Notes under the pieces: generated by a model | Seen by the model: the letters and a program-made list of their open reading frames with translations, nothing else | The model's database searches: none | Told to the model about the DNA's origin: nothing | From: Cohaesibacter haloalkalitolerans | GTDB taxonomy: Bacteria; Pseudomonadota; Alphaproteobacteria; Rhizobiales; Cohaesibacteraceae | Assembly: GCF_003574655.1 (NCBI RefSeq) | Contig: NZ_QNUM01000009.1 | Span: 62,001-126,000 of the forward strand | Length of the DNA: 64,000 nucleotides | Direction of reading: 5' to 3' | Made by a program: the position numbers and the translations under genes | Shown here: piece by piece, positions 1 to 64,000 of the stretch | How the letters are laid out: the number at the start of each line of letters is the position of its first letter | How positions within the stretch are numbered: position 1 is the stretch's first letter

Positions 1-77
1 ATGTCCGGCCCGAACCCGAGTGCATCAAAGCTCAGTTGCAGCTCCAGCGGCTTTGTCTTCAGCGGCTCAATCGTCAT
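1..77 (-). CDS. Partial hypothetical gene at left edge
   Basis: An ATG (complement of 75-77) overlaps the last codons of the gene upstream on the same strand. It is preceded by a G-rich ribosome-binding-like run. About 25 codons are readable, starting MTIEPLKTKPLELQLSFDAL, with no stop before the edge. It probably continues the leftward early operon of the element. Function unknown. Confidence 0.45.
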   Translation of the reverse strand, partial: MTIEPLKTKPLELQLSFDALGFGPD

Positions 78-621
78 CCCCACCCCCGCATCCAGTGTCC
101 CCGCTTCTTGCTTTTGCCACCCGCGCCTTGAAGCTTTCCTTCAGCGATAGCGCATCGATGTGCAGCCGGTCCGCCGCTTCAATCAGGTCAAATTTCAGGA
201 TTTCCGAAACCGAGATTTGCGCGTCATCTTCAAGCGCCTTGCTCATGCCAGCCAGCAGCCCGGCAAAGTCCGAGCTGACCCCGGCCACAGCCCCAACCCC
301 GGCAGGCACCGGATTGCAATCCGAACGCGGCACAGCCTGAAGCCCGGCCAGCTCCAGAAGCAGCCGCAGCACCCGCAAGGCTTCACCATCGGAAAAGACG
401 ATCAGGTCCGCCAGCATGAACAGCGAAAGCGACTGTTGCCGCATGTCATCCTGACCGGAGCGGTGCCGCAAGCAGCGGTCAACGCTCTGCTTGCGATAGC
501 CGGTCACCTCTGAAAGCGCATCGCTGCCAACGGTTTTCACGTCCAGCTTGCTTGCTGCCAGCAACTCGCCATAAATGTCGCGCCCGTTGAAATTCGCCAA
601 AAGCCTGTGTTCGCCGCTCAT
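67..621 (-). CDS. Hypothetical phage regulatory-type protein
   Basis: 184 residues, acidic, with an N-terminal part that could form a helix-turn-helix-like fold (around ALSEVTGYRKQSVDRCL) and a helical C-terminal half ending in a Gly/Asp tail. The general layout recalls phage CII-type (CP76) regulatory proteins, but the resemblance is by eye and weak. Its start overlaps the stop of the preceding Cro-like gene (ATGA), and its end overlaps the next gene, so all three are translationally coupled. Role inferred only from position: second gene of the leftward early operon. Confidence 0.6.
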   Translation of the reverse strand: MSGEHRLLANFNGRDIYGELLAASKLDVKTVGSDALSEVTGYRKQSVDRCLRHRSGQDDMRQQSLSLFMLADLIVFSDGEALRVLRLLLELAGLQAVPRSDCNPVPAGVGAVAGVSSDFAGLLAGMSKALEDDAQISVSEILKFDLIEAADRLHIDALSLKESFKARVAKARSGDTGCGGGDDD

Positions 622-878
622 GAGCCATCCGCCGCGCTTGAAACATGGAAACGCACCTCACAGTCTTGCAGACTGTGAGCATCAACCGAGCGCCAGCGGA
701 AAAGGGAAACAGGAACAGAAACGCCCTGCTCCAACCCCATAAGAAAGAGAGGAACGAACCAGGACGCGGGAAAGGAACCGATGACAACATTGTTGGAAAC
801 GGCAGACGCACCAACGCCCAACCGAACCGCCACGGCCCCTGCCCCCAAATCACTCACAATGGATCTAGCTGTGCTCAT
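618..878 (-). CDS. Small Cro-like DNA-binding protein
   Basis: 86 residues from ATG 878. A longer upstream frame exists but would run through the operators and is unlikely. Residues 1-60 (MSTARSIVSDLGAGAVAVRL..., then VSVPVSLFRWR) look like the compact helix-turn-helix proteins encoded opposite the repressor in alphaproteobacterial prophages. It is divergent from the XRE gene at 965, and the two share operators at 889-904 and 931-946, which is the layout of a lysis/lysogeny switch. First gene of the leftward operon. Family assignment by eye only. Confidence 0.6.
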   Translation of the reverse strand: MSTARSIVSDLGAGAVAVRLGVGASAVSNNVVIGSFPASWFVPLFLMGLEQGVSVPVSLFRWRSVDAHSLQDCEVRFHVSSAADGS

Positions 879-888
879 GCATAACAAT

Positions 889-946
889 TTCCAAAATTTG
901 TGGAAATTGTCAACACCACAACTCATTAATTTCCAAATTTTGTGGA
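889..946. promoter_or_regulatory. Operator pair between divergent regulators
   Basis: Two copies of a 16-base site lie in the divergent promoter region: TTCCAAAATTTGTGGA (889-904) and TTCCAAATTTTGTGGA (931-946). Each is an imperfect dyad (TTCCA-N7-TGGAA type). The same site recurs at 1995-2010 and 2023-2038. The second copy is the exact reverse complement of 1995-2010. Likely targets of the XRE repressor at 965 and/or the Cro-like protein. Confidence 0.75.
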
Positions 947-964
947 GCGTGTAACTTTTACGAC

Positions 965-1279
965 ATGGAACAGAGAGATAACCCTTCTGCCGAGTCGGTC
1001 GCGCTTCGCCTCCAATGGCTTCGCGATTATCTTGGCCTTTCACAGACCGAGATAGCTTCAAGCATCGGCGTCAAGACCACTCAATGGAACAACTGGGAGC
1101 GCGCGCACAATCGCCTTTCCCTGACAGGAGGGTTGCGTCTTGGTCAGGTTTATGGGGTATCTTTGGATTTTCTATTTCTAGGAAGAGTTGACACATTACA
1201 ACACACGATGCGGACAGCATGGCTTTCAAGTCCGCGTGTCAACAGCTCCAAAAAATCCAGCGAAAACCCTGACACCTGA
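965..1279 (+). CDS. XRE-family helix-turn-helix repressor
   Basis: 104 residues. The helix-turn-helix spans about residues 13-70 (LRLQWLRDYLGLSQTEIASS, then a recognition-helix region around GVKTTQWNNWERAH). The C-terminal third is basic and has no peptidase or sensor domain, so this is a short CI-like or C2-like repressor without self-cleavage. Divergent from the Cro-like gene with the operators between them. Probable role: maintenance of the integrated state, repressing both the leftward operon and the rightward promoter near 2017. The function is inferred from layout. Confidence 0.75.
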   Translation: MEQRDNPSAESVALRLQWLRDYLGLSQTEIASSIGVKTTQWNNWERAHNRLSLTGGLRLGQVYGVSLDFLFLGRVDTLQHTMRTAWLSSPRVNSSKKSSENPDT

Positions 1280-1580
1280 CAGGCATCAATCATCATTTGC
1301 AATCTGGCTTCGCTCTCACACATACCACGCCTTTCAATTGTCGACAGTATGAGAACAAAATAGAAACATTGCAACTTGGGATTTTCCGCTATCCAACAGA
1401 TTTACAAAACCACACCAACTGCAAACCAATGAAACAACAACGATCCAACCCCAATTCTCGCAGAAATCAGCCACAACCAGTCATCAACTTATGGTGAAAC
1501 GAGGCGTAAATATTGCAACCCTATCGTTATAGGAATAATCTATAACTCCTTCCATCAGCTCAGTCTCCAGGTCTAGTCAA
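1280..1580. other. Gene-poor stretch after the repressor
   Basis: No convincing gene. Short frames here have no ribosome-binding site and odd composition. A small inverted repeat, CCTAT-CGTT-ATAGG, sits at 1520-1533. Confidence 0.3.
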
Positions 1581-1940
1581 TTGCTTTTCATTTCATTGGA
1601 AATTGCCGCTCTCTTGTGCGCCCTGTTGTTGGTCTACCTGATCCTGAAAGACCCCAAAGAGCCGACCGCCGCAGCGGTAAAGGACCAGAACAGTTTGCCG
1701 TATGCATCGCTCCAGAATGAAAGCCACTCAGGGAACGACCCCATGTCAAACAAGGACAAGAAAAGGCTGCACGATCTGGAAAAGCTGATCAAAGAAGCCT
1801 GCAGCGAAGCCGAAGCCTTGGAAGAGCCCATTCTGACCTACGCGCTCCACACGGCGCTTCAGGAAATCAAGGCTATTCAAGACAGAATTCAGATTAACAC
1901 GCCTCAAGCCCAAACAGACAGTCGCTCTGGCAACAACTAG
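1581..1940 (+). CDS. Small hypothetical membrane protein
   Basis: 119 residues if started at TTG 1581. Residues 2-23 form one strongly hydrophobic segment (FISLEIAALLCALLLVYLI). The rest is polar and probably coiled (MSNKDKKRLHDLEKLIKEA...). A shorter reading from ATG 1743 (65 residues, with AGGGAA upstream) would keep only the soluble helical part. The TTG start has no strong ribosome-binding site, so which product is made is unclear. No family recognised. Confidence 0.4.
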   Translation: MLFISLEIAALLCALLLVYLILKDPKEPTAAAVKDQNSLPYASLQNESHSGNDPMSNKDKKRLHDLEKLIKEACSEAEALEEPILTYALHTALQEIKAIQDRIQINTPQAQTDSRSGNN

Positions 1941-1994
1941 CCCTTCTCCTGCGCACCATACAGCAACACCCCATCAGGCAACGCGAGTTATAAA

Positions 1995-2045
1995 TCCACA
2001 AAATTTGGAATATCACTTGACATTCCAAATTTAGTGGAAAATATT
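1995..2045 (+). promoter_or_regulatory. Repressible rightward promoter with two operators
   Basis: TTGACA at 2017-2022 and AATATT at 2040-2045, spaced 17 bases, form a plausible sigma-70 promoter. Operator TCCACAAAATTTGGAA (1995-2010) lies just upstream. A second, TTCCAAATTTAGTGGA (2023-2038), fills the spacer, where a bound repressor would block polymerase. Downstream same-strand genes are the GapR homologue and the clamp-like gene. Confidence 0.65.
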
Positions 2046-2170
2046 GCTATTGTCTTAACCGCCTGTGTCATCCTCTCCACAGGCGAACAAGCGCAAGGGG
2101 TGAGCCGTCCTCCCACTCATCCCTTGCGCATTTTTAAAGGGGCAAGAAAATGCCGACGGTTGAAAGATTT

Positions 2171-2392
2171 CTATTTCAGTTTTCTTCTGCAGCTCTTGAC
2201 GGTTCGCAGAAATTGTCGCCGAGCATCTTCGATGACAAAGTGCCTTGCCCTCTCTTCCACATCAGCCCAGCGTCCGAAGCTGACGCCGCAATTCTTGCAG
2301 ACAGCGATAGCTTCGTCGGTCTTGCCGTTGGCTACTTGGATGACGGCTCCCCCGCAGTGTGGGCACTGGGTAGTAACTTGAATTTGTTCCAT
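2171..2392 (-). CDS. Small zinc-ribbon protein
   Basis: 73 residues from ATG 2392, chosen because AAGGAG lies 8 bases upstream; a longer frame to 2530 is not needed. The N-terminal half carries two Cys pairs, CPHC and CKNC, separated by about 20 residues, a treble-clef or ribbon zinc site. The C-terminal half is a basic helix (FVIEDARRQFLRTVKSCRR). Probably a nucleic-acid-binding accessory protein. It is transcribed against its neighbours. An opposite-strand frame at 2150-2407 also has a fair ribosome-binding site but no recognisable domain. Confidence 0.6.
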   Translation of the reverse strand: MEQIQVTTQCPHCGGAVIQVANGKTDEAIAVCKNCGVSFGRWADVEERARHFVIEDARRQFLRTVKSCRRKLK

Positions 2393-2428
2393 AGCAAATC
2401 TCCTTGAAAAACAAACGTTATGGGACAG

Positions 2429-2461
2429 AGTGCCGGACCTTTTCGCAGCGGGTCCGGCACT
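2429..2461. repeat. Perfect inverted repeat upstream of zinc-ribbon gene
   Basis: AGTGCCGGACC (2429-2439) pairs perfectly with GGTCCGGCACT (2451-2461) across an 11-base loop. No T-run follows on either strand, so it is not a standard terminator. It would lie in the leader of the leftward zinc-ribbon mRNA. Confidence 0.5.
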
Positions 2462-2495
2462 CATCAAATCCAAGTCTGACAGCGATTTTGAGTTG

Positions 2496-2559
2496 GTTGA
2501 TATCTTTTCACTGCGACTCAGCAAGGCCACCCAAATCCGTTGATATCTTTTTCAGCGAC
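2496..2559. repeat. Imperfect direct repeat pair
   Basis: GTTGATATCTTTT followed by a GCGAC tail occurs at 2496-2517 and 2539-2559, 43 bases apart, with a two-base indel. It could be a pair of protein-binding sites; no function is shown. Confidence 0.4.
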
Positions 2560-2586
2560 AAAAACGCACACCTTCGGAGCAATGCC

Positions 2587-2715
2587 ATGCACCAAGTGTT
2601 TTCCGATTTAAAACAAGCGCTTGTCTTGCGTGAACTGCTGGCAATCAGCTCCCTGATCACCTTTGCCGCCGCCCTTCTTCATTGGGCAGCAATCCTCAAA
2701 CCCGAAGCTTTTTAA
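2587..2715 (+). CDS. Possible 42-residue single-span membrane protein
   Basis: ATG 2587 is preceded by CGGAG at 8-9 bases. Residues 12-36 ([20 protein letters not shown]) form one membrane segment. It stops 23 bases before the gapR-like start, so it may be cotranscribed with it from the promoter near 2017. No family recognised, and a frame this short could be chance. Confidence 0.35.
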
Positions 2716-2738
2716 AAGGCACCTTAAGGAGCAAGACC

Positions 2739-2996
2739 ATGTCCAACACCGGAGGAGTCGCAGCCGACCAACTGCGCGCGTTCGTCGAGCGGATCGAACG
2801 CTTGGAAGAAGAAAAGAAAGCCATCTCGGATGACGTGAAAGACGTCTACGCCGAAGCCAAGGGCAACGGTTTCGACGTCAAGGCCATGCGAGCACTGATC
2901 CGCCTGCGCAAACTGGACACCAACGTGCGCCTTGAAATGGAAGCCCTGATTGATCTTTACCTCCATGCCTTGGGTATGGCAGGCAAGAGCGAATAG
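2739..2996 (+). CDS. GapR family (DUF2312) DNA-binding protein
   Basis: 85 residues from ATG 2739, with TAAGGAG about 8 bases upstream. The signature [20 protein letters not shown] followed by [11 protein letters not shown] and a C-terminal IDLYL helix match GapR, the alphaproteobacterial nucleoid protein that binds overtwisted AT-rich DNA ahead of replication and transcription forks. It is nearly full length compared with Caulobacter GapR (about 89 residues). The host should carry its own gapR, so this is probably the element's copy, placed next to a replication-clamp-like gene. Family call firm; the element's use of it is inference. Confidence 0.85.
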
Positions 2997-3100
2997 CGCT
3001 CGCCGCCGAAGGCAAGGCGAAAGCCGACGCCGACCGCAAGCGTAGCGCGCCAGTTCATTGCAAATGAACGAGAGCAACCCTTTCAACAAGAGCAATCATC

Positions 3101-3760
3101 ATGACCGAAATCATCATCACTCGCCCTGAGTTCCTTGCTGCAGCCTCGCTTTTCGTTAGCAAGGATGGGCTGCGATACTATCTGAATGGCGTTCTGATCG
3201 AACCTGACCCGCGCGGCGGCATCTTCCTTGTTGCAACAGACGGTCACCGCCTGGTCGTCTTTCGCGATCCGGATGGCATGACGGACAAGCCCCACATTCT
3301 GCCGGTGCCTAAGCATCTGTTTGATGCCTGCAAGTATTCTGCCAAGGCTGGCAAGCGCGAACTGATGGCCGATGGTGACCTGATCCATCTTTACGAAAAC
3401 ATCGTTGAAGAAGAACCTTCAGTGAGAGTTCATGTTTCTATCTTCAGCGAGATTGATGGCACCTATCCGGATTGGAAAGCGATCATTCCGGGGTCGACAA
3501 TCGAGCAACAACAGTCCGACAGTTTCAGCTGTCCATACCTGTCTTCTTTCGGCCAGTTGATCATTGCCGCCTATGGCAACAGTCAGGAACACAAGGCAAT
3601 CAGGCTGCTTCAAAATGGCCAAGGTGGCGCGCTGGTCCTTCATAACACAATCGACTGGTTTGGCATGCTCATGCCAATGCGTTTGAATATTGATCGGGTC
3701 TCTCTCCCGTTTTTTGTTGAGTCTGCGAAGCCCGGCGAAAGCCAGGTAGCAGCGGAATAA
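3101..3760 (+). CDS. Short DNA polymerase III beta-clamp-like protein (two domains)
   Basis: 219 residues. Residues 8-115 align by eye with clamp domain 2: RYYLNGVLIE, VATDGHRL and DGTYPDWKAIIP correspond to E. coli DnaN RYYLNGMLFE, VATDGHRLA and DGRFPDYRRVLP. The remainder resembles domain 3 and ends MLMPMRL, close to the DnaN terminus VMPMRL, plus a 25-residue tail. Domain 1 is absent: DnaN is about 366 residues in three domains. The start ATG follows a fair ribosome-binding site, and no lost coding for domain 1 is visible upstream. Probably a phage sliding-clamp variant or clamp decoy. Confidence 0.75.
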   Translation: MTEIIITRPEFLAAASLFVSKDGLRYYLNGVLIEPDPRGGIFLVATDGHRLVVFRDPDGMTDKPHILPVPKHLFDACKYSAKAGKRELMADGDLIHLYENIVEEEPSVRVHVSIFSEIDGTYPDWKAIIPGSTIEQQQSDSFSCPYLSSFGQLIIAAYGNSQEHKAIRLLQNGQGGALVLHNTIDWFGMLMPMRLNIDRVSLPFFVESAKPGESQVAAE

Positions 3761-3992
3761 CCCATCCCGAAGCGGTGCCGCGAACGACCCTGCCCGACCT
3801 GCGTGGGCGGGGTGAAAAAAGGCCAGTCTCGCAGGCGCGCAAAAATTGTCATGGTTCGAGCTATGGCAAGCACCGTTGGGTCAATAGCCGTGAAAGACTG
3901 GCAAGCAGGTAATTTCATTGGAAAGGAAACCGCCAAACGAGGGATGCGGCCTTGCAGGAGATCCCCCGTTTGGTCATTAGGAACAGGAACTC

Positions 3993-4178
3993 ATGCCAGA
4001 GCACAACATGACATTGGAAGAGCTGAAGCGCCACCGGGCGCAAGCGGCCACCCTTGTCAAATTGCATGGCAAGGACTATCTGCCTTTCTTCCATGTCTTC
4101 CATGATGAAATCCTGCGCATCGAGCGCCAGGCAACCGAGCTGGAGACAGCCTTGCAATTCGCCTCAAGCGAGGTCTGA
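3993..4178 (+). CDS. Small hypothetical prophage protein
   Basis: 61 residues with AGGAAC upstream of the ATG. Helical throughout (MTLEELKRHRAQAATLVKLH, then a second helix IERQATELETAL). It overlaps the convergent integrase gene by 15 bases at its 3' end. No family recognised. The 230 bases before it hold no gene. Confidence 0.5.
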   Translation: MPEHNMTLEELKRHRAQAATLVKLHGKDYLPFFHVFHDEILRIERQATELETALQFASSEV

Positions 4179-5528
4179 CAGATCCGCCCAATGTGGCAAG
4201 GCAAAGGCCATGTGCTTCATGTAGCGCCAAGCCTGCTCAAAAATCTCTTCATTCTTTGATGAACACCCCACCCCATATTTCGGCCTGCCGATGCCGTGTC
4301 CGAACAGGTCTGCCTGCATGCGTTCCGGCATCTGCCCAAGCGCCGGGTCTGGATGGCGCACCGCAATCATGCGGTCCTGAAAGGCCGAGCGCAACGAATA
4401 GAGCCGATGGCTTGGCGTTTCCTTCAGGCCGTTGTTGCGCAGGAATTTGTTGATGTTGCCGCTGACGCTGTCTTCCTTGTCAGCCAGCGCAGGAAACCCG
4501 CCCGGCCTCTGCTTTGCGGCCCAGAGTGAAATTCCAACCAATGGAATGTCTCGCTCTGCATTGCGCGTCTTCACTTCCCGCTTTGAAATAGACCGGATCC
4601 GGATATGCGGTATCTTGTCTTTCAGCCTGATGTTCTCTGGCTGCAGGTTGACAATCTCGCCAGGCCGCGCCCCTGTCTCGATCAACATGTATAAAATCAT
4701 GCGATGGTCTTCAGAAAGGCCGGACAGCGCGTTTTGATCAAGCAGGCGTCCTGATATGAAACCATTGCTGAATGGCGGTGTGCGCTCGTTCTGGCCAGCC
4801 TTGAGCCGCAATCCCTTGAACGGTTCGGCACTCTTGAGCCGCAGCGCTTCGCACACCGTGGTTGTGATTGAGTTGAGATGCTGGATATCCTTGTTTGCAG
4901 TGTCCGGCTTCCGGCCTTCGTTCAACACTCGATCAAGCCACCAGTCGCGGAAGTCCAGCGCCATTTCCCGCGTGATAAGTTCAATCGGTATATCCCTTTC
5001 CATCAACTTGATGAAATTGGTCACCGCCTTCATGCGCGGGTTTTTCCATTTGCGGATCTGGTTTTCACTCTTGCGGGTCTGGATTTCCCCGGTCAGCTTG
5101 AAATAGCGGTCGAGAGCATCAGACAGCGTTATGTCTGGCTGCTTGGCCGTCCCCAGCAAGGCTTGCACCGTTGGCTTGTGGGCCACCTTGCGGCCCGTCT
5201 CCAGTGCGTCCAGTCGGTCGGCAAGGGTCTGGATGTTTTTCGGGTCAAGCAGCTTGTCGGCACTGACAAAGGCAAAGCCATAGGATTTGGCGATATCGTG
5301 TGCCGCCTGCCAGCACTCAGCCGCCTTGTCGCTGTCCGATGCCAAAAGGGCATTCCACCGCTTTTCAATCTTGGAATTGATGTTCGCGGCCTTGGCTTTT
5401 GCCTCTTCATACGAATCGGTGTTGAGGGAAATTTTCAAATCCCCTCGCCCCTCGATATCGCGCAACCGTTTCGGAACACGCCTGTTGTAGTAGAATCTTT
5501 TGCCGCGTTGCTGAATATATAGCTTCAT
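4164..5528 (-). CDS. Tyrosine site-specific integrase
   Basis: 454 residues from ATG 5528; an upstream extension would be only translated repeat DNA (YYLLYYRLYY). An N-terminal arm-binding/SAM-like part reaches about residue 270. The catalytic domain shows the first Arg in ETGARPGEIVNL, HRLYSLRSAF (His-X-X-Arg box), LFGHG, and a Tyr in RPKYG. It recombines the element into the tRNA-Arg gene lying 136 bases upstream of its start. Intact by eye. The opposite strand carries long open frames that are shadows. Confidence 0.92.
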   Translation of the reverse strand: MKLYIQQRGKRFYYNRRVPKRLRDIEGRGDLKISLNTDSYEEAKAKAANINSKIEKRWNALLASDSDKAAECWQAAHDIAKSYGFAFVSADKLLDPKNIQTLADRLDALETGRKVAHKPTVQALLGTAKQPDITLSDALDRYFKLTGEIQTRKSENQIRKWKNPRMKAVTNFIKLMERDIPIELITREMALDFRDWWLDRVLNEGRKPDTANKDIQHLNSITTTVCEALRLKSAEPFKGLRLKAGQNERTPPFSNGFISGRLLDQNALSGLSEDHRMILYMLIETGARPGEIVNLQPENIRLKDKIPHIRIRSISKREVKTRNAERDIPLVGISLWAAKQRPGGFPALADKEDSVSGNINKFLRNNGLKETPSHRLYSLRSAFQDRMIAVRHPDPALGQMPERMQADLFGHGIGRPKYGVGCSSKNEEIFEQAWRYMKHMAFALPHWADLSDLA

Positions 5529-5552
5529 GAGAAAGCAGCCTGCACAATGAAT

Positions 5553-5584
5553 GTAGTACAATCTGTAGTACAGTAAGTAGTACA
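5553..5584. repeat. Three phased GTAGTACA repeats upstream of integrase
   Basis: GTAGTACA occurs at 5553-5560, 5565-5572 and 5577-5584, exactly 12 bases apart, 25-56 bases upstream of the integrase ATG and between it and the attachment site. The first two copies are also preceded by T. Likely integrase arm-type, excisionase or autoregulatory binding sites. Confidence 0.65.
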
Positions 5585-5663
5585 AAATTGCAAATTGGCT
5601 GCTTATTGATTGCTGAAAATCTGAATTTAGATAATTAAATCAATGGTTTGCACTAAAAGAAAG

Positions 5664-5700
5664 TGGCGACCCCTGCAGGATTCGAACCTGCGACCTGCTG
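5664..5700. other. Probable attachment site (att) at tRNA-Arg 3' end
   Basis: The 3' half of the tRNA-Arg gene (T-arm, acceptor and CCA) borders the element, where tyrosine integrases of this type usually cross over. The exact core cannot be set without the other end of the element, which should carry a direct copy of part of this sequence. Confidence 0.45.
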
Positions 5701-5740
5701 ATTAGAAGTCAGCTGCTCTATCCAACTGAGCTAAGGGGCC
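5664..5740 (-). tRNA. tRNA-Arg (anticodon TCT)
   Basis: 77 bases read on the complement. The acceptor stem is GGCCCCT/AGGGGTC, the D-arm AGCTCAGTTGGATAGAGC, the anticodon loop CTTCTAA with anticodon TCT, the T-arm TTCGAATC, and CCA is encoded at the 3' end. Integration target of the element to the left. The gene remains complete, as expected when the element restores the 3' end. Confidence 0.95.
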
Positions 5741-5801
5741 AGAGTGTTTTGGGGCTTGTGGCCCTTTGAAAGTAACCATCAGCAATCGGGAGCTGAGGTG
5801 T

Positions 5802-6113
5802 TCAGTGGGTCCAGTTTCCTTCCTGGCGGTCGAAGGAGAAATTGTCCGAATAGGCTTTGACAATTCTCTTGCGCGCCTTGGGTTCCAGAATCTGAAAATC
5901 GACGCCATGTCGCTGGGCATAGGAGACGGCGGCCTCCTTTGTCGGGAACGACATGTTGATCTGCTGGCGGGTGTCAGATGACGAAATATGGCCGGTCAGC
6001 GGATCCTTGTTCCTTGCAGTCTCTGGTTCGAACGTGAGATGCCAGTTCTGGCTGGTTGCCAAACCGGACTGCATGGCATTCTTGGCGGGTCTGAAAATTC
6101 TCGCTTTTGTCAT
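5802..6113 (-). CDS. NADH dehydrogenase accessory subunit, NDUFS4-like (ETC complex I region)
   Basis: 103 residues. ARIFRPAKNAMQSG at the N-terminus, the SSSDTRQQINMSF segment, and the terminal DNFSFDRQEGNWTH match the alphaproteobacterial homologue of the mitochondrial complex I subunit NDUFS4/AQDQ. In these bacteria it is a supernumerary subunit on the peripheral arm of NADH:quinone oxidoreductase. It lies alone between two tRNA genes on the same strand, away from any nuo operon, as is usual for this gene. Confidence 0.9.
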   Translation of the reverse strand: MTKARIFRPAKNAMQSGLATSQNWHLTFEPETARNKDPLTGHISSSDTRQQINMSFPTKEAAVSYAQRHGVDFQILEPKARKRIVKAYSDNFSFDRQEGNWTH

Positions 6114-6172
6114 GAAGCCCTTTCCGGGAGCCCTTCATTGGCTGAAATGCCGAACGAAAACCCACTTCCAAA

Positions 6173-6249
6173 TGGTCGGAGCGAGAGGATTCGAACCTCC
6201 GACCCCCTGATCCCAAATCAGGTGCGCTACCAGGCTGCGCTACGCTCCG
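6173..6249 (-). tRNA. tRNA-Pro (anticodon TGG)
   Basis: 77 bases on the complement. Acceptor CGGAGCG/CGCTCCG, D-arm TAGCGCAGCCTGGTAGCGCA, anticodon loop TTTGGGA (anticodon TGG), T-arm TTCGAATC, encoded CCA. It is 59 bases upstream of the NDUFS4-like gene. Confidence 0.95.
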
Positions 6250-6342
6250 TACTGGTCATTGGGCAACAGGTTACCCAATGAAGAATGGCGTTTGCATAGC
6301 AATCGCACCTTGGCTCGGCAAGTGCAAATAGGTATCCCCTGC

Positions 6343-6903
6343 TTATTTAGATGATTTGGGTGTGAACAATTGATGGAGCATTTTGTCTCCCGGTTTGATC
6401 CCCAGCTTGTCTGCTGTCCCCTTTGGAACTTCCAGAACATAGCGCACCGGCCCGGCAGAGCCGATCACAGATTCCGACAAGGGGGTCGTTGCCTTGACGA
6501 TATGGTGGATGGTTCCGTCTTCTTCGGCAAAGATCATGTCGAGCGAAATATAGGTGTTTTTCATCCACATGAACACAGGCTCTGTTGCGTCGAAGTCAAA
6601 CAGCATGCCGTGACCGTCCGCCAGACTGGTCCGGAACATCAGCCCCTTCATGCGTGTTGCATCGTCAAGGGCCAGTTCGACAACAAAGGCACTGTTGCCG
6701 TTTGCGCTCTTGATGATGAGGTGGGTCTGATCGCTGAGGTATTCCGCAACTGAATCGGACGGAACGGATTCCAGTGGTTTGATTGAGCCCGCGGGCTCAA
6801 CTGCCAAAGTCGCATGCACTCCGATCAGACTGAAGCTGACCGTGAGAAGAATGAACGCCAAAGCGGCTTTCGCGTGTCGGATGAATGGCATCAGATACCT
6901 CAC
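6343..6903 (-). CDS. DUF192 family secreted protein
   Basis: 186 residues. The first 35 form a signal peptide (basic start, then AALAFILLTVSFSLIG and a cleavage-like HATLAVEP region), so the mature protein should be periplasmic. The DUF192 domain covers residues 60-180, with the family core RMKGLMFRTSL, FMWMKNTYISLDMIF and the closing GIKPGDK. Family function unknown. An internal Met at residue 5 is an equally good start. Stands alone between tRNA-Pro and the cold-shock gene. Confidence 0.85.
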   Translation of the reverse strand: MRYLMPFIRHAKAALAFILLTVSFSLIGVHATLAVEPAGSIKPLESVPSDSVAEYLSDQTHLIIKSANGNSAFVVELALDDATRMKGLMFRTSLADGHGMLFDFDATEPVFMWMKNTYISLDMIFAEEDGTIHHIVKATTPLSESVIGSAGPVRYVLEVPKGTADKLGIKPGDKMLHQLFTPKSSK

Positions 6904-7161
6904 ATGGCCAGAAAACGGCTATTGCAGGGAAGCTTTCCAAGCGCTTTTTCGTCTGGCGCTGTGGCAATCGTGTGGCCTCAGCGGCAAAGACATTGGAAAA
7001 GACGCGGATATGTAGACGAAATAGAAGCCCGAGCAGATATTCGGGCAGTTAAGCAAATATCGGAAACGACTTGGCGACGGACATATCGGTTGCCCGCGGA
7101 GATCAACAAAGTAAACCTTGGCAAGGCAGAACAACTCCTGCCGCACCTCAACTTCAATCCA

Positions 7162-7743
7162 TCAATGGGAAGACGGGATGTGAGCGCCGGTGGAAGGACG
7201 GATTTCCGTTGCCATCTTGCCTTTGGGGCTCGGGCCATAACGTACCATCACTTCCTGATGTGGCCGCAGCTCGGTAAGGCCATAGATGCGCAGGGTTTCC
7301 ATGTGAATGAAAATGTCCTCGGACCCCTCTCCTTGTGTCAGGAAGCCAAAGCCCTTTTCCCGATTGAACCACTTGACCCAGGCCTTTTCCAGCTCGCTGG
7401 TCGGGTTGACTTTTACGTGGGTGTTGGCAGGAGGCAGTTGGGAGGGATGGATTGCGGTGCTTTCATCCATGGAAAGGATACGCAAGGCCTGCAGGCCACG
7501 TGGCCCCTGAAGCACTTCACAAACAACGCGCGCGCCCTCATAGGCAGTGCGATACCCATCTCGGCGGAGGCAGGTCACGTGCAACAAAACATCAGAGCTG
7601 TTATCGTCCGGCACAATAAAGCCGAAGCCTTTGGCGACATCAAACCATTTGATCTTGCCCGCAATCTGCGTGACATCCAAAGCAGCATCGTCCGATGCGG
7701 CGATCTCCAAAGGTTGCTGCTCTGGTACTAACTTCACCCCCAT
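7162..7743 (-). CDS. Cold-shock protein with two CSD domains
   Basis: 193 residues with two cold-shock domains, at about 25-92 (KIKWFDVAKGFGFI, DVLLHV) and 117-183 (WVKWFNREKGFGFL, DIFIHM). RNP1 and RNP2 are intact in both, so it should bind single-stranded RNA or DNA twice. This double-CSD form is typical of Hyphomicrobiales and differs from the 69-residue single-domain protein at 22078. Monocistronic, with about 240 bases free on each side and no clear terminator. Confidence 0.92.
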   Translation of the reverse strand: MGVKLVPEQQPLEIAASDDAALDVTQIAGKIKWFDVAKGFGFIVPDDNSSDVLLHVTCLRRDGYRTAYEGARVVCEVLQGPRGLQALRILSMDESTAIHPSQLPPANTHVKVNPTSELEKAWVKWFNREKGFGFLTQGEGSEDIFIHMETLRIYGLTELRPHQEVMVRYGPSPKGKMATEIRPSTGAHIPSSH

Positions 7744-7983
7744 AGCCTTGCCTCAATGCTATTCGTAGCCTCGTTCCCGACTCAATACACTGGTCGATTC
7801 TCGGCCTGAGGATATCATCTTGATCAGAGACTGCATCAATAAATTTTTAACTTTTAAAGCGATTCCCCGCGAGAGAGGCTATCTGCAGGTGTGCGATGTC
7901 CTTGATAATCCAAAGGATGGGCATCTGCCGTTTTGTTGAACAGGGCAATGCTCAGAAATTAAACTGCGTCGGAATGATGGCAC

Positions 7984-8739
7984 TCATGCAATGTATTGCA
8001 TGATATCACCGATTTCGTGCTGAATGCTGATGTCGGCGAGTTCATCAAGGGGAGTCGGGTCGCGATTGATGATCACCAGCCTGGCGCCATGCTGTTTGGC
8101 GATCTGGGGAAGTCCGGCTGCCGGGTAGACGACGAGCGACGATCCCAGAACGATGAACAGGTCGCAATCCCCAGCCTGATGCATGGCCTGCCGCATTTCC
8201 TCTTCCGGCATGGCCTGACCAAAATTGATGATCGCGGTTTTGACGAGACCTCCGCAATGGGGACAGGTGGGCGATGTTCCGTGCGCCTTGATGTGGTGTT
8301 CCGCTTCGACCAGCGTCATGACAGCGTGGCAATCAAGGCATGTGGCGAAGGTTCCGTTGCCGTGGATTTCAATGATCCTGTCGGTCGGCAGACCGCTACG
8401 CTGGTGGAGCCCATCGATATTCTGGGTGATGGTGCAGCTCAGTTTCCCTCGCTTTTGGAGGCGGACGAGTGCCTTGTGCCCTTCGTTCGGCACTGATTTT
8501 GAAAACTCTTCATTTTGAATGAAACGTCTTCTCCAGTCCTCAAGGCGCGTTTCTTCACTTGAAATGAAATCATCAAACATGATCGGTTCCATCTGTGCCC
8601 AGAGACCCTTCGGGGAACGAAAATCCGGAATGCCGCTTTCCGTGCTGATCCCTGCCCCGGTAAAGGCGACGATATGATCGGAGTGCTCGATCAGGGTCAT
8701 GAGCTCATCGGCAATCAATTTTGGGCTATTGAAATCCAT
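7984..8739 (-). CDS. cobB: NAD-dependent protein deacylase, Sir2 family
   Basis: 251 residues, full length for a bacterial sirtuin. Visible motifs are the NAD-binding FTGAGISTESGIPDFRS, QNIDGLH, catalytic His in EIHGNG, zinc ligands in CLDC and CPHC, and GSSLVVYPAAGL. It removes acyl groups from lysines using NAD, releasing nicotinamide and O-acyl-ADP-ribose, in the cytoplasm. The Tyr/Arg pair of desuccinylating sirtuins is not evident, so acyl preference is open. Divergent from the glyoxalase gene with 58 bases between starts. Confidence 0.92.
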   Translation of the reverse strand: MDFNSPKLIADELMTLIEHSDHIVAFTGAGISTESGIPDFRSPKGLWAQMEPIMFDDFISSEETRLEDWRRRFIQNEEFSKSVPNEGHKALVRLQKRGKLSCTITQNIDGLHQRSGLPTDRIIEIHGNGTFATCLDCHAVMTLVEAEHHIKAHGTSPTCPHCGGLVKTAIINFGQAMPEEEMRQAMHQAGDCDLFIVLGSSLVVYPAAGLPQIAKQHGARLVIINRDPTPLDELADISIQHEIGDIMQYIA

Positions 8740-8797
8740 TTCATCGATCCTATAGTTATTGGGCAGAATAATTCATTCAGCTCAGGGAAGCATTCAT

Positions 8798-9217
8798 ATG
8801 AAGTATCTCCATACGATGGTGCGTGTCAGCAACATTGAAGAATCTCTTGATTTCTATTGCAACAAACTCGGTCTGAAAGAAGTCCGCCGTTCAGAGAATG
8901 CCAATGGTCGCTACACTCTCATTTTCCTCTCGGTTGACGGCAAGTTGGAAAACTGCGTTGAGCTGACTTACAATTGGGATCCTGAAGACTATGGTGAGGG
9001 CCGCAATTTTGGCCATCTGGCTTATGAAGTAGACAATATTTATGAATTTTGTCAAAAGCTGATGGATGCGGGCGTGGTTATCAACCGCCCTCCCCGTGAT
9101 GGTAATATGGCCTTTGTTCGGTCTCCTGACAATATCTCGATTGAACTCTTGCAGAAGGGCGATCCGCTTCCCCCGGCAGAGCCATGGGCATCCATGCAGA
9201 ATACGGGCAAATGGTAA
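8798..9217 (+). CDS. gloA: Lactoylglutathione lyase (glyoxalase I)
   Basis: 139 residues from ATG 8798, with AGGGAAG upstream. The four metal ligands expected of glyoxalase I can be placed: His5 ([10 protein letters not shown]), Glu in NCVELTYNW, His in NFGHLAYEV, and Glu in ISIELLQKG. It converts the methylglyoxal-glutathione hemithioacetal to S-lactoylglutathione. Length and single VOC module pair match the E. coli nickel-type enzyme. A terminator follows at 9254. Confidence 0.93.
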
Positions 9218-9253
9218 CCGCTTTGCGGTAGTTCGGAGACAGAAACAAAAGAC

Positions 9254-9285
9254 AAGGCCCTTTCGCTCGGCGGGAGGGCTTTTTG
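9254..9285 (+). terminator. Intrinsic terminator after gloA
   Basis: GCCCT (9257-9261) pairs with AGGGC (9275-9279), with an inner CGC-TCG-GCG hairpin, followed by TTTTTG. Confidence 0.7.
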
Positions 9286-9466
9286 TTTGGAGGAATGCCA
9301 TTGCCAATGCGGCTGACCATCATGATCCCCTACATAGCAAACTGTCGCAGGGCCAATTCGATGGCATCGGATATAAAACTGAACCCGCCCGGTCTATAAT
9401 GGTGAAGAATCAGTATTTTCTTGTATGCAGCTGACGTCGTCACCTCGTTGCGGATCTCGTTTTCTC

Positions 9467-11251
9467 ATGGCCAATCCTACCGAACCCCTGTTCTTTTCCG
9501 AAGCCATTGTCTTTCTGGGCGCGGCAGTTGTTGCGGTTCCGATTGCCAAGAGGATCGGCGTCGGTGCCATTATCGGCTATCTGATCGCCGGGATGGTGAT
9601 TGGGCCGTTTGGTCTGGGAGCCATTCATTCGGTTGAGAAAATCCAGCCGATTGCCGAGCTTGGGGTCGTATTGCTGTTGTTCGTGCTCGGGTTGGAACTC
9701 AATCCCAACCGGCTCTGGCGCATGAAAAGCGACATTTTCGGGCTCGGCACAAGTCAGATCCTTCTGACCGGCTTTGTTCTTGCCGGGATCATGACCATGA
9801 TCGGACTGGATCGGCCGGTCGCCATAATCGGCGGGTTTGGCATGGCCCTTTCCTCAACGGCCTTCGCTGTGCAGATCCTGAAGGATCGGGGCGATTTCTC
9901 CTCTGCCTACGGCCAGCGGGCGTTCGGCATATTGTTGATGCAGGATATTGCCATCGTTCCCCTGTTGGCAATGGTCGACATTCTGGTCTCGGATGGCGCT
10001 TCACAAGCGGACCGCACGGTCTGGGAGCAGATCGGGATCACGGTTGTTGCCGTGTTGCTGGTGATTGTCATCGGGCGATATCTGCTTTCCCACCTGTTTG
10101 CCATTCTGGCCAATACACAGGCCCGCGAGATGATGCTTGCAGCTGCCTTGTTGGTTGCCCTTGGCAGTGCGGCGCTTATGCACTGGGCCGGTCTGTCGAT
10201 GGCACTGGGGGCTTTTCTGGCGGGTATCATGTTGGCCGAGTCCAGCTACCGACACACGCTGGAAGCCGATATCTTTCCGTTTCGCTCGTTGCTGATGGGG
10301 CTGTTTTTCATGACTGTCGGCATGACGCTCAATTTGCCGGTCACGCTCGCCTATCTGTGGCAGATCATCGTTGGCGTCGTCGTCGTGATGAGCATGAAAG
10401 GCCTCATCTTGTGGCTGCTGGCCAAGCTCACCGGGTCGTCCAGTTCCGATGCCGTGAGCATCGCCGCCGCCCTGCCTCAGGCGGGGGAGTTCACCTTTGT
10501 CCTGTTTGCCGCCGCCACCTCGGCCGGGCATGAAAGCGATCTCTTCACGGTCATGTCCGCTGTTGTCATCCTTTCTATGATCATGACCCCGTTTGTTGGC
10601 AAGGCACATGTTGCCTGGCAGAAGCGCAAGGGAAGACAGGCGACTCATGAGCCCGATGTGGTGCCGGAAAAATTCGACGACCAGGCGCCGCAGGTTCTGG
10701 TGGTTGGCTTCGGGCGGTTTGGCATGGTCGTTGCCCAGATGCTGATGTCGAACGGGCTTGGCGTCGTGGCGATCGACAACAATGCCCGCCGGGCTGTTCA
10801 GGCACGCCGATTGGGGCTGCCGGTCTATTATGGTGATGCGACGCGGGAAGATGTTCTGCGGGCAGCCGGCGCCGGAGAGGCCTTGTTGATCGCTCTGTGT
10901 GTCGAAAATGAACTGGTGATGGCCAAGTCAATCGAGCTGATCAAGCATTGTTTTCCCAAGGCCAAGATCTTCTGCCGGGCGACCGACCGGGCTCACGCCA
11001 TTCAACTGGCTATGAGCGAGGTCGACTATCACATTCGTGAAACCTTCGAAAGCGGCATCACCTTTGGCCGTGAGGCACTTGACCAATTGGGGCTTTCCAC
11101 GGAACGCATTGTCGAGATAGAGCGAGAGGTGCGTCAGCAGGATCTGGAACGCATTCTCTGTGATGCTGCGCTTGTGGCCGAAGGCAAGCCCACGCTGCCA
11201 CGCATCGAGCCAGTTCGCAAGCCGAGCGAAAAGATTGCCGTCAGCAAATAG
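9467..11251 (+). CDS. Kef-type monovalent cation:proton antiporter (CPA2) with RCK domain
   Basis: 594 residues from ATG 9467. An in-frame ATG at 9425 has no better ribosome-binding site and adds a polar stretch unlike the family. Residues 1-390 hold about 12 membrane segments, with the CPA2 hallmark GYLIAGMVIGPFGLG and GFGMALSSTAFAVQIL. Residues 415-535 are an RCK/TrkA-N domain (VLVVGFGRFGMVVAQML, IDNN, YGDATREDVL). A likely inner-membrane potassium efflux antiporter gated by nucleotide or glutathione adducts. Its position beside glyoxalase I fits the known role of KefB/KefC in methylglyoxal protection, but this is inference. Confidence 0.88.
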   Translation: MANPTEPLFFSEAIVFLGAAVVAVPIAKRIGVGAIIGYLIAGMVIGPFGLGAIHSVEKIQPIAELGVVLLLFVLGLELNPNRLWRMKSDIFGLGTSQILLTGFVLAGIMTMIGLDRPVAIIGGFGMALSSTAFAVQILKDRGDFSSAYGQRAFGILLMQDIAIVPLLAMVDILVSDGASQADRTVWEQIGITVVAVLLVIVIGRYLLSHLFAILANTQAREMMLAAALLVALGSAALMHWAGLSMALGAFLAGIMLAESSYRHTLEADIFPFRSLLMGLFFMTVGMTLNLPVTLAYLWQIIVGVVVVMSMKGLILWLLAKLTGSSSSDAVSIAAALPQAGEFTFVLFAAATSAGHESDLFTVMSAVVILSMIMTPFVGKAHVAWQKRKGRQATHEPDVVPEKFDDQAPQVLVVGFGRFGMVVAQMLMSNGLGVVAIDNNARRAVQARRLGLPVYYGDATREDVLRAAGAGEALLIALCVENELVMAKSIELIKHCFPKAKIFCRATDRAHAIQLAMSEVDYHIRETFESGITFGREALDQLGLSTERIVEIEREVRQQDLERILCDAALVAEGKPTLPRIEPVRKPSEKIAVSK

Positions 11252-11301
11252 CCGCGCAATCTCTGTCCGCCCTGCCCGCGATACTATTCAGCGAGGCGCG
11301 C

Positions 11302-12243
11302 CTAATTTGCCTGTGGTATGGCGATCGGGTAATCCGGCAGTTTTGTCCACTCGGCCATGGAGCCATCATAGAGGCGAACATCCTTGTTGCCGAGAAGCTC
11401 GTGGGAAACGAACCAACCAAGGGATGCTCTGTGGCCGGAATTGCAGAAGGCAATCTGCTGGCCCTGCATTGGAACCTTGTGAGCGGTGAACAGCGCCTTT
11501 ATCTTGTCCAGCGGCAGGAAACGTCCACCCTTGACGGGCTCCACCAGCAATTCAAAGGGCAGGTTTTTTGCATTGGGGATCGTTCCGGGGCGATCTCCAC
11601 CGGCTTTGCCGAAATATTCGCCTTCCGAACGATAATCGACAAAGGAAATGCCGTCCTTCCATGCCTGAAGCACTTCACTTGCTTCCGGTGCCAGGCTCAG
11701 GTCGGCGTTTGCCTGATAATTCTGCCTTGTGATTGTCGTTGGCTGGTCCGACCACTTGGCATCGTTCAGCTGGCTGTAGGCGATCAGGCCACCGTCAAGG
11801 ATGGAGATGTTGTCGTGACCGAGGACCTTGAAGGTCCAGTAAATGCGCGTTGCAACGGCAATTTCGCCTGCATTGACGCCGACCGGGGCCAGCACCACAT
11901 GGCTGTTGCGCGAGATGCCAAGAGAGCCGATCAGTTCCTTGAGATAACGCTCGTCTGGCAAAGACATACCCTTGACGGGCTTGGGTTGGCGCCATTTGTT
12001 GAAGTCGCTGTTGACCGAGCCTGCAATATGGATACGCGCATAGCCCGCTGCGGGTTGCAGGTCCACGATGGTGATCGTGTCATCGGACAGGTGCTCCTGC
12101 AACCAGTCCGGTGTCACCAGCGGCTCTGCCGCAAAGGTCTCTGTGGTCAGGAAACAGGCCATCGCGGCCAGCCCCAAAAGTACCGGTCGGACGACGCGCA
12201 CAACAAAAGTTGAGCCGTTGAACACGGAAATGCAGGAGGTCAT
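11302..12243 (-). CDS. Secreted two-domain rhodanese-like sulfurtransferase
   Basis: 313 residues. The N-terminal signal-like segment VLLGLAAMACFLTTETFA ends at a probable cleavage site, so the protein is likely periplasmic. Two rhodanese domains follow, about 40-165 and 185-305. Only the second has the active-site Cys (FCNSGHRAS). The corresponding loop of the first is VVLAPVGVNAGE with no Cys, as in thiosulfate and mercaptopyruvate sulfurtransferases, where the first domain is structural. Transfers sulfane sulfur from thiosulfate or a thiol donor to cyanide or a thiol; physiological partner unknown. Confidence 0.88.
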   Translation of the reverse strand: MTSCISVFNGSTFVVRVVRPVLLGLAAMACFLTTETFAAEPLVTPDWLQEHLSDDTITIVDLQPAAGYARIHIAGSVNSDFNKWRQPKPVKGMSLPDERYLKELIGSLGISRNSHVVLAPVGVNAGEIAVATRIYWTFKVLGHDNISILDGGLIAYSQLNDAKWSDQPTTITRQNYQANADLSLAPEASEVLQAWKDGISFVDYRSEGEYFGKAGGDRPGTIPNAKNLPFELLVEPVKGGRFLPLDKIKALFTAHKVPMQGQQIAFCNSGHRASLGWFVSHELLGNKDVRLYDGSMAEWTKLPDYPIAIPQAN

Positions 12244-12294
12244 GGATCATAGCACCTTATCTGAATTAAAGTGATATATGAAATATCACTTTAA

Positions 12295-12915
12295 TCAGTA
12301 AAGGACCAACAGAAGAATGACAAGGATCGCCAGCGCAATCCATGCCCACATCTGGGCACCGCCAAGGAAGCCCTTCGCTGCGGCGCTTTCGGCTTCGACT
12401 TCCAGCTCCTCTACGGCGTTCTTGGCTTCGTTGAGTACTTCGTCCAGTTCAGGTTTGTCGTTTTTCATTGTCCGCTCCTTCGGGTGATTGAATTCATCGA
12501 CGAAACGCGAAAAATAGTCGGACATGATGGCATTGGTCTTTTCTGGATCATTGAACACCAGTTTGCCATTCAATGTCGTGTGCAGCTCGCTCTCTATCTT
12601 CATAATAGTTGTGCGGCCTTCCTTTCGGAACCAGATCCGATGATGACCCTTTGGCATAAGGGCATGGGGATCTGTCCCCTGCCAGTCTACTTCAAGATAC
12701 GGCAAGTCAGGGTCTTGATCAATAAAACGAAAAATGTAGTGAACGATCTGGCCGTCCAGGGTTGAGCTCACGATCTTAGCCAGAACGGTGTCTTGTGAAA
12801 GTTGTTCGGTCTCAATGCAGTTTTGCAGGCTGTGCTGGATGTAGACGGGATCCTTGAGCTTTTTCTTGATGGCTCTATAGTCGGCCGATAGGCGATATTC
12901 TCCTGAAAATGCCAT
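12295..12915 (-). CDS. CoxG/SRPBCC-like protein with C-terminal membrane anchor
   Basis: 206 residues. The opening FSGEYRLSADYRAIKKKLKD resembles the start of CoxG-type SRPBCC lipid/ligand-binding domains (about 1-145). An acidic helix (ELDEVLNEAKNAVEELEVEA) and a single C-terminal membrane span follow (WAWIALAILVILLLVLY). CoxG proteins recruit CO dehydrogenase to the membrane, but no cox genes are nearby, so that role is not implied. Convergent with nothing; the 52-base gap to the rhodanese gene suggests possible cotranscription. Confidence 0.6.
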   Translation of the reverse strand: MAFSGEYRLSADYRAIKKKLKDPVYIQHSLQNCIETEQLSQDTVLAKIVSSTLDGQIVHYIFRFIDQDPDLPYLEVDWQGTDPHALMPKGHHRIWFRKEGRTTIMKIESELHTTLNGKLVFNDPEKTNAIMSDYFSRFVDEFNHPKERTMKNDKPELDEVLNEAKNAVEELEVEAESAAAKGFLGGAQMWAWIALAILVILLLVLY

Positions 12916-13148
12916 ATGGTTCTGTCCTGAAGATCTGTCGCGGCAGGTTTGATTTGTGCTGGTTTCTGCTCGACAGGCGTTGGTTTTTGTTCTTTATCCT
13001 GATGTTATTCCCATAATAACTGAATATGTACAGATGTAGTCGGTAAAAAGTACGAAATTTGCCTGATTAACAGACTGGAATGCGCTGTCTTTGTTTGCTA
13101 TTGGTCACCCCTCAAACTGATCCGGCGTTAATAATGAAGGGTTTCCTG

Positions 13149-14825
13149 ATGTCGCCTCTCAACCAGAAAGCAAAAAGACCGGAACGGTCCGAACTCTTGA
13201 TGCCCGCAGGCAATCTGGAAAAGCTCAAGATGGCTGTTCTCTATGGCGCCGATGCGATCTACATGGGCACGCCGGACATGAGTCTCAGAACCAAGTCGCA
13301 GATGACACTGGACGATGTCGTTGAGGGGATCGAGTTTGCCCATGCTCATGGCAAGCGGGTCTATCTCACGCTCAACCTGTTTTCGCACAACAAGGATATC
13401 GACAAGCTGCCGCAGTATGTCGAAACGGTGCGCAAGGTGAAGCCGGATGGGCTGATCGTGGCTGACCCTGGTGTGTTCATGTTCGTCAAGTCGCAGGCGC
13501 CGGAGCTGGAACTGCATGTGTCGACGCAGGCCAACGTCTGCTCCTGGCAGTCGGTTCAGTTCTGGGAAACCCAGGGCGCCAGTCTGGTGGTCATGGGGCG
13601 TGAGGTTTCCTATCCGGAGCTTGCCGAGGTGCGTGAAAAATGCCCGGATGTGAAGCTCGAAGCCTTCGTTCACGGTTCCATGTGCATGACCTATTCCGGT
13701 CGTTGTCTCCTGTCCAACTTCATGGCCGAGCGCGGTGCCAATCAGGGCTCCTGCGCCAACAGCTGTCGCTGGAAATACAAGGTGCACATGAAAATGCGTG
13801 ATGGCACCGTGCGCGAGCTGAAGCTTTCGGAAGAAAACATGGAGCTGTTCGACTTCTTCCTCGAGGAAGAACAGCGGCCCGGTGAACTGATGCAGATTGT
13901 CGAAGACGAGCGCGGTTCCTACATCCTCAACAGTCGCGACCTTTGCATCATGCCGAAACTGCCGGACCTTCTGTCAATCGGCATCGACAGTCTGAAGGTC
14001 GAGGGTCGAGGCAAAAGTCCCTACTATGTGGCGCTCGTGGCGCGCGCCTATCGCATGGCGATCGATGACTGGTACGCCGACCCGGAGAGCTGGGACCCTG
14101 AGGCCTATATGGAAGAGCTGGCCACGGTGCCGAACCGCGGCTACACGCTGGCGTTCCATGAAGGCCGTTTGACCAACTATGCCCATGGCTATGAAGAAAC
14201 GTCGACCTTTGCCGAATGGGAATTTGCCGGCATGGTCAAGGAAGTGCGTGATGATGCGTTCATCGTGCTGGTAAAGAACAAGCTGGAAGCCGGCGACGTT
14301 TTCGAGTTCGTCTCTCCTCACCTGCGTTCGCCCATTCCGATCCGTCTCTACGAATTCGAGGATGCCAAGACCGGAAAGATCACGGACGTTGTCAACCCGG
14401 GCACCAATCCGGAAATCCGCGTGCCCTTCTCGCTGTTCGATCATGAGGACCCGGCCCTGTTGGCCAAGCATGTTCCCGTGATGACAGTGGTCCGCAAGGA
14501 ACGCGCCTTGACGCCGGCACAATGGGCTCGCCTCAAGCACGATTCCGAAGCTCATGAGCTGGAACTCGGCACCGGCGATCAGGGGCTCTATGAGCGCAAG
14601 AATGTCAAGTTGCAGGCAGCGATTGATGCGGACCAGACCAAGCGCTCGACCAAGAGCCCGCGCCTCGGCACAGAGGGCTGCTGTGGTCGTGGCTGTAACG
14701 GCTGCACGATCTTCTGGAATGATCCGAAATATGAAAAGGCCCGAGATTTGCTTGCCAAGAATGAACAGGGCAAGCTGTTGACCAAGCAGCAAGCGCGGCA
14801 GGAAGTCATCAAAAAGGTTTCATGA
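13149..14825 (+). CDS. Peptidase U32 family protein
   Basis: 558 residues from ATG 13149, with GAAGG 8 bases upstream. The U32 core is at residues 15-330 (ELLMPAGNLEKLKMAVLYGA, VHGSMCMTYSGRCLLSNF, NQGSCANSC). A beta-barrel-like extension is followed by a Cys-rich tail, GCCGRGCNGCTIFWND. Proteins of this group (TrhP, RlhA) hydroxylate RNA rather than cleave protein, using Cys clusters that probably hold an iron-sulfur centre. Which RNA, if any, is modified here is unknown. A strong terminator follows. Confidence 0.85.
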   Translation: MSPLNQKAKRPERSELLMPAGNLEKLKMAVLYGADAIYMGTPDMSLRTKSQMTLDDVVEGIEFAHAHGKRVYLTLNLFSHNKDIDKLPQYVETVRKVKPDGLIVADPGVFMFVKSQAPELELHVSTQANVCSWQSVQFWETQGASLVVMGREVSYPELAEVREKCPDVKLEAFVHGSMCMTYSGRCLLSNFMAERGANQGSCANSCRWKYKVHMKMRDGTVRELKLSEENMELFDFFLEEEQRPGELMQIVEDERGSYILNSRDLCIMPKLPDLLSIGIDSLKVEGRGKSPYYVALVARAYRMAIDDWYADPESWDPEAYMEELATVPNRGYTLAFHEGRLTNYAHGYEETSTFAEWEFAGMVKEVRDDAFIVLVKNKLEAGDVFEFVSPHLRSPIPIRLYEFEDAKTGKITDVVNPGTNPEIRVPFSLFDHEDPALLAKHVPVMTVVRKERALTPAQWARLKHDSEAHELELGTGDQGLYERKNVKLQAAIDADQTKRSTKSPRLGTEGCCGRGCNGCTIFWNDPKYEKARDLLAKNEQGKLLTKQQARQEVIKKVS

Positions 14826-14833
14826 GATATGAA

Positions 14834-14864
14834 AAGGGAGGATGGATGCCATCCTCCCTTTCTG
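14834..14864. terminator. Bidirectional terminator
   Basis: A perfect 12-base stem, AAGGGAGGATGG (14834-14845) with CCATCCTCCCTT (14849-14860) and loop ATG, lies between convergent genes. T-rich sequence follows on the plus strand and the AAAA upstream gives a T-run on the minus strand. Confidence 0.85.
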
Positions 14865-14886
14865 TTTGTGCCGTCGCGGTCCGGTT

Positions 14887-16077
14887 CTATTCGGCCGCGA
14901 TGATGCGGGACTGGACGCAATAGTCGGTGTGATGCACGGCGTCGCCCAATTCGGCAATCGTTTCGAGCCATTCACGGATGACGGACGGATTGGCAGGCGC
15001 GGCCTGTACGCCCGGCTTCAGTTGGCCCTTGTAGGCGGCTTCCGTGGCAAGGCTCACCGTGTTGGAGACCAGACGCGCCATGGCGCTGGCGTGGCGAGTG
15101 CCGAGGCTATCGATGCTCTTTGCCTTGTGCCAGATGGTGATGCCGTTGCGCATGACCTTCAGTTCGACAGTCAGGACAACGCGGTCAAATTCACCTTCTT
15201 CGTAGCGATGGTCAGCCCAGAGCTTGTCACTGAGTGGACCGAGCTCCGCATCCACCATGTCGGAAGGCGTCATTTCGATGGTGTTGAAAATGTCTTTCCA
15301 TGCTTCAGTCCAACCCGCCAGACGCAGGGTGCCACGCACAAAGCGCTTCATGTTCCAGTCTTCGGAAATGCCATAATGCGGCATGAAGACAACGGAGTTG
15401 CGGTTTGGATAGGACTGGAAGGTTTCCATGCCGTCTTCAAGGGCAACGTCATAGTCTTTCACGGCCTCCCACGGTTTGGCGATATCGACGACCTTGCCGT
15501 CAACGATTGCCTTGGCCGGGTTCTTGAGCGCTTTCAGAACCCCAAGCGGTGACCAGCTGAACTTGTAGGTGAAGTCGTTGGCAATGGCCGGGAAGCCGCC
15601 GCAATAGGACTGGTAGTCATGCTCGTTGGCAGGGTCGAACTGTGGACTGGCCTTGTATTCTTCCACCAGCAGATGCGAGAGCAGATGGTCGATGCCGGGG
15701 TCGAGTCCGACTTCGTTGATGAAGACAAGGCCCTTTTTCTTGGCTTCGTCATCGAGCGCAGCCATTTCCGGACTGATGTAGGAGGAAGAAACGAAATTGG
15801 CGTTCTTTTCAAGGCAGAGCTTGGCGATGGCAAGGTGCATGGAGGCGGGCAACATGGACACGACAATGTCGCCCGGAGCGATCATTTCGGCCATGGCCCT
15901 GGTGTCAGCCTGATGCAGCGCGAAATTACCGGAAAGCCCTTTTGTGGCGGCTTTCGCCTTGTTGAGATCCTGCTCCCAGAGATGGAATTCATAATCCTTG
16001 GCGATCAGTCTCCGGATACCCGGGACGGAGGCGAGACCGGCTCCGAGCCAGTGGATTTTCTTGCTTTCTGCGCTCAT
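14887..16077 (-). CDS. Saccharopine dehydrogenase family protein (copy 1)
   Basis: 396 residues from ATG 16077, with GGAG 7 bases upstream; the longer frame to 16206 is unlikely. N-terminal Rossmann fold IHWLGAGLASVPGIRRLI, then NEVGLDPGIDHLLSHLL and the long conserved block CGGFPAIANDF / FSWSPLGVLKALKNP typical of saccharopine reductase-like enzymes. Closely related to the next gene at 16411 over its whole length, so the two are tandem duplicates. Substrate unknown: lysine/saccharopine or a carboxynorspermidine-like reaction are possible. Confidence 0.85.
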   Translation of the reverse strand: MSAESKKIHWLGAGLASVPGIRRLIAKDYEFHLWEQDLNKAKAATKGLSGNFALHQADTRAMAEMIAPGDIVVSMLPASMHLAIAKLCLEKNANFVSSSYISPEMAALDDEAKKKGLVFINEVGLDPGIDHLLSHLLVEEYKASPQFDPANEHDYQSYCGGFPAIANDFTYKFSWSPLGVLKALKNPAKAIVDGKVVDIAKPWEAVKDYDVALEDGMETFQSYPNRNSVVFMPHYGISEDWNMKRFVRGTLRLAGWTEAWKDIFNTIEMTPSDMVDAELGPLSDKLWADHRYEEGEFDRVVLTVELKVMRNGITIWHKAKSIDSLGTRHASAMARLVSNTVSLATEAAYKGQLKPGVQAAPANPSVIREWLETIAELGDAVHHTDYCVQSRIIAAE

Positions 16078-16410
16078 TTTTTTGCTCCAGCGGAAGGGTG
16101 CCAGGCGGTTTGATGCTGGCTTTTGTACGACCTTTGCGCTAACCGGAGGCGCCTGCAAGAGGATGAATTGGCTGTTTCGGCAAAATGACGGCCAATTTCG
16201 GCACAATGCTCCCTTCTATCGTCAAGTTGGCTAAAATGACGGCAAAATAGGCATGCCTAATTTTTGTGCTCTGTGCATTATTCGATAGTTGAAGACATGC
16301 CTTGCCCGAAAGCTCTTATCCAATGGACGAGACGGGCTCAAAAGAAAGGCCCGGACGAATCCGGGCCTTCTGTATTCATTTCAAAATACCCTGCGGTTCA
16401 GGAGAGCTAC
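16078..16410. other. Spacer between saccharopine-dehydrogenase paralogues
   Basis: Contains the terminator of the downstream-facing copy at 16346-16369 and, presumably, the promoter of copy 1 on the minus strand. No gene is supported. Confidence 0.5.
16346..16369 (-). terminator. Intrinsic terminator of paralogue copy 2
   Basis: AAGGCCCGGA (16346-16355) pairs with TCCGGGCCTT (16360-16369) around loop CGAA. On the minus strand it is followed by TCTTTT. Confidence 0.85.
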
Positions 16411-17568
16411 TCAAGAGACGTGCTCGCTGAGATGGAACTCGTCGCCATGCGCCTTGATTTCCTCGAACCAGCGATGAATGGTCGTCGGATCAGACGGGGC
16501 TGCCATTACCCCGGCAGCAAGGCGACCTTCAAGGACCGTTTCGACGGCGAGGCTGACCGGAATGGAGACAAGGCGCGACATGGCCGAGAATTCGGCATCG
16601 CCCTTGGAATCAAGCGCATAGTCCTTGTGCCACACGACCTTTCCGCCCTTGCTGACCTTGAGATCAACCACCAGAACCACCCGATCCGGCTCGCCCTTGT
16701 CGTAGGCATAGTCGGTCCAGAGCTGTTCGCTCATGGCTGCCAATTTGGCGTCGCCGTCGGGGCCAGCCAATTCATGTTCAACGAAATGGAAAATGTCAGC
16801 CCAGGCATCGGACCAGCCATCAAGCCGCAGGGTTCCGCGCACGAAGGTGTGAACATTCCAGTCGGAACCAAACCCGTAGGTTTCCATGAATGGCAGGGAA
16901 TCGCGGTTCGGATAGGACTGGAAGACTTCCGATCCGCCCGGAAGATTGGCGGAATAGTCGGAAATCGCATCCCATGGCTTTTGCGTGGCAACAACCTCAC
17001 CACCAAGGATTGCCTTGGCCGGGCTTTTGAGCGCTTTCAGTACGCCCAGTGGTGACCAGCTGAACTTGTATTTGAAATCGTTGGCAATGGCTGGAAAGCC
17101 GCCGCAGAAGGAGCAGAATTCGTGGCTGTTCTTCGGATCATATACGGCGCTGGCCTTGTAGTCGGTCATCAGCAGGTGAGCCAGAAGATGGTCAAGGCCA
17201 GGATCGAGCCCCACTTCATTGACGAAGGTCAGGCCCTTGGCTTTTGCTTTGTCGTCAAGTGCTGTCATTTCCGGGCTGACGTAGGATGACGAAACAAAGT
17301 GACAGTCCGCTTCCAGACAGGCTTGCGCGATTTCCAGATGCATGGTGGCAGGCAGCATGGAGACGACCACATCGCCAGCCTTGAGATTTGCCTTGAGGGC
17401 ATCCAGAGTGAAGGCCTTGACGTCAAAAGAGCCCTCCAGCCCGACGGTTGCGGCCTCTGCCTTTGATATTGTACGGTTCCAAAGGGTGATTTCGTGTTTT
17501 CTGGAAATGAGTCGGCGAATACCGGGCACAGAAGAAAGACCTGCGCCGAGCCAATGAATGTGCGACAT
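16411..17568 (-). CDS. Saccharopine dehydrogenase family protein (copy 2)
   Basis: 385 residues. The same architecture as copy 1: IHWLGAGLSSVPGIRRLI, NEVGLDPGLDHLLAHLL, CGGFPAIANDF and FSWSPLGVLKALKSP, with roughly half or more of residues matching by eye. Each copy has its own start, terminator and spacer, so they are separately transcribed, and sequence drift is spread evenly rather than clustered. Divergent from fhs with 213 bases between. Confidence 0.85.
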   Translation of the reverse strand: MSHIHWLGAGLSSVPGIRRLISRKHEITLWNRTISKAEAATVGLEGSFDVKAFTLDALKANLKAGDVVVSMLPATMHLEIAQACLEADCHFVSSSYVSPEMTALDDKAKAKGLTFVNEVGLDPGLDHLLAHLLMTDYKASAVYDPKNSHEFCSFCGGFPAIANDFKYKFSWSPLGVLKALKSPAKAILGGEVVATQKPWDAISDYSANLPGGSEVFQSYPNRDSLPFMETYGFGSDWNVHTFVRGTLRLDGWSDAWADIFHFVEHELAGPDGDAKLAAMSEQLWTDYAYDKGEPDRVVLVVDLKVSKGGKVVWHKDYALDSKGDAEFSAMSRLVSIPVSLAVETVLEGRLAAGVMAAPSDPTTIHRWFEEIKAHGDEFHLSEHVS

Positions 17569-17781
17569 TATGCTGTTCCCTTATGTATTGTTTTCTATTG
17601 GTATACCGATATTTTTTACAGTCGCAAGGTGATTGGGCATGACTTGTCGAAAGTATGCCATTTGTGGTCGCGCAAGCTTGATTTTTGTCCAGTGTTCGCA
17701 ATAAATCATCTCCTGCGCACCAAAATCAGAACATCAGCCATTGCGCAGGTTACCATCGAATTCAAGAAAGCCGTTTAATAG

Positions 17782-19452
17782 ATGCCAGCCGATATTGATA
17801 TTGCCCGTGCCGCCAGTCTCAAGCCCATCGTCGAGATTGGTGACAGGCTGGGCATCCCCACCGACAAGCTGATCCCATTTGGCCATGACAAGGCCAAGCT
17901 GTCGCAAGCTTGTATCGAGGATTTGAAAGACCGGCCTGATGGCAAGCTCATTCTGGTCACGGCGATCAGCCCGACACCGGCAGGCGAAGGCAAGACGACG
18001 ACGACGGTCGGGCTTGGCGATGCCTTGAACGCGATCGGCAAGAAGGCGACTATCTGCATTCGCGAGGCCTCTCTGGGTCCCTGCTTTGGCGTCAAGGGTG
18101 GCGCGGCCGGTGGTGGCATGGCGCAGGTTGTTCCGATGGAAGAGATGAACCTGCATTTCACCGGCGATCTGCATGCCGTCACCACGGCACATAATCTCCT
18201 TGCTGCGATGATCGACAACCACATCTATTGGGGCAATGAGCTGGGCATTGACACGCGACGCATCCATTGGCGGCGCGTTGTGGACCTCAATGACCGCGCC
18301 CTGCGCCAGATCACCACTGGATTGGGTGGGGTTGCCAATGGCTTTCCGGCGGAATCCGGGTTCGACATCACGGTTGCCTCCGAGGTGATGGCCATTCTTT
18401 GTCTGGCCGAAGATCTTGATGACCTGCAGCGGCGGCTTGGCGATATCATCATTGCCTATCGGCGCGACCTGACCCCGGTTTACTGCCGCGATCTTGGTGC
18501 GGATGGCGCCATGACTGTCCTGTTGAAACAGGCTATTCTGCCCAATCTGGTGCAAACCATCGAGAATAATCCCGCACTCGTGCATGGCGGACCATTTGCC
18601 AACATCGCCCATGGCTGCAACTCGGTGATTGCCACCAAGGCCGCTCTCAAGCTCTCCGACTATGTGGTTACCGAAGCCGGGTTTGGCGCTGATCTGGGGG
18701 CGGAGAAATTCTTCAACATCAAATGTCGCAAGGCCGGTCTGACGCCTGATGCTGCTGTCATTGTGGCCACTGTTCGGGCGCTCAAGATGAATGGTGGCGT
18801 GGCCAAAAAGGATCTTGACCGACCCGACGTCGCGGCCGTTTTGGCAGGTTGCGCCAACCTTGGGCGGCATATCGAGAATGTGCGCAAATTCGGCGTGCCG
18901 GTTATCGTCGCCATCAACCATTTCACGTCGGATACGGCAGAGGAAACGGCTACGGTCCAAGACTATGTCGAGGCTCTCGGCAGCAAGGCTATTGTCTGCA
19001 CCCATTGGGCGGACGGATCAAAGGGGGCTGTGACGTTGGCGGAAGCTGTTGTTGCCATCACCAAAGAAGCACCAGCCCCGTTCAAACTGCTCTATGGTGA
19101 CGAGTTGACGCTCATAGAGAAGATCAATGTTGTCGCAAAAGAGGTCTATCGCGCCGACACCGTCATCATTGATCGCAAGGTACGGGAGCGTCTTGCGCGT
19201 TGGCAGAATGGCGGTTATGGCCATCTGCCCGTCTGTATGGCCAAGACCCAATACAGCTTCTCGACCGATCCGGAGCTGCTCGGTGCGCCGGAAGGTTTCG
19301 TCGTGCCCGTGCGAGAGGTGCGGCTGTCTGCTGGTGCCGGTTTCATCGTCGCCATCTGCGGCGAGATCATGACCATGCCGGGCTTGCCGAGGCATCCTGC
19401 GGCCCTATCTATCCACCTTAATGACAAAGGCGAGATTGAAGGCTTGTTCTAA
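17782..19452 (+). CDS. fhs: Formate-tetrahydrofolate ligase
   Basis: 556 residues, the usual length. ATP site [18 protein letters not shown] at about residue 70, then [19 protein letters not shown] and the C-terminal [14 protein letters not shown] block. Makes 10-formyl-THF from formate, ATP and THF in the cytoplasm. The following folD supplies the next steps of the C1 pathway, and the two are probably cotranscribed (69-base gap). The start ATG has only a weak ribosome-binding site, but the sequence matches the family from residue 3. Confidence 0.96.
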
Positions 19453-19521
19453 CGAGTCTATAGCTGGTGCAAATTCAGCCAGAAAGCGTATAGAATCACA
19501 CGTTCTGAAAGAGAGTTTCCC

Positions 19522-20436
19522 ATGACCGCAACACGCATAGACGGCAAGGCGATCGCTGCCACGCTTAGAGAAAAGATTGCCCTGGAAGGCAAAAAGCTGA
19601 TCGATGAGACTGGCGTCGTGCCCGGTATTGCGGTGGTCATTGTCGGTGAGGATCCTGCCAGCAAGGTTTATGTCGCCTCAAAGGGCAAGGCCGCCAGGGA
19701 ATGCAATTTCAAGTCGGTCGAGCATTCCTTGCCGGAAGACACCAGCGAGGAAGCGCTTCTAGCGCTGGTTGGTGAGCTTAACGATGACGACAGCATTCAT
19801 GGCATTCTGGTGCAGCTTCCCCTGCCCGGCCACATTGACGAATCCAAGGTGCTCGAACTCATCCGGCCCGACAAGGATGTCGATGGCTTTCATCCGATCA
19901 ACGTCGGCCTGCTGACCGCCGGTGCTCGCAACAAGGCCATGGTGCCCTGCACACCTGCCGGGTCTCTCATTCTCGCCAAGCGCTGCCTTGGGGATCTTTC
20001 GGGCAAGTCCGCCGTGGTTGTTGGCCGATCCAACATTGTTGGCAAGCCGATGGCGGCCCTTTTGCTGGCGGAAAGCTGCACGGTTACCATTGCGCACAGC
20101 CGCACCAAGGATCTTCCGGATGTTGTCCGGGCGGCGGATATCGTTGTGGCAGCTGTTGGGCGCCCCCAGATGATCAAGGGCGACTGGATCAAGAAAGGCG
20201 CCTGCGTGATTGACGTTGGTATCAACCGCATTCCTGCCCCGGAGCGCGGTGAAGGCAAGACCCGTCTTGTCGGTGATGTCGATTATGACAGCGCAGCCGA
20301 GAATGCGGCCTTCATTACGCCGGTGCCGGGTGGCGTCGGGCCGATGACCATCGCCCTGCTTATGGCCAACACACTTACCGCCGCGCGCCGCGCCGCTGGA
20401 CTTGAAGACCTCGATTACGCGGCACTTCTTGGTTGA
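19522..20436 (+). CDS. folD: Methylenetetrahydrofolate dehydrogenase/cyclohydrolase
   Basis: 304 residues. The catalytic Lys motif [26 protein letters not shown], the NADP-binding [11 protein letters not shown] and the closing [10 protein letters not shown] are all present. It interconverts 5,10-methylene-THF and 10-formyl-THF with NADP. Follows fhs in the same direction, giving a complete formate-to-methylene-THF route. A GAAAGAG site precedes the ATG. Confidence 0.96.
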
Positions 20437-20556
20437 TCGTGGTTGGACGGGCGGCGGATATGCAACAGCAACATGCCGTCCACAAAACCTTCTACTGATT
20501 GAATAGTCATGAATTTGACCCTATCTTTAAAGGGCCTGAACGGTCTGATGGAGTAA

Positions 20557-20880
20557 ATGATGCCTAACAAAGACGTCACCGAATATCTAATTGCGAAAGT
20601 CAAGTCGGAAGGCTTGCTTGAGGGCTATCAACGCGCTCGGAAACCCAAGCCGCCCAAACAGAGTGACGATACCTTCTTGAAGGCTGGATATCGCATTCTG
20701 GAAGAGACAGGCGCCATGCCTCGTGAAATCGAATTGAAAAAGGCTATTGCCGAACAGTTCGAACGGCTCAGCGAAGCAAAGACGGAAGAAGAAAAAGAAG
20801 CGGAATTCCGTAAACTGGCTGAGCTGCAGATGGTTTTGGGTGTTGAGCAGGATGCTCGCCGGAAATTCTATACTGAATAG
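20557..20880 (+). CDS. Conserved hypothetical small helical protein
   Basis: 107 residues (or 106 from the second Met). Highly charged and helical. The stretch LEETGAMPREIELKKAIAEQ vaguely recalls the DnaJ-C28/DUF1992 pattern, but not enough to name it. Preceded by GGAG at 8-9 bases and followed by a good terminator, so it is probably a real single-gene unit downstream of folD. No function can be given. Confidence 0.6.
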   Translation: MMPNKDVTEYLIAKVKSEGLLEGYQRARKPKPPKQSDDTFLKAGYRILEETGAMPREIELKKAIAEQFERLSEAKTEEEKEAEFRKLAELQMVLGVEQDARRKFYTE

Positions 20881-20917
20881 TTTTTGGCAATCTCCGCCGA
20901 TAAATCGAGAATGAATG

Positions 20918-20946
20918 AACCCGCCCCATCCGGCGGGTTTTCTTTT
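20918..20946 (+). terminator. Intrinsic terminator
   Basis: AACCCGCC (20918-20925) pairs with GGCGGGTT (20932-20939), loop CCATCC, followed by TTCTTTT. Confidence 0.85.
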
Positions 20947-20999
20947 GCGCCCTTCCCATTGCATGATGCTGGCTGCGCCGATCAGACCATGAGCTTTGG

Positions 21000-21046
21000 A
21001 ACCGGTGGTGATTGCTGTTGGGGTATTTGAGGTTACCACCGGTTTT
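21000..21046 (+). terminator. Second terminator-like hairpin
   Basis: AACCGGTGGT (21000-21009) pairs perfectly with ACCACCGGTT (21035-21044) across a 25-base loop, followed by TTC. The long loop makes it weaker as a terminator. It may end a separate small transcript or be a structured RNA element. Confidence 0.4.
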
Positions 21047-22077
21047 CACCTAATATTTAGCTAATCATTATTTTATCTTTGCATAATTATTTCTTATGCC
21101 AAGAAAATACTACACTCAATATTTCTGGCCTAGTCGGTTCAACACAAGCGAGATGTCCCACGCTGCTGTTTGCGCGCCTTGCGGGAACTGCAACATCTTC
21201 CGCATGTCAAGCTATTCTGGTTTGTTTGCAAAAGCTGATTGGGCGTATGTGAGTGGCAGTGCATTTGGAAATGCGCCGCCGCCAGATCGAACTTTGCCAG
21301 CAGGAGGCAGCTTCCCCCGCGTCGCCATGATAGAGGAGAGCTGAAATTCAAACTGCGTCGGATTAGGTGCAGGCGTTCAACATGCTCTCTACGTTCTACG
21401 TTAGACCAAAGGTCGTGACAGGAAGGAAATGAGCCTGACATCTGAAGACCACTTCAGACTGGTTTGCATCTCGTCGACTCCGGTTGGGAAGCTCAAGAGG
21501 TCAGGCAAAATGAACGGTTTCTACGTGTAAAACCTACCAGCTAAAGTGGTTCGATGGATATTCTGTGGGCTGGAGATATTTATTTATATATACAATAGTT
21601 GAAGTATACTTTGCGTGCGCCGGATCTGAGGGGACCATGCCTACATCATTGTAAAAAATGCCAAACCCGCTTTGTGCTTGAAATTCGAGCAAATTCGGTC
21701 ATTTTGTGGCGATAAATGCGTCAAAATCGGCGTTTCCAAAAATTTAAAATATGCAAAATTTTTAAATTTCTTTAAATCAAGCCAATAAGAAAGACTTCAA
21801 TAAATTTCATTTAATCATGTATATCATTGCATTAGCCTAGATCACACGATGTTGAAGATAAAGTTTTGTAACATTAATGTGAAATTTCCATAGAGATAAA
21901 AATCTATTCTTCCGGTTTTGTTTTTGTTGATGTAATCTTTCACCGTTGGTTTTTCTGATCTGTCTGGTTTGTCGTTTGGTTCAAATGACTGCGCAGGGCC
22001 AGACGATGATGATGACAACCCCTTGGAGTATATGAGGTACCCAAGGACAAGACCCTTAAGTCAAGAGGAAATTTGAA

Positions 22078-22287
22078 ATGGCAACCGGAACTGTTAAGTG
22101 GTTCAACCCGACCAAGGGCTACGGCTTTATCGAGCCTGCTGAAGGTGGCAAGGATGCATTCGTGCATATCTCCGCGGTTGAACGTTCCGGCCTAACAACC
22201 CTTACCGAAGGTCAGAAGGTTGAATATGAAATGGTTGAAGGTCGCAATGGCAAGGAAAATGCCGATAACCTGAAAGTGCTTGGTTAA
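22078..22287 (+). CDS. Cold-shock protein, CspA family
   Basis: 69 residues, one cold-shock domain: [15 protein letters not shown] (RNP1) and DAFVHIS (RNP2). Binds single-stranded nucleic acid and acts as an RNA chaperone. GAGGAAAT sits upstream of the ATG. The long AT-rich non-coding region before it resembles the extended leaders by which csp mRNAs sense temperature, which would need experimental mapping. Confidence 0.95.
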
Positions 22288-22326
22288 AGCGATCTAACAT
22301 CCATTAATGGCTTTGAAATTCGATTG

Positions 22327-22356
22327 AAACCCTGGTGTTCGCATCGGGGTTTTTTG
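22327..22356 (+). terminator. Intrinsic terminator of csp
   Basis: AACCCTGGTG (22328-22337) pairs, with two G-T wobbles, with CATCGGGGTT (22342-22351) around a TTCG tetraloop, followed by TTTT. Confidence 0.85.
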
Positions 22357-22750
22357 TTGTCAGCCTATCGCCCTGACTCACTATCGCTCTGACTCAGTAC
22401 AAAGTCCGCTTTCAGGTATCAGAGCATTTGGGCACCCTCTTCTGTAACCGAATTCCTGTCTATGGTTTTCCATAAGGCCCTGAGCTTCGAGCTAATCGAT
22501 ACTGTGTGATGTCAATCCGCAGATCGAGAAGAAGGATCAGGCGCATAGCCATGCTTATACTGGTGTCTATTCCTCCGGTTTTGCACCAAACCGGGGCTTC
22601 CCCTATCAAAGTTGATAGTGGATCTGGTGGTCATGGTCAGCTAAAGTTTTAGCAAGGATGACAATGTCAGGTTTTCAAGTGTGTGGGGACCGCAACGAAC
22701 ATCCGATTTGAATAGGTGAGATTTTTTTAAACCTTTTTTATCACCAAATG

Positions 22751-22783
22751 CGGGTGGTCTGTCTTGTGCAGATCACCCGTTTT
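22751..22783. terminator. Hairpin downstream of luxR-like gene
   Basis: CGGGTGGTCTG (22751-22761) pairs with CAGATCACCCG (22769-22779), 10 of 11, followed by TTTT on the plus strand. It lies just beyond the stop of the leftward regulator, so it may close that gene or block readthrough from the left. Confidence 0.5.
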
Positions 22784-22788
22784 CATGT

Positions 22789-23553
22789 CTACAGCCGAAC
22801 GGACTGTGGGGTGACTATTTTCTTCTGGATGGCGATGGCCGTTGCCAGCAATCTGTTTGTCGCATCCAGTTTCTTGAAAATGTTGCTCCAGTGATAGCGC
22901 ACCGTGGGATGCTTGATCCCCAGTATCGTTGCGATTTCCCAATCCGATTTTCCCTCCGCCGCCCAGGCCAAGATATCCTTCTCCCTCTCTGTCATGCTCG
23001 GCGTGACAATGCTGGAATGCAGGCTCAGGAATTTGTCGTGAAACAGGGCTGCAGCCAGATAGATCGTACTGAGCACGTGGTAGTCATGATTGCGTTCAAC
23101 CCTCTCTCGTGAAATACCGAAGCCTGCAATCTCGCCATACCGGTTGATAAACGACATGCCGATGCCATCGGCGACACCGGCTTCGGCGCCCTGATCCATC
23201 ACCAGAGATGAGCGAGCCAACAGCGCGGGGTCGATATGCTGATCACGTTCAAGGCTTTCAACCGCATCCTTCCAGAAGAAGGGCACCGGGCGTTTCAAGG
23301 AATATATGCAAACCGGATCAACCTGCTGATAGCCCTGCTCGATATAGTAGCGTATCCAGTCGTCCGGATAATCGGTCGCGACGCCATGAAGGGCACGCTT
23401 GCCAATCGATGGATGATCAGTCAGCAGCGTGTAGACGGCATTGTCGTAACCAAGATCACCAAGATATGTCTTGAATGCCTCAAAGGCCGCATCGACGGTC
23501 GTTGCGCTTTGAATGCGTTGTATTGTTGTTTCAATACCAGTCATTGCCGACAT
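22789..23553 (-). CDS. LuxR-family regulator with autoinducer-binding domain (solo)
   Basis: 254 residues. The autoinducer domain at about 15-165 keeps the landmark residues of acyl-homoserine-lactone receptors: Trp and Tyr in DDWIRYYIEQGY, Asp-Pro in QVDPV, Trp in PFFW, and Gly near GIGMSF. The LuxR helix-turn-helix is at 185-245 (MTEREKDILAWAAEGKSDWE, then HPTVRYHWSNIFKKL). No AHL synthase is nearby, so this is an orphan receptor that could read its own species' signal or a foreign one. Confidence 0.92.
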   Translation of the reverse strand: MSAMTGIETTIQRIQSATTVDAAFEAFKTYLGDLGYDNAVYTLLTDHPSIGKRALHGVATDYPDDWIRYYIEQGYQQVDPVCIYSLKRPVPFFWKDAVESLERDQHIDPALLARSSLVMDQGAEAGVADGIGMSFINRYGEIAGFGISRERVERNHDYHVLSTIYLAAALFHDKFLSLHSSIVTPSMTEREKDILAWAAEGKSDWEIATILGIKHPTVRYHWSNIFKKLDATNRLLATAIAIQKKIVTPQSVRL

Positions 23554-23714
23554 CTGACAAATTCCATTCTGGGTAGTCTCTTTAGAATACGCACCCAGAT
23601 TGAAATGTCACATGAATAATCGGTGTCAGATGAAACTAGCGTCTTTTTCAGTCACAGACTGGACCTGTGGAAACGGAATGTTCCCTTCAACTCCCTGTCG
23701 CTTTTTCGGAAAGC

Positions 23715-24608
23715 CTATTTGGAGTGCTGTTTTATGATTTGCTTGACACGCTCGACGGCGTCGACGTTCTTTTTGCTGTTATGCCACAAGTCGGCAGTAA
23801 CTTTCTGATGCAGCTCGACAGATTCATGAGCTGACGTGATTGTGCCGACCCCTACCCGGATATTGGCGTAGAGCCCAAGCCGGAACGGGCTGACGGCGAC
23901 AACAGAACTTGGGCCGTTCTTCAATATCTGAAAACTGGCCCCGGGCAAGGAATCCTCGACCAGCCCGATTTGCACGCCCATCGGCTGGTCCGTCATCAGG
24001 CGCAAGATATTCTCGGCCTCGATCATTGCGGCTTCCTTGCGCTCTGCGACGATGTCTTCCGACAGGCCGTAGCGCCCTACGAGCCCGGTCAACAGCATCT
24101 GCTCCAGCTCGGCGGCAGACACCAGACTGACAATGTTCGGCCTGCGATACTGATAGGCCGATTTCCGCTCATAGAGGATCTTCAGGATCTGTTCGATTTC
24201 CTTGTCGAGGCTTTGCTGATTCGGTGCGGCCTCTGGCACACTTTCATGGAGAAGCTGCTTGAGGAGCCTGTCAAAGTTGTCCGTGGTGAGCAGGAAAGCA
24301 ACCGGGCCGAACAAGGCTGTGATCTGGTCTGCTACAGCCTCGATCTGTCGCATCCTTTCGAAAAAGTCTTTTGCAGAGGCAATGAATTCGGAACCGACAC
24401 CAAACAGGGATGCAATTGAAACGTCGAAGAAATCGGCAATCTTGCCCAGAGCGTCGACCCGGATCGGGTTGCCTGCCTCGTAGCGATAGATTGCGGCTCG
24501 CGAGATCCCGGTGGCTGTGGCAACTTCTTCTGGCGTCAGGCCTTTGCCGACGCGCACCAATCTCAAGCGATCCCCTATATCGAGAGCCGTTTCGTACTGC
24601 TTTGCCAT
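23715..24608 (-). CDS. XRE-family regulator of the adjacent ABC/pyrimidine genes
   Basis: 297 residues from ATG 24608; the frame continues upstream without coding signals. Helix-turn-helix at about 12-70 (LTPEEVATATGISRAAIYRY followed by DALGKIADFFDVSIASLFG). The C-terminal 220 residues form an unrecognised, probably ligand-sensing domain. Divergent from the ABC operon that starts at 24925. A perfect palindrome lies in that operon's promoter and again before the pyrK-pyrD operon at 33020, making this protein the obvious candidate to bind both. Effector unknown, perhaps a pyrimidine. Confidence 0.82.
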   Translation of the reverse strand: MAKQYETALDIGDRLRLVRVGKGLTPEEVATATGISRAAIYRYEAGNPIRVDALGKIADFFDVSIASLFGVGSEFIASAKDFFERMRQIEAVADQITALFGPVAFLLTTDNFDRLLKQLLHESVPEAAPNQQSLDKEIEQILKILYERKSAYQYRRPNIVSLVSAAELEQMLLTGLVGRYGLSEDIVAERKEAAMIEAENILRLMTDQPMGVQIGLVEDSLPGASFQILKNGPSSVVAVSPFRLGLYANIRVGVGTITSAHESVELHQKVTADLWHNSKKNVDAVERVKQIIKQHSK

Positions 24609-24924
24609 CTGGTCTTTCTTTCTTGCTGATTTTTCTGAAATAGTCTCAGCCTGACGTATTTGCAAGCTGAAGATGCCAAAAGTCCTCCGCTCGCGGTTTA
24701 TTGTAGGGTGAAAGCTATCTTCGAGAAACAACCCTAACACGCATTATAAATCTGCACAAAATTTCGCATAAATCCAGATGTTTTGACAGTAATTCTCAAT
24801 ATTGAGAATATTCTTGACATGGAGAATGGATCATGGAAAACATGGCCAAAGTGGCAAGACCTCTCTAGCAAGGTGCCTTCCAACTCAAAACAGTCGCACC
24901 CAGAACGAACGCGGGAGAACTGCA
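24609..24924. other. Divergent regulatory region between XRE gene and ABC operon
   Basis: Contains the operator-promoter described at 24783-24811 and about 105 bases of leader before the TTG start of the ATPase gene. No gene is supported in it. Confidence 0.6.
24783..24811 (+). promoter_or_regulatory. Promoter with 18-base palindromic operator
   Basis: TTGACA (24783-24788), a 17-base spacer and GAATAT (24806-24811). The perfect palindrome ATTCTCAATATTGAGAAT (24792-24809) fills the spacer and overlaps the -10, which is typical of repression. A second TTGACA at 24814-24819 is an alternative -35. The same arms, ATTCTCA-N4-TGAGAAT, recur at 33020-33037. Confidence 0.75.
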
Positions 24925-25671
24925 TTGATTAAAATTGAAAAGCTCAGCAAGACATATGGGCAGGGTGACGGTCAGGTTGTGGCGTTGGAACCACTGGACC
25001 AGACGATCAATGAAGGTGAGTTTGTCTCCATCATCGGCCCTTCCGGCTGTGGCAAATCAACCCTTCTGCGCTTGATTGCCAATCTGGAAGCGCCAACCTC
25101 CGGGCGCGTTACGCTCGAAACTGCCGGCTTGAAACGTCCTGTTGGTTTTGTCTTTCAGGATGCGGTTCTGCTGCCATGGAAATCTGTCGCTGATAACATC
25201 CGTTTCCCGCTCGATACCAGTGGTGTTCCGCGCAAGCTGGCCGACGAGAAGGTCAAGGAACTGGTCGAACTGGTTGGCCTCAAGGGGTTCGAGAAGTCCC
25301 TGCCCAAGCAGTTGTCCGGCGGCATGCGCCAGCGCGCTGCCATTGCCCGCGCTTTGGCCGATGATCCCCCCATCCTGTTGATGGATGAGCCCTTCTCCGC
25401 TGTTGATCTGTTGACGCGAGAAACGCTCAACGATGAACTGAGCCGGATTTGGCAAAAGACCGGCAAGACCATTCTGCTTGTGACCCACTCCGTCGAAGAG
25501 GCCGCCTATCTCGGCAGTCGCGTGATGGTGATGAGCCCGCGCCCAGGCAGGCTCAAGGTAACTTATGAAGTCGATCTTCCTCTGCCGCGCGGTGAATGCA
25601 CGAAGCGGGATCCGAAATTCCTCGACCTTGTCTCAGAGCTGAGGACGCTCATGCGGGAGATGACCTCATGA
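24925..25671 (+). CDS. ABC transporter ATP-binding protein (SsuB/TauB type)
   Basis: 248 residues from TTG 24925, chosen because GGGAGAA lies 5-8 bases upstream and the family begins here (IKIEKLSKTYG). The frame to 24802 would run through the operator. Walker A GPSGCGKST, Q-loop VFQDAVLLPW, signature LSGGMRQR, Walker B ILLMDEPF, and the switch His in VTHSVEEA. Energises the two permeases at 25668 and 28242. Of the nitrate/taurine/aminopyrimidine class that pairs with NMT1-like binding proteins. Its stop overlaps the next start (ATGA). Confidence 0.92.
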   Translation: MIKIEKLSKTYGQGDGQVVALEPLDQTINEGEFVSIIGPSGCGKSTLLRLIANLEAPTSGRVTLETAGLKRPVGFVFQDAVLLPWKSVADNIRFPLDTSGVPRKLADEKVKELVELVGLKGFEKSLPKQLSGGMRQRAAIARALADDPPILLMDEPFSAVDLLTRETLNDELSRIWQKTGKTILLVTHSVEEAAYLGSRVMVMSPRPGRLKVTYEVDLPLPRGECTKRDPKFLDLVSELRTLMREMTS

Positions 25672-26435
25672 AGGGGCGCATCAAACCCGTACTTGAGTAT
25701 AGCGGTGCCCTTCTGGTTCTGGTTGCTGCGTGGTGGTATGTCAGCGGTCCGATGGGTATGCCCGCCTATCTGTTGCCTTCCCCGGCGTCGGTTGGCTCGC
25801 TGCTGTGGGACATGATCCTCAGTGGCAAGCTGTGGCCCCATCTGGCCTTTACGGTTCAGAATATCCTGATTGGTCTGATTGTCGGGACGGTCTTTGGTGT
25901 CCTGCTGGCCTACATGTTTTTCAAGACTCCATCCCTCAGTGATTATCTGGAAGGCCCGCTGGTGGTCATTCAGACTGCCCCGAAGATCGCGATCGCTCCG
26001 CTGATCATCATCTGGTTCGGGCTGGGGCTCACCGCAAAGATAGTGCTGATCTTCAGCCTTGTCTTCTTTCCAGTTTTCGCCGGGGCGCTTGCCGGGTTCC
26101 GATCCATCGACAGCCGTCTGCATGACCTTGCGCTGCTGATGAACCTGTCCCGTACCCAACGCTTTTTGCGCATTGATTTGCCAGCCGCCCTTCCCGGCAT
26201 TTTTGTCGGCATCAAGATCGGGGCCATTCAGGCGCTGGTTGGTGCCATTCTGGCCGAATGGATGTCCGGGTCTGACGGGCTTGGTTATCTGATGACATTT
26301 GCAACCGCCACCTACAAAACCCCTTTGCTCTTTGGCGCGGTCCTGATGACTGCGTTCCTTGGGCTCGCCATGCACGCGATTTTGAACGAAATCGAAGCGC
26401 GTTATCTCGCCTGGAGCACGCCTGATGAGCAGTAA
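25668..26435 (+). CDS. ABC transporter permease (first of two)
   Basis: 255 residues from ATG 25668, overlapping the ATPase stop by four bases. About six membrane segments, with the binding-protein-dependent permease (EAA) loop around FRSIDSRLHDLALLMNLS followed by FLRIDLPAALPGIFVGIK. Resembles SsuC/TauC permeases. The operon has a second related permease at 28242, so the channel may be a heterodimer. The 3' end overlaps the phosphorylase start by 11 bases. Confidence 0.92.
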   Translation: MKGRIKPVLEYSGALLVLVAAWWYVSGPMGMPAYLLPSPASVGSLLWDMILSGKLWPHLAFTVQNILIGLIVGTVFGVLLAYMFFKTPSLSDYLEGPLVVIQTAPKIAIAPLIIIWFGLGLTAKIVLIFSLVFFPVFAGALAGFRSIDSRLHDLALLMNLSRTQRFLRIDLPAALPGIFVGIKIGAIQALVGAILAEWMSGSDGLGYLMTFATATYKTPLLFGAVLMTAFLGLAMHAILNEIEARYLAWSTPDEQ

Positions 26436-27240
26436 GTCAACCCCGACCGCCGAACATCCATTTACCAATGGACGTCCGCCCCATTTGCCCTGTGGTCCCG
26501 GGGATGTCTATCCCGATGTGCTTCTACCCGGCGACCCGGATCGTGTGGCCCTGCTGGCGGATCAACTGGATGATGTTCAGGATTTTGGCCGCAAGCGCGA
26601 GTTTGCGGTAATTTCGGGTAAATATCGCGGCCATCCGCTGACCATATGTTCCACCGGCATCGGCGGGTCGTCAACCGAGATTGCCCTTATCGAGCTGTCA
26701 TTGCTCGGCGCCAAACGGGTCATCCGCGTTGGTGGCATGTCGTCTCTCGTCAAGGAAATCCCGACCGGCTCCTTCCTCTGCGTCGACAAGGCAACCGGCT
26801 ATTCTTCCGTGGCGCGGCTCTATTCCGGTGGTGAGGATGGGCTGGCGCTTGCCGACCCGGATCTGCATGAGGCCCTGATGACCACTGAACTTGGCGACGA
26901 TACACGGATCTATTCCGGCATGGTCGGCAGCACAGACAGTTACTATTTCGGTCAGGACCGCTCAGTGGCGACATCCACCGCCAAGCTTCCCACGTTCAGC
27001 TATCTCAAGGAGCTGCAGGCGCAGGGAGCCGTCGGTGTCGATATGGAATGCCAGACGGTGCTGTCTGTTGCCGCCAGCCTCGGGCTCAAGGGCGCCTGCC
27101 TTCTGGGCGTTCACGGCAATCGGGCAACCAATGACTGGCTCGTTGATTACGAACCCACGCAACGCAAACTTCTCGACATAGCTGGCACCGCGTTGGCCAG
27201 AACTTCCGACTATCACCAAACCGCAAAGGAAAAACAATAA
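26425..27240 (+). CDS. Uridine phosphorylase-like nucleoside phosphorylase
   Basis: 271 residues. PNP/UDP family motifs are GDPDRV, CSTGIGGSSTEIALIELS (phosphate/ribose loop), GSTDSYYFGQDR and the ribose-binding Glu in VDMECQTV. The Gln and Arg in YFGQDR match the Q-x-R pair that recognises uracil in E. coli Udp (GQERYD), which favours a pyrimidine nucleoside. It would split uridine into uracil and ribose-1-phosphate. It is embedded between a permease and the binding-protein gene with overlaps at both ends, so transport and phosphorolysis are co-regulated. Confidence 0.88.
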   Translation: MSSKSTPTAEHPFTNGRPPHLPCGPGDVYPDVLLPGDPDRVALLADQLDDVQDFGRKREFAVISGKYRGHPLTICSTGIGGSSTEIALIELSLLGAKRVIRVGGMSSLVKEIPTGSFLCVDKATGYSSVARLYSGGEDGLALADPDLHEALMTTELGDDTRIYSGMVGSTDSYYFGQDRSVATSTAKLPTFSYLKELQAQGAVGVDMECQTVLSVAASLGLKGACLLGVHGNRATNDWLVDYEPTQRKLLDIAGTALARTSDYHQTAKEKQ

Positions 27241-28235
27241 TGTCTTTCACCATCAGAGGACTTGCAGCAACCCTTGCTCTGGTTGCCACATCCATCTTCA
27301 CCACGGGCGCTTCTGCCGAGGACAAGGTCGTTCTGCAGATCGACGGTAACGTTGTACCATTCTATGCACCGCTCTATGCTGGCGTTGAAAACGGCTTCTT
27401 CGCAGATCAGGGTATCGAAGTTGAATTTCTCTATGGCGGCGCATCCGACATTCTGACCAACATCGCTGCCGGCAACGTTGATTTCGGCTTCCCCAACGGC
27501 GACGCTGTCGTGGCCGCTGCTTCCAATGGCCTGCCGGTCAAGGTTGTTCACACCACCTATCAGCGCGGCATCGGTGCCCTGCTTACCAAAAGCTCGAGCG
27601 GTATCGAGACTTACGCTGATCTGAAAGGCAAGACTGTTGCCGTTACCTCTCTGGGCAGCCCGAACTATCTGCAGCTGCAGGTCGGCCTTGCCAAAGCTGG
27701 CCTTACCCTCGATGACGTCAAGGTTGAAGTGGTTTCTTCCGGTGCGATTGTCCAGACGCTGCAGTCTGACGATGTCGACGCCATCATCTTCTCCGAGCTG
27801 CGCAAATATGCTCTGGAAGCCAATGGTTTCGAAGTCAACATGATCCTGTCCAACGACTTCCTGCCGTCCTTTGGCAACGTGCTCGTCACCAGCGCGAAGT
27901 TGCTGGCTGACAATCCCGATCTGGTCAAGCGCATGACCAACGCTGTTACAGCATCCTATGCATGGGTCATTGATGGCCACATCGATGATGCGCTGCAGAT
28001 TTCCATGGACAAATACACTCCGACCTGGACCGACCAGAAGGCCATGCTGTCGACGGCATTCGAAAAGACCTTCGTTGCTTCCGTATGGCAGAGCGCTCTG
28101 ACCAAGGAAAAGGGCCTCGGCGCAGCTGACCTAGACGCATGGCAGAAGAACATTGATATTCTGACCGAGTACAAAGTCATCTCCGGTGGTGCGAAAGCCG
28201 CTGACTTTGTTGTCGATCCTTCCGATATCAAGTAG
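27240..28235 (+). CDS. NMT1/THI5-like periplasmic substrate-binding protein
   Basis: 331 residues. Signal peptide about 1-26 (LAATLALVATSIFTTGASAE). The mature part shows the NMT1/SsuA-type fold: VVPFYAPLYAGVENGFF, EFLYGGASDILTNIAAGNVD and KGKTVAVTSLGSPNYL. Family members bind thiamine-precursor pyrimidines, nucleobases, sulfonates or nitrate. The uridine phosphorylase next door favours a pyrimidine here. ATG overlaps the preceding TAA by one base. Confidence 0.9.
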   Translation: MSFTIRGLAATLALVATSIFTTGASAEDKVVLQIDGNVVPFYAPLYAGVENGFFADQGIEVEFLYGGASDILTNIAAGNVDFGFPNGDAVVAAASNGLPVKVVHTTYQRGIGALLTKSSSGIETYADLKGKTVAVTSLGSPNYLQLQVGLAKAGLTLDDVKVEVVSSGAIVQTLQSDDVDAIIFSELRKYALEANGFEVNMILSNDFLPSFGNVLVTSAKLLADNPDLVKRMTNAVTASYAWVIDGHIDDALQISMDKYTPTWTDQKAMLSTAFEKTFVASVWQSALTKEKGLGAADLDAWQKNIDILTEYKVISGGAKAADFVVDPSDIK

Positions 28236-28241
28236 TCGATC

Positions 28242-28979
28242 ATGTTCTTGAAAGCCATCATAGGCCTCGTTGGAATCGCCGTGCTTTGGGGCGTGGCGGT
28301 TCCGATTTTCGATGTGCCACACTATCTGCTTCCCGGTCCCATTGAGGTGGCTGAGCGGATCATCTTCCTGTTTCAAAGGGGTGATCTGGCGTGGCACATC
28401 TATGTGACGCTTTCGGAAGTCTTTGGCGGGTTCATTCTGGGTGCCGTCGTCGGTATCGCAGCCGCGTTGGTGTTCTCGCGCTTTCCCATTGTCGAGCGGG
28501 TGTTGACGCCGCTCATCCTGCTGCTACAGACCATTCCCAAGATCGCAATTGCACCACTCCTGCTGTTATGGCTTGGCCTTGGTGCTTCGCCCAAAGTTGC
28601 GCTTGTGGCCGTCGTCACCTTCTTTCCCGTCATGACCGCGATGCTCTCGGGCATTCGTTACATGAACAAATCCTATTCAGACCTATCCGTTGTTCTGAGA
28701 CTGTCCCCATGGCAGCGTTTCTGGCACATCGAATTGCCAGCCGCCATTCCGACGCTCTTCGCCGGAGCAACCGTCGCCACCACGCTGGCGATGACAGCAG
28801 CCGTCATTGGCGAGTTGATGGGCGCAAACAAGGGCATGGGATTTGTTCTGGCAACCGGTCAGGAAAATGCCGACACCGCCACGGTGATGGGCATGGTCAT
28901 TCTGTTGTCCTTCGTCGGCTGGGCGCTGTTCGCCATCCTCGATTATGGCCGCCGACGGGTTGAGGATCGTTTTCTCTAG
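28242..28979 (+). CDS. ABC transporter permease (second of two)
   Basis: 245 residues, six predicted spans. Permease loop around LSGIRYMNKSYSDLSVVLRL followed by FWHIELPAAIPTLFAG. Similar in length and layout to the permease at 25668 but divergent in sequence. Six bases after the binding-protein stop, so it is the last gene of the five-gene operon. A weak hairpin follows at 29046. Confidence 0.92.
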   Translation: MFLKAIIGLVGIAVLWGVAVPIFDVPHYLLPGPIEVAERIIFLFQRGDLAWHIYVTLSEVFGGFILGAVVGIAAALVFSRFPIVERVLTPLILLLQTIPKIAIAPLLLLWLGLGASPKVALVAVVTFFPVMTAMLSGIRYMNKSYSDLSVVLRLSPWQRFWHIELPAAIPTLFAGATVATTLAMTAAVIGELMGANKGMGFVLATGQENADTATVMGMVILLSFVGWALFAILDYGRRRVEDRFL

Positions 28980-29045
28980 GCGATCCTGAAAGGCTTGCCT
29001 AACGTGGCGGGCCTGGCCTTGGCGAAGGTTGCAAGGCGCTGTTGA

Positions 29046-29070
29046 GGCGATCCTTGGCAAGGGGATCGCC
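29046..29070. terminator. Possible terminator between convergent operons
   Basis: GGCGATCC (29046-29053) pairs with GGATCGCC (29063-29070). No strong T-run follows, so this is tentative. Confidence 0.35.
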
Positions 29071-29113
29071 TTCCAGCCACCAAACGGCTCCGGGAAGAGA
29101 CGTTATCTGTTGA

Positions 29114-29434
29114 TCAGGAAATCTGCGGAACGATGTCTTTGGCGACACTGTTGAGTGCTGCCACCTGTTCCTCGGCTGTACCGGAACCAAAGGCTTCACC
29201 AAGCAGTTTGGCGTAGTTTTCGATACGGTCAAACTGGTCCTTGGCAACAGCACTGCTTAGGGGTTCCCGGTCGAACTTGTCAGCAAAATCCTGTGCGATG
29301 ATGCCGAACAGGAAGTAGCATACGGCATGGTCGGGGTTTGACACGGCCCTTTCGCGGGCGACGCTGGCACATTTCTTGTAGGCGCTGACGCCCTTGCTTC
29401 CTTCGATAAGGATGTCGAGTAGTTCTTTGAACAT
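29114..29434 (-). CDS. Hypothetical protein at end of pyrimidine operon
   Basis: 106 residues from ATG 29434, preceded by GGAAAGGC. All-helical, soluble, no signal peptide (FKELLDILIEGSKGVSAYKK at the start). Two Cys lie in the first half. No family recognised. 124 bases after the amidase gene on the same strand, so it may be the last gene of the pyrK-pyrD-amidase operon. Function unknown. Confidence 0.55.
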   Translation of the reverse strand: MFKELLDILIEGSKGVSAYKKCASVARERAVSNPDHAVCYFLFGIIAQDFADKFDREPLSSAVAKDQFDRIENYAKLLGEAFGSGTAEEQVAALNSVAKDIVPQIS

Positions 29435-29558
29435 TGTTTTGCCTTTCCGTATGTGTGGCTCTAGGGTGCGGTTTGTTGAGTATTGAGAGACCTTGCGGCC
29501 ATTGATGCAGGGCGGGCCCTGCACTGCGGGGACGTAATCAGGAGACTTTGGCTGTTCT

Positions 29559-30851
29559 TCAACTCTTTGCCTCCATGAGATAGGTGTAGATGATCTCCGT
29601 TGCGATCATGAAATCCGGGATGTCCATGGCTTCGGCGGGGTTGTGAGAGCCGTTGCGGTTCCTGACGAAAATCATGGCCGTCGGCACGCCGGCATTGGCG
29701 AAAACGGCGGCATCATGGCCTGCGCCCGAAGCCATCACAAATGGCTCCAGACCGATGGTTTCCATGGCGGTTTTCATCCCCTCGACAATTGCCGGGTCAC
29801 TGAGTGCTGGCGCGGTAAGCAGAGTGTCGTCCAGTTCGAAACTTACTCTGCGCTCGCGCTCGATCGTCCGCATTTCCTGCGCCAGCAGCTCCTGCATGGC
29901 CTTAAGCACATGAGAACTCTGGCTGCGAATGTCGAGGCTGAAATCCACCCAGTCGGGTATGCGAGACAGGGCGTGGCGTTCAACGTCGGTTGAGACAATG
30001 CCACTTGTCAGGACCAGATCGTCGCCCTTCTGAAGGATGGTCAGCCAGCTTTCATCAAGGCGGGTCAGAAGGTCGGCCAGTGCCAGAACCGGGTCTCGGC
30101 GAAAGGCCCGGGGCACTGCACCGGAATGCCCGGCCTCACCAACGCAGCGGATCTTCTGATGGCGGAAATTGCCGCGAATGCCGGAAACTACAGCGGCTGG
30201 CATGTCCTTTTGTACCAGCAACGGGCCTTGCTCGATGTGAAGCTCGATATAGGCGCGCACAGAGTTGATATCGAGCAGCGGCTTGCCATTCCGAACCGGA
30301 GCCATGTCGATCCCGACGGCTTCCATGTGTTCGTCGAGCGTTTTCCTGTCGCCCTTGTGACGGGCTCGCAGTTCCTCTGGCGTCAGACGACCAAGCAATG
30401 CCTTTGAGGCGATGTAGCACGGTCCGAACCAGGCACTTTCCTCGCCGCGCATGGCCAGAACTTTTACCGGCTGGGCGAAACGCTCCCCCTCGTCCTGCGC
30501 CCGAACAAGACACATCAGGCCGGAGATGACACCGGCCAGCCCGTCAAAGTTTCCGCCTTGTGGGACTGTGTCGACGTGGGAGCCGATGATCACGAAGGCC
30601 TCGGCGTTTGTGTCGCATGGTAGTGTAAAGACGGCGTTCTGGCCTGCATCATAGGAAACATCAAGGCCATGGCTCTCGGCAAAATCCGCCAGATGAGCCA
30701 GCGTGCGTGTTTCCAGTGCCGAGAAGGCTGGTCGGCTGATGCCCTGCACATCCGCTGAAAAGGCTGCTATTTCGTCAAACAGATGTGACGCAATGGCCTG
30801 ATAGTCGGTGCGGGTGTTGCTTGGTGTCATGGACAGGGACAATGCGGTCAT
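29559..30851 (-). CDS. M20 Zn-dependent amidase/carbamoylase (hydantoinase partner family)
   Basis: 430 residues (an internal Met at residue 8 is also possible). Metal-site motifs are GSHVDTVPQGGNFDG, GEESAWFGP, HIEQGP and GAGHDAA, with RNRNGSHNPAEAM near the end: the allantoate amidohydrolase/beta-ureidopropionase/N-carbamoyl-amino-acid hydrolase group. It removes the carbamoyl group from an N-carbamoyl amino acid, giving ammonia and CO2. Its start overlaps the pyrD-like stop (ATGA), so the substrate is likely made downstream of that reductase: N-carbamoyl-beta-alanine or N-carbamoyl-aspartate. Paralogue of the protein at 54418. Confidence 0.88.
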   Translation of the reverse strand: MTALSLSMTPSNTRTDYQAIASHLFDEIAAFSADVQGISRPAFSALETRTLAHLADFAESHGLDVSYDAGQNAVFTLPCDTNAEAFVIIGSHVDTVPQGGNFDGLAGVISGLMCLVRAQDEGERFAQPVKVLAMRGEESAWFGPCYIASKALLGRLTPEELRARHKGDRKTLDEHMEAVGIDMAPVRNGKPLLDINSVRAYIELHIEQGPLLVQKDMPAAVVSGIRGNFRHQKIRCVGEAGHSGAVPRAFRRDPVLALADLLTRLDESWLTILQKGDDLVLTSGIVSTDVERHALSRIPDWVDFSLDIRSQSSHVLKAMQELLAQEMRTIERERRVSFELDDTLLTAPALSDPAIVEGMKTAMETIGLEPFVMASGAGHDAAVFANAGVPTAMIFVRNRNGSHNPAEAMDIPDFMIATEIIYTYLMEAKS

Positions 30852-31792
30852 TGTGCAGCCTCCAGAAATACGATGCCGTCCGAGGCTTCCTCGTCGCGGA
30901 TCGAGCCTGTGAGGTCCGAAACACTGGCAAGGCCCTGGCTTTCGACATAGGCCGCAAGGTCACGAATGATCTGCACCATGGCAGTCGGGCGGATAAAGGT
31001 TGCGGTTCCGACCTGAACCGCAGATGCTCCAGCGATGAGATATTCAATGACGTCCTCGACCGTCGAAATGCCGCCACAGCCGATGATCGGGATATCGACG
31101 GCCTTTGCGCACTGGTAGGTCATGCGAAGGGTGATGGGTTTTAGGCCGGGGCCGGAAAGGCCTCCCATCAGATTGCCGAGCTTCGGTTTGCGGGAGCGGA
31201 TATCGATGGCCATCGACAGAAGCGTATTGGCGACGACAAGGGCGTCAGCCCCTGCCCCTTCCGCAGCGAGCGCGACCTCGGTCGTCTCGCCAGTGTTCGG
31301 TGACAGCTTGGCCCATAGCGGCAGATCCGTAGCAGACCTGAGCTTTCTCATGACCTCTTCGGTGGTTGACGGGCGCATGGCGAAGGCCTTGCCATCGGCC
31401 TCAATGTTGGGGCACGAGATGTTGACCTCTATGGCGGCGACACCCGGAACGCTGACGTCTTCGCACAGGCGGGCAAACTCGTCGGCACTGCCCGCCGAGA
31501 TGCTTACGACCAGCGGGGTGTCATACTGGTTATAAAAGGGAATGACTTCGGATTTGAAATAGTCGACGCCCTTGCTCGGAATGCCGATCGAATTCAACAT
31601 CGATCCCCGTACCTCGCAGACACGGGGCGTTGGATTGCCTCCACGAATGTCGCGCGTGATCGTCTTGGTCACATGTGCTCCTAGCACACCGATGTCGAAA
31701 ATCTTTGCCAGATCTTCCGAGAAGGTTCCGGAGGCCGGCATGATCGGGTTTTCGAGCCGCAAAGAACCGACGGTTACCGAAAGATTTGTCAT
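30848..31792 (-). CDS. Dihydroorotate dehydrogenase class 1B-like protein
   Basis: 314 residues, an FMN-binding TIM barrel. LRLENPIMPASGTFSEDLAK and EVNISCPNIE with the class 1 catalytic Cys are present, with phosphate loops IIGCGGIST and GASAVQVGTATF. The substrate loop reads LNSIGIPSKGVDYF, where PyrD-1B enzymes usually have NAIGLQNPG, so specificity may differ. Stop and start overlap both neighbours, with the PyrK-like subunit upstream and the amidase downstream. Catabolic reduction of orotate or uracil is suggested by context; biosynthetic PyrD is an alternative. Confidence 0.85.
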   Translation of the reverse strand: MTNLSVTVGSLRLENPIMPASGTFSEDLAKIFDIGVLGAHVTKTITRDIRGGNPTPRVCEVRGSMLNSIGIPSKGVDYFKSEVIPFYNQYDTPLVVSISAGSADEFARLCEDVSVPGVAAIEVNISCPNIEADGKAFAMRPSTTEEVMRKLRSATDLPLWAKLSPNTGETTEVALAAEGAGADALVVANTLLSMAIDIRSRKPKLGNLMGGLSGPGLKPITLRMTYQCAKAVDIPIIGCGGISTVEDVIEYLIAGASAVQVGTATFIRPTAMVQIIRDLAAYVESQGLASVSDLTGSIRDEEASDGIVFLEAAQ

Positions 31793-32604
31793 GCGATGGC
31801 CTCCTGAAGATCGAATACCGGGCCTTCCTTGCAGACCCGCTCATTGACAATTCCGCCGTTGCGGCGGAACGACCGGACGCAGCATTGACACATGCCAACG
31901 CCACAGGCCATCTGTTGCTCAAGGGCAATCTGGCCGGGGATGTCGTATCGGGCGCACATGGACTGCAACAGATGAAGGATCCGGCTGGAGCCACAGGTAT
32001 AGAAGGCGTCTACACCCACGTTTGTGATTTGCTGCTCGATCAGACGTTCAAGATTTTGTACGCTGGATGTGCCTTCGCTGTCCGTGACGGGGATGACCTT
32101 CGCGCCGAGCTCACGGAAATGATCGATCGACATCAGCACCTCGGGCGATCTGGCGCTGCAAATGGCGGTCAGTTTGCGCCCCAACTGTTGGGCTTTCAAG
32201 GCAAGTGGCGCCAGTGTAGCCAGCCCGACGCCACGAGCAACAACCATCAAGTTCTGCCAGTCATCCCGAATTTCAAAACCATGCCCAAGCGGGCCGACAA
32301 CATTCAGGTTTTCACCCGGCTCCAGAGACGCAAGGGCGGCAGTGCCCTCGCCAGCGATCTTGTAGAGGAAATGCAGCTCACCGGCGTCCGGATAGTATCC
32401 ATAGATGCTCATTGGGCGGCGAAAATAGGGATTCAGGTCGCCCTTGGACGGGCAGAGCAAATGAAAGAACTGCCCCGGCTCGCAATCGAGGATTCGCGCG
32501 GGAGCATCGAGTACCATCAGCTGGTATTCGCGATTGATCGCCATGTTGCTTTTGACAACACAGGATGTCTCGTAAATGCGCTTGAATCCAATATCGATGG
32601 TCAT
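31789..32604 (-). CDS. PyrK-like iron-sulfur flavoprotein (electron transfer subunit)
   Basis: 271 residues. N-terminal FAD-binding barrel (PYFRRPMSIYGY), NAD-binding middle, and a C-terminal [2Fe-2S] site with Cys spacing 4-2-n in MACGVGMCQCC and a last Cys in ERVCKEGPVF, as in PyrK. It passes electrons between NAD(H) and the FMN of the PyrD-like partner, with which it overlaps by four bases. First gene of the leftward operon; AGAGAG precedes the ATG. The leader is long, with an operator at 33020 and a hairpin at 32635. Confidence 0.88.
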   Translation of the reverse strand: MTIDIGFKRIYETSCVVKSNMAINREYQLMVLDAPARILDCEPGQFFHLLCPSKGDLNPYFRRPMSIYGYYPDAGELHFLYKIAGEGTAALASLEPGENLNVVGPLGHGFEIRDDWQNLMVVARGVGLATLAPLALKAQQLGRKLTAICSARSPEVLMSIDHFRELGAKVIPVTDSEGTSSVQNLERLIEQQITNVGVDAFYTCGSSRILHLLQSMCARYDIPGQIALEQQMACGVGMCQCCVRSFRRNGGIVNERVCKEGPVFDLQEAIA

Positions 32605-32634
32605 TTTTCTCTCTGAAATAGAAAACGGGTCTCA

Positions 32635-32664
32635 CTTCGCTTCAAATCCGGGTTTGAAACGAAG
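32635..32664 (-). promoter_or_regulatory. Leader hairpin upstream of pyrK-like gene
   Basis: CTTCGCTTCAAA (32635-32646) and TTTGAAACGAAG (32653-32664) pair at 11 of 12 positions around a 6-base loop. It ends about 30 bases before the start codon. No T-run follows, so it is a possible regulatory or stabilising structure, not a plain terminator. Confidence 0.45.
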
Positions 32665-33019
32665 AAAGCTGACAATGGGGACATGTTTTGAATGGGATGA
32701 TCGGCAGACGATCAGAAACGGAGAGCCAGGCACCATCGGCGCTCGCTCGCTCGATGCAGGTGCAAGCGAGATGGACAGGTCAATGCGATGCGGTCAGCCT
32801 TGCGGCGGACCATGGATGGAAGCATGGAAAGAGAGGAAGCAAGCATCAGGCTCTGTTTCTGGATCGATTTGATACACCAGATCCGCACAGTCTGCACTGT
32901 ATGCGTCGGATGCCCGGCGCCGCGACAAAAGCTCGAAAAGGGAAGAGTCATCTCTTGTTCCTAGTTCCAGTATTGCTAAGGTGAGAGCTTACCCCTCAAA
33001 ATCGGGACCGGTCAAGACA

Positions 33020-33048
33020 ATTCTCATATTTGAGAATTTTTTATCCAA
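33020..33048 (-). promoter_or_regulatory. Operator-promoter of the pyrK-pyrD-amidase operon
   Basis: ATTCTCATATTTGAGAAT (33020-33037) has the same 7-base arms and 4-base centre as the operator at 24792. On the minus strand a candidate -35, TTGGAT (33048-33043), lies 17 bases from GAGAAT (33025-33020), so the palindrome again fills the spacer. It points toward pyrK. The -10 and -35 matches are modest. Confidence 0.65.
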
Positions 33049-33176
33049 TATCTCGAAAACGAAACATAATGCTGTCGAGAGGGCTTCGAACACCTCACGT
33101 ATTCGATCGAAGCCATAATGGCAGTTTTCGCCCCTTTTGCGATGGCGGGGGCTCATGATTGCCGACAACAATTTCG

Positions 33177-34025
33177 CTAAGCAATGACTGCCGTTGCTTC
33201 CATTGCCAGCGCCCCGTCCCCTCTTTTCGCCCAGAGCTTGAAACTCTTGCAGTTCCCTTGAGGGCTTCCATGCACGGAGAATAGCTCTGAGTCGAAAATG
33301 GTTGAGACAGCCCGGAAGCGGAAGCTCTGCACCGTAGCGGACGGATATTCTCTTCTCAGCAAATCAAGCAGCAGGGTCGCGATCAGCGGGCCATGCACCA
33401 CCAACCCCTTGTAGCCCTCGGACTGGACGCAGAAAGGGTGATCATAGTGGATGCGGTGGCCGTTGAAGGTGAGCGCTGAATAGCGGAACAGTAGCACCGG
33501 GTCCGGATTGATTTCTCGCGAGAAAGCACTGTTCACCGGCGCCTTTGGCGGTGCTGGTGGAGTTGCACCGGGAGTGACCTCTTCGCGATAGACGATGTCA
33601 TGCTCTTCATCTATGCCCAAGGTGTCGCCGTCAAACACCTGATGGCCCACTGTCACGAAAACCAGTTGACCGGAGCGACCAGACTTGGCCTTGATGGCCT
33701 TAATGGTCGACGATTTGCGAAGCCGGTTGCCGATGAGCATGGGCGCCAGGAATTTGAGACGGCTACCAGCCCACATCCGGCGTGGCAGGGCCACCGGCGG
33801 CAAAAAGCCGCCAAGGGCAGCATGTCCATCGTAACCAGCTTCCGAAAGCTTGAAAATCGGCAGGAAATGCAACCAGTGCCAGAGCGGCGGCAAGGCCGTT
33901 CCGATCGTGTAGTCCGGATCGTCCCGATCAAGGGTGGCGGCCAGCGCGTTGGCGGGAAAGGACGCAATAACTTCTTCGCGGGTTTCGGTTTTTCCGATCC
34001 ATTCCTCAAGCTTTGACATATCCAT
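33177..34025 (-). CDS. MaoC/HTD2-like acyl-CoA dehydratase
   Basis: 282 residues. N-terminal FAS1-like dehydratase half (DYTIGTALPPLWHWLHFLPI, GGFLPPVALPRRMWAG), then a hot-dog half with RYSALTFNGHRIHYDHPF and LVVHGPLIATLLLDLL. This matches the HTD2/mesaconyl-C4-CoA hydratase-like group. It would hydrate or dehydrate an acyl-CoA; the substrate is unknown, and no CoA-pathway gene is adjacent. Separately transcribed from the pyrK operon, which has its own promoter. Confidence 0.82.
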   Translation of the reverse strand: MDMSKLEEWIGKTETREEVIASFPANALAATLDRDDPDYTIGTALPPLWHWLHFLPIFKLSEAGYDGHAALGGFLPPVALPRRMWAGSRLKFLAPMLIGNRLRKSSTIKAIKAKSGRSGQLVFVTVGHQVFDGDTLGIDEEHDIVYREEVTPGATPPAPPKAPVNSAFSREINPDPVLLFRYSALTFNGHRIHYDHPFCVQSEGYKGLVVHGPLIATLLLDLLRREYPSATVQSFRFRAVSTIFDSELFSVHGSPQGNCKSFKLWAKRGDGALAMEATAVIA

Positions 34026-34223
34026 GGCGCAATTCCTTATTATCAGACATTACCTCAGCCTATGCAAAATGGGACCAGATGGGAACCACGGCCAGCAGCC
34101 CCGTAAGGCAAAGCCCACAGCGCGATAGAGTGGTGGCAAGAAGTTTTGGGTGATGCTGAATGGCCCTTTCCTATCGCGCCCAAATGCAGCAATATCTGGC
34201 CGGAGATAAACAAGGTACGGATT

Positions 34224-36518
34224 ATGAATTTGATCGAAGAAATGTCCATCCCATCTGTCATCGCAGCCGAAATCGGCTGTCAGGCAAAACAGGTCATCGC
34301 AGCAGTCGAGCTCATCGACAATGGAGACACCATTCCATTCATTGCGCGATATCGTAAGGAAGTGACCGGTGGCCTTGACGATATCCAGTTGCGCAAGCTG
34401 GATGAGCGACTCATTTACCTCCGTGAATTCTCAAAGCGTCGGGAAGCTGTCCGTAGCGCAATCGAGGCACAGGGCAAGCTGACGGACGAGATTGTTGCCC
34501 GCCTTGCCAAGGCAACGACCAAGGCCGAGCTGGAGGACATCAATGCTCCGTTCCGCGTCAAGGTGAAGACCAGAGCACAGAAGGCAATCGACAATGGCTT
34601 GCTGCCGCTTGCCGATGCTATTCTTGGAAAGCCCGCCAGTGACCCCGAAGCGCTCGCCAAACCGTTCATCGGTGAGAAGGTTGCCGACATCAAGGCGGCT
34701 CTTGATGGCGTCCGTGACATCCTGTCTGAACGGTTTTCCCTCCATCCTGATACCGCAGCAAAGATTCGCCCTGTCGCCAAGAAGACCGCTCGTCTGAAAG
34801 CCTCGGTTGTGAGTGGCAAGGAAGAGGAAGGCAACAAGTTTGCCGACTATTTCGACCACACAGAAAACTGGACCAAGGCACCAAGTCACCGCATTCTGGC
34901 GATGATGCGCGGACAGGAGGCTGGCTTCCTGTCCCTTGATATCGAGTTCGACGATGAGGCGGTTGCCTTTTCCAAGTCGGCCATTGTCAATGACAACAAG
35001 GTTCCCTCTGGCAATGCCTTTCTTGACAAGGTTGTAGACTGGACCTGGAAGGTAAAATTTACCACACGACTTATCTCGGAAATGACCGGAGAGATGCGGG
35101 AACGGGCAGAGAAGGAAGCCATTGATGTTTTCGTCACCAACCTCAAGGCCCTGCTGATGGCCGCACCGGCGGGCATGAAGGCGACGATGGGGCTTGACCC
35201 GGGTATTCGTACCGGCGTGAAGGTGGCTGTTGTCGATGCCACGGGCAAACTTCTGGCGACCAGCACCGTCTACCCTTACGCGCCACGTAATGACGTGCGG
35301 GGGACGCTTAGCGAGCTCGGAGCACTCGTCCGGCGGTTCGGCGTTGAGCTGATCGCGATCGGCAACGGCACGGCGTCGCGGGAAACCGATGCGCTGGTGG
35401 CCGAACTGCTGAAGGGTATTGATGGCAAGAAGCCGACCAAGGTTGTTGTCAGCGAGGCCGGGGCTTCGGTCTATTCGGCGTCGGAATTTGCCTCGCGCGA
35501 GTTTCCGGATCTGGATGTATCCCTGCGCGGGGCGGTTTCCATTGCACGCCGGTTGCAGGATCCGCTGGCCGAGCTGGTGAAAATCGATCCCAAGGCCATC
35601 GGCGTTGGGCAGTATCAGCATGATGTGGATCAGACACGACTGGCGCGGGCTCTGGCTGGGGCCGTCGAGGATGTGGTGAATGCCGTCGGGGTTGATGTCA
35701 ACACCGCATCCCCTGCCCTGTTGTCCTATGTTGCCGGTGTCGGGCCGTCGCTTGCCGAATCCATCGTCAGCTACCGGGACAGCAACGGCGTCTTCTCCAA
35801 GCGGTCCGAGCTGAAGTCGGTGCCGCGGCTTGGCGACAGAACCTTTTCGCAATGCGCCGGGTTCCTGCGCGTAATCGGAGGATCCGAACCGCTTGATGCG
35901 TCAGCTGTCCATCCAGAAGCCTATAAGGTGGCCCGAAAGATCGTCGCCGACTGCGGTCGCGATCTCAGGGACATCATGGGCGATGCCAACAGCCTCAAGG
36001 ATGTCGACCCAGCGAAATTTGTCAGCGGAGAGTTCGGCATTCCGACGATCAAGGACATCATCGAGGAATTGCGCAAGCCGGGTCGCGACCCGCGTCCGCA
36101 GTTCAAGACGGCGACATTCATGGAAGGCATTCACGAGATTTCCGACCTACTGCCGGGTATGCGGCTTGAGGGCACAGTGACCAATGTCGCCGCCTTTGGG
36201 GCGTTTGTCGACATTGGCGTCCATCAGGACGGGCTGGTGCATATCTCGCAATTGTCCGACAGCTATGTCTCTGATCCGTCCAAGGTCGTCAAGGCCGGTC
36301 AGGTGGTCAAGGTCGTGGTCACGTCTGTCGATGTGAAGGCCAAACGCATCAGCCTGTCCATGAAGTCGGCACCGGAAATTGGCGAAACATTCCGTGGCCG
36401 GAAGCCAGAGCAGCGTTCGCAGCAAAAGACGCCTCCAAACCGACAAGGCAAGGATAAGGGCAAAAGCGAAGGCTTGGGACAGTTGGGCGAGGCTCTTGCC
36501 AAGGCGCTACGCAAGTAG
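34224..36518 (+). CDS. tex: Tex family transcription accessory protein
   Basis: 764 residues from ATG 34224, with AAGG 9 bases upstream. N-terminal Tex helices (IPSVIAAEIGCQAKQVIAAV), a YqgF-like nuclease fold (MGLDPGIRTGVKVAVVD), a helix-hairpin-helix region (VNTASPALLSYVAGVGPSLA), and a C-terminal S1 RNA-binding domain (GTVTNVAAFGAFVDIG) with a basic tail. A full-length conserved RNA-binding protein affecting transcription. Ends in a strong terminator. Confidence 0.95.
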   Translation: MNLIEEMSIPSVIAAEIGCQAKQVIAAVELIDNGDTIPFIARYRKEVTGGLDDIQLRKLDERLIYLREFSKRREAVRSAIEAQGKLTDEIVARLAKATTKAELEDINAPFRVKVKTRAQKAIDNGLLPLADAILGKPASDPEALAKPFIGEKVADIKAALDGVRDILSERFSLHPDTAAKIRPVAKKTARLKASVVSGKEEEGNKFADYFDHTENWTKAPSHRILAMMRGQEAGFLSLDIEFDDEAVAFSKSAIVNDNKVPSGNAFLDKVVDWTWKVKFTTRLISEMTGEMRERAEKEAIDVFVTNLKALLMAAPAGMKATMGLDPGIRTGVKVAVVDATGKLLATSTVYPYAPRNDVRGTLSELGALVRRFGVELIAIGNGTASRETDALVAELLKGIDGKKPTKVVVSEAGASVYSASEFASREFPDLDVSLRGAVSIARRLQDPLAELVKIDPKAIGVGQYQHDVDQTRLARALAGAVEDVVNAVGVDVNTASPALLSYVAGVGPSLAESIVSYRDSNGVFSKRSELKSVPRLGDRTFSQCAGFLRVIGGSEPLDASAVHPEAYKVARKIVADCGRDLRDIMGDANSLKDVDPAKFVSGEFGIPTIKDIIEELRKPGRDPRPQFKTATFMEGIHEISDLLPGMRLEGTVTNVAAFGAFVDIGVHQDGLVHISQLSDSYVSDPSKVVKAGQVVKVVVTSVDVKAKRISLSMKSAPEIGETFRGRKPEQRSQQKTPPNRQGKDKGKSEGLGQLGEALAKALRK

Positions 36519-36585
36519 CATGGCAGGCTCGTAGCCACCCCGTTCGCAGGCTTTGCCAGAGAGTGCTGAATGGATCGACAAACGA

Positions 36586-36613
36586 GGAAGCCTTTACTTG
36601 AGGCTTCCTTTTT
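36586..36613 (+). terminator. Intrinsic terminator of tex
   Basis: GGAAGCCT (36586-36593) pairs with AGGCTTCC (36601-36608), followed by TTTTT. It may also serve the convergent regulator-kinase gene. Confidence 0.9.
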
Positions 36614-36656
36614 CATATGCAATGAAAGCGCTTCAGGCACGAGGGAATTTGGCGTC

Positions 36657-38732
36657 TTAGCGTATCTGGAAAGAAGCTGCGTTGCAGGGATGGTCCAGCA
36701 GGGCTTTCAGCTCTGCATCCAGTTTCATCATGGAAATCGACACGCCGGACATGTCGAGGGAGGTGCAGTAGCTTCCGGTCCAGCTCCGCGCGACTTGGAC
36801 ATTGCGCGCCTTCAACCGTTGACGAACGCGGCGGGCAATAATGAGCAGCTCCATCATTGGTGTCGCTCCCAGAGAATTGACCAGCAGCGCCACTTCATCG
36901 CCACGCTCGGGGGCCATTTCTGCCAGAATGCGGTCGACCATGATGTCGGCGGTGTCATTGGCGCTGACGAGAGGCTGGCGAGCGATGCCGGGTTCGCCAT
37001 GAACACCCACGCCGACTTCCATTTCATTCTCGCCGATCAGGAAGGTCGGGCGCCGCGTCTCCGGCATGGAACAGGGTTCCAGCGCCACGCCGACGGTATA
37101 GGTTTCGCGGTTGGCCTTGCGTGCCAGTTCCTCGACCCTCTCGATGGGTAGCATCTGATCGCAGGCGGCACCGGCGATCTTGAAGACAAAGACGTTGCCA
37201 GCGACACCGCGGCGGCTTTCGCGGTCTTCCTTGCGAGAGGACGCAATATCATCCGTGGTGATGACCGTGCGCACGTCAATACCTTCTCGTTTGGCCATCT
37301 CTGCGGCCATTTCAAAGTTCAGGATGTCGCCGGAATAGTTGCCGAACAGATAGACGACCCCTGCCCCGCCATTTGCTGCCCGGGTGCATTCCAGAATGGG
37401 CATGGGCGGCGGCGACGCGAAGATGTTGCCGATTGCGACGGCATCGGCAAGGCCCTTGCCAACATAGCCATAGAAGTAAGGATCGTGTCCGGCGCCACCG
37501 CCGATGACCAGACCGACCTTGCCAGCGCGTGGGCCATCCTGTGCCACCAATGCGCGGTTGGATTTGCGCGCAGGCTTCAGATACTGGGCATATTCGAGAA
37601 CGGCCCCTTCCAGTGACTCGTCAACTGCATCTTCGGGTTCGTTGAGGAATTTCTTGACCCGGGTGCGTTTGATGGATTCTGCCGGTTCAGTCACTGTCTT
37701 TTCAGGACGGATCGACCCTGTCTTGCCATCGGCGCTCAGAATACCAAGGCCGGTCGTTGCATCGGTTATGAGAATGTTGACGTATCCGCCGTGCAGGGTC
37801 GCCAGAATGGCCGGCACCTTGTCCGTGCCTCCGGCTATGGCAATCCGCTGCTTGACCCTTGCCAGTTGGTCAAGGGTGATACCGATCGTGCGGTCTTCCA
37901 GAGGCCCCTTGACGAGCTTGCCGCGTTCATTGATGTAGCGCCCGGCAATGGCACCGACGGCGGTCGAATAGGCATCCCGAAGCTTGGGGTCATCATGGAA
38001 GAAACCGGAGCTGTGCAACGTGGAATTGGGTCTCAGAGATGCAATGCCGAAGACAATGCAGTTCAACTGGTCAAGGCTTGCAAGCTGTTCCTTTACCAAC
38101 TGTTCGCTGGTCAAAATGTCGCGCAATTCTGGACTGGATACAATCGCGGGAGCAGAAATCGGTACGCATTCAGCCCGAATGGCTGCTGCCATCTTTGTTG
38201 CGCAGGCGGCGGGCGTGAATGGCACATGGCTGGAGGTGGTACCTGTAGCCTGAATAACTCTCACGTCCTGAAGATTGTCGATATTGAGTGCCTGAGCAGA
38301 TGCAAGAACCGTCCGCCCCCAGCCGACACCGACCGTGTCGCCTGACCTCAAAATGCCCTGCAAGACCTGAGCCCCAGCGGCACCAAGGCGGTCAATCAGC
38401 GACCGGTCACCACCTTCACCGGGAATGACCAGACAGTCCCTTAGCCCGAAATGCTCCTTGAGCGCCTTGGAGATCGAGAGGGTCTTGAGGTGTTCGGTTT
38501 CAATGGAGATGTTGACCAGACCACGCGTCCGGGCGTCGGCGAGATAGGAAATCACCGTGGCGCGGGAAACGCCAATGGTCCGCGCGATATCGCCTTGCGT
38601 CATGCCCTCTTCATAATAGAGCCAGCTGGCCCACAGCAACGGATCATTGCCAAATCGCAATGGCATGACCAGTTCGGGCTCGGCGCCGGTCTTTTCGGGG
38701 CGAGCGGCACTCAGCCGCTTCTTTGGGGGCAT
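36657..38732 (-). CDS. Fusion of SorC-type sugar regulator and dihydroxyacetone kinase DhaK domain
   Basis: 691 residues. Residues 1-335 are a SorC-family regulator: helix-turn-helix at 42-66 (GMTQGDIARTIGVSRATVIS) and a sugar-phosphate-binding domain (GDTVGVGWGRTV). Residues about 356-691 are a DhaK domain with GGGAGHDP, NYSGDILNF and VGVHGEPG, which keep the two His and the Asp of E. coli DhaK (His56, His218, Asp109). The kinase half therefore looks able to bind its ketose. ATG overlaps the TAA of the dhaL gene upstream. Such bifunctional proteins are known from polyol loci. Confidence 0.92.
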   Translation of the reverse strand: MPPKKRLSAARPEKTGAEPELVMPLRFGNDPLLWASWLYYEEGMTQGDIARTIGVSRATVISYLADARTRGLVNISIETEHLKTLSISKALKEHFGLRDCLVIPGEGGDRSLIDRLGAAGAQVLQGILRSGDTVGVGWGRTVLASAQALNIDNLQDVRVIQATGTTSSHVPFTPAACATKMAAAIRAECVPISAPAIVSSPELRDILTSEQLVKEQLASLDQLNCIVFGIASLRPNSTLHSSGFFHDDPKLRDAYSTAVGAIAGRYINERGKLVKGPLEDRTIGITLDQLARVKQRIAIAGGTDKVPAILATLHGGYVNILITDATTGLGILSADGKTGSIRPEKTVTEPAESIKRTRVKKFLNEPEDAVDESLEGAVLEYAQYLKPARKSNRALVAQDGPRAGKVGLVIGGGAGHDPYFYGYVGKGLADAVAIGNIFASPPPMPILECTRAANGGAGVVYLFGNYSGDILNFEMAAEMAKREGIDVRTVITTDDIASSRKEDRESRRGVAGNVFVFKIAGAACDQMLPIERVEELARKANRETYTVGVALEPCSMPETRRPTFLIGENEMEVGVGVHGEPGIARQPLVSANDTADIMVDRILAEMAPERGDEVALLVNSLGATPMMELLIIARRVRQRLKARNVQVARSWTGSYCTSLDMSGVSISMMKLDAELKALLDHPCNAASFQIR

Positions 38733-39382
38733 TATAGCGCCCTCTGCTCAAGTGTATTTGCAAAGCTCTCAATGAGGATGGCGGCAGAAGCCGCGCCCGG
38801 ATCAATATGACCCAGACTGCGCCCGCCGAGGCGCGCCGCGCGTCCGCGCATGGCGACCATGGACCGGGTACTCTCCACGCCACGGCTGGCCGAAGCCCGG
38901 ATCTCAGACAGAATGACCTCAAGCGGCGCATTCTCCTGCCTGAGGTTCTTGATTGTCTGTACTACAGGAAGCCATACATCCATCATGGTCTTGTCGCCCG
39001 CAATTGCCTTGCCACGCGCACCGATCCCGTCAGAGATGGCAACCAGAAGCATCAACGCTTCGTCTGCATCCAGCGCCGAACGATTGCCCGCGAAATCCCC
39101 GGCTGCTATCAGGCCGGAAGCATAAAGGGGGCCGGGAGTGGCACCAACCGCTTCCAGAAAGCTCTCCGCGCAGGACCTGAAGAGCGTCGACATGTCATGG
39201 GACTGAACATCGATTTCATTCAATGCTCTGACAATGGCGGAAAAGCCGCGCGACATGGTGTAGCCATGATCGCCATCGCCGATCTCTCCGTCGAGCTGAC
39301 CGAGATAATCGGCCGCCTCTTTCATGCGCGTCGCCGCTTCTCTGAGAAACGCAACGATATCGTCAATTTCCACCTGTTTCAT
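38732..39382 (-). CDS. DhaL-type kinase subunit (copy 1)
   Basis: 216 residues from ATG 39382; the longer frame to 39505 lacks family sequence. All-helical nucleotide-binding DhaL barrel: QLDGEIGDGDHGYTMSRG gives the Mg-ADP/ATP-binding Asp cluster near residues 30-40, with GPLYASGLIAAGDFAGN and GDKTMMDVWLP. Its stop overlaps the start of the regulator-DhaK fusion, so they are probable kinase partners. No DhaM (PTS donor) is seen, so the phosphoryl donor cannot be decided. Confidence 0.88.
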   Translation of the reverse strand: MKQVEIDDIVAFLREAATRMKEAADYLGQLDGEIGDGDHGYTMSRGFSAIVRALNEIDVQSHDMSTLFRSCAESFLEAVGATPGPLYASGLIAAGDFAGNRSALDADEALMLLVAISDGIGARGKAIAGDKTMMDVWLPVVQTIKNLRQENAPLEVILSEIRASASRGVESTRSMVAMRGRAARLGGRSLGHIDPGAASAAILIESFANTLEQRAL

Positions 39383-39548
39383 GCAAGATTTTATATCCCA
39401 AGGGCGTCTGCTCCGCAACAGACACACGACCCAAAACTGCGTCCGGGCGTGCAGATTTGCACCAGATCTCTCAGACAAAACAGGTGGAAAGAGACGCCGC
39501 GTCAAGCGCGACGCCTGAGGGTGTTACGGAAGCCGGTTGCCTTCCGGT

Positions 39549-40187
39549 TCAATCAAGGCGGGCCGTGATGCTGTCGGCAAACGCTGTCAGGATCATGCAG
39601 CAGGATGTTGCCCCAGCATCGAGTACACCTCGGGACCGCTCACCAAGGCGGGCGGACCGCCCGAGTTTGGCGACCATGTCGATTGTGCTGTCCCGGCCAA
39701 CCGCAGCGGCTGCCTTCATGGCGTCCAGCGCTTCGGGGAAGCTTTTGCCCCCGGCGTTGGCGGCCTTGAGGGCATCCAGTGCCGGAGACAAGGCATCCAT
39801 CAGCGTCTTGTCACCAACCTTTGCGTTGCCGATGCCCTGAATACCATCAAGACCAGCCTGCAGCATGGCGGTGAAGCTTTCCGCATCGATGGTCTCGGAG
39901 TCGCCGAGCGCCTCGGCCATATCCGAGAACATCATGCCGTAAAGGGGACCCATGGAACCTCCGATCTCGGACATGAGTACATCGGAGAGAATCTCCATGG
40001 CCTCGGTCAGTGTCCCATCAGGATCCAGACGTTCGGCTGCACGGCCAAAGCCCTTGGCCATGTTGATGCCATGGTCGCCATCCCCGATCTTCCCGTCGAT
40101 CTCTGACAGATAAGCCTTGTTGGACACAATCACTTCGGCAATGTCTGCAACGATCTTGCCTGCACCCTTGTTCGGAATTCCCTGCAT
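39549..40187 (-). CDS. DhaL-type kinase subunit (copy 2)
   Basis: 212 residues from ATG 40187, with AAGGGAG upstream. The DhaL pattern is EIDGKIGDGDHGINMAKGFG, GSMGPLYGMMFSDMA and GDKTLMDALSPALD. It lies 13 bases after the stand-alone dhaK and probably forms the kinase with it. Related to, but clearly diverged from, copy 1. Between the two copies is a 166-base gap with no gene. Confidence 0.88.
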   Translation of the reverse strand: MQGIPNKGAGKIVADIAEVIVSNKAYLSEIDGKIGDGDHGINMAKGFGRAAERLDPDGTLTEAMEILSDVLMSEIGGSMGPLYGMMFSDMAEALGDSETIDAESFTAMLQAGLDGIQGIGNAKVGDKTLMDALSPALDALKAANAGGKSFPEALDAMKAAAAVGRDSTIDMVAKLGRSARLGERSRGVLDAGATSCCMILTAFADSITARLD

Positions 40188-40200
40188 CCTATCGTCTCCC

Positions 40201-41193
40201 TTAAAAGCCCGGACAGTTGGTCTCGGTATCCAGCAGCGGTTTGAGCTCATCATCGAGCGCCATGACCGTCAGCGTGGCACCGACCATCTCGAGCGATGTG
40301 AAATAGTTGCCCACGAAAGCCTTGTGGATCTTGAGGCCCCGTTCTTCGATCTTGGTCGCCATGCGATCATAGAGCACATACAGCTCATTGATAGGGGTGG
40401 CGCCGAGGCCGGAAACAAGAACGGCCACTTCGGTGCCAGCACGCAGGTTGTGGTCATCAAGAACGACCTTCACCATGTCATCGGCAATCTCGTTGGCTGA
40501 CTTGAGGTCTTCCACGCGGACGCCAGGCTCGCCATGGTGGCCGATGCCAACTTCCATCTTGCCCGGTTCGATCAGGAAGTTCGGATGGCCGACGGCTGGC
40601 AAGGTGCACGGGCCAAGACCAAGGCCGATGGAGCGGCAATTGTCGATGGCCTTTTGAGCGGAGGCAATCACCTCTTGCAGAGAGGCGCCGGTTGCTGCCT
40701 TGGCGCCGCCGATCTTCCACATGAAGATTTCACCGGCCACACCGCGCCGCTTTTCGCGTTCTTCCGCAGAAGCCGAGCAGACGTCGTCGTTGGCAACAAC
40801 GGTTGCCACCTCAATGCCGTCCTTCTTGATCATCTTGCTGGCCATTTTGACATTCATGTTGTCACCAGCATAGTTGCCGTAGAGCACGGCCACACCAGCG
40901 CCACCGTCTGCCGCCTTGATGGCGTCAAGGAAGCTCTTCGCGGTTGGAGACGAGAACAGCTCACCAACAGCCACGGCATCAAGCATGTTCTTGCCAGTGT
41001 AGCCGATGAAGGCCGGTTCGTGACCGGAACCGCCGCCGGTAACGATACCGACACGCCCCTTTTCAGCAGCAAAATTGGAAACCACGACCCTGTTGTTTCC
41101 TTCGTGAAGACGTACAACGTCGTTGTGTGTCCGGACAAATCCGGCGACGGTTTCGTCAACGATGTCATCGGGGTTATTGATAAAACGTTGCAT
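40201..41193 (-). CDS. Dihydroxyacetone-kinase-type DhaK subunit
   Basis: 330 residues from ATG 41193, with AAGGG upstream. GGGSGHEPAFIGYTGKN, NYAGDNMNV and VGIGHHGEPG supply the substrate-binding and covalent His plus the Asp. It phosphorylates a short ketose bound as a hemiaminal: dihydroxyacetone, erythrulose or similar. Immediately downstream of the SDR dehydrogenase and upstream of dhaL, it likely phosphorylates that enzyme's product. D- or L-erythrulose kinases of this family exist in tetritol pathways. Confidence 0.9.
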   Translation of the reverse strand: MQRFINNPDDIVDETVAGFVRTHNDVVRLHEGNNRVVVSNFAAEKGRVGIVTGGGSGHEPAFIGYTGKNMLDAVAVGELFSSPTAKSFLDAIKAADGGAGVAVLYGNYAGDNMNVKMASKMIKKDGIEVATVVANDDVCSASAEEREKRRGVAGEIFMWKIGGAKAATGASLQEVIASAQKAIDNCRSIGLGLGPCTLPAVGHPNFLIEPGKMEVGIGHHGEPGVRVEDLKSANEIADDMVKVVLDDHNLRAGTEVAVLVSGLGATPINELYVLYDRMATKIEERGLKIHKAFVGNYFTSLEMVGATLTVMALDDELKPLLDTETNCPGF

Positions 41194-41203
41194 GATACTG
41201 CCC

Positions 41204-41971
41204 TTACTTGATGGTGTAGCCGCCGTCGATGACGAGGTCGGCGCCGTTGAACATGGCTCCTGCATCCGATGCAAGGAAGACAGCAACAGCAGCAACTTCA
41301 CAAGGCTCGGCGAACCGGCCAACCGGGATCTGCTTGATGGCGTCGACGCCCTTCTGTCCGGCCCAGGCCGATTTGCCCAGCTCGGTCATGACAATGGTCG
41401 GGGACACGCTGTTGACGTTGATTCCATATTTGCCCCATTCAAGGGCAAGCGTCTTGGTCATGCCGCGAATGGCAAATTTGGAGGCGCAGTAGGCAACATG
41501 TTCGTCAATAGCAACAGAACCGGCCTGCGATGCGATGTTAACGATGCGTCCGCCGCCCTGCTTGATCATGACTTTGCCAACCGTCTGGGCAACGATGAAG
41601 CTGCCGGTGAGGTTGACGTCCATGGTCCGCTTCCATGCGTCAAGGCTCAGCTCTTCAGCCGGAGCCAGCGCAACGATGCCGGCGCTATTGACCAGAATGT
41701 CAATGCGTCCGAAGGCGTCGACAACGGTCTTGACCGCAGCTTCAACGGATGCAGCGTCTGCGACATTGCAGGATACAGCGATGGCATCTTTGAGCTCCTT
41801 CGCCTTGGCTGACGCCGCCTCTTCCTTCAGATCAACAATGGCAACGCGCACGCCCTTTGCGTTCAATGCATCGGCGATAGCAGCTCCGATACCAGAGGCT
41901 GCTCCGGTCACGAAAGCGGTTTTCCCGGCTAGTGGGAAGTCGAAATCGAGGGTTTCAGGTCCCGATGACAT
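41204..41971 (-). CDS. SDR-family polyol dehydrogenase
   Basis: 255 residues. NAD-binding TGAASGIGAAIADAL, NSAG, and catalytic Ser, Tyr-x-x-x-Lys in NIASQAG and YCASK. AAAGGA precedes the ATG. Its place between an importer and ketose kinase genes indicates oxidation of an imported polyol to a ketose. Threitol dehydrogenases of tetritol pathways belong to the same family, but specificity cannot be read from sequence here. Confidence 0.85.
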   Translation of the reverse strand: MSSGPETLDFDFPLAGKTAFVTGAASGIGAAIADALNAKGVRVAIVDLKEEAASAKAKELKDAIAVSCNVADAASVEAAVKTVVDAFGRIDILVNSAGIVALAPAEELSLDAWKRTMDVNLTGSFIVAQTVGKVMIKQGGGRIVNIASQAGSVAIDEHVAYCASKFAIRGMTKTLALEWGKYGINVNSVSPTIVMTELGKSAWAGQKGVDAIKQIPVGRFAEPCEVAAVAVFLASDAGAMFNGADLVIDGGYTIK

Positions 41972-42075
41972 GGCTATATCCTTTGGTAATTTCTATGCCC
42001 TGTGGGTTTGGGCCCTGTCCGGAAAGACCTATTCTTTCCGGACAGGTTTCGTTATTCCGTATGGTTCAGGTCAGA

Positions 42076-43062
42076 CTACTGACGTTTAGCCAGCAGGGCG
42101 TCGGCATTGTCGAGGGTGACCGGGGTCCAGGGAACGCTGTATTCTGCGTCTTTACCGCCATTCCAAGGCATGTCCGGATACTGTTTCCAAATTTCCGACA
42201 TCGGTTCGTAGTCTGGCTGGACAGCCTTGATGGCCAGATCGAGAGCACCCTGAGCCTGTGCGGCACCGTCCTGAAGGATGGAAGCCATTTCGTTGTTCTT
42301 GACTGCCATCAGAGCGTCGGTCACGCCATCGATACCGGCAATGGCGAAGTCTTCGACCTTGAGGCTTGCGGACTTGATCGCTTCGATGGCACCCAGTGCC
42401 ATTTCGTCGTTCTGGCCGATGACACCGGCAATGTCACCCGGGTGTGCGGTCAACCAGTTTTCCATCAGGTTCTGTGCTTCTGCACGCGACCAGTTGGCGG
42501 TTTTCTTTTCGAGAACCTTTACGTCCGGGCATTCTGCGAGTGCCTTTTCGTTGCCTTCGAGGCGCTGGATCTGGGCGGACTGGCCAATCGGGCCTTCAAT
42601 AATGACGACATTGCCCTTGCAGCCGATCTTGTCGAGCACATATTTGGCTTCCATGTAGCCGGATTCAACGTCATTGGAACCCACATAGGAATTCAGCAGG
42701 TCGCTGTTAACGCGGGTGTTGGAGCCGAAGACCGGGATACCGGCATCATGGGCGGCTTGAACGGCAGCAGCACCGGCTTCAATGTCGATTGGCACGAAGA
42801 TGATCGCGTCAAAATTCTGCGTGATCATTGTTTCGAACTGTTCCTGCTGTACGAGGGCGTCGTAACGGCCGTCGAAGATGGTCAGATCAACGAGTTTCTG
42901 TTTAACTGCCGGGTGTTCTTCCAGTGCGTGAGCCCAGATCTGCATGAATTCTGCGTTGAGGCCGTAAACAGCCGCACCGATCTTTGGCATGTCCTTCGCA
43001 CCGGCTGCGGTGCTGGACATCAATGCGGCGGCAATTGCCAGGGATTTTATCAGTTTAGACAT
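42076..43062 (-). CDS. Sugar/polyol ABC transporter periplasmic binding protein
   Basis: 328 residues. Signal peptide 1-22 (LIKSLAIAAALMSSTAAGAK), then a Peripla_BP_4 (RbsB-like) fold: EQFETMITQNFDAIIFVPID, NTRVNSDLLNSYVGSND and GVIGQNDEMALGAIEA. GGAGGAG precedes the ATG. Binding partner of the permease at 43144 and the ATPase at 44166. The ligand is likely a small polyol, judged from the downstream dehydrogenase and kinases. Confidence 0.93.
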   Translation of the reverse strand: MSKLIKSLAIAAALMSSTAAGAKDMPKIGAAVYGLNAEFMQIWAHALEEHPAVKQKLVDLTIFDGRYDALVQQEQFETMITQNFDAIIFVPIDIEAGAAAVQAAHDAGIPVFGSNTRVNSDLLNSYVGSNDVESGYMEAKYVLDKIGCKGNVVIIEGPIGQSAQIQRLEGNEKALAECPDVKVLEKKTANWSRAEAQNLMENWLTAHPGDIAGVIGQNDEMALGAIEAIKSASLKVEDFAIAGIDGVTDALMAVKNNEMASILQDGAAQAQGALDLAIKAVQPDYEPMSEIWKQYPDMPWNGGKDAEYSVPWTPVTLDNADALLAKRQ

Positions 43063-43143
43063 TGTGCTTCTCCTCCAAAGTTTGCACAGTTCATCTGATA
43101 ACCCGAACCTTCGGGTTCCAAATTTCCGGGATATTCTAGTAAG

Positions 43144-44139
43144 TTAAGCGTTCTTCTGACGAGCCTGGTCGAGCATGACAGCTGCGACGATCAGAGCTCC
43201 CTTGATGACTTGCTGGTAGTAGGATTCAACACCCATGAGATCGAGGCCGTTGTTGACGACAGCAATAAGCAGAGCGCCGATCAAAGTACCGGTAACACGT
43301 CCCACCCCTCCAAGAAGGGAGGTGCCGCCGATAACGACCGCAGCAATTGCATCCAGCTCGTAGGCGATGCCTGCCTGTGTCAGAGCCGAGCCGGTCCGGG
43401 CTGCCAGGATCATGCCAGCCAGACCTGCAAGGCCACCCGAGATGATGTAGACAGTCATGATGACGCGACGGACATTGATACCGGATACGCGCGCTGCATG
43501 CGGGTTACCACCGACTGCATACACCCTGCGGCCAAACCGCGAGGAAGACAGCACCCAGTAGGATACGATAAAGACAAGAGCGAAGAGAACGACAGGCATG
43601 GGAATACCAAAAATGTCATCCCGTCCGATGAAGCGGAAGCTGTCTGTCAGGGCAGGAACAGGCTGGCCTCCGGCATAGAGCAGAGTCAGACCACGGGCTG
43701 CAGACAACATGCCCAGCGTTGTGACGAAGGCAGGCACATTGAACCGGGCGACGACAATGCCGTTGACCCATCCGCAGATCAGCCCAACACCAATACCGAC
43801 TGCGAAGGCAATTGCTGCCGGATATGGCGCGCCCATGAAGGCAGCAGCCTGGGACGTCGTCGCCATAGAGGCGGCCACAATACCGGCCAAGGCCACGACA
43901 GATCCGACCGAGAGGTCGATACCGCGTGTCAGAATGACAAAGGTCATGCCAATGGCGAGAATGCCGTTGATCGAGGTTTGCCTCAGGACGTTGAGAATAT
44001 TGCGCGTCGTGAGGAAATACTCGTTTGCGAATGTCAGCACGACACAAACCAGAACCAGCGCCAACAGAATGCCGTATTTCTGGCCGTATTTTGCGGCCAA
44101 TGCCTTATAGTCGCGGGAAGAGCCCGATGCTGCCAACAT
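43144..44139 (-). CDS. Sugar/polyol ABC transporter permease (RbsC type)
   Basis: 331 residues from ATG 44139, selected because AAAGGAG lies 9 bases upstream; the ATG at 44163 adds eight residues with no site. About ten membrane segments. BPD_transp_2 motifs are NGILAIGMTFVILTRGIDLS, VGSVVALAG and GTSLLGGVGRVTGTLIGALL. Cytoplasmic membrane channel of the importer. 26 bases from the ATPase gene. Confidence 0.93.
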   Translation of the reverse strand: MLAASGSSRDYKALAAKYGQKYGILLALVLVCVVLTFANEYFLTTRNILNVLRQTSINGILAIGMTFVILTRGIDLSVGSVVALAGIVAASMATTSQAAAFMGAPYPAAIAFAVGIGVGLICGWVNGIVVARFNVPAFVTTLGMLSAARGLTLLYAGGQPVPALTDSFRFIGRDDIFGIPMPVVLFALVFIVSYWVLSSSRFGRRVYAVGGNPHAARVSGINVRRVIMTVYIISGGLAGLAGMILAARTGSALTQAGIAYELDAIAAVVIGGTSLLGGVGRVTGTLIGALLIAVVNNGLDLMGVESYYQQVIKGALIVAAVMLDQARQKNA

Positions 44140-44165
44140 AATGGTGTCTCCTTTGGTATTCATGA

Positions 44166-45647
44166 TTAGGCCGCCAAATGTAAGAGGGTTTCAGCCTTGA
44201 GTTCGGAGCGAACCAATTCACCGCTGACGCGTCCATCGCGCATGACGACGACCCGATCTGCCATCCCAAGAACTTCATCTGTTTCGGAACTGATCATCAC
44301 GACAGTTCCACCCGATTGCGCAAAATTCGACATGACCCGATAGATTTCGCGCTTTGCACCCACATCGACACCACGTGTCGGTTCATCCAGAAGCAGAACC
44401 TTGGGGGCAGTCAGAAACCATTTGCCAAGAACAACCTTTTGCTGATTGCCGCCCGACAACCCGGAAACGGGCAACCGGTCCGAGGTTGTCTTGATCTTGA
44501 ACATGTCGATCATGCGGGAGGCAGCGGCCGCCTCACGATAGCTGTTCATTGCCGGGCCCGTGGACAAAAGGTCAAGCTGTGCCAGACAGATATTGGAACG
44601 GACATCGCCGGAGAGCACCAGACCCGAGCCCTTGCGGTCTTCCGTTACGAAGGCCAGACCCTTGGCAATAGCCTCCGAGGGAGAATTGATCCGGACGGTT
44701 TCGCCAAAAAGCGTGATCTCCCCTCCCTTGTCCTCACTCAATCCAAACAGGCGTTCGAAGATTTCGCTGCGCCCTGAGCCCATGAGGCCGTAGAGCGCGA
44801 CGATTTCACCGCGATGAACATTGAAGCTGACGTCTTTGACCCAGTCCTTGGCATTGAGCCCGGTTACGGTCAGTGTCACTTCATCGGTCGGGGTATTTTC
44901 CTTGACGAACTCCTCGGTCATGGGGCGACCGACGATCATCTGGATCAGGTCCTGACGGGAAACATCGGAGATCTCCCCCTCCCCGACGAAGCACCCGTCG
45001 CGGAAGACCGTGTAGCTGTCTGCAATCTCGAAAATCTCGGAGAGGCGGTGGCTGACATAGATGATGCCCTTGCCTGCGGCCTTCAAACGCTCAATCGCAG
45101 TGAAGAGCTGATCGACCTCAGCGCCACCCAGCGCAGATGTCGGCTCGTCCATGATGATGACTTCGGCGTCGTAGGACAGCGACTTGGCGATTTCCACCAG
45201 TTGCAGCTCGGCTACAGTCAGGTCCATCATCAGGCTTTTGGGCGAAATATCAAACTGCAGCTCATCCAGAATGGCCTGAGCGTTGTGGTTCATTGTCGCG
45301 AAATCAACGCGCCCGAAGGCGGCCACAGGCTCGCGGCCAAGAAACATGTTTTCGGCAACGGTCATTGCCGGAACGGGGCTCAGCTCCTGTTCAATGATGC
45401 TGATACCAGCGGCGAGTGCATCCGACGGTTTGTCAAAGACGACTTCCTTGCCCTGGACCTTGATGACACCGGCGTCGCGCTGCTGAATACCCATTACGAT
45501 GGTCAGAAACGTGGATTTGCCAGCTCCATTCCCTCCGCAAAGCGCGTGAACTGAACCAGCCTTCAAGGTGAACCGGCCATCGCTCAACGCGGCCACCCCA
45601 CCGAAATGCTTCTTCAGCCCCATAACCTCCAAAAGAGTCTGGGTCAT
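44166..45647 (-). CDS. Sugar/polyol ABC transporter ATPase (RbsA type, two domains)
   Basis: 493 residues from ATG 45647, with GGAGGAAT upstream. Duplicated ATPase: domain 1 has GGNGAGKST and MDEPTSALGG, domain 2 has SGGNQQKVVLGKW and LLDEPTRGVDVG. As usual for this family, the second Walker A is degenerate (GLMGSGRSE). First gene of the leftward operon that runs through to the regulator-DhaK fusion. Confidence 0.93.
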   Translation of the reverse strand: MTQTLLEVMGLKKHFGGVAALSDGRFTLKAGSVHALCGGNGAGKSTFLTIVMGIQQRDAGVIKVQGKEVVFDKPSDALAAGISIIEQELSPVPAMTVAENMFLGREPVAAFGRVDFATMNHNAQAILDELQFDISPKSLMMDLTVAELQLVEIAKSLSYDAEVIIMDEPTSALGGAEVDQLFTAIERLKAAGKGIIYVSHRLSEIFEIADSYTVFRDGCFVGEGEISDVSRQDLIQMIVGRPMTEEFVKENTPTDEVTLTVTGLNAKDWVKDVSFNVHRGEIVALYGLMGSGRSEIFERLFGLSEDKGGEITLFGETVRINSPSEAIAKGLAFVTEDRKGSGLVLSGDVRSNICLAQLDLLSTGPAMNSYREAAAASRMIDMFKIKTTSDRLPVSGLSGGNQQKVVLGKWFLTAPKVLLLDEPTRGVDVGAKREIYRVMSNFAQSGGTVVMISSETDEVLGMADRVVVMRDGRVSGELVRSELKAETLLHLAA

Positions 45648-45734
45648 AAATTCCTCCAATCCTCCAGCGAGCCTCCACTCGCCTTTCCCGTCTTTAGGGA
45701 TACCATCGGAATTGTTCATTTGTCAAATCAAAAG

Positions 45735-45750
45735 TAACTTTTGTAAGTTA
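45735..45750. promoter_or_regulatory. Candidate operator of the polyol operon
   Basis: TAACTT-TTGT-AAGTTA is a perfect 6+6 inverted repeat lying 88-103 bases upstream of the ATPase ATG in an AT-rich promoter zone. The SorC-type half of the fusion at 36657 is the natural candidate to bind it. Confidence 0.5.
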
Positions 45751-46028
45751 TCAAAATTAATGCCTTTATTTCAAATATTTAAGAATATTTCTCAATACAA
45801 GATGCGGCAGTGAATGGAATTTGTACCAAGGGCTTTCGCACTGTCTATTTTTTTATGGGAACACAAACCGATGCGGGAGAGCCACTCACAAGAGGAAGCA
45901 AATTGCGTGCACGAAGAGCTCAAAACCGGAGAAAAAAGAGAGAGAATTCGGAAGCGCAAACAGCGGGGATTGCATGCTTGGGACAGGGGGTAAAGATTCC
46001 CTGTTTCCGGGTTTGATAACCCGACATA

Positions 46029-46065
46029 TCAAGGCCCTCGCACCGGAGTGATGCGAGGGCCTTGA
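46029..46065. repeat. Perfect 14-base inverted repeat
   Basis: TCAAGGCCCTCGCA (46029-46042) pairs with TGCGAGGGCCTTGA (46052-46065) around a 9-base loop, 107 bases past the aspartate-dehydrogenase stop. The stem is very strong but no T-run follows on either strand. Perhaps a factor-dependent terminator or mRNA 3'-end stabiliser. Confidence 0.6.
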
Positions 46066-46171
46066 GACAGTATCCGTCTTGCCGCAAACAGGCACCTGAT
46101 CGTGCGATTGTCCCCGGCAGGTTGCCAATGTCAGGGCTCACGGCCCCTACAGATCTGGAGAGCCCTGCCTG

Positions 46172-46984
46172 TTATGAACCAACGGTAAGCGTTGCCACAA
46201 AGCGTTCCAGCGTGGCGATAACGGAGAGAGGCGTGAGCTTTCCCGTTATCGGGTTGTTTTCACTCGGCACATTGGCGATGGACATCTCGAAGTGAGTCGA
46301 ATCTGCGTCCACCACGACCGTGTGTGTGTTGCGATCAATGGTCGGATCGGCCCAGACTTCGTAGTCCGTGCGATCCGGCCCTACGCCCGCCAGTGACAGA
46401 GCCACCGCGACGTTGACATTGGATGGAAATTTCTGTGCCGCTTCGCGAACGGAGCCGCGATAGAGGCAAAGGGGCTCGGTCAACGAGAGCAAATCAATCC
46501 CCTGCTCCTTGACGAAGGGGGCATTGGCGAGACCCTTGGGAGGCTTCCGGGTTTTCATCACGATCTCATGCACCGTCCCTTTGGCCGCAGCACGAACAGA
46601 ATCAAAGCCGACAAGCGCGCCGGTGGCGCCGATGATATGTGCCCCGGTCTCGCGGGCGCGGTCCACGAGTTCGTAATTCGCCAGTAGCTGGGTCAATGTG
46701 ACGATCACAAGTGTCCGGCCCTGCTCTATCGCGGGCTTTGCCACTTCAAGGAAGCAGGCTGGTGGCAGGGCCTCGACGACGATGTCAGCCACGGACGCCA
46801 ACTCGCTGTTGAGCATTGGCTTGGGTGGATTGCGAAACCCGGCGGTGAGGTCGCGCACCTTCTCGAGGCTGGAAGAAGAGGCGGCGACCAGTTTCAATCC
46901 CGGAACGCCCTCATCAAGCCAGCGTGCGGCAGGAAGGCCGATTGTGCCAAGGCCAGCGATTGCGACTGTTTTTTCAGTTGTCAT
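46172..46984 (-). CDS. Aspartate dehydrogenase family protein
   Basis: 270 residues. N-terminal Rossmann motif VAIAGLGTIGLPAARWLDEG, the central GATGALVGFDSVRAA segment, and the family active-site stretch around PTIDRNTHTVVV with the conserved His. Enzymes of this type oxidise L-aspartate to iminoaspartate/oxaloacetate, or run the reverse amination. Its start overlaps the aminotransferase stop (ATGA), so the two act together. Whether the substrate is aspartate or a relative is open. Confidence 0.85.
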   Translation of the reverse strand: MTTEKTVAIAGLGTIGLPAARWLDEGVPGLKLVAASSSSLEKVRDLTAGFRNPPKPMLNSELASVADIVVEALPPACFLEVAKPAIEQGRTLVIVTLTQLLANYELVDRARETGAHIIGATGALVGFDSVRAAAKGTVHEIVMKTRKPPKGLANAPFVKEQGIDLLSLTEPLCLYRGSVREAAQKFPSNVNVAVALSLAGVGPDRTDYEVWADPTIDRNTHTVVVDADSTHFEMSIANVPSENNPITGKLTPLSVIATLERFVATLTVGS

Positions 46985-48198
46985 GCTCTGTATCTTTCAA
47001 TGAGGGTTGCCATGCGCTGCACTGCCGCAACCGAGGCTGCGTGGTCCTGCGAGAAGTTGAGCCGGACACTGTTTGCTGTGTGGGGGCTGAATTCCGTTCC
47101 CGGCGTGACGACAACACCCGCCTGAAGCCGCAGGATCTTTACAAAGTCGCCGTAGGAAATGGCGAGTTCGGGAAGAGAGGGAAACAGATAGCTGCCAGCT
47201 TGCGGGGTGCGCGCGCTCACGCCATCAACGGCACGGAAAAGGGCAAGAAGATCGTCCCGGATGGCCTGGTGCTGACGGATGCGATCCTCCATCCAGCCCG
47301 CCGGTTCATGGAACCAGCCGCGCAGAATTGCCTGACTATATCCAGCGGCCCTCAGACTGACAATTGCCTGCAGCTTTTCCATGCGGGTGATAATCTTACT
47401 GGAGCCAAAAGCAACGCCAAGGCGGAAGCCGGAAAGAGATTCGGTTTTGGATGGCCCCATGATCGTGATGACATTCTCGGGATTGACCGGCTCTGCCCGC
47501 AAATGGGTGTAGGCTGCTCCGCTGTAGCGCAGGCGCGAATAGAGCTGGTCGACAATCACCGTTGCACCATATTGCTCGGCGAGTGCGGCGATGGTGGCGA
47601 TTTCCTGCTTGGAATAGACAACGCCAGCCGGGTTGTTGGGGTTCGAGAAGAGGAACAGTTTTGCCCCTGCCTTGAAGGCGTCTTCCAGTTCGGTAAGGTC
47701 AAGGCCAGCTTCTGTTTCGTCGGCGTCCGCATAATGCATCTGGATGGGTATCATTTCGCCATCGAAAAACTGCACCAGCTTGCGGTTGGCGAAATAGTCC
47801 GGCTGCACAATGGCGACCTTGTCGCCGCGCCCGACCGTTGCGGCCATTGCCAGAAACAGGGCGCCTTGTGTGCCGGGGGTGATGATAAGGCCGTCCGACG
47901 CATCAACGGGGGCACCGGTGAAGGCAGCAAGGTCGGCTGCGACCTGTTGGCGGATGCCGATGTCTCCACGATACTCGGTATAGGCTTGTGCCGCGCCCTT
48001 GTTGAAGCCTTCCTCGAACAGGGTAAAGGATCCCGGTGTCGGCTCATGCGCATCGACATCACCGTGGGAGAAATCGACGGGCCGTCCTTCCAGCACCTCG
48101 CCGCGCATCAGCTCGGCCAGTCCCTCCTGCCCCTGCCGGACTTCTTGCCCAGGCGCGTTGTCCGTTCCCAGCAGGCGGAATTTCGTTTCCAATGACAT
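46981..48198 (-). CDS. PLP-dependent aminotransferase class I/II
   Basis: 405 residues from ATG 48198, with AAGGAA upstream. PLP Lys in IMGPSKTESLSGFRLG, Asn/Pro motif LFSNPNNPAGVVYS, and the Tyr-containing AYTEYRGDIGIRQQ. Aspartate aminotransferase fold. First gene of a two-gene operon with the aspartate dehydrogenase, which could recycle the amino donor. Divergent from the TRAP operon, sharing a 440-base regulatory gap. Confidence 0.88.
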   Translation of the reverse strand: MSLETKFRLLGTDNAPGQEVRQGQEGLAELMRGEVLEGRPVDFSHGDVDAHEPTPGSFTLFEEGFNKGAAQAYTEYRGDIGIRQQVAADLAAFTGAPVDASDGLIITPGTQGALFLAMAATVGRGDKVAIVQPDYFANRKLVQFFDGEMIPIQMHYADADETEAGLDLTELEDAFKAGAKLFLFSNPNNPAGVVYSKQEIATIAALAEQYGATVIVDQLYSRLRYSGAAYTHLRAEPVNPENVITIMGPSKTESLSGFRLGVAFGSSKIITRMEKLQAIVSLRAAGYSQAILRGWFHEPAGWMEDRIRQHQAIRDDLLALFRAVDGVSARTPQAGSYLFPSLPELAISYGDFVKILRLQAGVVVTPGTEFSPHTANSVRLNFSQDHAASVAAVQRMATLIERYRA

Positions 48199-48639
48199 GA
48201 TAAGATTCCTTGTTTGAGTCCATTTTGGGAAGAGCCAAGCCGGCGCCAATTCCGAGGCCAGTCTAGCTCAAGACCCGTTCTCTCGAAATGATGGCAATCG
48301 GGAAACCACGGGATTTTGCGCGAGCTGAATTTTTCACTTTTGGCGCACAGAGTGCGGGAGTTTGTGGTGGTCAGACGTCATAACCAACAAGTTCCTCGCC
48401 TCTGGGGATAGTCGAAAAACACGAGCGAATGCCAGAGGTTTTAGCCATTCGTATAATGCTCATGTCTTCCGAATCCTAAAAAATTAGCTCAATTATTGTG
48501 CATCCTCTTGCCTTGCCTAATTTTCCATCGTATGTTTTTCATGTTTTGACATACAGGTGGCATACCGAAATTGCAAGACGATTTCTACCAACAACAAAAA
48601 CAGGCAATCGCTTAACCGAACAAAGAGGGTATCATACCA
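48199..48639. other. Divergent promoter region, aminotransferase to TRAP operon
   Basis: No gene. A TTGACA at 48546-48551 and two related sites, GGTGGCATACC (48556-48566) and GGTATCATACC (48628-48638), lie on the TRAP side. Confidence 0.5.
48556..48638. promoter_or_regulatory. Candidate GntR operator pair before dctP
   Basis: GGTATCATACC (48628-48638), a palindrome with one centre base, overlaps the ribosome-binding region of dctP. GGTGGCATACC (48556-48566) matches it at 9 of 11 bases and follows a TTGACA. The FCD-type GntR proteins encoded downstream are plausible binders. Tentative. Confidence 0.4.
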
Positions 48640-49620
48640 ATGAAATCAGCATTCCGCGCACTTTTGACAGCCGGCGCACTTGTTGCTGCCGTACAGGCTC
48701 ACGCAGAAACCAACTGGGACATGTCTGTCGTTTGGCCGCAGGGCAACTTCCACACCCAGGACGCAATCAAGTTTGCAGAGACGGTCAAAGACGTTACCAA
48801 CGGCGAAGTTGTCATCACCGTTCATGCTGGCGGCTCTCTGGGCATCAAAGGCCCTGAAGGCATGGCAGCCGTTCGTGACGGCCTTGTTCCCATCGCAGAT
48901 ATTCTGATGAGCCAGCAGGTTGGCGAAGCACCTGTCCTTGGTGTCGAAACCCTGCCGTACCTCGCTCCGACCATGGCGGACCTTGCCCTGCTGCACAAAT
49001 ATTTCCGTCCGAAAATCGAAGAAGTTGCAGCTTCCATGAACCAGAAACTTCTCTACATGGTTCCATGGCCGGGTCAGGCTGTCTACACCAAGAACCCAAT
49101 CAAGACGATCGATGATCTGGCTGGCGTGAAACTGCGCGTTGTTGACGCAAACGGCCAGAATTTCTTCACCGCCCTTGGTGCAGCTCCGCTTCAGATGCCT
49201 TGGGGTGAAGTTGTTCCTTCTCTCGCTGCCGGTACTATCGAAGGCGTGACCACGTCCTCTTCATCAGGCGTTGACGGCTCCTTCTGGGAGTTCATGAAAA
49301 ACATGAGCACCTTCAACTGGCAGGCTTCGAGCAACCTCGTAACGGTAAACCTCGACGCATGGAACGAGTTGACCGAAGAACAGCAGGCCGCGATCGAAAC
49401 GGCATCGACCAAGCTTGAAGCCGACTTCTGGCTGGCAAGCAGCGCTGAGGATCAGAAGAAAATTGCGGTCCTCAAGGAACATGGCATGGATGTCACCGCC
49501 CCCTCTGCCGAGCTGAAAGCAGAACTGATCAAACGCGCCAAGCCACTCTGGGAAGAGTTCAAGGCTCGCGTTCCTGAAGCTGCACCTTACATCGACGCCT
49601 ATCTGGCCGTTCGCAACTAA
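48640..49620 (+). CDS. dctP: TRAP transporter substrate-binding protein DctP
   Basis: 326 residues. Signal peptide 1-22 (LLTAGALVAAVQAHAE). DctP fold with GPEGMAAVRDGLVPIADI, the signature KLRVVDANGQNFFTALGA and MPWGEVVPSLAAGTIEGV. The conserved Arg in LRVVD normally contacts a ligand carboxylate, so an organic or amino-acid-derived anion is expected. First gene of the three-gene TRAP operon. A hairpin separates it from dctQ. Confidence 0.93.
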   Translation: MKSAFRALLTAGALVAAVQAHAETNWDMSVVWPQGNFHTQDAIKFAETVKDVTNGEVVITVHAGGSLGIKGPEGMAAVRDGLVPIADILMSQQVGEAPVLGVETLPYLAPTMADLALLHKYFRPKIEEVAASMNQKLLYMVPWPGQAVYTKNPIKTIDDLAGVKLRVVDANGQNFFTALGAAPLQMPWGEVVPSLAAGTIEGVTTSSSSGVDGSFWEFMKNMSTFNWQASSNLVTVNLDAWNELTEEQQAAIETASTKLEADFWLASSAEDQKKIAVLKEHGMDVTAPSAELKAELIKRAKPLWEEFKARVPEAAPYIDAYLAVRN

Positions 49621-49625
49621 TCTCC

Positions 49626-49657
49626 AAGCCGCCCGGGCGACTGCTTGGGCGGCTTTC
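49626..49657 (+). terminator. Hairpin between dctP and dctQ
   Basis: AAGCCGCCC (49626-49634) pairs with GGGCGGCTT (49647-49655), followed by TCCCGATTTT. Probably a partial terminator that leaves more binding protein than membrane subunits. Confidence 0.7.
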
Positions 49658-49735
49658 CCGATTTTATGCCAGAATATGATGTCCAGCTTCCAGCCGCGAC
49701 CATTCTGACCAAACGCCGTTTGCAGGTACTAAACC

Positions 49736-50278
49736 ATGCCAGAGTCCGAAGTTCGGAAATTTTCGGCAATCACCGACCCAATCGATCAAATCAGCAGGAT
49801 TGCCTGCATTGTTGGTGGAGTTTGCCTGGTTGCTATTTTTGTACTCATCGCCTCAGAAATCGTTGCGCGTAACCTTCTGGGTACCAGCCTTCCCTTCAGT
49901 TGGGATTTTGCGGCTTACATGATGGGGGGCTGCGTCTTTCTTTCCGCTGGAGCGACCCTCAAAGCCGGTGGCCATGTGCGCGTCACCGCAATTCACGATT
50001 ATCTGCCACAAAAGGGAAAGCAAGTTCTGGACGCTGCAGCCTGTCTGGTCGGCCTGGCCATTTGCCTTGTCATCCTTTTCGCAGTCAGCGACATGGCGAT
50101 GCTGTCCTTCCATCGCGGTTCGACATCCTCTTCGGTTGTCAGAACCCCTTTGTGGATTCCTCAAGCCGTCATGGCAATCGGGGCCGTTGTTCTTTCGCTC
50201 CAGATGTTTGCGCAGCTGGTCCGCACAATCGCCGGGGAAACGCTCCACAATGACGCAGATATCGAGGACCAGTTGTAA
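49736..50278 (+). CDS. dctQ: TRAP transporter small permease DctQ
   Basis: 180 residues with four membrane segments (first: IACIVGGVCLVAIFVLIASE). The conserved RNLLGTSLPFSWDFAAYMMG region and the GGHVRVTAI motif of DctQ are present. Partner of the DctM channel. Its TAA overlaps the dctM ATG by one base. Weak ribosome-binding site. Confidence 0.92.
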   Translation: MPESEVRKFSAITDPIDQISRIACIVGGVCLVAIFVLIASEIVARNLLGTSLPFSWDFAAYMMGGCVFLSAGATLKAGGHVRVTAIHDYLPQKGKQVLDAAACLVGLAICLVILFAVSDMAMLSFHRGSTSSSVVRTPLWIPQAVMAIGAVVLSLQMFAQLVRTIAGETLHNDADIEDQL

Positions 50279-51582
50279 TGGGTAAACTAACTCTCTCTCT
50301 CATCGGCCTTCTGGCCCTTATTCTCGGGGCTGGCGTCTGGGTCGGGCTGGGGCTCGTCGGCACGGGTATCGTGACGATGTCGATTTTCAAATCGAGCTTC
50401 CCGATCACGAAACTGTTGGCCCAGCAGATCTGGAACTCCGCTGTCAGCATGGAAATGTTGGCTCTGCCGCTGTTCATCCTGATGGCCGAAATCCTGTTCC
50501 GCACCCGTCTGTCCGAGGCTCTTTTCAGCGGCCTTGCGCCTTGGACCCGTCGGTTGCCGGGTAGAATGAGTCATATCACCGTTCTTGCCTGCACCCTGTT
50601 CGCCGCCGTTTCCGGTTCCTCCGCCGCAACGACAGCAACCGTGGGCCGCATTACGGCAACAGAGCTGCTCGGGCGTGGGTATGACCGCAAGATGGTGATC
50701 GGCAGTCTTGCCGGAGCCGGTACGCTCGGATTTCTCATTCCGCCGTCGGTGATCATGATCATCTATGGTGTTCTGGCCGAAGAGTCGATCCTGAAGCTGT
50801 TCATGGCAGGTATCGTCCCGGGCATCAGCCTTGCCGCGACCTATATGGCCTATCTGGCCATTCGATCCACGATCAATCCCTCCATGGTTGGCGAAGCGAC
50901 CCCTTCAACAAGCTGGAGCGAAAAGCTCGAAGCGCTGATGGGACTGGGGCCGGTTCTGCTGCTCATCCTCTCGGTGATCGGTTCGATGTATGGCGGTATC
51001 GCCTCCCCGACCGAGGCAGCAGGCGTTGGCGTTGCCGGGTCCATCGTCATTGGCCTTCTGCAACGGTCCATCAACTTGAAGAACCTTGCTGAAGCTGTCT
51101 TCCACGCAGCTCAGACTGTTTCGATGATTGGCCTGATCATCGTCGGCGCCATGTTCCTCTCGGTCTCCTTGGGCTATCTGGGGTTGCCGTCCTATATCGC
51201 AGGGTTCATCCAGTCACTCCAGCTGTCGCCGCTGGTGCTGATTTTTGTTCTGCTGGTGTTCTATGCGATCCTTGGTTGCATCATGGAAGGGATGTCTGCT
51301 ATCGTCATGACGCTTCCCATCACCTTGCCTCTGGTGCTTGCTGCCGGATATGACAAGGTCTGGTACGGCGTCTTCCTGGTTCTGGTTGTCGAGATGGCTC
51401 AGATCACTCCCCCGGTTGGCTTCAATCTTATCGTCATTCAGCGTCTGACTGGCGACAAGATCGGAACGATCGCACGGGCGGCAATGCCATTTTTCCTGAT
51501 AATGGCGGCCTTCGTGCTGATGATTGCGGTCTTCCCGGGCATTGTGACCTGGTTGCCTGACAGTCTTGCTGCTCGCAACTAA
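50278..51582 (+). CDS. dctM: TRAP transporter large permease DctM
   Basis: 434 residues, 12 or so membrane segments. DctM landmarks are LALPLFILMAEILFRTRLSE, FAAVSGSSAATTATVGRI, GTLGFLIPPSVIMIIYGVL and EMAQITPPVGFN. Sodium- or proton-driven import with DctQ and DctP. Confidence 0.94.
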   Translation: MGKLTLSLIGLLALILGAGVWVGLGLVGTGIVTMSIFKSSFPITKLLAQQIWNSAVSMEMLALPLFILMAEILFRTRLSEALFSGLAPWTRRLPGRMSHITVLACTLFAAVSGSSAATTATVGRITATELLGRGYDRKMVIGSLAGAGTLGFLIPPSVIMIIYGVLAEESILKLFMAGIVPGISLAATYMAYLAIRSTINPSMVGEATPSTSWSEKLEALMGLGPVLLLILSVIGSMYGGIASPTEAAGVGVAGSIVIGLLQRSINLKNLAEAVFHAAQTVSMIGLIIVGAMFLSVSLGYLGLPSYIAGFIQSLQLSPLVLIFVLLVFYAILGCIMEGMSAIVMTLPITLPLVLAAGYDKVWYGVFLVLVVEMAQITPPVGFNLIVIQRLTGDKIGTIARAAMPFFLIMAAFVLMIAVFPGIVTWLPDSLAARN

Positions 51583-51703
51583 TGTGCGGGAGACATAATG
51601 TGGTTGGCGCGGTTTCAGGATTGCGCCAACAGTCTTGTTCCATGATACTCGTTGATCTCATGCCGGACCCTAGACGGGTCAGCTGAGACAGAGAAAGGCA
51701 TTC

Positions 51704-52351
51704 ATGTCCGAACCGCTCGCAAAACGCGCCTACACGCAAATCATCGAGATGATCTTCTCTGGCGAGCTGAAGGTTGGAGATGCCTTGCAGGAAGCGAAGC
51801 TTGGCGAGCGTCTGGACATGTCACGCACTCCGGTGCGTGAGGCAATCGATCGTATCAAGGTCGAGGGTTTAGCGGTAAAAAGCGGCCGTTTTCTTCGTGT
51901 GCGCCTTTTGACATCCGCTGAAGTCGAAGAGATCTTCCTTTTGCGACGCGAGCTGGAGGTCTATTCGGCTCGAACGGCCCTCAAACTGCCCAGAGAGCAG
52001 ATTGTGTCCATGCGGGCGCGGATCGAAAGTCTGTTGCAGACCGGGCCTTCCATCGGAGACGAGCATTGGCAGGTGGATGAAGCCTTTCATGGCATGTTGA
52101 CGGCCTCAACCCACAATCAGACCCTCATTTCGACGGTCAACGACCTGCGTTTGCGCACCTGCATCTTCGACCACACCCGCGTTCGAGGCCGCTTCCTCAA
52201 AGGCAATCAGGAGCATCTGCACATTCTTGATGCGCTGGTGGCGGGACAGGAAGATCAGGTCATGGAGCTGATGGCCCAGCATATCGACAACGCCAAGGGG
52301 GCCATTCTGGAGCGCTTGGCAGGGTTTGGGGTTTCGGGTTCTCTTTCCTGA
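51704..52351 (+). CDS. GntR-family regulator with FCD domain (first)
   Basis: 215 residues; AAAGG before the ATG. Winged helix at 1-68 (RAYTQIIEMIFSGELKVGDA, LDMSRTPVREAIDRI). The FCD ligand domain at 80-205 keeps the metal-binding pattern Asp and His in DEAFHGML, His in EHLHILDAL and His in QHIDNAK. Follows dctM by 121 bases; likely controls the TRAP and catabolic genes. Confidence 0.92.
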   Translation: MSEPLAKRAYTQIIEMIFSGELKVGDALQEAKLGERLDMSRTPVREAIDRIKVEGLAVKSGRFLRVRLLTSAEVEEIFLLRRELEVYSARTALKLPREQIVSMRARIESLLQTGPSIGDEHWQVDEAFHGMLTASTHNQTLISTVNDLRLRTCIFDHTRVRGRFLKGNQEHLHILDALVAGQEDQVMELMAQHIDNAKGAILERLAGFGVSGSLS

Positions 52352-52451
52352 CAACGTGCTTGATTACGCACAGGCCTTCGCCATCAGCAGCATGGCGTCA
52401 ATTCAGATGACCCTGTATGAAGACAGCGAAGTTAAAAGTAACGGGCACGGT

Positions 52452-53093
52452 ATGACGGAAAAAGAAACACTCGCACAGCAGGCCTATAATGCGATCAAGC
52501 AGAAAATCCTGTCGCAGCAGTATCAGCCCGAAGCCGTATTGACCGAGCGGGGGCTTGCTGCCGAGTTCGGCATTTCAAGAACGCCCTTGCGGTCTGCCAT
52601 CTCGCGCATCGAGAAAGAAGGCGTTGTTTATCGACTGGACAATGGTGCCCTGCTCGTGCGCCGTGTCTCGGTGGAACAGCTTCTTGAAATCGTACAGGTA
52701 CGCCGGATTCTTGAAGGAGCTGCGGCTGCCCGTGCGGCGACAAAAGGCATGACGAAGGGGCTTGAGGCCTCACGCAAGGCCATGCTGGATTGTCTGAGGG
52801 AAGACAACAACATGGCCTTCGATGACTTCTGGCATCTGGATGATGCGTTTCACAACGCGGTTATCGACGCCGCAGGTTTGCCTATCCTCGGCGGGCTAGT
52901 GCGCGAGTTCAGGGTGACTGCACGACGGTGCACGATAACGCGCGTTCATGACCAGTTTTCCGCTCAGGCAAAGGATCATCTGGGCGTGATCGATGCCATC
53001 GCAGAAGGCAACCCAGAGAAAGCCCGTTCGGCCATGGAACACCATTTCGATAATGTCCGGATCCGATTTCTGAACTGGCTCGCTCAGGTCTGA
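52452..53093 (+). CDS. GntR-family regulator with FCD domain (second)
   Basis: 213 residues from ATG 52452. In-frame ATGs at 52392 and 52407 would add 15-20 residues and cannot be excluded, as no start has a strong ribosome-binding site. Winged helix ETLAQQAYNAIKQKILSQQY with FGISRTPLRSAISRIEKEG. FCD domain residues in LDDAFHNAV, DHLGVIDAI and EHHFDN. Only distantly similar to the first regulator, so the pair may answer to different ligands. Confidence 0.88.
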   Translation: MTEKETLAQQAYNAIKQKILSQQYQPEAVLTERGLAAEFGISRTPLRSAISRIEKEGVVYRLDNGALLVRRVSVEQLLEIVQVRRILEGAAAARAATKGMTKGLEASRKAMLDCLREDNNMAFDDFWHLDDAFHNAVIDAAGLPILGGLVREFRVTARRCTITRVHDQFSAQAKDHLGVIDAIAEGNPEKARSAMEHHFDNVRIRFLNWLAQV

Positions 53094-53103
53094 CAGATGG
53101 AAT

Positions 53104-53127
53104 TGCCCAACCGGGTTTGGTTGGGCA
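53104..53127. terminator. Hairpin between convergent regulator and M24 genes
   Basis: TGCCCAACC (53104-53112) pairs perfectly with GGTTGGGCA (53119-53127). T-rich but not a clean T-run afterwards. Probably terminates both sides. Confidence 0.55.
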
Positions 53128-53137
53128 TGGTTCGTTT

Positions 53138-54286
53138 CTATTTCACACAAATCTGGCGCGGAAGGTCTGACAGGATGTCGATCCCGGCATCCGTGACAAT
53201 CACGGTTTCCGAAGCGCCAACGGTCCAGTTGCCATAGGACCGCAGTGTGGCGGGCAAGTGGAACACCATTCCGGGCCTGATTTCCTGATTGATGCCAGTG
53301 AACAGGCTCAGAATACCCCCCTCGCCCCAATCAGGCGCAAAGGCAACGCCCATGGAATAGCCGATCCGCTTGCGGAAGGCTTCGGTGTAACCGTGGTCGT
53401 CGATGACCTTCTGAGCGGCGAGATGCGGCTCGTAGCAGTGAGCTCCGAGACGTATGGCTTCAAGGGCACGCTCGAGAGCCAGCAAAGCACAATCCATCAT
53501 GCGTTGTGCCTCATCGCGGGGTTTGCCGATCCAGACCGTTCGCATCAAGGCCGAGTGATAACGCAGATGGCTGCCCGCCAATTCAAGGAAAATGGGGTCT
53601 CCCTGTTCCAGCACGCGCCTGCGCCAGGTCATGTGGGGCAAGCCGGCGCGCGGGCCTGAGGAGACCAGTGGCTCCATCGCCATGGTTTCCGACCCCAGCC
53701 GAACGGCATCGGACAACATGGCCGCGGCGATTGCGTTTTCATCGACACCGGCGGCACAGGCGTCAATGCCCGCGGCAAGACCCGCTTCAGCGTATCGCGC
53801 CGCGTGGCGGATGGCTTCCAACTCGGCAGGAGACTTGATCATGCGGAGCGGCACAACGATCCCCGATCCATCACGGAGCTTGCCCGTTTTCAGCGATCCT
53901 TCAATTTGCCGGACCATTTTGGGGGAAACGAACCAGCCATCAAGTTCCATCGCAACCCGGTCATAGTTGCGGCCGGAGAGGATGGCGTTGAGGGCGGCGG
54001 CGGGGTCTTCTCCGTCCTGATAAGCGACGATGTCTTCAAGCCAGCAGTTGGCGACAGTCCCGGTAAACTCCAGCTGTCGCACGAGCAGCGTGGGTGCACC
54101 GCTTGCTGGCAGGATGAGGAGCTGAAAAGCGAAATAGCCAGCGGTCTGGCGTCCAGTCAACCAGTAGATGTTTTCCGGTCCTGTTACGAGGAGCACATCA
54201 TGGCCTGCAGCAGCAACGGCGGCTTGTGCACGGGCCTGCCGTTCAGCAAATTCTTTGGCTGGAAAGGCTGCTTCGCGCCCCTGCAT
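53138..54286 (-). CDS. M24-family hydrolase lacking metal ligands (ectoine hydrolase/creatinase-like)
   Basis: 382 residues from ATG 54286. N-terminal creatinase domain about 1-140, pita-bread domain 150-375. Metal aminopeptidases have Asp, Asp, His, Glu, Glu. Here the first two positions read FLELAG and RYHSALMRT, and the Glu of the usual EPG is missing (VFHLPATL), so the dinuclear site is lost. From memory PHMTW, FLELAGSHLRYH, RTVWIGKP and APDWGE resemble DoeA/EutD ectoine hydrolase, which works without metal. Last gene of the leftward pxpB operon; cyclic substrate suspected. Confidence 0.75.
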   Translation of the reverse strand: MQGREAAFPAKEFAERQARAQAAVAAAGHDVLLVTGPENIYWLTGRQTAGYFAFQLLILPASGAPTLLVRQLEFTGTVANCWLEDIVAYQDGEDPAAALNAILSGRNYDRVAMELDGWFVSPKMVRQIEGSLKTGKLRDGSGIVVPLRMIKSPAELEAIRHAARYAEAGLAAGIDACAAGVDENAIAAAMLSDAVRLGSETMAMEPLVSSGPRAGLPHMTWRRRVLEQGDPIFLELAGSHLRYHSALMRTVWIGKPRDEAQRMMDCALLALERALEAIRLGAHCYEPHLAAQKVIDDHGYTEAFRKRIGYSMGVAFAPDWGEGGILSLFTGINQEIRPGMVFHLPATLRSYGNWTVGASETVIVTDAGIDILSDLPRQICVK

Positions 54287-54417
54287 AATTTTAACTTGGT
54301 CTGTCAAGATAATTGCCTGCAAATGGTTCGTGTCTTGCAAAAGAAGGGCAAGATTTTTTAGGTGTTTCATTTTTCATGAAAGGAAAGCCGAACGAGCTAG
54401 AATTCCCTCATGCGATT

Positions 54418-55650
54418 CTAGCTCCACGCCTTGTGAACAACGCTCACTGCGGTCATCAGATCTTCCGGATCCATGGCTTCGTCAGGATTGTGGCTGCCGT
54501 TCCAATTGCGGATGAACACCATCAGCGAGTCCCAACCGGCCAAAGCAAAGGCGGCTGCGTCATGTCCGCCACCGGAGCGCATGCGGCGTGGAGCCAGTCC
54601 TTGCGCCTTGGCTGCTTCCTCGATCTTGTCACCAAGGCTCTGTGACAGGGCGGTCGGCATGCTACGCGATTGTGTTCCCAGCTTGAAGGTAACCCCGCGC
54701 TTTTGCTCAATGGCTGCGATTTCGTCCTTGAGCAGCGCGTCGGCGCGGTCCAGAACCGCCACGTCATCGCTGCGCAAGTCGATGCAGAATTCCAAGCGTC
54801 CGGGCACTTTGGCAAAGGCATGCTCCGGGGTGGCGGCATCAATGCGCCCGACTGTTACGGAAAGGTCTGCACCCTCTTCGAGCAGTTTGCCCCAATGCTC
54901 GTCCATCTTGACGATGAGATCGGCAAGGGCAAAAACGACGTCAGACCGGGTGTTGCGCGGAGCGCCGCCGGAATGGGCCCACTCCCCCTCAATCACGGCT
55001 TCTCGGTAACGCAATCCGCCACGGATCGCATTGACGATACCAAAGGGTTCCTTGGCGTCGTCCAGCACAGGGCCCTGCTCGATGTGAAACTCGATGAATT
55101 GAGCCGGTTCCAGCTCGGCTCCTTTCAATACAGAGCTCGGGTCTCCACCCAATTCGCGCATGTGGTCGGCCAGTGTGCGGCCGGTGTCTGCCCTCGTGGC
55201 CTCCAGATCTTTCGGATCCAGACGGCCAAGCAGGCCGCGAGACCCGATAAAGGAAACGGGAAACCAGACGCTTTCCTCTGCCCGTGTGACCGTTACGACA
55301 ATGTCGGTTTTGGGCTTCTGGCCGCTCTTGACGAATGCCGCAACCAGCGCCAAGGCACCGGCAACGCCCGCCTGACCATCATAGGCACCGCCCATCGGGA
55401 CCGTATCAAGATGCGAGCCGATATAGAGCGGTGTTGCCTCCCGATCGATGCCCGGCAGTCTGGCTAACAGATTGAGACCGGCATCCCGGGTGACGGTCAA
55501 GCCCAGCGCTTCGGCTTCTTCAATGACAATGTCGTGGGCCTTGCTCTCCAGCTCGCTGTAGGACGGGCGCGTAAAGCCGGGTCCGGGATCGGAAATGGCA
55601 TTGATCCGCTGTAGCAGGCGGTTGACAGTTTCTCGAATGACGTCGTTCAT
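54418..55650 (-). CDS. M20 Zn-dependent amidase/carbamoylase (second paralogue)
   Basis: 410 residues. Motifs GSHLDTVPMGGAYDG, RAEESVWFPVSFIGSRGLLG, HIEQGPVLDD, GGGHDAA and RNWNGSHNPDEAMD define the allantoate amidohydrolase/N-carbamoyl-amino-acid hydrolase group. A paralogue of 29559-30851 but in a different gene setting. Its start overlaps the hydroxyacid-dehydrogenase stop (ATGA). Might deacylate or decarbamoylate the product opened by the M24 protein encoded next. Confidence 0.88.
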   Translation of the reverse strand: MNDVIRETVNRLLQRINAISDPGPGFTRPSYSELESKAHDIVIEEAEALGLTVTRDAGLNLLARLPGIDREATPLYIGSHLDTVPMGGAYDGQAGVAGALALVAAFVKSGQKPKTDIVVTVTRAEESVWFPVSFIGSRGLLGRLDPKDLEATRADTGRTLADHMRELGGDPSSVLKGAELEPAQFIEFHIEQGPVLDDAKEPFGIVNAIRGGLRYREAVIEGEWAHSGGAPRNTRSDVVFALADLIVKMDEHWGKLLEEGADLSVTVGRIDAATPEHAFAKVPGRLEFCIDLRSDDVAVLDRADALLKDEIAAIEQKRGVTFKLGTQSRSMPTALSQSLGDKIEEAAKAQGLAPRRMRSGGGHDAAAFALAGWDSLMVFIRNWNGSHNPDEAMDPEDLMTAVSVVHKAWS

Positions 55651-56594
55651 TGAGCTTCTCTTCCGGGGTCGTTGAGGGTGGTTTCCGGCCGTTTACCGGA
55701 CAGGGCCGTCAGAAGATGCCCGACTGCGCCCACAGCCACCCGCTTCATGGCCTCTGTGGTTGCGCCACCAAGATGGGGGGTGAAGATGACATGGCCTGTT
55801 TCAGCCAGCGGGCCGGTCGGGGCATCATGCGAATAGACATCAAGTGCAGCGGCAGCAATATGGCCAGAGAGGATGGCTTCCGCCAGATCATCTTCATTGA
55901 CCAAGCCTGCACGGGCGGTATTGATCAGGACGGCTCCGGGCTTGGTGATATCCAGCGTTTCGCGTCGGATCATATGTTGGGTTTCCTGTCGCATAGGCGT
56001 GTGCAGGGAGATCACGTCGGCTCTTTTGAGACCGTCCTCAAGACTGTTCACCCGCTCGAAGCCATCGACCTCGGGCGCGCGTGGTGAATAGACAAGAACA
56101 TGCACATTGAAGGCTGATTTCAGCATTTGGCCGAGCCCGCGTCCGATGGAGCCCCAGCCGACGATCAGCACAGTCTTGCCCGTCAGTTCGGTGTAGGTTT
56201 CCCGCTCGCGGAATCCCTTTTCGCCGGCCCGTTCACTGCGATCGGCTTCAGAAATATGGCGCATGGCTGCAAGGATGAGGCCGACGGCAAGTTCTGAGAC
56301 CGAACGGGCATTCTGGCCCGGTGTGTTGCAGACAAGGATACCGCGAGAGGTTGCCGCTTCCTTGTCCACGGCATCATGACCGGCTCCATGAACAACAATG
56401 ACCTTGAGCTTGTCGCTTGCCGCACAGGCTTCTGCGGAGAAGCCTGCGTCACGGGTGATGACGGCATCACAGCCGGGTATCATTCTGGCGACGGTCTGCA
56501 TGTCTGGTGACGGGCAGACAACAGGCTCTATGCCTGCCTCGCGAAGCATGGCATGGCCGACCTCATGCATCGGCTGAACTATAAGGCATTTCAT
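55647..56594 (-). CDS. D-isomer-specific 2-hydroxyacid dehydrogenase
   Basis: 315 residues. NAD-binding GWGSIGRGLGQML, catalytic Arg in NTARAGLVNEDDL, and His in FTPHLGGAT. Interconverts a D-2-hydroxyacid and a 2-ketoacid with NAD(P). In this operon it could reduce or oxidise the 2-ketoacid formed by the aminotransferases of the island. 81 bases after pxpC, overlapping the amidase start. Confidence 0.9.
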   Translation of the reverse strand: MKCLIVQPMHEVGHAMLREAGIEPVVCPSPDMQTVARMIPGCDAVITRDAGFSAEACAASDKLKVIVVHGAGHDAVDKEAATSRGILVCNTPGQNARSVSELAVGLILAAMRHISEADRSERAGEKGFRERETYTELTGKTVLIVGWGSIGRGLGQMLKSAFNVHVLVYSPRAPEVDGFERVNSLEDGLKRADVISLHTPMRQETQHMIRRETLDITKPGAVLINTARAGLVNEDDLAEAILSGHIAAAALDVYSHDAPTGPLAETGHVIFTPHLGGATTEAMKRVAVGAVGHLLTALSGKRPETTLNDPGREAQ

Positions 56595-56675
56595 TTTATG
56601 GTTTTCTTCCCATTATTCTCTGGCTGGCCGCTGGTTTTTGGCCAAGTCTGCGGGGACTGTCGGGTCACTTTGACG

Positions 56676-57623
56676 TCAGGCCTGATCTGTTTTGGGCACG
56701 ATGTTGGCCAATTGGTTCCTGATGGTCTGCCGGTCGGCAATCACCAGCTCTTCAGCTTCTTCCGCTGTGATGCGAACGAAACGGACCGGGGCGCCGGTTG
56801 GTGTTTGCGCAAATTTCGGCAGGTCAACCGTGGCAATGGTTGCGATCTTGGGATAGCCGCCGGTGGTTTGCCGTTCTGCCATCAGCACCAGCGGCAGACC
56901 GGACCCGGGCACCTGAATGGAGCCGAAAACGGTTCCGTCGGAGACGATGTCGTGCCCACCGGCAGCATTGATCTCTGGCCCTTCCAACGCCTGGGCCATG
57001 CGGTCTCGCTTGGCGGAAACCTGATAGTGGTTACCCAGAAATGTCTGCCAGTTACCCGTATCGAAATAGTCTGCCTGAGGGCCAGGCACGACACGGATGA
57101 CATTGCCATGGAACGCGCGTTTCTGTGATACGGTCATCAAAGGCGCCGGGGCTGTTTCGCCAAGATTGAGGATATCATCTTTTATCAGGCATCGACCATC
57201 CAGTCCGCCAATTGCTGTGCGGATGTGCGTCGAACGGGATCCCAGTGTCTTTGGCACATTGATCCCGCCGGAGATGGCGAGATAGCCCCAGACGGCTCCC
57301 TTGACGCTGCCAATTGACAGCATGTCACCGGGGTTCAGCCAATGGCTTTCCCAGGGGGCGACAGAAACAGCATTGATCTTGACGTCGATCTCTCCGCCGG
57401 TGACCGCGATGCGCGCCGGTTCGGAGACGGCAAGCGTTCCGCCGAACATGGCGAATTCGATAGCGCTGTACTCATCGGAGTTGCCAACAAGCGCATTGGC
57501 GAGGCGCATGGATGGCGCATCCATGGGGCCACAGCGCGACACACCGGCATGGAGCATGCCCTTGCGGCCGAGATCCTGCACCGTCATCATGGGGCCGGCA
57601 TTCTTGATTTGCAGAATGGTCAT
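56676..57623 (-). CDS. pxpC: 5-oxoprolinase subunit C (biotin-dependent carboxyltransferase-like, KipA)
   Basis: 315 residues. MTVQDLGRKGMLHAGVSRCG at the start, then ALVGNSDEYSAIEFAMFGGT and YLAISGGINVPKTLGSRST, the standard KipA/PxpC blocks. With PxpB and PxpA it hydrolyses 5-oxo-L-proline to L-glutamate using ATP. Its start overlaps the pxpB stop (ATGA). Confidence 0.93.
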   Translation of the reverse strand: MTILQIKNAGPMMTVQDLGRKGMLHAGVSRCGPMDAPSMRLANALVGNSDEYSAIEFAMFGGTLAVSEPARIAVTGGEIDVKINAVSVAPWESHWLNPGDMLSIGSVKGAVWGYLAISGGINVPKTLGSRSTHIRTAIGGLDGRCLIKDDILNLGETAPAPLMTVSQKRAFHGNVIRVVPGPQADYFDTGNWQTFLGNHYQVSAKRDRMAQALEGPEINAAGGHDIVSDGTVFGSIQVPGSGLPLVLMAERQTTGGYPKIATIATVDLPKFAQTPTGAPVRFVRITAEEAEELVIADRQTIRNQLANIVPKTDQA

Positions 57624-58393
57624 AGGATATTGGCCTCTACGCTGACATCTCCCCGCGCAACAGCGGCGTCCAGGTCCAATGCTTCTTCTCGCTCGACAGG
57701 ACGGAATTTCACCACGTCCCCTGCCCGAAGCATGAAGGGTTCTGTGCGATTTGGATCAAACAGCTTCAATGGCGTGCGGCCAAGGAAGAGCCAGCCGCTC
57801 GGGCCTGCCAGTGAGTTGATGTTACCCTGTTTGCCGCCGATGCCGATTGAGCCCGCCACAATATGTTGACGGGGTACTTTGCGCCTCGGCGTGTGCAGGA
57901 TTTCCGGCACGCCGCCCAGATAGGCAAAGCCGGGTGCAAAGCCGATCATGTAAACACGATATTCGGCAGAAGAATGGATGGAAATCACCTCTTCCGGCGT
58001 GATTCCTTTCATTTTTGCCATTTCTTCCAGGTCCAACCCCGCCTCATGACCATAAAGCACCGGAATGGAGAATGTACGCTGCGATTTAACGGAAACCACA
58101 AGCGAAGCAAGGCGGTTTTGCAATGCTTCAATCAGCTTTTGTCCGCGAATGATGGAGGGATCGTAAAGCACGAGAAGCGAACGATAGGTCGGAACCAGTT
58201 CCTCGATCCCGTCAATCGGTCGTATGTCCAGGCTTTCAGCTAGAGCGATCACGCGCCGGTTGGCTGTTTCGTCAATTTCGCTGGCCAGTTCAACAGCAAT
58301 GGCGCTATCGCCGCAATGCAGGAAGCGTGCTGGTGGGTGTCCTTGCTGCTCTTTGAAGGCGGAGCCTTTGCGCAGTCCTTTTAGGAATTTCAA
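57620..58393 (-). CDS. pxpB: 5-oxoprolinase subunit B (KipI)
   Basis: 257 residues. GDSAIAVELASEIDETANRR, PTYRSLLVLYDP, the core IGFAPGFAYLGGVPE, and the closing GPSGWLFLGRTPLKLFDPNR of the KipI family. First gene of the leftward operon pxpB-pxpC-hydroxyacid dehydrogenase-M20-M24. Divergent from pxpA across a 222-base promoter region. Confidence 0.93.
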   Translation of the reverse strand: MKFLKGLRKGSAFKEQQGHPPARFLHCGDSAIAVELASEIDETANRRVIALAESLDIRPIDGIEELVPTYRSLLVLYDPSIIRGQKLIEALQNRLASLVVSVKSQRTFSIPVLYGHEAGLDLEEMAKMKGITPEEVISIHSSAEYRVYMIGFAPGFAYLGGVPEILHTPRRKVPRQHIVAGSIGIGGKQGNINSLAGPSGWLFLGRTPLKLFDPNRTEPFMLRAGDVVKFRPVEREEALDLDAAVARGDVSVEANIL

Positions 58394-58615
58394 TTTCGTT
58401 TTCCGCTCTAATATGTGCTTGCCATTTCAGTATACCAATTGTATGTCATGAGTAAACATCAAATAATCACCCCATGAGAATGTGCCTTCGGCGTGTTGAT
58501 TATCCGCGTTTTCCGCCTCTTTCATTTGATGTCTGAAATGTGGAAATATGCAGAGTTTACAAACTGAAAGCCTGCGCCATTGGTCAAGATTTCCGGGATG
58601 GTGAAAGGACGAGAC

Positions 58616-59395
58616 ATGACAACAATCGATCTCAACTGCGATATGGGAGAAAGCTTCGGAGCCTATACGATTGGCGACGATTCTGCGATGTTCGAGCTGA
58701 TCAATACGGCGAATATCGCCTGCGGATTTCACGCCGGTGATCCTGTCGTCATTCGCGACACCATATTGGCGGCGAAGGCAAAGGGCGTTTCAATCGGTGC
58801 CCATCCGTCCTTTATGGATCTCTATGGCTTTGGTCGTCGCAGGATCTATGGCGAACGCCCGGAAGATCTGGAAGCGCAACTGATTTACCAGATCGCCGCC
58901 GTTCAGGGCATGTCGGAGGCATTGGGCTGGCCGATTACCCATGTAAAGACTCACGGTTCGCTGGGTAACATTGCTGCGGAAGATGCCGAACTCGCCAAGG
59001 TTTGCGCCTCGGCCATCAAGTCGGTGGACCCGTCCCTCACCTTCGTAACCCTGCCCTATTCGGAAACCATCAAAGCTGCCGAGGCTGCCGGTCTTGATGT
59101 CGCCTGCGAAGTTTTTGCAGACAGAAGCTATGACGACAATGGCTTGCTGACATCGCGTCAGAAGGAAGGTGCCGTCATCCATGATTTGAGGCAGAGCACT
59201 GATCAGGTTCTCAGCATGGTGAAGGATGGTCTCATTCCCACCGTTGGCGGCCAGAAGCTGCCGGTGGAAGCGGCTACTGTCTGCATCCATGGCGACACCC
59301 CGGGTGCCGTTGCTGTCGCCCGTGCCTTGCGCGCCTCGCTGGCTGATGAAGGCATCAGCTTTGCGCCGTTCAAATCCCCCAAATCCCGAAACTGA
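58616..59395 (+). CDS. pxpA: 5-oxoprolinase subunit A (LamB/YcsF)
   Basis: 259 residues from ATG 58616, with AAAGGACG upstream. IDLNCDMGESFGAYTIGDD, NIACGFHAGDP, HPSFMDLYGFGRR and VKTHGSLGN are the LamB/YcsF signature. It is placed on the opposite strand from pxpBC rather than in the usual single operon, but all three subunits are present and intact. Followed after 20 bases by a D-amino-acid aminotransferase. Confidence 0.94.
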   Translation: MTTIDLNCDMGESFGAYTIGDDSAMFELINTANIACGFHAGDPVVIRDTILAAKAKGVSIGAHPSFMDLYGFGRRRIYGERPEDLEAQLIYQIAAVQGMSEALGWPITHVKTHGSLGNIAAEDAELAKVCASAIKSVDPSLTFVTLPYSETIKAAEAAGLDVACEVFADRSYDDNGLLTSRQKEGAVIHDLRQSTDQVLSMVKDGLIPTVGGQKLPVEAATVCIHGDTPGAVAVARALRASLADEGISFAPFKSPKSRN

Positions 59396-59415
59396 CATTT
59401 CTGATGGAGAGATCC

Positions 59416-60270
59416 TTGTCTCGTACTGTTTATCTCAATGGCGAATGGCTCGATGAAGCCGATGCCAAGATTTCCATTTTCGACCGTGGCTACACCTTTG
59501 CCGATGCCATTTACGAAGTGACTGCAATCGTTGGCGGCAAGCTGATTGACTATCATGGCCACGCGGCACGCCTGCAGCGCTCTCTGGGTGAATTGGGTAT
59601 CGAATGCCCGCTCAACGCCGATGAGCTTCTTGCCGTGCATCGCGAAATTGTCGCGCGCAACAATGTTGTTGAAGGGATGATCTACTTGCAGATTTCCCGC
59701 GGTGTCGATGACCGGAATTTCCTCATCTCAAAAGACGCAAAACCGACTTTCTCGATGTTCACGCAGACCAAAGATGTCATCGAGAACCCTTATGCAAAAT
59801 CGGGCATTTCGGTTGTTTCGATGCCGGACTGGCGTTGGGAACGGCGGGACATCAAGACGGTTCAGCTGCTCTATCCAACCATGGCCAAATCGCAGGCAGC
59901 CGCGAAAGGTGCAGACGATGCATGGTTGATTGAAGACGGGTTCGTCACAGAAGCCAGTTCTGCCACTGCTCATATTGTCAAACAGGATGGAACGCTGGTA
60001 ACGCGAGATCTTTCTCACGTCATTCTGCCCGGTATCACACGGGCAAGCACCCTGGATCTGGCAAGAGCGGCGGGCATCAAGGTCGAAGAGCGGCCTTTCA
60101 CGCTAGGAGAGGCCAAGGAAGCTGCCGAAGCGTTCAATACATCGGCCACCAACTTCGTGCTGCCTGTGGTGCGCATTGATGGTCAGCAGATTGGCGACGG
60201 GACCCCGGGCCCAATCACCAAAAAGCTGCGTGATATCTATGTTGAAAGCCGCCTGGCAACAGCGCTGTGA
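59416..60270 (+). CDS. D-amino-acid aminotransferase (branched-chain/class IV type)
   Basis: 284 residues from TTG 59416, chosen because GGAGA sits 5 bases upstream; ATG 59404 adds four residues without a site. Class IV motifs are YLNGEWLDEADAKISIFDRG, PLP Lys in RRDIKTVQLL, EASSATAHIVK and NTSATNFVLPV. The overall pattern, with Tyr at ADAIYEV and a short length, fits D-alanine/D-glutamate aminotransferase. Transfers the amino group of D-amino acids to 2-oxoglutarate, giving D-glutamate. Confidence 0.88.
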   Translation: MSRTVYLNGEWLDEADAKISIFDRGYTFADAIYEVTAIVGGKLIDYHGHAARLQRSLGELGIECPLNADELLAVHREIVARNNVVEGMIYLQISRGVDDRNFLISKDAKPTFSMFTQTKDVIENPYAKSGISVVSMPDWRWERRDIKTVQLLYPTMAKSQAAAKGADDAWLIEDGFVTEASSATAHIVKQDGTLVTRDLSHVILPGITRASTLDLARAAGIKVEERPFTLGEAKEAAEAFNTSATNFVLPVVRIDGQQIGDGTPGPITKKLRDIYVESRLATAL

Positions 60271-60298
60271 TGATCTGAGCAAAGTTGGCTGAGTAAGC

Positions 60299-60328
60299 AA
60301 AAGGCTGTTTCTGCGAAACAGCCTTTTT
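60299..60328. terminator. Strong bidirectional terminator
   Basis: AAGGCTGTTTC (60301-60311) pairs perfectly with GAAACAGCCTT (60315-60325) around TGC, followed by TTT. On the minus strand T's follow too, serving the convergent fpr gene. Confidence 0.92.
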
Positions 60329-60356
60329 CATATTTCGGAACGGAACGAGGGGTTGA

Positions 60357-61193
60357 TCAGTCGACGAATGCACGCTCCACCACGAATGTCGCCGGACGTG
60401 CGTTTGATCCTTCTTCAAGGCCAAACTTTTCCAGAACACCCTTGGTATCGTTGAGCATGGCCATGGAGCCGCAGATCATGCCCCGGTCTTCTTCCGGGTT
60501 GATGGGCGGAACACCGAGATCTTCAAACAGTTTGCCTGTCTCCATCAGGTCCGTGATGCGCCCGGTGCGTGGGAATGGCTCCCGCGTGACCGAGGTATAG
60601 TGAACGAGGCGTCCCTTGGCGAATTCGCCTACCAGCTGGTCGTCGTTGCAAAGTGCTACCAGATCCTCACCATATTTCAACTCAGCGATATTGCGACAGG
60701 TGTGAGTCAGGATGACCTGCTCGAATTTCTCATAGGTCTCCGGATCACGGATCAGGGAGGCAAAGGGGGCTATGCCGGTGCCGGTCGAGAACATGTAAAG
60801 CCGCTTGCCCGGAATGAGGGCGTCGTTGACAAGTGTCCCTGTCGGCTTCTTGCGCATCAGAACGGTGTCGCCGACCTTGATCCTCTGAAGATGTTCCGTC
60901 AGCGGACCATCGGGAACCTTGATGGAATAGAATTCCACTTCCTCATCCCATGAAGGACTGGCAATGGAATAGGCCCTGAAAACAGGACGTTCCGCGTTGG
61001 GCAAACCGATCATGACAAACTCGCCGGAACGGAAGCGGAAGCTTGCCGGGCGGGTGATGCGGAACCGGAACAGCCCGTCCGTATAATGCTGCACGTCGGT
61101 TACCGTCTCGGCGAATACGTTGGCCGGGATCGGAAAGGTCAGTTTGTCGGCTGCGCTGACGCTAGACTGAATCGCCAAACCTTGTTGCGTCAT
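60357..61193 (-). CDS. fpr: Ferredoxin-NADP reductase
   Basis: 278 residues from ATG 61193, with AAGGAG upstream. FAD site FRAYSIASPSWDEEVEFYSI, NADP site FSTGTGIAPF, and the family C-terminus ending VVERAFVD. Supplies or draws electrons between NADPH and ferredoxin/flavodoxin. Downstream of the sulfite-reductase genes, whose assimilatory reductase needs such electrons; a 99-base gap separates it from the DUF934 gene. Confidence 0.93.
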   Translation of the reverse strand: MTQQGLAIQSSVSAADKLTFPIPANVFAETVTDVQHYTDGLFRFRITRPASFRFRSGEFVMIGLPNAERPVFRAYSIASPSWDEEVEFYSIKVPDGPLTEHLQRIKVGDTVLMRKKPTGTLVNDALIPGKRLYMFSTGTGIAPFASLIRDPETYEKFEQVILTHTCRNIAELKYGEDLVALCNDDQLVGEFAKGRLVHYTSVTREPFPRTGRITDLMETGKLFEDLGVPPINPEEDRGMICGSMAMLNDTKGVLEKFGLEEGSNARPATFVVERAFVD

Positions 61194-61292
61194 GGGAGTC
61201 TCCTTGTAAACTATTTCAGTCTGATAGCGCTGTCCTTGCAAGGCGTCGCGCAGTTCGTGTTGATGCCCGTCATTCGCGACGACCTGAGGCCC

Positions 61293-61838
61293 TCACCCGG
61301 CCTTGGCATTGTGGCGCAGCCATGGGCGCAGCTGTCCGGCCGGGGTTTCCCCATCGCCAGCGACAGGCTGATAATAGGTTGTCACTTCCGGCCATTCGCC
61401 CCGAAGCAGGCCAGCCTTCACTTTCTCGCTGGTGACCAGAAAACTGGAAACGCCGCAGCGCACCAGCAGCGGCATCTGGTCCAGAATATAGTTGCCGACG
61501 GCACGGATCTCGCCTTTGAACCCATGACGCTCGCGTAGCAGACGGGAACTGGAAAAGCCGCGACCATCTCCAAAGCCGGGGAAGTCGATTGCCACGGCTT
61601 CAATATGGTCAAGATATGGTGCCAGATCGTTGACATCATCATCAGCACCGACAATCACGCCCAGAGAGGACGGCAATGAAGCACCATCCTCCAACAGAGC
61701 CAGTGCATCCGCAAAGGCCACAAAAACCTTTTCGTTGCGAACGGGGCTTTCTCCTGCCGCCAGCGACACCCATTCATCAGAGACAAATGCGCCATCTTTC
61801 CAGAGGGATGACCGGATATTTTCAGCATTGTTGCTCAT
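61293..61838 (-). CDS. DUF934 sulfite-reduction accessory protein
   Basis: 181 residues from ATG 61838, with AGGAGAG upstream; the longer frame overlapping cysH is not needed. Matches COG3749-type proteins found between sulfite reductase and cysH in proteobacteria: LGVIVGADDDVNDLAPYLDH, IDFPGFGDGRGFSSSRLLRE and GNYILDQMPLLVRCG. Exact role unknown, assumed to help sulfite reduction. 13 bases after cysH. Confidence 0.9.
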   Translation of the reverse strand: MSNNAENIRSSLWKDGAFVSDEWVSLAAGESPVRNEKVFVAFADALALLEDGASLPSSLGVIVGADDDVNDLAPYLDHIEAVAIDFPGFGDGRGFSSSRLLRERHGFKGEIRAVGNYILDQMPLLVRCGVSSFLVTSEKVKAGLLRGEWPEVTTYYQPVAGDGETPAGQLRPWLRHNAKAG

Positions 61839-61851
61839 GGAGCTCTCCTGA

Positions 61852-62559
61852 TCAGATGTGCAAACCGCATTCGGTCTTTTCAGACCCTCTCCAACGGCCA
61901 GACCGACTGTCTTCGCCCTCGGCAACGGGGCTTGTGCAAGGTGCACAGCCAATGGACACATATCCCTTGGGCACCAGAGGATGCCCCGGCAGTGAACGGG
62001 ACCGAATATAGTCCGCGACGTCTGCGGCTCCCCAGTTGGCAAGCGGATTGACCTTGAGGTGGTTGCCGTCCAGCTCAAAAATCTTGAGATTGGAGCGGTG
62101 CGCGGTCTGAAAATGCTTGCGACCCGTGATCCAGCCAACATGATTTACCATCATCGTTGCAAGGGGCACTGTCTTGCGCAAGTTACAGCAGGCGTCTGGA
62201 TTAGTGATCCAGAGCGCTCCGCGAGGATCCTGTTCCTTGAGAATTTCCCGATCAGGCGTGATCGAGTGCAGGTTGCTCAGCCCGAAATGCGCCTTCAGTT
62301 CGTCGCGATATTGCAGGGTCAGAATGAAATGCTTGCCCGTGTCGATGAACAACACCGGATAATTGGCATCGATCTGCGCGATCATGTCGAGCAGCACCAC
62401 CGAGTCCGCCCCGAAGGACGAAACAAGCGGCACTTCCCCGGCGGTTGCGTTGGACGCCAGCCATTCAAGAACCCGTTCAGGGCGTTCCTGTTCGAATGAC
62501 GCATTGAGCGCGTCCACTTCTTCCTCGCCAGGCAGCGTAAACTGTTTTCGTTTCAACAT
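61852..62559 (-). CDS. cysH: Phosphoadenylyl/adenylyl-sulfate reductase
   Basis: 235 residues. PP-loop SSFGADSVVLLDMI, FIDTGKHF, and two Cys pairs (ACCNLRK and GCAPC) of the [4Fe-4S]-binding APS-reductase type, with the nucleophilic Cys in ECGLHI at the very end. It reduces APS (or PAPS) to sulfite in assimilation. Eight bases after cysI in the same operon. Confidence 0.94.
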   Translation of the reverse strand: MLKRKQFTLPGEEEVDALNASFEQERPERVLEWLASNATAGEVPLVSSFGADSVVLLDMIAQIDANYPVLFIDTGKHFILTLQYRDELKAHFGLSNLHSITPDREILKEQDPRGALWITNPDACCNLRKTVPLATMMVNHVGWITGRKHFQTAHRSNLKIFELDGNHLKVNPLANWGAADVADYIRSRSLPGHPLVPKGYVSIGCAPCTSPVAEGEDSRSGRWRGSEKTECGLHI

Positions 62560-62567
62560 GACAACCC

Positions 62568-64000
62568 CTATGCTGCCTGTTTGCCGTTGGGATAAAGCGC
62601 GTCCTTGAACGGCTGCGGCCCCACCCGGCGATAGGCTTCGATGAAGATCTCATCCTTGTTCAGACGCAGACCCAGATAGGTATCGAGTACCAGTTCCACG
62701 GCATCAATCAGTTCCTCGGCGTCAAAGCCCCTGCCGAGAATTGTTCCGATCGACGTGTGTTCGTCGGCGGCACCACCAAGCGTCAGCTGGTAGAGTTCCT
62801 CACCCTTCTTGTCGACGCCAAGAATGCCGATATGTCCGACATGATGATGTCCGCAAGCGTTGATGCAGCCTGAAATGTTGAGCGTGACAGGACCGATTTC
62901 CTGCTGTCTGGCCGGATCGCCAAGACGGTTGGAAATCGCCTGAGCAATCGGGATCGAGCGGGCGTTTGCCAGCGCGCAATAGTCAAGCCCCGGGCACGCG
63001 ATGATATCAGTGACAAGACCGACATTGGCCTCGGCCAGATCCGCCTCGACCAGAGCCTCATAGATGGTCAGAAGGTCACCCTTGGCGACATGCGGCAGCA
63101 CCAGATTCTGTTCATGGCTGACGCGGATTTCGTCGTAGCCATAACGGCTTGCGAGATCGGCAACCAGATGCATTTGTGCGTCCGTTGCATCACCCGGCAC
63201 GCCACCCACCGGCTTCAGCGAGATCGTGACACTCACATGGTCATCCACCTTGTGGGCATGGGTGTTGCGCGAGACCCAACGAGAGAAACCGGCATTCTGG
63301 ACACGAAGACGCGCAAGCGCATCGGCTCCCACTTTGTCTGTCCGCAACTCGGGCATTGCAAAATAGGCGTTGATCCGGTCGATCTCGGTCTGAGGCACAT
63401 CCAGAAGGCTGGATTTGGCAAGCGCATATTCCTCGGCGATATCCGCCTGCAACTGTTCAAGCCCGGTCTCGTGCACCAGTATCTTGATGCGGGCCTTGTA
63501 TTTGTTGTCACGGCGGCCATAGCGGTTATAGACCCGCAAAACGGCTTCCAGATAGTTCAGGATGTCGGCTTCTGCTACAGCCTCAGCCACCAGCTTGCCA
63601 ATCATGGGGGTGCGCCCCTGCCCGCCGCCGATATAGACGTCAAAACCGACCCCGCCATCTTTTGTCTCGACCAGCTGCAGCCCGATGTCATGCACGCGAA
63701 TGGCTGCACGATCCTTGCGCGCGCCGTTGATGGCAATCTTGAACTTGCGCGGAAGAAATGAAAACTCCGGATGCAGACTGGACCACTGCCGGATGATCTC
63801 GGCGTAGACACGCGGATCGGCAATCTCGTCATGGGCCGCACCGGCGAAATGATCCGTCGTCACATTGCGAATGCAGTTGCCCGAGGTCTGAATGGCATGC
63901 ATGTCCACTTCGGCCAACTCGGCCAGAATGTCCGGCGTGTCCGAAAGCGTCGGCCAGTTGTACTGAACATTCTGGCGCGTGGTGAAATGGGCATAGCCAC
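62568..64000 (-). CDS. cysI: Nitrite/sulfite reductase hemoprotein (5' end cut by window)
   Basis: About 477 residues are visible. An in-frame ATG at 63917 is internal: the frame continues upstream to the edge with HFTTRQNVQYNWP, a family motif. Siroheme/[4Fe-4S] ligands lie in IACPGLDYC and SGCINACGHHHVG. It reduces sulfite to sulfide with electrons from NADPH or ferredoxin. Order cysI, cysH, DUF934, then fpr. The N-terminus and any upstream cysG are outside. Confidence 0.93.
   Translation of the reverse strand, partial: GYAHFTTRQNVQYNWPTLSDTPDILAELAEVDMHAIQTSGNCIRNVTTDHFAGAAHDEIADPRVYAEIIRQWSSLHPEFSFLPRKFKIAINGARKDRAAIRVHDIGLQLVETKDGGVGFDVYIGGGQGRTPMIGKLVAEAVAEADILNYLEAVLRVYNRYGRRDNKYKARIKILVHETGLEQLQADIAEEYALAKSSLLDVPQTEIDRINAYFAMPELRTDKVGADALARLRVQNAGFSRWVSRNTHAHKVDDHVSVTISLKPVGGVPGDATDAQMHLVADLASRYGYDEIRVSHEQNLVLPHVAKGDLLTIYEALVEADLAEANVGLVTDIIACPGLDYCALANARSIPIAQAISNRLGDPARQQEIGPVTLNISGCINACGHHHVGHIGILGVDKKGEELYQLTLGGAADEHTSIGTILGRGFDAEELIDAVELVLDTYLGLRLNKDEIFIEAYRRVGPQPFKDALYPNGKQAA

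Follow-up and report, generated by a model that had tools for sequence, protein, structure and literature searches.

Two convergent operons with a shared palindrome and a neighbouring XRE regulator: a probable system for orotate or orotidine breakdown in Cohaesibacter haloalkalitolerans

Gene content of the two operons

The window, a 64,000-nucleotide stretch of the C. haloalkalitolerans genome, carries two operons and a gene for an XRE-family regulator (23715..24605, minus strand; the start was set at the ATG common to its relatives). The regulator gene is divergent from an ABC transporter operon on the plus strand, and this operon is convergent with a pyrK-pyrD-M20 operon on the minus strand, as the first-pass annotation had claimed. 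The ABC operon encodes an ATPase (24925..25671, PF00005), permease A (25668..26435, PF00528), a uridine-phosphorylase-like nucleoside phosphorylase (26425..27240, PF01048) that we propose to be an orotidine phosphorylase, an NMT1/ThiY-type substrate-binding protein (27240..28235, PF09084, 8.2e-38) and permease B (28242..28979, PF00528). PDB relatives of the substrate-binding protein include the pyrimidine-binding 3ix1 (E 5.6e-9). The phosphorylase failed the uridine phosphorylase model TIGR01718, with 122.8 bits versus a curated cut-off of 280.3. All 20 cluster sequences carry the motif GxHGNRAT, whereas solved relatives have GVIxNRT, the Ile-Val of which belongs to the base pocket. The enzyme keeps GQDR, with the Gln-x-Arg that recognises uracil, a counterpoint to orotidine as its substrate.

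The pyrK operon starts with PyrK, the electron-transfer subunit (31789..32604, minus strand), whose 2Fe-2S domain scored above the cut-off of PF10418, while four matching PyrK equivalog models stayed under theirs. It is followed by PyrD, the catalytic subunit of a class 1B dihydroorotate dehydrogenase (DHODH; 30848..31792, minus strand), which exceeded the curated cut-offs of TIGR01037 (316.5 versus 270) and NF005574 (346 versus 269). Alignment with 51 locus sequences, restricted to ORFs of plausible length, placed the catalytic Cys127 in the window PyrD and in 51 of 51 rows. The window protein has an NSIGIPS loop, and the cluster PyrDs retain N-S-I-G-I-P-S-K-G in 49–51 of 51 sequences per position, with the second-position S in 44 of 51. 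This loop is DHODH-like, not PreA-like.

The third gene encodes an M20 hydantoinase/carbamoylase-family amidase (29559..30851, minus strand), which passes TIGR01879 (267 bits versus 204) and is a proposed N-carbamoyl-L-aspartate hydrolase. In an alignment of 57 rows, including three references and again only ORFs of plausible length, 31 conserved columns differed between the cluster M20s and two PydC-type sequences, which come from the source genome and genome G018 and were named by context. Among these columns are positions 135, 226, 297 and 397, where the cluster M20s have extra arginines relative to the two PydC-type sequences. The last gene (29114..29434, minus strand) encodes a helical protein of 106 amino acids with homologues in 47 of the 66 loci described below. 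It had no Pfam or NCBIfam match, and identification by fold failed, since its model (pLDDT 96.1) gave no PDB match at E<=0.001.

Relatives of the locus and the likely substrate

Relatives of the XRE gene were collected as 66 loci (67 were returned; L199, a weak partial match, was left out) in a scan that started from two peptide patterns, RAAIYRYE being one. This choice of patterns biases the sample: the 66 loci do not cover all relatives, and XREs of the SRAAIYRYE class are over-represented. L145 is from the same genome as L065 and is still counted in the palindrome, spacing and gene-linkage figures. PyrD, PyrK and the M20 amidase occur together in 60 of the 66 loci, and M20 (61) and PyrDK (60) are equally constant. 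The TRAP protein DctP is found in 50 loci and the whole DctPQM set in 48, PyrE in 41, PyrC in 24 and the ABC/phosphorylase genes in 19. PyrE in TRAP operons is also compatible with salvage. PyrE is missing from ABC-only loci, including that of the source genome, whose cluster has no PyrC either. In the relative locus L157, PyrC passes TIGR00856 (429 versus 293), and PyrE passes NF001729 (380 versus 245) and narrowly misses TIGR00336 (101.5 versus 106.8).

PyrC and PyrE handle dihydroorotate and orotate. The TRAP transporter, PyrE and PyrC of the relatives therefore point to a breakdown of orotate or dihydroorotate via N-carbamoyl-aspartate, not of uracil; since PyrC and PyrE are absent from the source cluster, this reading is transferred to it from the relatives. 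We consider the orotate/dihydroorotate route probable. PyrDK would reduce orotate to dihydroorotate with NADH, a dihydroorotase (the housekeeping enzyme here, the operon's own PyrC in some relatives) would open dihydroorotate to N-carbamoyl-L-aspartate, and the M20 amidase would release aspartate, ammonia and CO2. A housekeeping dihydroorotase was found in 13 of 13 genomes searched, the source copy lying on contig C18.

Other pyrimidine genes bear on the role of PyrDK. Counts of PyrD, PreA and PyrE cover 18 of 19 chosen genomes (L141 was left out). Among these 18 XRE genomes, all had a class 2-band PyrD, 17 a match scoring in the cluster enzyme's band and 14 a PreA-band match. The class 2 PyrD of the source genome passes TIGR01036 (360 versus 200) and the PreA of G018 passes its own model (717 versus 335). 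Because separate class 2 PyrD and PreA genes occur, the class 1B PyrD would be distinct from both the biosynthetic and the uracil enzyme. PyrDK as the sole DHODH of the genome was rejected, as a class 2 PyrD exists. Within the family, class 1B PyrD-band matches were confined to the same 6 of 20 genomes that have a close XRE.

One alternative, the substrate assignment of the first-pass annotation, is catabolism of uridine and uracil. The ABC transporter would import uridine, the phosphorylase would free uracil, PyrDK would act as dihydrouracil dehydrogenase, and the M20 amidase would complete the reductive pathway with a dihydropyrimidinase encoded elsewhere. In its favour, the source genome lacks a PreA-band gene (a PF01180 search for PreA/PydA found the class 2 and cluster PyrDs only) and has, grouped on contig C20, a dihydropyrimidinase, a PydC-like M20, a regulator of the TetR family and an ABC ATPase gene. 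Against it, the dihydropyrimidinase thus already has a separate M20 of its own. A PreA-band gene is, moreover, also present in 14 of the 18 XRE genomes, homologous operons hold PyrC and PyrE, and the PyrD loop is not of the PreA type. The retained GQDR would suit a uridine phosphorylase; against such a role, a separate pyrimidine-nucleoside phosphorylase was present in 11 of 11 genomes searched. We regard uridine or uracil as an unlikely substrate, and the comparison did not support the uridine/uracil slant of the earlier reading.

Salvage, in which PyrD and PyrE would convert imported orotate or dihydroorotate to UMP and M20 would merely clear N-carbamoyl-aspartate, appears more improbable still. 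It would account for PyrE in 41 of the 66 loci, and four of 12 searched genomes with a cluster PyrE have no other PyrE copy of at least 100 bits. However, M20 occurs as regularly as PyrDK, whereas the ABC-only loci have no PyrE, and orotate salvage needs neither an NADH-linked PyrDK nor an amidase.

With orotate breakdown as the preferred route, the ABC operon would import a nucleoside and its phosphorylase would yield the base and ribose-1-phosphate; a phosphopentomutase is encoded elsewhere in the source genome. If the operon feeds the same route, the nucleoside would be orotidine, an assignment to which we give slightly less than an even chance. As the metabolic reading shifts to orotate and dihydroorotate, the "uridine phosphorylase" is plausibly an orotidine phosphorylase.

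Two predicted operators at a fixed -35 spacing co-occur with the XRE gene

Each operon is preceded by a perfect copy of the palindrome ATTCTCA-N4-TGAGAAT, predicted as operator A (24792-24809, ATTCTCAATATTGAGAAT) and operator B (33020-33037, ATTCTCATATTTGAGAAT). As stated in the first pass, the 64 kb hold no further full copy; at <=3 mismatches there were 5 matches versus 3.1 expected from shuffles, and all matches other than the two perfect ones have 3 mismatches. A scan of the whole genome (5,014,206 bases) gave exactly two perfect copies, each preceding one of the two operons, one copy with one mismatch and ten with two, compared to a single match at <=2 mismatches for a reversed-pattern control. 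Full copies scattered over unrelated promoters were not found genome-wide, and on the window and genome counts we rejected chance or a scattered repeat. The one-mismatch copy (C18:583239) was rejected as a regulon member, being located within rplC (TIGR03625, 284 bits versus 142.9), as were the three of the ten two-mismatch copies that were inspected (C11:12933, C17:400286 and C20:83827), each of which overlaps a long ORF.

The palindrome of the ABC operon had been assigned to a -35/-10 spacer. Formally such a pair exists (TTGACA at 24783, AATATT 18 nt on), but conservation argues against it, with the upstream TTGACA in just 2 of 6 aligned Cohaesibacter genomes. In both operons, all 6 genomes show the palindrome and then a TTGACA or TTGACC -35 element, and because this order is kept we place the palindrome just upstream of the -35. 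In the ABC operon, TTGACA (24814-24819, plus strand; from the six-genome alignment) begins 5 nt past the palindrome core and is followed by a weak -10, AAACAT (24838-24843). In the pyrK operon, TTGACC (33010-33015, minus strand), also 5 nt past the core, is followed by TAAGCT (32986-32991); both -10 elements were read by eye. Across loci, TTGAC stood at exactly +5 in 57 of 79 palindrome sites with <=2 mismatches, and at other offsets at most twice per operon class. A riboswitch in the pyrK leader was rejected, as the leader gave no Rfam match at E<=0.5. Since the site lies upstream of the -35 and the -10 is weak, activation is somewhat likelier than repression.

The regulator has an N-terminal Cro/C1-type HTH (Pfam HTH_3, 1.7e-11, above the gathering score). 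Its C-terminal domain matched no Pfam entry or sequence family. Foldseek searches with this domain of the predicted model (pLDDT 84.7) gave weak phospholipase-D-like and TrmBL2 matches, with a query TM of 0.29–0.38 for the first nine. The palindrome occurs at <=2 mismatches upstream of 54 of 71 XRE genes, and in an enumeration of palindromes upstream of these genes TTCTCA-N4-TGAGAA and its 2-gap form ranked top (0 in ten shuffles at <=1 mismatch). The palindrome accompanies 48 of 50 XREs bearing SRAAIYRYE versus 6 of 38 others, a comparison confounded by phylogeny (L134, whose upstream stretch is too short, was left out). A second sample took 17 loci from 18 places outside the source genome (G342, a partial match, was left out; one locus duplicates L197). 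Pyrimidine genes were linked in 12 of them, and 5 had none in the examined stretch; the palindrome at <=2 mismatches was missing in 16 of 17. With linkage in 12 and the palindrome in 1 of 17, the operator seems limited to one XRE clade.

A close XRE orthologue is present in 6 of 20 family genomes, all six with a perfect adjacent palindrome, and operator A has no mismatch in any of the 6 Cohaesibacter genomes having the XRE. In 4 of these 6 the pyrK operon has a second XRE with one-mismatch sites on both sides. Of the 14 family genomes that lack a close XRE, three (G003, G005 and G007) also hold a perfect palindrome, in each case inside an ORF (92–239 amino acids) and with no TTGAC at +5. That a different protein binds the palindrome, the XRE being an unrelated neighbour, is highly improbable: XREs with other recognition stretches do have gene linkage but no site, and the three genomes just named carry copies without a close XRE, but the site tracks the recognition stretch and the second XRE of four Cohaesibacter genomes is flanked by two extra sites.

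The XRE, named as binder in the first pass, is thus supported as likely by its linkage and co-occurrence with the operator, and it very probably acts at both sites. Its regulation of both operons is well supported by sequence comparison: it would bind the palindrome abutting each -35 and switch both operons, with a pyrimidine acid as the signal. The comparison brings out just two predicted operators in the source genome, their co-occurrence with the XRE, the fixed -35 spacing and the gene linkage; the earlier idea of one regulon of two operons dedicated to pyrimidine use is likewise supported. XRE binding, the sign of regulation, the inducer and the substrates we infer.

Comparison with known systems

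Overall, an XRE-controlled, two-operon breakdown of orotate or orotidine is the reading we find reasonably probable. We give somewhat less than an even chance to a fuller picture, in which the ABC operon would be a complete orotidine uptake and phosphorolysis module, the XRE would have a phospholipase-D-like sensor, and an aerobic orotate-to-aspartate pathway would extend over Rhizobiales, Rhodobacterales and Thalassospira. Among the literature matches listed, no title or abstract start describes the operon or an orotidine phosphorylase, which is no proof that such work is absent.

If true, our reading would identify the genes, transporters and a regulator with which aerobic bacteria break down orotate and correct a likely misannotation in many genomes (biosynthetic PyrDK, uridine phosphorylase, allantoate amidohydrolase). 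Should orotidine be the nucleoside, the phosphorolytic activity would be a new one, and marine and soil habitats would have a nutrient link that has gone unnoticed. The fixed operator-promoter geometry would make the regulator easily testable and usable as an orotate or orotidine sensor.

TrmB-type regulators have a phospholipase-D-like effector domain, which the C-terminal domain of the XRE resembles in its weak structural matches, but they have a winged helix and the regulator here an XRE HTH. Uridine phosphorylase of the Escherichia coli type belongs to the same family as the cluster phosphorylase and shares the GQxR base motif; the cluster enzyme differs in His-Gly for Ile-Val (20 of 20), in its score far under the family cut-off and in its linkage to orotate genes. 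Reductive pyrimidine degradation (PreTA/PydB/PydC) also combines an M20 amidase with an ABC transporter (loci L129 and L132). However, it uses PreTA and TetR where the cluster has PyrDK, XRE and a different M20 sequence type, and it has no uridine phosphorylase, PyrC or PyrE.

To our knowledge, orotate breakdown is known solely from old work on an anaerobe. Clostridium oroticum degrades orotate by an NAD-linked dihydroorotate dehydrogenase, dihydroorotase and N-carbamoyl-aspartate hydrolase, and the same enzyme series fits here. Unlike C. oroticum, the bacteria here are alphaproteobacteria with an importer of the TRAP or ABC kind, an XRE-type regulator and often PyrE, and the ABC form adds a nucleoside phosphorylase.

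Distribution of the palindrome and its probable regulator

The first-pass annotation had reported two copies of the palindrome ATTCTCA-N4-TGAGAAT, one before an operon for an ABC transporter and a uridine phosphorylase-like enzyme (UPase) and one before the convergent pyrK operon, and expected the motif not to be scattered. Searches of the window and of the whole assembly (5,014,206 bases, 24 contigs) confirmed both copies, at 24792-24809 and 33020-33037, and found no other perfect one; all remaining matches within the window carry three mismatches. Since these are the only perfect copies in the assembly, the palindrome is not scattered in this genome. The same scan returned one copy with one mismatch, which falls within rplC, and ten with two, of which all three inspected overlap long ORFs; a control scan with the reversed pattern gave one match at up to two mismatches.

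Six of 20 Cohaesibacteraceae genomes (G000, the source, and G004, G009, G011, G016 and G017) hold a close orthologue of the XRE-type regulator (XRE1, window 23715-24605, minus strand), and in all six a perfect palindrome adjoins it. The same six genomes, and no others of the 20, have a match in the class 1B PyrD band. Three of the 14 genomes without a close XRE (G003, G005, G007) carry one perfect palindrome each, within ORFs of 239, 103 and 92 aa respectively, with TTGAC at +5 after none of them. A second regulator (XRE2), about 53% identical to the first, lies at the pyrK operon in four of the six genomes, flanked on both sides by a one-mismatch palindrome; phosphopentomutase is the last gene of the ABC operon in these four. 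In G009, XRE1 (L066 3770-4660) is split into three pieces, while XRE2 and both sites are retained. Beyond XRE1, all four two-XRE relatives encode a PfkB-family kinase and L063, one of their loci, also a GntR-family regulator (922-1872 and 2478-3227 for these neighbours), perhaps for ribose handling. A LuxR-type regulator with an autoinducer-binding domain adjoins XRE1 in the window (22789-23553) and is kept in G011; the sequence examined from the remaining four relatives did not show it.

Searching the genome collection with the XRE alignment, with the peptide patterns RAAIYRYE and A[KV][EDS]FFERM as seeds, returned 67 loci, 66 of them usable, mainly from Rhizobiales and Rhodobacterales, with some from Thalassospira and two from MAGs named Pseudodesulfovibrio and Desulfovibrio. 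The TRAP/M20/PyrC/PyrE/XRE set in these two (L154, L176) represents either transfer or a binning error. PyrD, PyrK and M20 occur together in 60 of the 66 loci, PyrE in 41, PyrC in 24, DctP in 50 (48 with the full DctPQM set) and the ABC/UPase operon in 19, five of which (L133, L169, L189, L196, L198) have both systems; L155 and L163 hold an unlinked DctM only. The usual gene order is DctP-DctQ-DctM-PyrK-PyrD-M20-(PyrC)-PyrE-106-aa protein, divergent from XRE. At L157, a representative locus, PyrC, PyrE, DctP and DctM each score above a curated cut-off, PyrE falling just below a second model, TIGR00336. The 106-aa all-helical protein (window 29114-29434) is an operon member in 47 of 66 loci; the window copy matched no Pfam or NCBIfam family and no PDB fold at E<=0.001.

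When palindromes upstream of 71 XRE genes were enumerated, TCTCAA-N2-TTGAGA and TTCTCA-N4-TGAGAA, one site seen two ways, came out on top. The latter was exact upstream of 13, present at up to one mismatch upstream of 39 and at up to two upstream of 54; ten block shuffles gave 0, 0 and 0-4 at these three levels. Sites accompany 48 of 50 XREs with the recognition stretch SRAAIYRYE and 6 of 38 with other stretches, a pattern that agrees with XRE as the probable binder, although shared descent alone could produce it. Comparison lends good support to the proposed regulon of two operons under XRE, with binding itself predicted.

The gene partnership is broader than this operator. In a second sample of 385 alphaproteobacterial genomes, 14 had a match (the source included), giving 17 loci, one a repeat of L197, with XREs 40-55% identical to the nearer query; 12 are linked to PyrD, PyrK, M20, PyrC or PyrE, and only one (L202) has the palindrome.

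The structure model of XRE (pLDDT 84.7, pTM 0.73) comprises an N-terminal HTH, the only part recognised by Pfam, and a C-terminal domain, taken as a putative sensor, whose best fold matches, phospholipase-D-like proteins and TrmBL2, are all weak.

Promoter geometry

The palindrome had been placed in a -35/-10 spacer. The upstream TTGACA on which this placement depends exists before the ABC operon in the window and is kept in just two of the six Cohaesibacter genomes, whereas TTGACA or TTGACC five bases past the palindrome core occurs at both operons in all six. Across all loci, with one genome counted twice, sites at up to two mismatches lie upstream of 37 of 50 TRAP, 20 of 24 pyrK-first and 22 of 25 ABC operons, compared with 11 of 84 coding-sequence controls. 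Among these sites, 28, 20 and 9 respectively have TTGAC at exactly +5, and any other offset has it at most twice per class; Rhizobium-type ABC operons have the site mostly without it. With the duplicate genome removed, 55 sites (51 distinct) give the consensus TCTCAtttTTGAGAAt.tTCTTGACa, in which TTGAC is at 100% by selection. Because the site precedes the -35 and the -10 elements in the window are weak (AAACAT for the ABC operon, TAAGCT for the pyrK operon), the bound regulator would fit an activator upstream of -35; the geometry would also allow a repressor. A leader of about 375 nt separates pyrK from the predicted -10 (window 32604-32985); its length is similar in all six Cohaesibacter genomes, and an Rfam search of it gave no match.

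Predicted substrates of the regulon

A dedicated pyrimidine-use system had been suggested. Comparison supports the pyrimidine role but not uridine or uracil use, PyrC/PyrE linkage and the PyrD loop pointing to orotate. Dihydroorotate and orotate are the substrates of PyrC and PyrE, and the inclusion of these two genes in the operon speaks for the same substrates for PyrDK. The NSIGIPSKG loop of the cluster PyrDs matches dihydroorotate dehydrogenases, not the uracil-type enzyme PreA. A PF01180 search of 18 genomes found a class 2-band match in all 18, the cluster-enzyme band in 17 and the PreA band in 14, these bands being verified by models for two genes only (class 2 PyrD of the source genome, PreA of G018). 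The source genome had no PreA-band gene in this search, despite a Pyd-type cluster (L129, C20:174000-193000) with TetR, M20, dihydropyrimidinase and an ABC ATPase.

The cluster M20 belongs to the carbamoylase family. It differs from the M20 encoded next to the source genome's dihydropyrimidinase and has several additional conserved arginines; from these we infer a substrate bearing a second carboxylate, as in N-carbamoyl-L-aspartate. The chain would run from orotate through dihydroorotate and N-carbamoyl-aspartate to aspartate, and since the source genome has a housekeeping dihydroorotase, it could close there without an operon copy. Orotate/dihydroorotate use, not uracil use, is the most likely metabolic role. 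Salvage may be mixed in, because the cluster PyrE is the sole copy of at least 100 bits in four of 12 searched genomes having one; it is a second copy in the other eight.

The phosphorylase scores 122.8 bits against the uridine phosphorylase model, far under its 280.3 cut-off, and retains the GQxR motif. All 20 phosphorylases (19 loci and the window) have GxHGNRAT where solved uridine phosphorylases have GVIxNRT, a stretch whose residues presumably line the base pocket. An ordinary pyrimidine-nucleoside phosphorylase is encoded elsewhere in 11 of 11 searched genomes, and the source genome has its own phosphopentomutase. Orotidine would be a candidate nucleoside feeding both arms of the regulon, and its use is perhaps an added role.

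Among the literature titles and abstract starts listed, we found no description of this gene combination, regulator or operator geometry; the individual enzyme steps are known chemistry.
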